Origin: a virus | Strand: one strand, 5' to 3' | DNA: 22,332 nt | Virus record (IMG/VR): IMGVR_UViG_3300009104_000131 | Coordinates: 1 to 22,332 of that record | Shown here: positions 1 through 22,332 of the stretch, piece after piece | Position numbering within the stretch: the stretch's first letter is position 1 | How the letters are laid out: each line of letters starts with the position of its first letter | Notes under the pieces: generated by a model | The model's input: the letters and a program-made list of their open reading frames with translations, nothing else | Databases searched by the model: none | Told to the model about the DNA's origin: nothing | Made by a program: the position numbers and the translations under genes

Positions 1-153
1 TAGTTCAAAGTATTCATCTTTAATATCTTCAGGAATATCTTTTTTCCAATCAATCCATCCATCATCTGTTCCATATTCTTTCATTATTTCAACAAATCTA
101 GGTGGATATTTTTTATTAATTTGTGGATTTAATCCGTAAATATCAAAACCCAT
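1..153 (-). CDS. Phage protein beginning MGFDIYGLNP (partial, C-terminus outside window)
   Basis: The 51 visible N-terminal residues begin MGFDIYGLNP and continue with KYPPRF and an acidic, Trp-containing stretch. I recognise this N-terminal signature as a widespread small phage protein of unknown function, usually found among early or replication genes. It starts at the ATG at 153, with a clear SD (GGAAGG) 8-13 bases upstream on the minus strand. It lies downstream of the three RNA elements in the 154-459 gap, which would form its 5' leader if the leftward transcript runs through. The reading frame is open to the window edge, so its length and C-terminus are unknown. No enzymatic motif is visible. 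Confidence 0.8.
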   Translation of the reverse strand, partial: MGFDIYGLNPQINKKYPPRFVEIMKEYGTDDGWIDWKKDIPEDIKDEYFEL

Positions 154-180
154 AATTTTTCCTTCCTTTTTTAGTTAAAT

Positions 181-260
181 GAGGCTAGAGCCATAACATA
201 AACTGTTAAACAATCTCTACATCTACATTGCTTTTCAGCTTACTGGCAATACCTAGCCTC
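181..260 (-). ncRNA. Structured RNA element E1 (closed-stem)
   Basis: An 80-base segment is closed by an 8-bp perfect inverted repeat (GAGGCTAG at 181-188, CTAGCCTC at 253-260). Position 189 with 252 adds a ninth pair that is G-U on the minus strand but A-C on the plus strand. Inside, on the minus strand, are two 5-bp hairpins: ATTGC/GCAAT and TAACA/TGTTA, the latter with a 5-base loop. The outline is cloverleaf-like, but there is no T-loop motif or CCA-type end, so it is not a recognisable tRNA. The role is unknown. The strand is inferred from the wobble pair and the flanking genes. Confidence 0.5.
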
Positions 261-269
261 ACAAGTTTT

Positions 270-345
270 AGGGAGACGCATGATAGTGCTCGTATGATTA
301 TCTATCGTTTTGCATTGTACAATGACTTAGAGCAAGCGCCTCCCT
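270..345 (-). ncRNA. Structured RNA element E2 (closed-stem)
   Basis: A 76-base segment is closed by 10 consecutive pairs (270-279 with 336-345). Pair 276/339 is G-U if the minus strand is transcribed and an A-C mismatch on the plus strand, so leftward RNA is favoured. Inside are a palindrome CATTGTACAATG able to form a 4-bp hairpin and a 5-bp hairpin GATAG/CTATC; TGCTC/GAGCA is a competing pairing. On the plus strand the stem is followed by AATTTTTT, which superficially resembles a terminator, but the loop is 56 bases long. The function is unknown. Confidence 0.5.
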
Positions 346-353
346 AATTTTTT

Positions 354-453
354 GGGGAACACCTCACTAAAGAGCCAACCTTAGTTCACTTGTTCAACTA
401 TTCTAACACATACTTTAATAAGAATGCGCCAGCCTAGTCTTTAGATATTCCCC
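354..453 (-). ncRNA. Structured RNA element E3 (long bulged helix)
   Basis: A 100-base segment begins just after the stop of the ssDNA-binding-like gene. Outer helix: 445-453 pairs with 354-362 over 9 bp, including two pairs (447/360 and 445/362) that are U-G on the minus strand and A-C mismatches on the plus strand. After a 4-base bulge (363-366) the helix continues for 7 perfect bp (438-444 with 367-373), giving 16 bp in total. Inside are two 5-bp hairpins, ATTCT/AGAAT and TAGTT/AACTA. It could be an RNase III-type processing site or a stand-alone RNA. Neither is proven. Confidence 0.5.
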
Positions 454-468
454 ATTTTATTAAAATGG
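452..468. repeat. Inverted repeat over the stop codon of the ssDNA-binding-like gene
   Basis: CCATTTTA and TAAAATGG form an 8-bp inverted repeat with one central base, spanning the stop codon at 460-462 and overlapping the 5' end of element E3. It could form a small AT-rich hairpin. No U-run follows on the minus strand, so it is not a classical terminator. Confidence 0.4.
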
Positions 469-1113
469 TACGTCTTCTGCTAACTCTTCCGCTGATAGTT
501 CAGTTGCTTTGCCAAACCTATCAGTGTTCCAAGGCTTAACAGTAAACACTTTCCAAGCCTTACGCTTTTCTTGTTCACCTTCTGGCAAGTCTCTGGTTTC
601 GTGAGTAACATATTCTTGTTGTTGAATACGAATAGTACATGGTTTTCCAACCACATCTTCTTCTTCAATCAATCCAAGTTTCTTATGTTTCACTCCATCT
701 ACCTCAACATCGCCTAAGTCTATTCCAAGAGATGATAGTAATCCGAAGTATCTTCCATTTTTAGAAGAACCTTCTTTTTCTGTGAAACAGAAATATCCAT
801 TATCCCTGAAGACTCTTCCTTTTAAGAATCCAGAATCAGTCTTTTGAGGATTTCCGTCAGTGTCTTTTATAACAATTTGATGACCATTATCATCTACTGC
901 TATATTGTATCCATCCATCTCGTAGACAGTTTGCTTTAGACTGGCAACTTCCTCTGAAACTGTATATTTAAGATTAAACACAGTCGCTTTACCAGCTTTA
1001 GTGTTTAAATCTCTTGATTCAAATGAAGTAATGTGGGCTGGATACTCACCTTGAAGTATTGGTTTAAATCCAGTGTTGTCTTTTTCATTGAAAGTAACAT
1101 CTATTGATTTCAT
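460..1113 (-). CDS. Phage single-stranded DNA-binding-like protein
   Basis: This 217-aa protein probably coats ssDNA during replication or recombination. The N-terminal half has the layout I associate with a family of phage proteins close to DUF669 (an early LQGEYPAHI segment followed by alternating beta strands). The middle carries the GRYFGLLSSLGI segment. The last residues, SAEELAEDVPF, match the acidic tail with a terminal DxPF found in SSB proteins, whose tail recruits partner proteins. No OB-fold can be proved by eye. It is the last gene before the structured 154-459 gap and shares the operon with an annealing protein and a nuclease. It starts at the ATG at 1113, 8 bases after the stop of the preceding gene; the SD is moderate (GGAGG lies inside the end of that gene). 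Function: moderately sure. Confidence 0.72.
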   Translation of the reverse strand: MKSIDVTFNEKDNTGFKPILQGEYPAHITSFESRDLNTKAGKATVFNLKYTVSEEVASLKQTVYEMDGYNIAVDDNGHQIVIKDTDGNPQKTDSGFLKGRVFRDNGYFCFTEKEGSSKNGRYFGLLSSLGIDLGDVEVDGVKHKKLGLIEEEDVVGKPCTIRIQQQEYVTHETRDLPEGEQEKRKAWKVFTVKPWNTDRFGKATELSAEELAEDVPF

Positions 1114-1120
1114 TGGTTAA

Positions 1121-1396
1121 TTAACCTCCGTTTTTGATTGGTTCAGTGTACTTTTCTATTAATTCATTGACCTTATTTCTAAGTTCAATCTGTTTGGGTG
1201 ATTCTGCATGACCGCTTCCTCCTCTAAAATACAATGTAGGACTAACTTGAGCGCCATCAGCTGCTTTCATATACCTTTTTGCATTTCTAGACCTTGTGCT
1301 TACCATACCAGAATCTTGCATTTCTTTTAATGATTCATTAGTTAGAACGCCTTTTTCCACTAACTCATTTGCGTCATTCAAAGTTATCTTTGCCAT
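1121..1396 (-). CDS. Hypothetical phage protein, 91 aa
   Basis: I do not recognise this protein. The N-terminal half (MAKITLNDANELVEKGVLTNESLKEMQDSG) reads as helical, like a small helix-turn-helix or coiled segment. The middle is basic (STRSRNAKRYMK) and the C-terminus is again helical (ELRNKVNELIEKY), ending in KNGG. The ATG at 1396 overlaps the stop of the previous gene as TAATG, which suggests translational coupling. Its position between the annealing protein and the ssDNA-binding-like protein suggests a replication or recombination accessory, but no motif shows this. Confidence 0.7.
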   Translation of the reverse strand: MAKITLNDANELVEKGVLTNESLKEMQDSGMVSTRSRNAKRYMKAADGAQVSPTLYFRGGSGHAESPKQIELRNKVNELIEKYTEPIKNGG

Positions 1397-1656
1397 TACC
1401 TAACCTCTTTCTTTGTTTGATTCCCAAATTCATCATAATCACCAGATTCTAAAGTGTATGTATGAAAACTTGGGTTTATTGTTAATTGAAAGTTTTCTTC
1501 AGTATGGAAAACCATAATTTGCTTTCCATTGATAAATTTATATCCTTGAAATGTTATTCTATTCCACTGAACACCGTCACTTGTCCCAATGTTATATGTA
1601 TTGCCTTTCAATAATAGATTGTCATCACTGCCGTGAGATATTTTTACTTGTCTCAT
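1396..1656 (-). CDS. Hypothetical phage protein, 86 aa
   Basis: Unrecognised. It is predicted beta-rich, with alternating hydrophobic and polar residues throughout (for example NRITFQGYKFINGKQIMVFHTEENFQLTI, split here only for description). There are no cysteines, no membrane segment and no catalytic motif. The start ATG overlaps the stop of the annealing-protein gene by ATGA, and its own stop overlaps the next ATG as TAATG, so it sits in a coupled chain. The SD is the GGAGC just upstream, inside the end of the preceding gene. A small beta-barrel is possible, but this is a guess. Confidence 0.7.
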   Translation of the reverse strand: MRQVKISHGSDDNLLLKGNTYNIGTSDGVQWNRITFQGYKFINGKQIMVFHTEENFQLTINPSFHTYTLESGDYDEFGNQTKKEVR

Positions 1657-2213
1657 TTTTGCTCCTTAACTAATCTTTTAACTTTTGCTAATGCACCTTT
1701 ATAATTGCTATTATTAATAATGTTAGTTGCACATTTGTTTTGAATATCAACAATTGTGTTTTCGTTATCTAATTTTGCAATCCAAGTAGCCATTTCATCT
1801 TCTTGCTCCTTTGTTAATGGCTCTACTTTTGGTAAATCTTCTCCTGCAAATATATATAAACCCAATCCATGTAGTGCGATTGCTTTTGCAAGACACCTTT
1901 GGATAGAAGTATTTATTTGAAATGCGTTTGGTTCTGCAATAGTTTGATTTCTATTGTCTAATACAGGATGGACTTGAGTTCTTGCTATTCCGCCTACCCA
2001 CACAGTTACTTGAACAAAGCAACCTGCCTCAGTTTGCATATAAGGTTGTCTATTGCCCTCTAAACCCCATTCATGAATTTCCCATGTGGCTTCAGGGTCT
2101 ACTTTTAACAATTCTCTTACTGCCCATGCCCAACTGAGATAAGTAAACTGACCCTTTTTCTCAGTATATTCATTGACATTTATTTCGTTGAGCTTCTCAA
2201 AGAATTTGCTCAT
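1653..2213 (-). CDS. Single-strand annealing protein, DUF1071/Sak type (Rad52-like superfamily)
   Basis: This 186-aa protein is probably the phage recombinase that anneals complementary single strands. It shows the DUF1071 hallmarks: an N-terminal FFEKLNEINVNEYTEKKG segment leading into YLSWAWAV (about residues 25-32), a central G-FVQVTV-V strand pattern, DNRNQTI, and the highly characteristic block QRCLAKAIALHGLGLYIFAG followed by EDLP (about 104-127). The C-terminal 60 residues are a variable helical tail. The length fits the family, which usually has a tail of varied size. It starts at the ATG at 2213, with an SD-like AGAGAGGAAC upstream. It is co-transcribed with the nuclease (2670-3410) and the ssDNA-binding-like protein (460-1113), the expected partners of such a recombinase. 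Confidence 0.88.
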   Translation of the reverse strand: MSKFFEKLNEINVNEYTEKKGQFTYLSWAWAVRELLKVDPEATWEIHEWGLEGNRQPYMQTEAGCFVQVTVWVGGIARTQVHPVLDNRNQTIAEPNAFQINTSIQRCLAKAIALHGLGLYIFAGEDLPKVEPLTKEQEDEMATWIAKLDNENTIVDIQNKCATNIINNSNYKGALAKVKRLVKEQK

Positions 2214-2235
2214 TTGTTCCTCTCTTTCTTGTTAT

Positions 2236-2661
2236 TTAAAAGAATAATTTTGCATTATCATGGATAACGTATTCGTCGTCAACATCAAATATATAGTAAT
2301 CTTTTGTTATTGAATATTTTAATTTATCTCTTTTAGTCCTTACAATTTTTTTCTGCGAGTATTGATTGGTTTTAGGTATAAATAAATATGGTTTATTGTT
2401 GATGTCTAATCTTGGTAATGCCATAGAGATTTTTACTTTATTTTTCATAATATGATATTTAGGTATCATATGTATTGATTTATAATATTCATTTTCACCA
2501 TTTTCAGTAGACTCAACATCTCCATAATATGTATGATTTTCAAATAGCAACCATTTTGTTTTTGGAAAAATTGCTATTAAGTATCCACCCTTATCATTCT
2601 CTACGTGCTTTAAGTGAGCAACAGAATTTAATCCATGCGAATCTAGTATTATATGACCCAT
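2236..2661 (-). CDS. Hypothetical phage protein, 141 aa
   Basis: Unrecognised. The sequence is rich in Lys, Tyr and Ile, with many beta-type segments (GGYLIAIFPKTKWLLFE, KYSITKDYYIFDVDDEYVI) and no cysteines or obvious active-site motif. It starts at the ATG at 2661 with SD AGAGG, 8 bases after the stop of the nuclease gene, so it is coupled to it. It lies between nuclease and annealing protein, which may be a hint of a recombination-linked role. That is context only. Confidence 0.7.
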   Translation of the reverse strand: MGHIILDSHGLNSVAHLKHVENDKGGYLIAIFPKTKWLLFENHTYYGDVESTENGENEYYKSIHMIPKYHIMKNKVKISMALPRLDINNKPYLFIPKTNQYSQKKIVRTKRDKLKYSITKDYYIFDVDDEYVIHDNAKLFF

Positions 2662-2669
2662 GATTACCT

Positions 2670-3410
2670 CTATCTAAATGGTGTATCACAAATGGGGGAA
2701 AACTGACAATATTTGCATTCCCATTCGTATACAGGAGTGTTAGGAGCAGAACCAGCGATTAAATCATCTGGTGATAATTTCCCTTTTTCAGTAGCTTCTA
2801 ACAACTCTTCCCAATACATTTCAGCCTCATCAATCCATGTATTGCTAATTTTTATTGGCTTAATTGAACTATCATCTTTTTTGTAGTAAACAAGATACAA
2901 TGCAAATTCCCAATCAGAGTTTGACTTCTTTAATGCTAATGCATATGTACCTAACTGTAGTTCATAGTTTCTTGATGGGTTTTTATCCCTATTTTTCTTA
3001 TAACCAAACTTTTTGCTCCATGTCCAAGCCTTTGCGCTCTTTAAATCAAATATCTCAATAGTATTTATATCTGGATTCATATAGGCAACATCTAATGTTC
3101 CTTTAACTTGTATCTCTGGTATCTCAACCTCATATTCACACATTATTGATACATCACTATTTAATGAATGCGTAACTAAAGCATCTTCAAAATCTTTATG
3201 AATGATTGTTCCAAGTCTAAGCAGTCTTCTGCTTTTTCTGTCCATATCTTTTGAATCAGCATCGTTTAGATAAAACAGATGTTTTTTGAAACAGGAACCA
3301 GCCATTGATGCTCTAAAGAATTTTTCTTTATTGGATTCCCTGTATTCCTCTTTTTTTTCATCCTCAATCGTCTTTAGGTATTGATTATATATACCGATTA
3401 TATCTAGCAT
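2670..3410 (-). CDS. PD-(D/E)XK nuclease, Cas4/RecB-like, with four-cysteine cluster
   Basis: This 246-aa protein has the features of a Cas4/AddB-like exonuclease. Counted from the chosen start, these are: a first Cys at 40 (MAGSCFKK), a motif-I type GTIIH with His71, Asp107 (GTLDVAY), the D-x-K core Asp122-Lys124 (EIFDLKS), a QxxxY motif at Gln152-Tyr156, and a C-terminal C232-x2-C235-x5-C241. The split one-plus-three cysteine pattern is the known Fe-S cluster signature of Cas4, AddB and related nucleases. I chose the ATG at 3410 because AAGGGA lies 7-12 bases upstream; a TTG at 3443 would add 11 residues with no SD. It probably makes ssDNA ends for the annealing protein further along the operon. 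Confidence 0.85.
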   Translation of the reverse strand: MLDIIGIYNQYLKTIEDEKKEEYRESNKEKFFRASMAGSCFKKHLFYLNDADSKDMDRKSRRLLRLGTIIHKDFEDALVTHSLNSDVSIMCEYEVEIPEIQVKGTLDVAYMNPDINTIEIFDLKSAKAWTWSKKFGYKKNRDKNPSRNYELQLGTYALALKKSNSDWEFALYLVYYKKDDSSIKPIKISNTWIDEAEMYWEELLEATEKGKLSPDDLIAGSAPNTPVYEWECKYCQFSPICDTPFR

Positions 3411-3468
3411 TTTCTGTCCCTTCTGTGAATGCAAATTTAACAATAAATGAACTTATAAACAATTGGAT

Positions 3469-3696
3469 TTACCAATCCTCATCTCTTTCCTTGATTAATG
3501 AAATAGGAAATTCTGGAATATATATAGGAATATAATCATCTGGATGACCTAATCCCATTACTTCAAATCTTTTCACAATGACAACTTCTTTATTACATTT
3601 ATCACAGCATCTTCCATCATTTACAGGCATAGCATTGTGACTGTTATCATAGCCATCTACTTTTTCTATTTTATTTTTACAAATGCTACATTTCAT
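3469..3696 (-). CDS. Small zinc-ribbon phage protein, 75 aa
   Basis: The N-terminal half has C3-x2-C6 and RCCDKC with cysteines 30, 31 and 34, with the connecting segment NSHNAMPVNDGR. This is the pattern of a very common small phage protein (MKCxICxKxI...HNAxPVxxGRCCxxCN) that probably binds one zinc. The C-terminal 30 residues are acidic and end in RDEDW. The role is unknown; such ribbons often mediate protein-protein or nucleic-acid contacts. The start ATG overlaps the previous stop by ATGA. Confidence is high that it is a real gene and low about its function. Confidence 0.78.
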   Translation of the reverse strand: MKCSICKNKIEKVDGYDNSHNAMPVNDGRCCDKCNKEVVIVKRFEVMGLGHPDDYIPIYIPEFPISLIKERDEDW

Positions 3697-3887
3697 TTTA
3701 TCACCTCATCTGATTTATTGTTATTCAACCACGGCAAGAATGCATTATAATGTTTACGTATTTTATCCCACTGAGCTTTGGATAAATTGGTTTGAGCTCT
3801 TGCTTCTGGAGTGTGCATTTCATATTTTTCACTTCTTTTTACAGCTTCATATTGAATAAAATCTTCCTTTGAGATTTGAACAGACAT
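3693..3887 (-). CDS. Small phage protein with EDFIQYEAVKRS motif, 64 aa
   Basis: Starting at the ATG at 3887 the protein reads MSVQISKEDFIQYEAVKRS and continues with a helical segment ending in KHYNAFLPWL. The EDFxxYExVRxS opening is recurrent in small phage proteins of unknown function, some of about 50-60 aa. I chose this start because a perfect AAGGAGG lies 7-13 bases upstream. The frame stays open to an ATG at 3980, so a longer basic 95-aa form (adding KRKSYERNRRLIGQTHPKYD) cannot be excluded, but the upstream ATGs have poor SD sites. The stop overlaps the following zinc-ribbon start by ATGA. Confidence 0.68.
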   Translation of the reverse strand: MSVQISKEDFIQYEAVKRSEKYEMHTPEARAQTNLSKAQWDKIRKHYNAFLPWLNNNKSDEVIK

Positions 3888-3961
3888 TTTTTGCCTCCTT
3901 TTATCATATTTTGGATGTGTTTGTCCTATTAATCTTCTATTTCTTTCATAAGATTTACGCT

Positions 3962-4153
3962 TCATCTTAAACCAAACCATTCTAGGATTCTATAAATCCT
4001 TGATTGTCTGCAATATCTTAACCAAGCATTTAATATTATCTCTGCTTTTATTATATTTTCGCCAGAAGGTCTATTGATTAATAAGTCTGATTTTATAACT
4101 GGTGCATGTAATTTGTCAATTGTTCTACCAGATTTATATGTTTTATTGTTCAT
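3962..4153 (-). CDS. Hypothetical phage protein, 63 aa
   Basis: Unrecognised small basic protein. The C-terminal half (KAEIILNAWLRYCRQ then RIYRILEWFGLR) would make an amphipathic helix rich in Arg and aromatic residues. The N-terminal part is polar. The ATG at 4153 overlaps the stop of the preceding gene by ATGA, which is the main evidence that it is translated. There is no close SD of its own, so coupling is likely. Confidence 0.5.
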   Translation of the reverse strand: MNNKTYKSGRTIDKLHAPVIKSDLLINRPSGENIIKAEIILNAWLRYCRQSRIYRILEWFGLR

Positions 4154-4464
4154 CTGTCACCTCTCAATTCGTCTTCATCTGGTTCTGGTATGTCAAATTG
4201 TTTTCCACAGTCTAAGCAATAGTAATCTTCTGGAACATTTGTATCTGGTTCATACGCTTGATATTCCATGTTTTTATGCTCACAATTTGCTTTGTCAATC
4301 ATTTCAAGAGCTTCAGATACACTTGGGTATGCGTCTGATGTCATGTCGTGTATGTCGGGCATATTATATGTCCTTTCATCTTTTATTATTGATTTTATGA
4401 GGGCTGTTGCAATTACAATAAGAGCGATTATTAATCCAAACAAGTGATTATTACATATTTCCAT
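4150..4464 (-). CDS. Membrane-anchored small zinc-binding protein, 104 aa
   Basis: The N-terminus carries one strong hydrophobic segment (residues about 8-27, LFGLIIALIVIATALI), a likely transmembrane anchor. A polar acidic linker follows, then a putative zinc site with C-E-H and C-L-D-C about 20 residues apart, and an acidic tail. The first ATG (4464) has SD GAGGA 7-8 bases upstream. A second in-frame ATG (residue 35, near 4362) has its own SD (AAAGGA, 8 bases away) and would give a soluble 70-aa form without the anchor. The stop overlaps the next ATG. I do not know the function. It could recruit a partner to the membrane. Confidence 0.65.
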   Translation of the reverse strand: MEICNNHLFGLIIALIVIATALIKSIIKDERTYNMPDIHDMTSDAYPSVSEALEMIDKANCEHKNMEYQAYEPDTNVPEDYYCLDCGKQFDIPEPDEDELRGDR

Positions 4465-4466
4465 AA

Positions 4467-4718
4467 TTAATCCTCATCCATAGATTCAATTAGTTCATTT
4501 TGATATTTTTGTATTGCCATTGGAGTAACAATGCTAAGAATATTTTTTAATCCATCACCTAATGAGCTCCATGATGGTTGTTTTATCATAAAATTTTCTT
4601 TAATAATTTTTTCATCGCGAGATGATATTCCACCATTTTCACTGAAAATAAACTTTACATCCTTAATAATCTTTGCAAGTATTTTATCACTTACTATTTG
4701 AGCCTTGGATTTAGTCAT
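4467..4718 (-). CDS. Hypothetical phage protein, 83 aa
   Basis: Unrecognised. It is Lys- and Ile-rich and mostly helical, with an N-terminal MTKSKAQIVSDKILAKIIKD helix and a C-terminal helix ending ESMDED. No cysteines, membrane span or active-site motif. The ATG at 4718 overlaps the previous stop as TAATG, and its stop lies only 2 bases before the next gene, consistent with an operon. Confidence 0.62.
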   Translation of the reverse strand: MTKSKAQIVSDKILAKIIKDVKFIFSENGGISSRDEKIIKENFMIKQPSWSSLGDGLKNILSIVTPMAIQKYQNELIESMDED

Positions 4719-4963
4719 TATTTTCTCTTTCTATTAGGATTGGGATTATAATGGAAACCTTTCATTTGTTTAATATCTTTATATCCATAAAGTTTTTTAC
4801 GAACTATACGATTTAACCATTTTTGTAATTCTTTCCTATCTAAGCTAATATTGTATTTGCTTTTTAAATTGGCATTTATTTCTGCCGTATGGGTATTCAA
4901 ATGAATTATTCCATCTCTTATCAGTTGTTGAATAAAACCAACATAATTAATTTGTTCACTCAT
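4718..4963 (-). CDS. Hypothetical phage protein, 81 aa, possible helix-turn-helix
   Basis: From the ATG at 4963 the protein reads MSEQINYVGFIQQLIRDGII, and a later segment LDRKELQKWLNRIVRKKLYGYKDI looks like a winged or simple helix-turn-helix, ending in a basic tail (NPNRKRK). DNA binding is therefore possible but unproved. I chose the ATG at 4963 because GGAG lies about 7 bases upstream; a TTG at 4975 would sit on top of that SD. The ATG overlaps the previous stop as TAATG. Confidence 0.62.
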   Translation of the reverse strand: MSEQINYVGFIQQLIRDGIIHLNTHTAEINANLKSKYNISLDRKELQKWLNRIVRKKLYGYKDIKQMKGFHYNPNPNRKRK

Positions 4964-5199
4964 TATTTTCTCCAATCCCTTTTATTTTTTTTGACTTCTT
5001 GGTCTATTTTATCATTGAGAACCAGAGCTGTTTGAAGAGAGAGTTTATTTACATCTTTCTTCCCTGGCTCTGGCTCCCAACCTTTTTTGCTATTAGTGGT
5101 GATAGCCTTCCTTGTTTCACGCAAAAATCTATTTAATGCTTTTTGTATAGTAATGACTTCATAAAAGCTTAAGTCTAAGCTGATTTGTGTTCTGGACAT
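4963..5199 (-). CDS. Hypothetical phage protein, 78 aa
   Basis: Unrecognised. It opens MSRTQISLDLSFYEVITIQKAL and is basic and helical throughout (RFLRETRKAI; DKIDQEVKKNKRDWRK). The SD AAAGGAG lies about 10 bases before the ATG at 5199 and 7 bases before an adjacent TTG at 5202; either could be used, with one residue of difference. It overlaps the previous gene by about 40 bases in another frame. Confidence 0.6.
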   Translation of the reverse strand: MSRTQISLDLSFYEVITIQKALNRFLRETRKAITTNSKKGWEPEPGKKDVNKLSLQTALVLNDKIDQEVKKNKRDWRK

Positions 5200-5359
5200 C
5201 AATATTTCGCTCCTTTAAGTTTTGATAGTGATTAATTCTATCAATTGTTTTAAAGTGCTCTAGGCATTTTCTACAAGCATGTATCTTATAGACCTTTGGT
5301 AGTGGTAGTTTAGTCTTTACTTCGCCACAAGTAACGCAGACTATCATTCCGTTTCTCAT
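5159..5359 (-). CDS. Small zinc-ribbon protein, 66 aa
   Basis: Two CxxC pairs (C8-x2-C11 in CVTCGE and C29-x2-C32 in CRKC) form a classic single-zinc ribbon over residues 8-32. A basic helical tail (EHFKTIDRINHYQNLKERN) follows. The SD GAGG lies about 7 bases upstream of the ATG at 5359, and the ATG overlaps the preceding stop by ATGA. The knuckle resembles those of small phage proteins that bind RNA polymerase, DNA or host proteins, but no specific role can be assigned. Confidence 0.68.
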   Translation of the reverse strand: MRNGMIVCVTCGEVKTKLPLPKVYKIHACRKCLEHFKTIDRINHYQNLKERNIDVQNTNQLRLKLL

Positions 5360-5685
5360 GATTTCCTCATGATGTCACGTATTTCTTTATTAATTTTGTC
5401 TTGCTGTTTTGAATGAGCGAGGTATTTGTCAAATTCTTTTTCCATTATCGCAAACATCTCATCAATGCTGATTTCTTCATCTAATCCCATCACTTGAAAT
5501 AGTTCAGACATAATCATAGAAGAAGCCTTAAATGCTTCTAGTTTAAAACTAATTGTTTCTTCCACGCTGAAATTATCATCATCATCCATAAACATTTCAA
5601 TGAATTTTATGTTAGTCATTATTAGTACGTGCAGCTTAGCCATGACATCAGTTTTGCGTGATAAGAGTTCTTTCTTGTTGTTCAT
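5356..5685 (-). CDS. Hypothetical acidic helical protein, 109 aa
   Basis: Unrecognised. It is almost entirely helical and Met-rich, with an acidic centre (MFMDDDDNFSVEE) and a C-terminal charged helix (QQDKINKEIRDIMRKS). There are no cysteines or membrane segments. It overlaps the previous gene by 38 bases in a different frame and the next by ATGA. Confidence 0.62.
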   Translation of the reverse strand: MNNKKELLSRKTDVMAKLHVLIMTNIKFIEMFMDDDDNFSVEETISFKLEAFKASSMIMSELFQVMGLDEEISIDEMFAIMEKEFDKYLAHSKQQDKINKEIRDIMRKS

Positions 5686-5908
5686 TATTAGTTTCTCCTG
5701 TTTTAGAGTTGGTATGTTCTAGTTCAAGTTTTATTAAATCTTCATTAGTTAAATACACTTTATCGTGCAGTTCTTTATTTCTTTGATATAAGTCTCGCAT
5801 TTTGTAAGAAAGTGCTATATTTAGCCAAAATGAGAAGAATAGAGCTAATGTTATAAGGAATATGATAGTTGCAATTATGTCTTGTGGTACATTCATGTTA
5901 TTACCCAT
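5648..5908 (-). CDS. Small single-pass membrane protein, 86 aa
   Basis: Residues about 11-33 (IIATIIFLITLALFFSFWLNI) form one transmembrane helix near the N-terminus. A polar helix suited to a coiled coil follows (KMRDLYQRNKELHDKV, then EDLIKLELEH), with a polar tail. The topology resembles an inner-membrane spanin or an accessory lysis or membrane-remodelling protein, but the position in an early-type operon rather than with lysis genes argues against a spanin. The start is the ATG at 5908 or the one at 5896; neither has a strong SD. It is the first gene after the structured 5909-6145 gap. Confidence 0.55.
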   Translation of the reverse strand: MGNNMNVPQDIIATIIFLITLALFFSFWLNIALSYKMRDLYQRNKELHDKVYLTNEDLIKLELEHTNSKTGETNNEQQERTLITQN

Positions 5909-5933
5909 GTTATTGGTTATTTATTACTTAAGA

Positions 5934-5994
5934 TAGGGTATATGACTAGCAGTGTCTAGCTAAGTTTCTATGTCTTACTAGCCATTATACCCTA
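5934..5994 (-). ncRNA. Structured element E5 (closed-stem)
   Basis: A 61-base segment is closed by a 9-bp perfect inverted repeat (TAGGGTATA at 5934-5942, TATACCCTA at 5986-5994). Inside is a second stem, TAGTAAG with CTTAGCTA carrying one bulged base. On the minus strand the closing stem contains TATAAT (5989 to 5984), so a promoter -10 box is an alternative reading, although no -35 box is visible. The pairs show no wobble bias, so the strand is taken from the flanking genes. Confidence 0.4.
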
Positions 5995-6001
5995 GAAGTA
6001 A

Positions 6002-6093
6002 ACAAGTAATGTGACCGATTACCCTAATAATAGGAGTTGTCTGCTTAACAGCCTGAGGCGTACACGGCTAACACACACTACTTGATTACTTGT
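6002..6093 (-). ncRNA. Structured element E4 (closed-stem)
   Basis: A 92-base segment is closed by a 9-bp perfect inverted repeat (ACAAGTAAT at 6002-6010, ATTACTTGT at 6085-6093). Inside on the minus strand are AGCC/GGCT and CCTA/TAGG hairpins. It lies 7 bases from E5 and 4 bases from the hairpin at 6098-6122, so the gap is almost wholly paired. The role is unknown. Confidence 0.4.
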
Positions 6094-6097
6094 GACA

Positions 6098-6122
6098 AGA
6101 TTTCACCTTTTTTTGGAAATCT
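6098..6122 (-). repeat. Hairpin AGATTTC/GAAATCT
   Basis: A 7-bp perfect inverted repeat with an 11-base loop that contains a run of seven identical bases (A on the minus strand). It shares bases with the T-rich tail of the adjacent GCCCAC hairpin, so the two could be alternative states of one attenuator. That is inference. Confidence 0.4.
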
Positions 6123-6124
6123 AA

Positions 6125-6140
6125 GCCCACTAATGTGGGC
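6125..6140 (-). terminator. Possible terminator or attenuator after the 65-aa gene
   Basis: GCCCAC TAAT GTGGGC is a perfect 6-bp, 4-base-loop hairpin. It starts 5 bases after the stop codon of the minus-strand gene 6146-6343. On the minus strand it is followed by TTAGATTT, a weak U-rich tail, so termination may be partial. The plus-strand side lacks any U-run. Confidence 0.5.
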
Positions 6141-6145
6141 ACATA

Positions 6146-6343
6146 CTACCCTGTAAAGGCAGTACGTTTGGTGTTCAATGCATCTGCTTCAGCAATCATC
6201 TTCTTCACATCTGATTCAGGGAAGACTAACTCTGCTTTGTTACTACCAAAGTTGACTATCACCTCACCTGGTAATGCACTAACAGTTGAACATTCTACAG
6301 TACAAAGAACTTTACGACCGTTGATTTCCAATAAGATTTTCAT
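6146..6343 (-). CDS. Hypothetical phage protein, 65 aa
   Basis: First gene of the leftward arm. A short alpha/beta protein: MKILLEINGRKVLCTVECS, then strands with GEVIVNFG, then a helix (ESDVKKMIAEADAL). I do not recognise the family. The SD AAAGGGG lies 6-12 bases before the ATG at 6343 and may be partly held in a small hairpin (CCTT-AGA-AAGG). A hairpin follows its stop directly, so it may be transcribed at a higher level than the rest of the arm. A plus-strand frame covering the same bases (6135-6434) has no SD and is judged a shadow. Confidence 0.65.
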   Translation of the reverse strand: MKILLEINGRKVLCTVECSTVSALPGEVIVNFGSNKAELVFPESDVKKMIAEADALNTKRTAFTG

Positions 6344-6478
6344 AAGTTACCCCTTTCTAAGGTATTACGATTCCAAGTTAAAAGTGGAATTCCATATCCC
6401 ACTCACTACCCATATGGGGGGTGAATATGTCTAAGCATCAAAATGACACAACTTTTTTAGGTAAACATAAAATAAGAC

Positions 6479-6506
6479 TTGACATGCATAGTAAATTTGC
6501 TATATT
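6479..6506 (+). promoter_or_regulatory. Sigma70-like promoter for the rightward arm
   Basis: A perfect -35 box TTGACA (6479-6484) is followed after 16 bases by TATATT (6501-6506). A further TATAAT at 6518-6523 sits in a strongly AT-rich run. The first rightward gene begins at 6546. The 6344-6545 region is the strand switch, so promoters of both arms are expected here; I see no equally good leftward one. Confidence 0.65.
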
Positions 6507-6545
6507 TTTCTTATATATATAATACTATTAATTAATATATACACA

Positions 6546-6806
6546 ATGACATTTGAGGAATTCACAGGGAAACTAGCACTAATACAGGCTGAAGAATACT
6601 TATCAGTAGAAGATACTCTTTCTTTAAAAAGAGACATAGTGGGTACTAAAAAATTATGGGATTGTACTAGTAAAGAATTAGACGATATAATGAATCAATA
6701 CAGGAAAGTATATAAAAGCAATAAATATCGTCAAAATAATGTATATTATAAGTCAAAATATGTCAAGTCAAAGAATAAGTACGGTCATAGAAAAGACTGG
6801 GATTGA
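6546..6806 (+). CDS. Hypothetical phage protein, 86 aa
   Basis: First rightward gene, unrecognised. The N-terminal half is acidic and helical (MTFEEFTGKLALIQAEEYLSVEDTLSLKRD). The C-terminal 35 residues are strongly basic and Tyr-rich (KVYKSNKYRQNNVYYKSKY), suggesting nucleic-acid contact. No SD precedes the ATG, and the promoter lies close by, so a short-leader or poorly initiated message is likely. It overlaps the next gene by up to 68 bases in another frame. Confidence 0.52.
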   Translation: MTFEEFTGKLALIQAEEYLSVEDTLSLKRDIVGTKKLWDCTSKELDDIMNQYRKVYKSNKYRQNNVYYKSKYVKSKNKYGHRKDWD

Positions 6807-6948
6807 ACCAGTCCCGATAGAAATAGATGGGGATGTATATGATGTTCATCCCAAAGTTTTAGAGCTAATAGAAAGCCTTTCTTTGCAAGTTAAAGAGATA
6901 ATGGAGTTAAAATTCCCAGATTTAATTAATGATAACGAAAAAAATTAA
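6739..6948 (+). CDS. Hypothetical phage protein upstream of TerS, 69 aa (or 62 aa)
   Basis: The core EIDGDVYDVHPKVLELIESL followed by a helix resembles small proteins often found just before phage small terminase genes; no function is known. Two in-frame starts are possible: 6739, or 6760 with less overlap into the previous gene. Neither has a clear SD. The C-terminus overlaps the TerS start by 20 bases. Confidence 0.58.
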   Translation: MYIISQNMSSQRISTVIEKTGIEPVPIEIDGDVYDVHPKVLELIESLSLQVKEIMELKFPDLINDNEKN

Positions 6949-7705
6949 AAAAATAGAACATCGTGTTTATGACGATATTGAGGAGTTTAAAGAAGACAAT
7001 CCGAATACAACTGTAAAAACAAATTGGAGAAAAGGAGAAGAAGGAGAGTGGGTCGTTGCAGATGATTTAGGTGTTGTCCAGATTTTAAAAAAGGCGCAAC
7101 TTAATCATCCGAATGATACTAAAAATTATAAGAATGCTAATGGATACATTCGTACTGTTGTGGGTACTTTCATTATCAAAGATAATACATTTATGGATAC
7201 GGATTTCTCAAAGCATCCAAATAGATATACCTTCAGCACCTCTCTTAAGAATACAAATGCTAATATTAAGAACAGAAAAAACACTACAAAAAAAGAAAGG
7301 GCTTTTTCGGCAAATATTGTATCTGGTATTGGCGTGGTTAAATCTTATATGGATGCATTTGAAGAGAATAATCACAATAAAGCAAGGAGAAAAGGACTAA
7401 TGCTATTAAAACAAGATAGAGTAATTGAAGAAGTTGAAAAAGGAGCTTTAGATGTTGCCAAAAAACTAGGTATAGACCACAATTATATTTTAAAAAATTT
7501 GAAATGTCTTTGCGATAACTCAGAAGACGAGAACATAAGACTACAGTCAGTAAAAGAACTGGGGAAGATAGTTGGAACTATAGGTGGTACGACTATAAAA
7601 CAAAGAGAAATGGGAGTGTTTGGAATGTTTGAGGGATTTAGTCCAGATGCTATTGACTCCGCTAAAAGAGAAGTAATTCCAGAAAAAACAACGGAAGGAA
7701 AATAA
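6929..7705 (+). CDS. Terminase small subunit (TerS)
   Basis: This 258-aa protein is the probable DNA-recognition subunit of the packaging motor. Residues 1-145 hold an alpha/beta domain (segments GEWVVADDLGVVQILK and YIRTVVGTFI) that I associate with long TerS proteins of uncultured phages. Residues about 151-215 carry the helical region with a helix-turn-helix-like core (LDVAKKLGIDHNYILKNLK) followed by ENIRLQSVKELGKIVGTIGG, the usual pattern of Terminase_2-type small subunits (ALELLGKHLG). The identification also rests on its place two genes before TerL. The ATG at 6929 overlaps the previous gene. It is longer than a typical TerS (150-180 aa) because of the extra N-terminal domain. Confidence 0.78.
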   Translation: MITKKIKKIEHRVYDDIEEFKEDNPNTTVKTNWRKGEEGEWVVADDLGVVQILKKAQLNHPNDTKNYKNANGYIRTVVGTFIIKDNTFMDTDFSKHPNRYTFSTSLKNTNANIKNRKNTTKKERAFSANIVSGIGVVKSYMDAFEENNHNKARRKGLMLLKQDRVIEEVEKGALDVAKKLGIDHNYILKNLKCLCDNSEDENIRLQSVKELGKIVGTIGGTTIKQREMGVFGMFEGFSPDAIDSAKREVIPEKTTEGK

Positions 7706-7708
7706 CAT

Positions 7709-8593
7709 ATGATTTGTCCACGATGCTCAAGCCTGCAAGTCAAAAAAGATGGAAAAAAGACAAGAACTTCAGGTAAAAGAGTACAAGAGTTTAGATGTAA
7801 TAGCTGTAAAAAGTATTTCTCTCTACCAATAGAGACTGAAATAAAAGATGGCTTAAAAATGGTTGAGCCAGGTCAAGTCTTTGAATATAAGTCAGATAAA
7901 GTAGTTAGGGTTCATGGGATAACAGATGTTCACGTTGGGGCTCATGAATTTGATTTAAATAAATTCCAAGAAGCTATAAAAACTATATACGAAGATGACA
8001 ATGCTGTTTGGTTTGGTAATGGCGATTTGCTAGAGTTAATACCCCCAAATTATAAAATATCACAAAGAGGACAAGAAATACCCCCAGATGAGCAGTATCT
8101 TACTTTCTTAGATTTAATAAGACCTATTCAAGATAAATGCCTCTTTATAAGAGGAGGAAACCACGATTATCTTAGAAGTTTTAATATTCTTGATATGGAT
8201 GTGTGTAAACTTCTTGCAAATGAAATGAATGTTCCTTACTATTTAATGCCAGGCTATTCCAAGATTAATATAGACGGACAACAATGGAATCTTGTTAGTG
8301 GTCATGGTAAAGGAGGCGGAAAAAACGGAGACCTAGAACTAGAAAAGATGGCTCAAGTTTATTCACAAGGAGATGTTTTCTTCTTGGGACATAATCATCA
8401 ATTATATGCAAAGCCAATAGACTCTTTAAGGATAGACGGAGAAGAAGAAGCTTTACATAGGAGATGGTATGTTAGGGGAGGGAGTTTCTTGAGGTACGCT
8501 GAATATGCACGATATAGTTTTTATCCAGTTGTAAGAACTGGTTGGGTAACAATGGAATTTAAAAAGAATGAGATAAACTGTTGGACTAATTAA
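7709..8593 (+). CDS. Zinc-ribbon/calcineurin-like metallophosphoesterase fusion
   Basis: A 294-aa two-domain protein. Residues 3-33 form a zinc ribbon (C3-x2-C6 and C30-x2-C33, with the RCNSCKKYF ending typical of transposase or InsA-like ribbons). Residues about 66-235 contain a full metallophosphoesterase set: D73-x-H75 (TDVH), G-D106-x-x-E (NGDLLE), G-N151-H152-D, H199 (SGHG) and GH228-x-H230. All metal-binding positions are present, so it should be an active phosphodiesterase or nuclease using two metals. It lies between TerS and TerL, with SD GGAAGGA before the ATG, so a role in packaging or DNA-end processing is likely; the substrate is unknown. Its stop overlaps the next ATG as TAATG. 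Confidence 0.85.
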   Translation: MICPRCSSLQVKKDGKKTRTSGKRVQEFRCNSCKKYFSLPIETEIKDGLKMVEPGQVFEYKSDKVVRVHGITDVHVGAHEFDLNKFQEAIKTIYEDDNAVWFGNGDLLELIPPNYKISQRGQEIPPDEQYLTFLDLIRPIQDKCLFIRGGNHDYLRSFNILDMDVCKLLANEMNVPYYLMPGYSKINIDGQQWNLVSGHGKGGGKNGDLELEKMAQVYSQGDVFFLGHNHQLYAKPIDSLRIDGEEEALHRRWYVRGGSFLRYAEYARYSFYPVVRTGWVTMEFKKNEINCWTN

Positions 8594-8802
8594 TGCAAGG
8601 CAATGTATATAAAATAAGAAAACCTATAAATCAAGATATGTCACTAGGAGAATCAATAAAGAAAATGAAATCTTTAGCAAATGGTATAGATGAATATCAT
8701 ATTATAAACCCAACATCTAATGTAGTATTTAGATTAACGGATATAGTAAAGATAATAAAAAATATAGAGACACCTGAACTTATTGGAGAAAGTACAGATT
8801 AG
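8593..8802 (+). CDS. Hypothetical phage protein between metallophosphoesterase and TerL, 69 aa
   Basis: Unrecognised. The sequence MQGNVYKIRKPINQDMSLGESIKKMKSLANGIDEYHIINP has a short beta-helix-beta feel. It ends in a helix (DIVKIIKNI). The TAATG overlap with the preceding gene and the overlap of its C-terminus with the TerL start put it in a tightly coupled packaging operon. No motif suggests a function. Confidence 0.65.
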   Translation: MQGNVYKIRKPINQDMSLGESIKKMKSLANGIDEYHIINPTSNVVFRLTDIVKIIKNIETPELIGESTD

Positions 8803-10375
8803 TTTTAATATCAATACACAAGATGTATCTAAAGCTGAAGAAGTATTACAATTAGCTCGTAATGACCTTATCGCTTTTGGAAAACTTTTTCTTCCAGATG
8901 ATTTTATGCGTAGTGAGACACCCCCATTTCATTATGAGATGGCTGATGCAATAGATGATAAAAACTGTAAACAGTTAGCTATCATTCTCCCAAGAGGACA
9001 TGGGAAAACGGTATTGACAAAATGTTCAATTATTAAAGACTTTTGTTTTACGCCAAAAGATGATATGCACTTCTATGCATGGGTGTCCGCTACCCAGAAA
9101 TTGTCAACTGGAAATATGGATTATATTAAATACCATTTTGAATTTAATGAAAAGATAAAATATTATTTTGGAAACTTAAAGGGAAAGAAATGGACTGAGG
9201 AAGACGTTGAATTAAAAAATGGGTGTAAACTTATATCTAAAAGTAATGTGGCTGGTATTCGTGGTGGAGCAAAGTTGCATAAAAGATATGACCTTATTAT
9301 ATTAGACGACTTTGAGCATGAACAAAATACAATTACAGCCGAAGCAAGAGCTAAAAACTCAAATTTGGTCACTGCTGTTGTTTATCCCGCGCTTGAGCCT
9401 CATACTGGTCGGCTGCGTGTTAATGGTACTCCCGTTCACTATGATTCCTTTATTAATAATCTTATCATTAATCACGCAAGGAGTCAAAAAAATCAAAAAG
9501 ATTTTGCATGGAAAGTAATTACTTATAAAGCAATCCTACCTGATGGTTCTCCTTTATGGGACAGTTGGTTTCCTGCTAAAAAGCTACAAGAGAAAAAGAA
9601 ATTTTATCAAGATTCAGGCACCCCATCCAAGTTTTATCAAGAATATATGATGGAAGTCCAATCGGAAGAAGACTCCGTTTGGAAACGTAGCGATATAAGA
9701 TACTGGAGTGGTCATTATGAGTATGACGAAGATAATGACGTTAATTATCTCTATGTCAATGGAGATAAGATTCCAGTTAATACTTTTTTAGGATGTGACC
9801 CAGCTACAGATATTGATACTAAAGAATCTGACTATTCTGTTATAATGGTTATAGCAGTAGACATGGAGAGTAATGTTTATGTAATCCATTATGAAAGACA
9901 TAAGTCTATTCCTACTATTGGGTCTAAGTCTTTAACAGACGGAGAGATTATTGGCAAAAAAGGAGTAGTTGATTATATAATGGAACTTCACCAACAATAC
10001 CATTGTTTATCAAGTACAGTTGAAGATGTAGCTATGAATAGGTCAATTTTTCAAGCATTAAACGAAGAAAGAAGGAGATTAAATAAGTTTGGTATATCTG
10101 TGATACCTCAAAAGCCAGGAGGTCAACAGAAAAGAAATAGAATTTATAGCGGATTAACTGGAAGATTTAGTATGGGATTGGTTCATTTAAAGGAAAATAT
10201 GTTTGATTTAATTAACGAAATCCTTACTTTTGGACCTAGAATGGCGCATGATGACACAATTGAGACACTTTATTATGCAACTTTGCATTCATTCCCGCCT
10301 AAATATGCGCGGGACAAAGACAAGAAAAGGTGGTTTAAACCAAAAAGGAAAGCTAAAAGCTGGGTAGTAGCATGA
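8783..10375 (+). CDS. Terminase large subunit (TerL), ATPase-nuclease
   Basis: This 530-aa packaging motor has a complete ATPase: Walker A PRGHGKT (residues 70-76), Walker B LIILDDFE (171-178) and coupling motif NGTP (214-217). The C-terminal RNase H-like nuclease has acidic residues D339 (LGCDPATD), E414 (TVEDVA) and D490/D491 (MAHDDTIE). Domain order and length are normal for TerL. The reported start is TTG at 8783, without a well-spaced SD. An ATT at 8798 sits 7 bases after GGAGAA and overlaps the upstream TAG as ATTAG, so the true start may be a rare ATT (5 residues shorter). It overlaps the next gene by ATGA. Confidence 0.93.
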   Translation: MEKVQISFNINTQDVSKAEEVLQLARNDLIAFGKLFLPDDFMRSETPPFHYEMADAIDDKNCKQLAIILPRGHGKTVLTKCSIIKDFCFTPKDDMHFYAWVSATQKLSTGNMDYIKYHFEFNEKIKYYFGNLKGKKWTEEDVELKNGCKLISKSNVAGIRGGAKLHKRYDLIILDDFEHEQNTITAEARAKNSNLVTAVVYPALEPHTGRLRVNGTPVHYDSFINNLIINHARSQKNQKDFAWKVITYKAILPDGSPLWDSWFPAKKLQEKKKFYQDSGTPSKFYQEYMMEVQSEEDSVWKRSDIRYWSGHYEYDEDNDVNYLYVNGDKIPVNTFLGCDPATDIDTKESDYSVIMVIAVDMESNVYVIHYERHKSIPTIGSKSLTDGEIIGKKGVVDYIMELHQQYHCLSSTVEDVAMNRSIFQALNEERRRLNKFGISVIPQKPGGQQKRNRIYSGLTGRFSMGLVHLKENMFDLINEILTFGPRMAHDDTIETLYYATLHSFPPKYARDKDKKRWFKPKRKAKSWVVA

Positions 10376-10986
10376 TTGATGAGAGAAAACAAGAAGAACA
10401 AGTACAAGATAGTACTGGAGGAATATGGAGCAAGATGCTAGAATGGACTGGATGGGCAGATGCTCTTCAAGATGAAAAAGAAAGAATGCAGATGAAGATG
10501 AGGCTTGACGACGCTAAAGAGTGGATAAATATGCCATACAAGCAAAGAATGGAAATGGTATATGAAAAAGGTGGAAAGCATGGGGAGAATCTTAGTTCAA
10601 GTGAAGTTGTAGACCCAAATTCTTTAAGATGGTTTATATACAATCTTGATGGTAATGATAAAAAAGAGGTTAGGATTTTACAAGAAAAATTAAATGAATT
10701 CTTTGATGAGCATGGGTGGAAATTAGAATCAATTCCCACTGATGGAGATTTGGGAAACAGAACTATTAGCCGTATGCAATATTTTATGAACCAATATGAT
10801 AAGCATTACAATACTGAGATGGACACTAAGGAATCTATTAGAGCAGCAGAAGAATTAATCTTCTATCGCAATGACCCATTTACAGAAGAATCTGACACGA
10901 TGAGAATAAAAGAAAATTTGCAAAACATGAGACCTAATAAAGAGGTAGAAGATATTTTAAAAAATTTAAACATGATAAAACAATAA
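10372..10986 (+). CDS. Structural or lysis-associated protein with peptidoglycan-binding-like segment, 204 aa
   Basis: Residues about 98-141 resemble a PG_binding_1 motif: VRILQEKLNEFF, then DGDLGNRTISRMQYFMNQY (LQxxL...DGxxGxxTxxAxxxF). The flanks are helical and charged: an N-terminal amphipathic segment with WSKMLEWTGWADAL, and a C-terminal helical tail. It could be a virion protein that touches the cell wall, working with the lysozyme-like protein encoded two genes later, or a head-associated protein in which the fold is reused. The ATG overlaps the TerL stop (ATGA), and its own stop overlaps the following ATG as TAATG. Confidence 0.65.
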   Translation: MIDERKQEEQVQDSTGGIWSKMLEWTGWADALQDEKERMQMKMRLDDAKEWINMPYKQRMEMVYEKGGKHGENLSSSEVVDPNSLRWFIYNLDGNDKKEVRILQEKLNEFFDEHGWKLESIPTDGDLGNRTISRMQYFMNQYDKHYNTEMDTKESIRAAEELIFYRNDPFTEESDTMRIKENLQNMRPNKEVEDILKNLNMIKQ

Positions 10987-11183
10987 TGAGTGATATAAAA
11001 ACTGACTTTACACACAAACCTGATGACGCTTCTCTAGAGAACAGAGGGGAAATGGGCTCACCTTCTTTTGGAGGTGGAAAAACTAAATCTGTATGGCAAG
11101 GATTTGTTGATGCATCAGGATTTAAAAAACGCCATGCAAAAATGATGGTGAAACGAGACAGGAGAAAAAATGGTAAGTATTAA
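10986..11183 (+). CDS. Hypothetical phage protein, 65 aa
   Basis: Unrecognised. The N-terminus is polar and disordered-looking (DFTHKPDDASLENRGEMGSPSFGGGK), and the C-terminus is basic (FKKRHAKMMVKRDRRKNGKY). The TAATG start overlap and the overlap with the following gene keep it in the operon. The design (flexible acidic arm plus basic tail) is common in small head-associated proteins, but that is only a resemblance. Confidence 0.62.
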   Translation: MSDIKTDFTHKPDDASLENRGEMGSPSFGGGKTKSVWQGFVDASGFKKRHAKMMVKRDRRKNGKY

Positions 11184-11658
11184 GCAAATGAAGTCTCTTA
11201 TATCAAGTGTATGCGAAGATATGGGAAAGAAATTTTCATCTGAAGATGCTGTTAATCTTGTATTGGCTACTGGAATTGTTGAGAGCAGATATGAATATGT
11301 CAGACAAATGGGAGACGGTCCCGCGAGAAGTTTCTGGCAAGTAGAAGCCGCGACCGCTGTAGATAACCTTGCTCACTATCTTAAGCATCGCCCTGATTTA
11401 ATGAAAAAGTGTGCAAAAGCTAGTATGGTAGATGTTAAGCATTGGCAGAGCTTTGAAGAAGACTTGTGGGAAGAAATCCTTGAAAAAAATATAGCCGCTG
11501 GAATTGTTCATTGTAGATTGAAATATTGGAGAGTTCCAAAGAAAATGCCAAATAGTGTTGAGGGAAAAGCAGATTACTGGAAGAAATACTACAACACAGA
11601 GGGAGGAGCAGGCGACCCTGAACATTTTGTAGAAGTTTATCAAAAGTATTTACGATAA
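11170..11658 (+). CDS. Lysozyme/transglycosylase-like phage protein, 162 aa
   Basis: I recognise the layout of a family found next to portal genes in many phages: an early ATGIVESRY with a candidate catalytic Glu38, then QMGDGPARSFWQVEAAT, and a C-terminal AAGIVHCRLKYWRVPKKMP followed by YWKKYYNT. The spacing of the Glu, the GPA(R/L)SFWQ(V/M)E element and the helices fits a goose-type lysozyme or lytic transglycosylase fold. It may cut peptidoglycan locally at DNA entry, as a virion enzyme. Catalysis cannot be proven by eye. The start ATG has SD AGGAGA nearby, and its stop overlaps the next ATG as TAATG. Confidence 0.68.
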   Translation: MVSIKQMKSLISSVCEDMGKKFSSEDAVNLVLATGIVESRYEYVRQMGDGPARSFWQVEAATAVDNLAHYLKHRPDLMKKCAKASMVDVKHWQSFEEDLWEEILEKNIAAGIVHCRLKYWRVPKKMPNSVEGKADYWKKYYNTEGGAGDPEHFVEVYQKYLR

Positions 11659-11774
11659 TGCCTAACAAAGCAGCTAAGCAGAGAAAGAGAACGAGGCGTA
11701 AGCTGAATATGGAAAATAAAAAAATTAAAAGATTAAAAAGGGAAAAAAGAAAATATGGCAAGGCGAACCAATAA
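11658..11774 (+). CDS. Very small basic protein, 38 aa
   Basis: This short frame reads MPNKAAKQRKRTRRKLNMEN, then KKIKRLKREKRK and a short tail. Eighteen of 38 residues are Lys or Arg, so it must bind nucleic acid or an acidic surface if made. It starts with a TAATG overlap on the lysozyme-like gene and ends 20 bases inside the portal gene, so it is translationally coupled on both sides. Small basic proteins of this type commonly lie just before phage portal genes. The coupling and conserved style support reality, but length makes it uncertain. Confidence 0.6.
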   Translation: MPNKAAKQRKRTRRKLNMENKKIKRLKREKRKYGKANQ

Positions 11775-14043
11775 AAAAATAGCAGAAGACTATTTTCAGT
11801 TGTTTAAGAATGCCAATGGTAATTGGCGTAAAAAATGGCGTTCAGTATCTCAGAAGTCAGAGGATTTTTATTTAAATGACCAATTGAGTGGTGAAGAGGT
11901 AAAAGCATTACAAGAGTCTGGAATGCCAACTTTCGTTATAAATAGAATAACTCCAGTTATTGAAATGATGAAGTACTTCGTTACAGCTAATAGTCCAAGA
12001 TGGCAAGCTGTTGGAAGCGATGGTAGTGATTCTAACATAGCAGCTATTCATGCAGATTTAGCAGATTATTGTTGGTACATATCAAATGGAAGAAGTGTTT
12101 TTTCTCATGTCATTCAAGATGCATTGGTAAAGGGTGTTGGATATTTCTTAATTGATATAGACCCTGACGCAGATAGGGGAATGGGTGAGGTTATGTTTAA
12201 GAGACTTGACCCTTATGATGTATACATAGACCCAATGAGTAGAGATTTTCTATTTAGAGACGCAGGATATATTCAGATTAGAAAAATACTTCCTAAAAAA
12301 CAATTAAAACAATTATTCCCAGACCAAGTTAGAAAGATTACTAAGGCTACAGGAAGCCCAGATATAAGTACAGATTACTACTCCCAAAGAAATAGTGCAT
12401 TTTCTGATAACGTAATTCCAGAAGACATAGGAGACGAATCATATGAAATGGACGGTTCTAAGGATGGTCTTTTAGATTATTATGAGACGTATGAAAAGAT
12501 AAAAATTGCTTTTATTAATTTAAATTATAAAGTTCCACCTGATGAAGAAATGATGGTTCAAATACATCAAGAAGTTCAAAAGCAGATGGAAATGTTCATA
12601 AAAGAATTAGAAGTTAGCTACAAAGAACAAATGATGGCTCTAGATGCTCAAGTAGAATCTGGTGAAATGTTAGAAGAAAGAGCAGCCCTTGAAAAAGAAA
12701 AACTTCAAATGCAAAATCAAGAAGCTATTGAGCAGAAGCAACAAGAATTAACCTCTATTCTTCAACAAGAAAAAACTAAAGTTGCAAATGTGGTTGTTAC
12801 AGAAGAAGAATACAAAGCTATGTTAGAAGCCCCTGAGTTTAAAAAACAAGTGATTGATTCTGTAAAGTTTTACGATACTAGAGTAAAATTAACTTGTACT
12901 TTGGGCAACGATACAGTTTTATATGATTATATATTACCAACAAGTGAGTATCCAATTGTTCCGATTTGCTATCAATGGGTTGGAACTCCTTACCCTGTAA
13001 GCGCAGTAAGCCCTTTGGTTGGTAAGCAACAAGAAATTAATAAAGCTCATCAATTAATGATACACAATGCCAACCTAGCCTCTAATTTAAGATGGATGTA
13101 TCAAGAAGGCTCTGTGCCTGAAGAAGAGTGGGAACAGTATTCATCTGCTCCTGGAGCATTGTTAAAATACAGACAAGGATTTGAAGCTCCTTCTCCTGTG
13201 CAACCAGCCCCATTAAATAATGCATTTTTTGGAATTGTTACAGAGGGAAAACAAGACTTAGAATATATATCTGGAGTGTACTCTTCAATGCAGGGCGATA
13301 CTGGAGCTCAACATGAAACTTACAGAGGAATGCTAGCCGTAGATGAGCATGGCACAAGAAGAATAAAAGCGTGGATGCAGACGACAGTAGAGCCCTCACT
13401 TGAGCATCTTGGAAAGGTTTTTAAAGAGATTGCTCAACAAACATATAAGGCGAATAAGGTATTCAGAATTGTACAGCCAGATACAAATGAATCTAAAAGA
13501 GTAGAAATTAATGTTCCTGTCTATAGTGACTTTGGAAATGCTATTGAAAAATTCAATGACTATGCATCTGCTAGATTTGATGTTAGAATCGTTGGAGGCT
13601 CTACATTACCAGTCAATAGATGGGCATTAATGGAAGAATATTTTAGATGGTATCAATCTGGACTAATTGATGACATAGCAATGTTGTCTGAAACAGATAT
13701 TAGAAATAAAGAACAAATTATTAAACGTAAATCAGTGTACTCTCAAATGAGGTCACAAATAGATGCACTTGAGGAGGAAATGAAAGATATGCAAGATGAA
13801 AACGAAACTCTAGAGAGACAAATAGTACAAGCTGGCATCAAAGACCAAATACGAGAAGCTGATAAAGAAATCTATAAAGATAAAGTAGACTCTAAATCAA
13901 TGCAAAGAGATTTAAGAAAGACTATGGAAAAAGAAATCGCTTTTGCTAAAAAAGACTTAGAATCTAAGAAGAAGACTGCTGAAAGAGAGTATAGAGCTGG
14001 ATTACGCAGTGCAAAAAATAATATTGTCAATAAAGATGATTAG
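11755..14043 (+). CDS. Portal protein (P22-like)
   Basis: This 762-aa protein forms the dodecameric ring at the DNA-entry vertex. It shows the P22-type layout: an N-terminal helical arm (NWRKKWRSVSQKSEDFYLNDQ), the conserved PTFVINRITPVIEMMKYF, FKRLDPYDVYIDPMS, a crown/stem region with the PICYQWVGTPYPVSAVSPLVG element, and DEHGTRRIKAWMQTTVEPSL. Two long coiled coils stand out: residues about 263-342 (Glu/Gln/Lys-rich, inserted mid-protein) and about 655-760 at the C-terminus, probably a barrel or extended crown. The ATG at 11755 follows AGGGA at about 15 bases. Downstream come scaffold and capsid, as expected. Confidence 0.9.
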   Translation: MARRTNKKIAEDYFQLFKNANGNWRKKWRSVSQKSEDFYLNDQLSGEEVKALQESGMPTFVINRITPVIEMMKYFVTANSPRWQAVGSDGSDSNIAAIHADLADYCWYISNGRSVFSHVIQDALVKGVGYFLIDIDPDADRGMGEVMFKRLDPYDVYIDPMSRDFLFRDAGYIQIRKILPKKQLKQLFPDQVRKITKATGSPDISTDYYSQRNSAFSDNVIPEDIGDESYEMDGSKDGLLDYYETYEKIKIAFINLNYKVPPDEEMMVQIHQEVQKQMEMFIKELEVSYKEQMMALDAQVESGEMLEERAALEKEKLQMQNQEAIEQKQQELTSILQQEKTKVANVVVTEEEYKAMLEAPEFKKQVIDSVKFYDTRVKLTCTLGNDTVLYDYILPTSEYPIVPICYQWVGTPYPVSAVSPLVGKQQEINKAHQLMIHNANLASNLRWMYQEGSVPEEEWEQYSSAPGALLKYRQGFEAPSPVQPAPLNNAFFGIVTEGKQDLEYISGVYSSMQGDTGAQHETYRGMLAVDEHGTRRIKAWMQTTVEPSLEHLGKVFKEIAQQTYKANKVFRIVQPDTNESKRVEINVPVYSDFGNAIEKFNDYASARFDVRIVGGSTLPVNRWALMEEYFRWYQSGLIDDIAMLSETDIRNKEQIIKRKSVYSQMRSQIDALEEEMKDMQDENETLERQIVQAGIKDQIREADKEIYKDKVDSKSMQRDLRKTMEKEIAFAKKDLESKKKTAEREYRAGLRSAKNNIVNKDD

Positions 14044-14087
14044 CAATTGACAATTAACAACAAATTACATTAATTTGGAGGACTATT

Positions 14088-14984
14088 ATGGCTAAAGAAC
14101 AAACAGATAACCTTTCTCAAGACGAAGCTTTGCAACAAGCTTCTAATAATGTCTTTGAAGAAAGCTCTGATGCTTTTGCCCCCGCAGGTGAAGATGACTT
14201 TTTTGAACAATTGGACTCTTCTGTTAATCCTGCCCAACTAGACATGGCTGAGGAAGCGAAACCTTTGCCATCCCAGACAACTCCTGTTGCTGAGAAAGCA
14301 GTGGACTCTGGTGAAGAAAAACACGACTATGAGAAAAGGTATACAGATTCAAGCAAGGAAGCTAGACGGCTTAACTCCCGTTTAGGTGAATTAGAACCTT
14401 ATTTACCTCTTCTTGACGCTATGAGAGAAGACCCTAATTTAATTACTCATGTGAAAAATTATTTTGAGGGTGGCGGTCAAGCACCAGAATCTATGACTGA
14501 AGAGTTAGGTTTAGATGAAGATTTCATTTTTGATGGCGATGAAGCAATTAAAGACCCAAAAAGTAGTTCTGCAAAAGTACTTAACAAGACTATTGATGGA
14601 ATGATACAAAAACGACTTGGGCAGTTTCAAGGACAACAGGCTGAAGAAAATCGTAAATTAAAAGAAGCTAGTGCATTTAGACAGAAGCATAATCTTACTG
14701 ATGAAGATTATGAAGAGTTTATGAATTATGCAAAAGAGCATAGGCTTAGTTTAGACGATATACTCTACTTAAAAAATAGAGAGAATGTTCAACAAAATGT
14801 TGCGAACTCCACAAAAAAAGAACTTCTTGAACAAATGAAAAATGTAAGACAAAGACCCAGAAGCCTAGCTACTGCGGGAGTTGTCTCAACATCCGACACT
14901 GAAAGTCAAGAAGATGCTGTGTTTGACAAACTCATGAATGTAGATGTTAACACAGAAGAAACTGATTTATTTTCAGTCTCTTAG
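14088..14984 (+). CDS. Scaffold protein
   Basis: This 298-aa protein is placed between portal and major capsid, the usual scaffold position. It is very acidic at the N-terminus (DDFFEQLDSSVNPA), Pro-rich in the middle, and highly helical after residue 80 (HDYEKRYTDSSKEARRLNSR, then EEFMNYAKEHRLSLDDILYL), ending in a disordered tail with ETDLFSVS. No protease triad is visible, so proteolytic maturation is not indicated here. A strong SD GGAGG lies 7-11 bases before the ATG. Identification rests on order and composition. Confidence 0.8.
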   Translation: MAKEQTDNLSQDEALQQASNNVFEESSDAFAPAGEDDFFEQLDSSVNPAQLDMAEEAKPLPSQTTPVAEKAVDSGEEKHDYEKRYTDSSKEARRLNSRLGELEPYLPLLDAMREDPNLITHVKNYFEGGGQAPESMTEELGLDEDFIFDGDEAIKDPKSSSAKVLNKTIDGMIQKRLGQFQGQQAEENRKLKEASAFRQKHNLTDEDYEEFMNYAKEHRLSLDDILYLKNRENVQQNVANSTKKELLEQMKNVRQRPRSLATAGVVSTSDTESQEDAVFDKLMNVDVNTEETDLFSVS

Positions 14985-15006
14985 TTAACATATTTAGTTA
15001 ACACAG
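14946..15006. repeat. Three GTTAAC-centred short repeats across the scaffold-capsid junction
   Basis: GTTAACACAG occurs at 14946-14955 and 14997-15006, and TTAGTTAACA at 14981-14990 and 14994-15003. All three sites contain the palindrome GTTAAC within 61 bases that include the scaffold stop and the capsid leader. Possible binding site or chance in AT-rich DNA. Confidence 0.35.
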
Positions 15007-15026
15007 TAATATAAGGAGGGATAATC

Positions 15027-16589
15027 ATGGCTGATTATTCAACCGTACCCCCAGGTGGAGTTCAAGTAAGCGATTATAATACCGCTGATGTTGACCGAGC
15101 TGGCGGTACTCCCCTAAATACAGGTTTACTAAGGCGTAAATATAACTTCGGAGACCGTGTTTCTGAACTGGCGATTGACCAAACTCCTTTCTTTAGGATT
15201 TTGTCTAAAATGTCAAAACAACCAACCGATGACCCTCAGTTTAAATATACCGAGCGTAGACCTTCTTTTCATAAACGATATGCATACGTAACTGGATTTG
15301 CCGCTGACGCTACAGCTACCGCTGGATTGTCAATTACTGCAACTTCTGCTATTGGAAACCTGAACACAGTTGGAAACCAAGTATGTGTTCGCCTAGGCAC
15401 TGACTATAAATCCGCAGGGAATATAGGAAATGTCATTGGTGGTGGGTCAGTAAGTATTGGCGCTTCAGGAACTGAACCATTGTTCTTTATGAAAGACCAA
15501 TTAATCAAAATACCTCTAAAAGCAACAGCTACGGCAGTTGGCACTAGCGATTACGCAGTTTGTCAGGTTAAAGAGCTTGTTTCTGGTAGTGGTTCAAACG
15601 CTAACCAAGTTGTAGCTAGAGTAAGAGTTGTAAAACCATCTGCAGCTACAGGACTTAAATTAGCTTCTTACACAGACAACACAACTCTAATTGTAGCACA
15701 TGGCTCATCTCAAGCTAAAATGGCTGACAGTGCAACTACTACATTAGAGCAAGCTCGTACTTATGTTGTTGGTACTGCTTTCCCAGAAGGTTCTAAACTA
15801 ACAGATACCTCTTGGAATGACCAACCATTTAGTACTGGAAATGGACAAACTCAGATTTTCCGTACTGAAGCTTACATGACCAACACAGCTCGTGCAACTG
15901 TCACTAAATACGAACCAAATGAATGGGCACGTATTTGGAGAGAGAAACTAATTGAGCATAAATGGGATATTGAATATTCTATTTTGTTTGGTTCTCAACA
16001 GTCTGGTGTACATGGCTCTGGTTCTGAATCAGTCCAATACACTCAAGGTGCTGTAAGTTACATCCTAGACAATAGTAATATTTTCTCATGGAGCACTTCA
16101 CACTCAGCTGATTCATTCTTAGATGATATGTCAAGATTCATGGACCCGCGTTATCAAAGTTCTAAACCAACAATCTTCTTCTGTTCTACAGACGTATACA
16201 ACTGGTTGCATAAACTAGGTGGATATTTCTCACAGAACGTACAAGCTGTTGGAACTCTTGGTGACTCTTTAGGTCGTGCAGACTTCGCTGTAACAGGCAA
16301 GAAGAATGCATACGGACTTGGTGTTCTACAAATTTCAACTCCATACGGAGATATGAATGTAGTTCGCAATATCCAACTTGACGGAACTCATGTTAAGATG
16401 ATGGCTGTTAATATGTCCCATGCGAAAATAAGACCTCTAGTGGGTAATGGCGTTAACCGAGACACATCAGTTTACGTGGGTGTTCAATCACTTGAGAATA
16501 CTGGTACAGACAGAAGGGTTGACTTAATCCTTACTGAATTAGGTACTGAATTCTCAATGCCTGAAACGCACGCAATCTGGAAAGTCTAA
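15027..16589 (+). CDS. Major capsid protein
   Basis: This 520-aa protein follows the scaffold and has the best SD in the arm (AAGGAGGG, about 7 bases before the ATG), as expected for the most abundant virion protein. The N-terminal region (NTGLLRRKYNFGDRVSELAI; PFFRILSKMSKQPTDDPQF) and the C-terminal MMAVNMSHAKIRPLVGNGVN then LILTELGTEFSMPETHAIW are the conserved parts. Between residues about 90 and 260 lies a long Ala/Thr/Gly-rich, beta-type insertion. Its HK97 fold is inferred from position and style, not visible motifs. Codon choice appears less AT-extreme than neighbouring genes, with more CCA, CGT and GTT, as expected for high expression. Confidence 0.85.
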   Translation: MADYSTVPPGGVQVSDYNTADVDRAGGTPLNTGLLRRKYNFGDRVSELAIDQTPFFRILSKMSKQPTDDPQFKYTERRPSFHKRYAYVTGFAADATATAGLSITATSAIGNLNTVGNQVCVRLGTDYKSAGNIGNVIGGGSVSIGASGTEPLFFMKDQLIKIPLKATATAVGTSDYAVCQVKELVSGSGSNANQVVARVRVVKPSAATGLKLASYTDNTTLIVAHGSSQAKMADSATTTLEQARTYVVGTAFPEGSKLTDTSWNDQPFSTGNGQTQIFRTEAYMTNTARATVTKYEPNEWARIWREKLIEHKWDIEYSILFGSQQSGVHGSGSESVQYTQGAVSYILDNSNIFSWSTSHSADSFLDDMSRFMDPRYQSSKPTIFFCSTDVYNWLHKLGGYFSQNVQAVGTLGDSLGRADFAVTGKKNAYGLGVLQISTPYGDMNVVRNIQLDGTHVKMMAVNMSHAKIRPLVGNGVNRDTSVYVGVQSLENTGTDRRVDLILTELGTEFSMPETHAIWKV

Positions 16590-16612
16590 TTAAGGACTTA
16601 GTTTCGTGAAAT

Positions 16613-16677
16613 ATAACCTAGTAGCCCCTTTTGGTTCTTTGTCCTCCTCCTTTCTTCCGAGAGGGGCGAACGGTTAT
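16613..16677 (+). promoter_or_regulatory. Large stem-loop after the capsid gene with anti-SD-like loop
   Basis: The outer stem ATAACC/GGTTAT (16613-16618, 16672-16677) encloses an internal loop and a 10-bp stem (16625-16634 with 16657-16666). Two of its pairs, 16630/16661 and 16632/16659, are U-G on the plus strand and A-C on the minus strand, supporting rightward RNA. The 22-base loop is almost pure pyrimidine and contains CCTCCTTTCT (16646-16655), identical to the 3' end of many bacterial 16S rRNAs. No U-run follows, so it is not a standard terminator. The next SD (GGAG, 16681-16684) begins 4 bases after it. Confidence 0.6.
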
Positions 16678-16690
16678 TATGGAGTAAAAT

Positions 16691-17299
16691 ATGGCAAATG
16701 ATATAAAAATAACGTCTTCATTAGAAGCGGTTATTAATGATTCTAAAACGGTTGGAGCAAAGTCTTATACTATTAAAGATGTAGATAAGAATGTAGGTAA
16801 TTCTGGTGGTTCTTACACTCAAAGTTATACAGCTGCTGATGCAGTTAAGTATAGTGGAGTAGTAAGTGCAACTGACTTTACTGCAATTGCAAGTGCGTTT
16901 GAATCTGTAACTACAGTTGGGACAGCCCCAGATAAAGTAAAAGCTTTATCTTTAAAGGTAGATTCTCAAACTGGAACTGCAAGAACTGTAGATTTAGAGA
17001 TAACAACCCCGAGCGCATCTGTGACTAATACTGGGAATGTAACTTTTACAGCTGCTGAATGGACATCAGGAGGTGGAGGTGGAAGTCCATCTGGAAGCTC
17101 TACGGTGTCAAAATCTATTGTTGCGTCTCAATCTCTTCCAATAGTAATAGCTAGAATTTCTTCTGGTGAGAGTTGTGTAATCCCATTATCTGATTCCGCT
17201 GGTGCAGGATTGCTAGTTGCAAACATAAAGATTAAAGACGCTGGATATGTTAATACTGACGCTGAATCAACTGTAACAGCTATCCTAATTGGTGGATAA
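16691..17299 (+). CDS. Probable capsid decoration or minor head protein, 202 aa
   Basis: Beta-rich Ser/Thr/Gly protein directly after the capsid gene. The early segment is mixed (TSSLEAVINDSKTVGAKSYTIKDV), and a Gly-rich linker (EWTSGGGGGSPSGSSTVS) divides it into two beta domains. It has no cysteines except one, no catalytic motif and no long helix. Position and composition fit a head decoration protein or head-fibre base, but no family is recognised. SD GGAG lies 7-10 bases before the ATG, next to the anti-SD-like loop. Its stop overlaps the next ATG by 1 base. Confidence 0.65.
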   Translation: MANDIKITSSLEAVINDSKTVGAKSYTIKDVDKNVGNSGGSYTQSYTAADAVKYSGVVSATDFTAIASAFESVTTVGTAPDKVKALSLKVDSQTGTARTVDLEITTPSASVTNTGNVTFTAAEWTSGGGGGSPSGSSTVSKSIVASQSLPIVIARISSGESCVIPLSDSAGAGLLVANIKIKDAGYVNTDAESTVTAILIGG

Positions 17300-19053
17300 T
17301 GAAACTTTGGCAAAAAGTAAATAACTTGACTGGTAATTCTACGGCAAGTAAAAACTTAGTAGAGTATATCAATATGGCTTCAAAGCTACTTACATCTGCT
17401 TTACCTGAGAAGTTCTTATGGAGTATTGCGACTGAAGATGAAGTTGTAGGATGGGATTCAAGTGGTACTAAAAAAATAGGATTAGGTTCTGATATAGCTT
17501 ATGATAAAATTTTAGCAGTATACAGAACAGATGGAAATGATTCAAATGGAGTAGGTAAAAAAAGAGTAGCCTCAGAAGCCCCTGATAAAAATATTCATAT
17601 ATTTGATGAAGACGAAAGTCTTCTTGGAGCTACTGAAATGTTTCCAAAGTTTTACAAGCTTTCTGGGAAGGTCTATATTAAACCAAACCCTGATTATAAT
17701 GATGGCTCTGCAACCGAATATTATGCCAATCTTGGAGCGACTTCGGTAACTACATCAGGGAATATTACAAAAGCGAGCACAACTTTAGCTGTTACAAGCG
17801 CGACAGGAATAGAGGTTGGTCAAATTGTGACTGGTCCAGGGATTCCTAGCGATACAGTTGTTAGTAGTATAAGTGGCACTGATATAGTATTGTCAAACGC
17901 AGGTACTATAACATATAGTGGAGCTGATAAGCCTGATTTCACATTCACATCTGCTACTACAGTTTTTACTAAAACAGGAGATAAAGGAGTAATAGTATAC
18001 GCATCGCCTCCAGTTGTTGATGAAAATACAGAGTCTTGGCTGCTGGCTGAATTTGAAAATGTTGCAATTATGTACGCAGGCGGAATGGATATGCTTCATA
18101 GTTCTAAGGGTAATCGTGATGATGCGGAAACATCCATGTCTTCAGCAGCGACATCTTTAACTAACTATTTATCATCTTTCCCATCTCATGGAGTTTCTGA
18201 TATAGTAGTCCCAAATTTAGATTATAGTTCAATTGGAGTTTTAGAAACGTTAGTAGCAGAAGAAAGCGGATTTACAAGTGATGTATTTACTATGTCAGGT
18301 CTAAGTTTACCTAACCCATCTGACTATATACCATCATCTAGTCAATCATTAGATTATACATCTATAGAAGATGCATTAACTAAATCACAAAATATTGTTG
18401 ATAGCGCTAGTTCCATTGGAGGAGATAGTGTTTCTTCATCAGCTCAGAATTGGCTAGAAAATGAAGATATGGAAATGGTTGATTCTAGTTTGAAAGTTTC
18501 TCAACAAGAATTGACTAGGGCAAGAAGTAATTTGGAAAAAGAAAAAACAAAATTAGAAGAATTTCAATCTTCTCTAGGAAGAGGAAATCAAGAATTTCAA
18601 GCAGAAATAGCAAGATGGGGAGCGCAAGTTCAAAAAGAAAATGCGAGAATTGATAATGAACTAAAACAAATGAGGTCTGATATTGAAAAACGCTCTTTTA
18701 AATCTAAAGAGAAAAAAGACAAATTTGCATCTGAATTGCAGAAGGTGTCTACTCAATTACAAATTGAGAGGGAAACAAATAATAGTAAAATTCAAAAGTT
18801 TACTAACGAAGTTCAAAGAGAAGTTCAATCCTATGGAATGGATTTAAAGGAAAAGGAAAGATTTTTACAAGAAGCTCAACAGCAAATGCAAAAAGCATCA
18901 GCATATTTAAACATAGCAGCTCAAAGCTCTCAATCTGGTATGCAATATTATAATTGGGCGATGAATGAACTGAAGGCTATTACTGGAGGGGTAGCGGCTC
19001 CACAACAACAACAACAAGCTCAAAGAGCTGAAGAAAGGAAGTCTGACCAATAA
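17299..19053 (+). CDS. Head-tail connector/adaptor with inserted beta domain and long coiled coil, 584 aa
   Basis: Residues 1-150 have the helical plus beta layout of a connector subunit (KNLVEYINMASKLLTSALPEKFLW; KVYIKPNPDYNDG). A separate beta module interrupts it at about 153-212 (TSGNITKASTTLAVTSATGI; GQIVTGPGIPSDTVVSSISG), the kind of repeat common in phage fibres and adhesins. The core then resumes (KGVIVYASPPVVDENTESWL; AEFENVAIMYAGG). Residues about 390-534 form a long charged coiled coil (VSQQELTRARSNLEKEKTKL and onward), ending in a QQQQQ tract from CAA x5 (19003-19017). The function is inferred from position between capsid and the next connector. The coiled coil may extend towards the tail. 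Confidence 0.72.
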   Translation: MKLWQKVNNLTGNSTASKNLVEYINMASKLLTSALPEKFLWSIATEDEVVGWDSSGTKKIGLGSDIAYDKILAVYRTDGNDSNGVGKKRVASEAPDKNIHIFDEDESLLGATEMFPKFYKLSGKVYIKPNPDYNDGSATEYYANLGATSVTTSGNITKASTTLAVTSATGIEVGQIVTGPGIPSDTVVSSISGTDIVLSNAGTITYSGADKPDFTFTSATTVFTKTGDKGVIVYASPPVVDENTESWLLAEFENVAIMYAGGMDMLHSSKGNRDDAETSMSSAATSLTNYLSSFPSHGVSDIVVPNLDYSSIGVLETLVAEESGFTSDVFTMSGLSLPNPSDYIPSSSQSLDYTSIEDALTKSQNIVDSASSIGGDSVSSSAQNWLENEDMEMVDSSLKVSQQELTRARSNLEKEKTKLEEFQSSLGRGNQEFQAEIARWGAQVQKENARIDNELKQMRSDIEKRSFKSKEKKDKFASELQKVSTQLQIERETNNSKIQKFTNEVQREVQSYGMDLKEKERFLQEAQQQMQKASAYLNIAAQSSQSGMQYYNWAMNELKAITGGVAAPQQQQQAQRAEERKSDQ

Positions 19054-19337
19054 TGACTATACTTGAAGTTATGGAAAGAGCAAATACAAGAGATACTAAA
19101 CTATGTATAGCTTGGATTAAAGATGCTTTTAACGCTATTCAAAGTACTCAAAGAGCAGGTGGTAAGGCTAGAATAAAAAAGATAGATATTACCAAAGGTA
19201 CTAGGGAATACAGTTTACCAAATGATTTAATTTCAATAAAATCAGTATCTATATTAGATACAGATGATGATAATAAATACAAAAGAATAAGGCGCATTGT
19301 GGACAATCCGATAGTCTCAGAGGATACAAATCCATGA
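19053..19337 (+). CDS. Connector protein, N-terminal half (possibly split gene)
   Basis: This 94-aa frame opens MTILEVMERANTRDTKLCIAW, then KIDITKGTREYSLPNDLISI and SVSILDTDDDNKYKRIRRIV, ending in SEDTNP. The helix followed by a TKGTREYSLPxD strand pattern is typical of the first half of a P22-gp4- or T7-gp11-like connector of about 200-260 aa. It stops abruptly where the fold should continue, and the next frame starts by ATGA overlap with the matching second half. It may therefore be a natural two-chain version or a frameshifted single gene. The TAATG overlap with the previous gene is intact. Confidence 0.68.
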   Translation: MTILEVMERANTRDTKLCIAWIKDAFNAIQSTQRAGGKARIKKIDITKGTREYSLPNDLISIKSVSILDTDDDNKYKRIRRIVDNPIVSEDTNP

Positions 19338-19837
19338 GTTACGATACTAGCAGGAATTGGTTTTATAAGGTAATTGGAGACATGATTCATATATATGAAA
19401 AAATGTCAAGTGCAAAGATTAATCCAGACACAACTGGTAAAATGGTGAATCTTGATGATTCTACTATCATATATCCAAGTGAAAGCATTTCAAATGGATT
19501 AAGGATAGAATATACAGGATTGAAGGATGCTAACGGATTAGGGGTTTTTGTTGATAAAGACCCATCTTCTTTATCTACAGATACAGATGAAGACACATGG
19601 GTAAATCAGACATTAACTGATGTAAGTAGCCCTTCCGAAAGTTCTCATATAAACTTAAATTCTACATTATCATTAGCAATCGTAGATTATGTTAAAGCAA
19701 AATCTTTTGAAAGGTCTGGAGATATAGAGAAAAAAGAATATTATATGAGAGAATTTTATAAAAAATTAAGTGACAATGAGAGCAATAATAGAAATGTCTC
19801 AATGTCTATGCCAACGGGCATATTTAGTGTTAGATAA
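19334..19837 (+). CDS. Connector protein, C-terminal half (possibly split gene)
   Basis: A 167-aa frame beginning MSYDTSRNWFYKVIGDMIHIYEK. The strands FYKVIGDMIHIYEK and SNGLRIEYTGL are the two beta elements that normally follow the RxYxLPxD strand in P22-gp4/T7-gp11-like connectors. The C-terminal part is helical (SLAIVDYVKAKSFERSGDIE; EYYMREFYKKLSDNE). The frame is -1 relative to the preceding one and the two overlap by 4 bases. There is no separate SD close to this ATG, so reinitiation after the upstream stop would be needed if both are made separately. Confidence 0.7.
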   Translation: MSYDTSRNWFYKVIGDMIHIYEKMSSAKINPDTTGKMVNLDDSTIIYPSESISNGLRIEYTGLKDANGLGVFVDKDPSSLSTDTDEDTWVNQTLTDVSSPSESSHINLNSTLSLAIVDYVKAKSFERSGDIEKKEYYMREFYKKLSDNESNNRNVSMSMPTGIFSVR

Positions 19838-19850
19838 AAAGGAATAAACT

Positions 19851-20195
19851 ATGGCAAAACTACAAAAAATGGGAGCATCTGAAGCTTTAAATGTTGATGT
19901 TTCTCCAGTATGGGACGCTCAAACTGCAGTAACTACTAGCAATACAAATACATCTGCTATTACTATTGATAAAAATAAATATCATAAAATTGCAGTTACA
20001 GCTACTAATCCCATAATAGTAAGTTTTAGTACATCTTCAAGTTATACTATTGATGCTACTAATGATTTATTATTGTATGGAGCTCAAACCCATTATTTGA
20101 ATGTTCCAGACTTAGGAGACCCGAATGATTCTGTATACTTTTGTTTCAGAAGGAATGGCTCTACTGATTCTACAGTAACTTCAGTACTTATGTAG
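19851..20195 (+). CDS. Beta-rich structural protein, 114 aa
   Basis: A Ser/Thr/Asn-rich single beta domain (MAKLQKMGASEALNVDVSPV; TTSNTNTSAITIDKNKYHKI; LLLYGAQTHYLNVPDLGDPN) with no helix, membrane segment or catalytic motif. SD AAGGAA lies 8 bases before the ATG. Small beta-rich proteins at this point of phage structural modules often bind the head or tail surface. No specific family is recognised. Confidence 0.65.
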   Translation: MAKLQKMGASEALNVDVSPVWDAQTAVTTSNTNTSAITIDKNKYHKIAVTATNPIIVSFSTSSSYTIDATNDLLLYGAQTHYLNVPDLGDPNDSVYFCFRRNGSTDSTVTSVLM

Positions 20196-20201
20196 GTAAG
20201 A

Positions 20202-20831
20202 ATGGCTTCTACTACAGACTACCTTAACTTAACTATCTACCAAGATGAAAGTCTTGATGAGACTGTTGCTTTTGATACATCTTTTCAAATAGAAGACTAT
20301 AAGATAATAACAAAAATATCAAAAGATTACAGTGGAACGGCTTTTACAGGAGATGACGAAGCTGGTCAACTTGTAGCTTATGTTATTAATAATGCTGGAA
20401 CTACATATACGAATAACTCAGCCCATGCTTTAACAATTAGTGGTGGAGGTGGAGAGAATGGAGCAGCTACGTGCAAAATTGATGGTGGAAAAATAACAAG
20501 CGTTACAATTACAAACGCTGGGAGTGGATATACTTCTCAACCTACTGTAGCATTGCCAGGTGGGGCTGGAAGTGGAGATGGAAAAGCTAGTATATCTTTA
20601 TTAGTAGGAGAAGCAGGGTCTTTAACTCTTAATGGAATTTCTGCTCAAAATTCTACAGGAGATACTTATTCAATTTCATTACCAGCGAGCAAGACTGGAG
20701 TTTTAGATGATACGTTTACAGGGTATTGGGATTTAATTGCAAAAGAAAATGCAACGGGAAAAATTACAAGACATATAAATGGAGAAGTTTATTTAGAAAA
20801 ATCTGTTACTAAACAGGGAGCATTTACATAA
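20202..20831 (+). CDS. Tail or head structural protein with tandem beta-repeat insertion, 209 aa
   Basis: The flanking parts form one domain (residues 5-57 with LNLTIYQDESLDE, and 140-200 with GDTYSISLPASKTG, TGYWDLIAKENATGKI). It is interrupted by two similar Gly-rich units: residues 58-93 (VINNAGTTYTN...GAATCKI) and 98-132 (VTITNAGSGYTSQPTVALPG...GKASISL). The motif xxNAGxxYTxxxxxxLxGG is visible in both. Such NAGSGYT units occur in many phage adsorption proteins. The SD before the ATG is weak (AGGTAAGA). It runs in an overlapping operon with the next gene. Confidence 0.68.
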   Translation: MASTTDYLNLTIYQDESLDETVAFDTSFQIEDYKIITKISKDYSGTAFTGDDEAGQLVAYVINNAGTTYTNNSAHALTISGGGGENGAATCKIDGGKITSVTITNAGSGYTSQPTVALPGGAGSGDGKASISLLVGEAGSLTLNGISAQNSTGDTYSISLPASKTGVLDDTFTGYWDLIAKENATGKITRHINGEVYLEKSVTKQGAFT

Positions 20832-21157
20832 TGGCTACACTTAAAACAACAAGTACTGGAGCTGCTAAATCTATTGGAACTCAAAGAGTTTCCAAAACAT
20901 CAGCAAAGCATGACATAAAAGCAGGTCAAATTAATGTAACAGCTGATGGGGTTTCAGCTACAAATGTAAAAGATGCTATAGAAGAAATTTCAGCCAAAAC
21001 AGTTACAGTTCAAGCTTCAGCTCCAATTAATGAAGTAAATGAAGGTAATCTTTGGTATGATACCGATGATGATGTAATGTACATCAGAGATGAAGATTCA
21101 TGGAACGAAATCCATGTAGATGGCAGTTCTACTCTAGACGGTGGAACGTTCACTTAA
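20831..21157 (+). CDS. Fibre-associated structural protein, 108 aa
   Basis: The N-terminal half is polar and basic (KTTSTGAAKSIGTQRVSKTS). The C-terminal half carries INEVNEGNLWYDTDDDVMYI then RDEDSWNEIHVDG, the 'GxLWYDTDDxxxY' module of tail-fibre N-termini and fibre-base proteins. It starts by a TAATG overlap with the previous gene and ends with GGTFT, echoing the GGTY end of the following fibre. It is likely an adaptor or short fibre subunit. Confidence 0.68.
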   Translation: MATLKTTSTGAAKSIGTQRVSKTSAKHDIKAGQINVTADGVSATNVKDAIEEISAKTVTVQASAPINEVNEGNLWYDTDDDVMYIRDEDSWNEIHVDGSSTLDGGTFT

Positions 21158-21172
21158 CAATAGGAGAATAAA

Positions 21173-22120
21173 ATGGCTAATACCATTCAAATAAAAAGAG
21201 GCGCTGATAATAATGTAAGCGCTGTTCCTAGTGGTCTAGCGTCTGGAGAATTGGCATTAGACCAAAAGGGAAGAAAATTATACATTGGAAGACATAATAA
21301 TTCTAGTGTAGTAACGGCTCATTTACCAATGTTAGATGACATAACAGCTGGTGATGGGATAACAATGACTGCGGCTTCTAGCGAAAGTGCTAGAGGAAGA
21401 ACACTTGCAGTAGACCAAACTGACTCAAATATTTTTGCAACAGCTAGTGATAAAGGAATCGCATCTTTTTCAACTGATAACTTTTTAGTTACTTCTGGTG
21501 TAGTAACCATTAAAGATAATGGAGTTGCTTTAGGAACTGAAACAACTGGAAATTATGTAGCCAGTTTAGTAGCTGGTACTGGGGTGACGGTAGGTGGCGC
21601 AAGTGAAGGTGGAACTCCAACAGTTGCAATAGGGCAAGCAGTAGCGACTTCAGATAGTCCAACATTCGCAGGCGTTACAGCAGGAAATGTTACAGTAGGA
21701 GTTTCTACTGACCAAACAATAACAACTTCAAGTGGAAACTTAGTACTTGATGCGTCAGGAGATGTCGTAATTTCTGGCAATTTACAGGTGGACGGGACAA
21801 CCACGACAGTAAACTCAGCAACCATGACTGTAGATGACCCAATTCTGGTTCTTGGTGGAGATACCGATGCAGGTTCAGATGACAACAAAGACAGAGGTGT
21901 CTTATATAAATGGTACGGTGGTACTTCAGCAGCAACTCGCAAAGGATTCTTTGGAATGGATGATAGTTTAGTAGACTCAAATGGATATGGAACTTTTGTT
22001 TACATACCTCATGCATCAATTTCAGCTGAAGTTACATCAGGTACAGTTGGAGATTGTAAGTTTTACAAAGGAACTTTCAATAGTATAGACGCAGCTACAA
22101 TTGATGGTGGAACATATTAA
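21173..22120 (+). CDS. Tail fibre protein, 315 aa
   Basis: Opens MANTIQIKRGADNNVSAVPS then GLASGELALDQKGRKLYIG, the common N-terminal anchoring domain of phage fibres. The centre is beta-rich with Gly/Ser/Thr repeats. Residues about 190-275 hold the conserved module VVISGNLQVDGTTTTVNSAT, MTVDDPILVLGGDTDAGSDD and a DRGVLYKWYGG ... RKGFFGMDD block seen in cyanophage and marine phage structural proteins. It ends DAATIDGGTY. SD AGGAG lies 8 bases before the ATG. The next gene has a paralogous N-terminus. Confidence 0.82.
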   Translation: MANTIQIKRGADNNVSAVPSGLASGELALDQKGRKLYIGRHNNSSVVTAHLPMLDDITAGDGITMTAASSESARGRTLAVDQTDSNIFATASDKGIASFSTDNFLVTSGVVTIKDNGVALGTETTGNYVASLVAGTGVTVGGASEGGTPTVAIGQAVATSDSPTFAGVTAGNVTVGVSTDQTITTSSGNLVLDASGDVVISGNLQVDGTTTTVNSATMTVDDPILVLGGDTDAGSDDNKDRGVLYKWYGGTSAATRKGFFGMDDSLVDSNGYGTFVYIPHASISAEVTSGTVGDCKFYKGTFNSIDAATIDGGTY

Positions 22121-22132
22121 TAGGAGGAAACA

Positions 22133-22332
22133 ATGGCAAATACCATAGTTATTAAAAATAGAAACAATACAAGCAGTCCAGCTCCAGGAACTAGTGACTT
22201 AACTAGTGGAGAAATAGCTATTAATTATAACGCAAGTGTGCGCAAAATCTACTTTAAAGATTCAGGAAACACTATTCGTGAAATTGTAGATTCTCAAGGA
22301 GTTGATGACCAAGCTACTGCTCTGGCGATTGC
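22133..22332 (+). CDS. Second tail fibre-like protein (partial, C-terminus outside window)
   Basis: The 66 visible residues begin MANTIVIKNRNNTSSPAPGT, then SDLTSGEIAINYNASVRKIY. This is clearly the same N-terminal anchoring fold as the preceding fibre (MANTIxIK..., SGExAxN/D, RKxYx). SD AGGAGG lies 6-11 bases before the ATG, the strongest among the fibre genes. The frame stays open to the window edge. It probably encodes a second fibre or its base, giving two fibre types on one virion. Confidence 0.8.
   Translation, partial: MANTIVIKNRNNTSSPAPGTSDLTSGEIAINYNASVRKIYFKDSGNTIREIVDSQGVDDQATALAI

What the first reader, a model, noticed from the sequence alone, without database searches (positions are those of the whole stretch)
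154..459. Three consecutive closed-stem RNA elements fill the gap between the ssDNA-binding-like gene and the next gene
E1 (181-260), E2 (270-345) and E3 (354-453) follow one another with 8- to 9-base A-rich linkers on the minus strand. Each is closed by a 9- to 16-bp helix and holds two internal hairpins. Four closing-stem pairs (189/252, 276/339, 360/447, 362/445) are G-U on the minus strand and A-C on the plus strand, and none is the reverse. That bias indicates selection on leftward RNA. They are tRNA-sized but have no tRNA hallmarks. They may be a new family of phage structured RNAs or processing units.
Basis: partly seen in the sequence, partly recalled or inferred. Interest (0 to 1): 0.65.

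Follow-up and report, generated by a model that had tools for sequence, protein, structure and literature searches.

The report
Structured RNAs behind phage SSB gene
[quoted passage not shown] one belongs to a previously uncatalogued RNA family kept by natural selection at the same spot in many divergent phages, so it very probably does a job as RNA, although that job is not yet known.

Summary
The 306-nt gap holds three closed-stem elements that fold far better than shuffles on the minus strand (z -6.2, -4.1, -5.9; whole gap -6.8, plus strand -1.9). E1 (179-262) is a new RNA family: 23 divergent homologues, 13 of 21 pairs with compensatory changes (81 such cells against 22.6 in shuffles), and an almost invariant core of two bulges around a GCCA/UGGC helix. 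None of the loci scanned shows an Rfam match to the elements. E1 is always co-directional with its genes, and 17 of 23 copies lie just behind the same SSB-like gene. That gene is followed by a noncoding gap of at least 100 nt in 77 of 77 loci (median gap before it 15), filled by exchangeable folded modules: E1, E3-type, a likely pseudoknot (E4), others and once a tRNA-Tyr. E3 (353-454) keeps its pairing in one close relative and shares a covarying UUGGC-loop hairpin with others. E2 (268-347) has no known relative. Best explanation: the leftward early transcript carries discrete RNA modules that protect and tailor the ssb mRNA end and are released as stable RNAs, E1 being recognised through its bulges. 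Structure, strand, selection and location are shown; processing and function are inferred.

The parts
179..262 (-). E1 RNA element: P1 closing stem 252-262/179-189 (last pair the conserved G-U 252/189), 5' bulge UAUU 248-251, P2 GCCA 244-247 / UGGC 190-193, 3' bulge GUUA 194-197, P3 236-243/198-205, variable apical hairpin
   Evidence: Fold z -6.19; covariation over 23 sequences; model R1 79.9 bits
268..347 (-). E2 RNA element: 12-bp closing stem (336-347/268-279), weakly folded interior; orphan, absent from the closest relative L001
   Evidence: Fold z -4.06; no relative by blastn among held loci; missing in L001
353..454 (-). E3 RNA element: 12-bp closing stem (443-454/353-364) and two internal hairpins; the 3' hairpin carries a UUGGC loop
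   Evidence: Fold z -5.88; L001 homologue keeps 5 of 6 changed pairs; UUGGC-loop hairpin covaries with L002 and L202
460..1113 (-). SSB-like gene (217 aa, ends ..EDVPF), immediately upstream of the RNA array on the same strand
   Evidence: PHROG 378 single strand DNA binding protein E 1.2e-4; AlphaFold2 model pLDDT 88.8 with only weak Foldseek matches, several of them to SSB/OB-fold chains
1..153 (-). 5' part of the next gene (MGFDIYGLNP...), free Shine-Dalgarno-like GGAAGG just 3' of E1
   Evidence: Sequence; homologous to the 211-aa L001 protein

Best explanation
The gap is an RNA locus, not a spacer. The leftward recombination operon (Sak-type annealing protein, SSB, exonuclease) is transcribed through it, and the transcript folds into discrete closed-stem modules separated by short A/U-rich single-stranded linkers. 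Shown: E1 is a conserved, co-directional RNA structure with an almost invariant double-bulge core; E3 is a second RNA type with a conserved UUGGC hairpin; the ssb 3' gap of this phage group always holds such modules, and they can be exchanged, nested or replaced (once by a tRNA-Tyr). Inferred: a host endonuclease cuts in the A/U-rich linkers, which leaves the heavily used ssb mRNA with a protected 3' end and frees tRNA-sized stable RNAs. E1 is then recognised by a protein or other ligand through its UAUU and GYUA bulges and acts as a stand-alone RNA. The recognising factor is unknown.
For: E1 covariation: 95.4% of cells paired, 13 of 21 pairs with both sides changed, 81 such cells against 22.6 in shuffles; the slid versions pair 33-44%. 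The core is nearly invariant while the apical region runs from a few nucleotides to a whole nested element (for L147). All mapped E1s lie on the same strand as their neighbours, at varying positions in the arrays and next to varying downstream genes. 17 of 23 lie directly behind ssb. ssb-to-next gap at least 100 nt in 77 of 77 loci, previous-gene-to-ssb gap at least 100 nt in 1 of 68; gap folding z median -3.4 sense, -1.9 antisense, -1.8 for the end of the ssb coding region. Motif GTTGGC 14 times against 1.4 expected, 0 on the antisense strand. In L139 a tRNA-Tyr gene follows E1 directly, as one more module. [quoted passage not shown]
Against: No RNA data of any kind; processing, release and stability are inferred. 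Six of 23 E1s are not behind ssb, so the tie to ssb is not absolute. Almost universal presence of some module behind ssb would also fit a purely cis role. E2 has no comparative support. Part of the invariance of the E1 core reflects how the first members were found (pattern search), although nine of the 23 were found by the model or a looser pattern and keep most of it.
Confidence: 0.45

Rival explanations
1. Purely cis role: the modules are 3'-UTR barriers or insulators that stabilise ssb mRNA against 3' exonucleases or uncouple ssb from the next gene; any stable fold will do, and nothing acts in trans.
For: 77 of 77 ssb genes are followed by a folded gap whatever the module type; module types are interchangeable; L002 has a single module and L001 lacks E2; T4 gene 32 precedent (PMC3014915).
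Against: Does not explain the almost invariant E1 bulge core over divergent phages, E1 copies away from ssb, or the sense-only UUGGC motif.
Confidence: 0.3
2. Cis-regulatory aptamer or antitermination element: E1 senses a ligand or binds RNA polymerase or a phage protein (for example SSB itself) and controls the genes downstream.
For: Conserved asymmetric internal-loop core with a dispensable apical loop is typical of aptamers and protein-binding sites; in window and L001 E1 lies just 5' of a ribosome-binding site; gp32 of T4 binds a pseudoknot in its own mRNA (PMC3014915).
Against: Downstream genes differ between phages and E1 is often followed by other modules rather than by the gene; no terminator-like site in the gap; the ribosome-binding site is not sequestered.
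Confidence: 0.13
3. E1 (or E4) is a new self-cleaving or processing ribozyme that separates the modules.
For: Compact conserved core, units separated by short linkers, neighbour of a tRNA.
Against: No match to any ribozyme family in Rfam; no conserved nucleotides outside the closing stem where a flank would be cut.
Confidence: 0.06
4. Selfish or mobile inserts, or chance folds without function.
For: Whole-element gain and loss (E2 absent in L001) and nesting of one element in another (L147).
Against: Nearly always one E1 copy per contig, fixed strand and location, compensatory changes. E2 alone could still be of this kind.
Confidence: 0.06

Closest known systems
T4 gene 32 (SSB) mRNA and its processing (PMC3014915)
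   Same: [quoted passage not shown] structured RNA tied to SSB
   Different: T4 uses a leader pseudoknot bound by gp32; here a row of conserved RNA modules lies downstream of ssb, with no sequence relation shown
Phage tRNA and stable-RNA clusters (tRNA clusters; T4 RNA C and RNA D, from memory)
   Same: Row of tRNA-sized folded RNAs in an early phage operon; in L139 a tRNA-Tyr is one of the modules
   Different: E1-E3 have no tRNA features (ARAGORN, Rfam negative); E1 has its own conserved bulge core
Pseudo-ToxI antitoxin-mimic RNA of phage PhiTE (PMC3475682)
   Same: Noncoding phage RNA units, variable in number, that can act in trans against a host defence
   Different: PhiTE repeats are similar to the repeats of a host antitoxin; E1 is no tandem repeat and no host counterpart was found
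Candidate structured RNAs from comparative genomics (for example PMC2864571)
   Same: Covariation-supported RNA families of unknown function found in metagenomes
   Different: None of the Rfam families matches E1, E3 or E4; these belong to a fixed phage locus of exchangeable modules

Membership tests
Any Rfam 15 family | Covariance-model score at or above the gathering score | tested here: not met
   No match over the elements in the window (E up to 5) or in about 45 related loci; only tRNAs found
tRNA / tmRNA | Cloverleaf with anticodon and T-loop | tested here: not met
   ARAGORN finds none in the window
E1 RNA family (defined here) | P1, bulge UAUU, P2 GCCA/UGGC, bulge GYUA, P3, with compensatory changes | tested here: met
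   Window E1 79.9 bits, E 8.6e-17 over 796 kb; pair counts on 23 sequences
E3-type (UUGGC hairpin) RNA | Closing stem plus a hairpin with loop UUGGC(N) closed by GG, with compensatory changes | tested here: met
   4 sequences, 100% paired, 3 of 5 pairs with both sides changed; motif enrichment. A full-length alignment failed, so homology outside the hairpin is shown only for L001
E1 family, tested for E2 | Match to model R1 | tested here: not met
   R1 finds only 176-265 in the window
Intrinsic terminator | G+C-rich hairpin followed by a run of U | tested here: not met
   0 found in 1-1500
Riboswitch / self-cleaving ribozyme | Ligand-dependent control / in vitro self-cleavage | not testable with these tools
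   Needs RNA biochemistry
Mobile repeat (MITE-like) | Several copies per genome | tested here: not met
   One E1 copy per contig, except two in L016; window gap single in its own record

The most novel reading that the evidence does not exclude
The ssb 3' gap of this large group of uncultured phages is a dedicated noncoding-RNA island: a slot in the early recombination operon where exchangeable trans-acting RNAs (E1, the UUGGC type, the E4 pseudoknot, tRNA-Tyr) are loaded and expressed early, for example as decoys or mimics that counter host defences, in the way a phage tRNA-Tyr counters a tRNA-degrading retron (PMC11555353) and pseudo-ToxI counters ToxIN (PMC3475682).
Probability: 0.15. Interest if true: 0.9.

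Novelty: new variant of a known kind. Interest (0 to 1): 0.68.

Why it matters
Noncoding RNAs of phages are little explored outside tRNAs and a few model phages. Here an uncatalogued RNA family with strong covariation, and a locus that holds folded RNA in every relative examined, give a concrete, testable entry point: why does a phage SSB gene of this group always carry structured RNA behind it, and what reads the E1 bulge core? If the modules act in trans they may form an RNA counterpart of anti-defence gene islands.

Tried and rejected
(1) Pattern hits of the E1 core in L109/L114 and L116 (a bacterial contig) and in L138, L143-L146 lack the closing stem and look like coding sequence: taken as chance. 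(2) BLAST of the gap and of one E1 against cultured phages: nothing meaningful. (3) Full-length MAFFT alignment of E3-type elements failed, so only the shared hairpin was tested. (4) Search for relatives of E2: none. (5) A pattern built on the E3 hairpin finds only L001's contig. (6) Promoter scan: 7 sites against 4.8 expected, not informative. (7) The next-gene-to-following-gene gaps are inflated by missed small genes and were not used. (8) The last pairs of E1 P3 (columns 35-36 of A5) are weak and not claimed.

Full report
Check of the observation. The gap between the SSB-like gene (460-1113, minus strand) and the next minus-strand gene (start codon 151-153) folds on the minus strand into three successive closed elements, E3 (454-353), E2 (347-268) and E1 (262-179), with 5-base linkers. 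Energies beat dinucleotide shuffles: E1 z -6.19, E2 -4.06, E3 -5.88, whole gap -6.77; the plus strand gives -3.5, -3.0, -1.95 and -1.92. One detail is wrong: E1 is a single irregular hairpin, and E2's interior is poorly defined. No tRNA or Rfam family matches the elements.

Relatives. The nearest relative (L001, SSB 95% identical) keeps E3 and E1 but lacks E2; its E1 is shorter at the tip, and its upper stem has changed on both sides (AAGCUG/CAGUUU to AGAUUG/CAGUCU). L002 (SSB 76%) has one element with the same UUGGC-loop hairpin as E3. A nucleotide search of related phage contigs found E1 again in divergent phages, and pattern scans of IMG/VR added more. The one hit in bacterial and archaeal genomes lacks the closing stem and is chance.

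E1 is a conserved RNA. On 14 sequences, 96.3% of cells pair, 10 of 21 pairs change on both sides, 45 such cells against 12.6 in shuffles, and slid structures fall to 31-46%; RNAalifold returns the same structure unaided. A covariance model (R1) then found further members, some of them in ssb loci collected without any E1 pattern. On 23 sequences 95.4% of cells pair and 13 of 21 pairs change on both sides, 81 cells against 22.6; that alignment was fitted to the model, so one search is the cleaner test. The core is nearly invariant: UAGG-UAUU-GCCA on the 5' side and UGNUA-UGGC-UCUA on the 3' side, two bulges on opposite strands around a 4-bp helix. Between them the apical part is free to vary, up to a whole nested element in L147. 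G-U cells outnumber A-C cells 55 to 4 in the sense strand, 40 of the 55 at two conserved positions, which fits function as leftward RNA.

E3 and E2. Between window and L001, six E3 pairs differ and five stay paired. The 3' hairpin with loop UUGGC is shared with L002 and L202 and covaries (4 sequences, all cells paired, 3 of 5 pairs changed on both sides). GTTGGC occurs 14 times in 45 non-redundant ssb gaps against 1.4 in shuffles and never on the antisense strand. E2 has no relative in anything searched, so its reality as a functional RNA rests on folding alone.

The locus. The gene upstream is SSB-like: PHROG 378 (E 1.2e-4 for the window protein; 4 of 17 family members match), an acidic tip ending in PF, a confident model with only weak matches to solved structures, several of them SSB/OB-fold chains. 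Eighty loci encoding its relatives were collected. All 77 usable ones have a noncoding gap of at least 100 nt after ssb (median 149), against 1 of 68 before it (median 15); gap folding z is -3.4 in median on the sense strand, -1.9 antisense and -1.8 in the end of the ssb coding region. The gaps are filled by recurring module types: E1; the UUGGC type; E4, for which a pseudoknot is suggested by crossing helices with compensatory changes; and several others. In L139 the module after E1 is a tRNA-Tyr gene. 17 of the 23 aligned E1s are behind ssb; the other six (L102, L107, L141, L142 and two in L016) are elsewhere, all co-directional with neighbouring genes.

How it probably works. Shown: selected RNA structure, strand, a conserved locus and modularity. 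Inferred: the leftward transcript is cut in the A/U-rich linkers, the closed stems protect the ssb mRNA end, and compact RNAs are released, E1 being recognised through its bulges. T4 gene 32 shows that a phage SSB mRNA can be unusually stable and RNase E-processed, including at its coding end (PMC3014915). A purely cis role is the strongest rival. A fixed leader riboswitch is disfavoured because downstream genes vary and other modules often follow E1. Mobile repeats are disfavoured by the copy number of one.

Novelty. None of the about 45 loci scanned gives an Rfam match to the elements, at permissive thresholds in the window and five relatives. The literature searches found no description, but they cover only the open library. 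The terminase is at best about 24% identical to cultured phages in the rows shown, and the capsid protein has no match, so the phage belongs to an uncultured group.

Noticed in passing
L152:2115-2252, L190:2112-2241 and about 20 more ssb gaps (alignment A6): E4, a widespread module not present in the window: GAGAYGAGGGCGG..CUCRUCUC..CCGCCCUC, apparently a pseudoknot with crossing helices (95% of cells paired, 21 double-sided cells against 7.4 in shuffles), possibly with a third stem further 5' (GCACUAAGG/CCUUAGUGC in L152).
   Followed up: partly
L139:1837-1920 (-): A tRNA-Tyr gene (ARAGORN) sits directly after E1 and before a UUGGC-type element, as one module of the array.
   Followed up: partly
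L147 minus strand, 5' of 2040 (same as L167:2283-2418): A second element (E6, ..CCUAYUAAUACAUCUAGCGAAC..) is nested inside the apical loop of E1; E6 stands alone upstream in L100 and appears in L148, where E1 keeps only its 5' half.
   Followed up: partly
L100:6067-6095, L101:7515-7543, L147:2040-2068, L148:9569-9597 (-): E5, a strongly conserved closed-stem element (CUCGUAAAGCAUAGCAAAGUACACGCUGUGGACUGCCCU) next to E1.
   Followed up: no
L153, L159, L161, L169, L170, L184 (ssb gaps); L155, L175, L139: Two further module types behind ssb: CUGAGGAGCUGACCGAAGUAUG..GGCUCCUCAG, and GGUGUUGAAGCG..CCAGACGUGGUUG..GCAGAGUUCGCC.
   Followed up: no
window 5934-5994 (-): A further strong hairpin (z -5.4) in the gap between the divergent operons.
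   Followed up: no
window 8783-16589: Structural genes (PHROG 38 terminase, P22-like portal, SU10-type capsid) with no close cultured relative: about 24% identity at best for the terminase in the rows shown, no capsid match.
   Followed up: partly
L205:2876-2977: A tRNA (Rfam RF00005) some 760 nt downstream of ssb in another relative.
   Followed up: no
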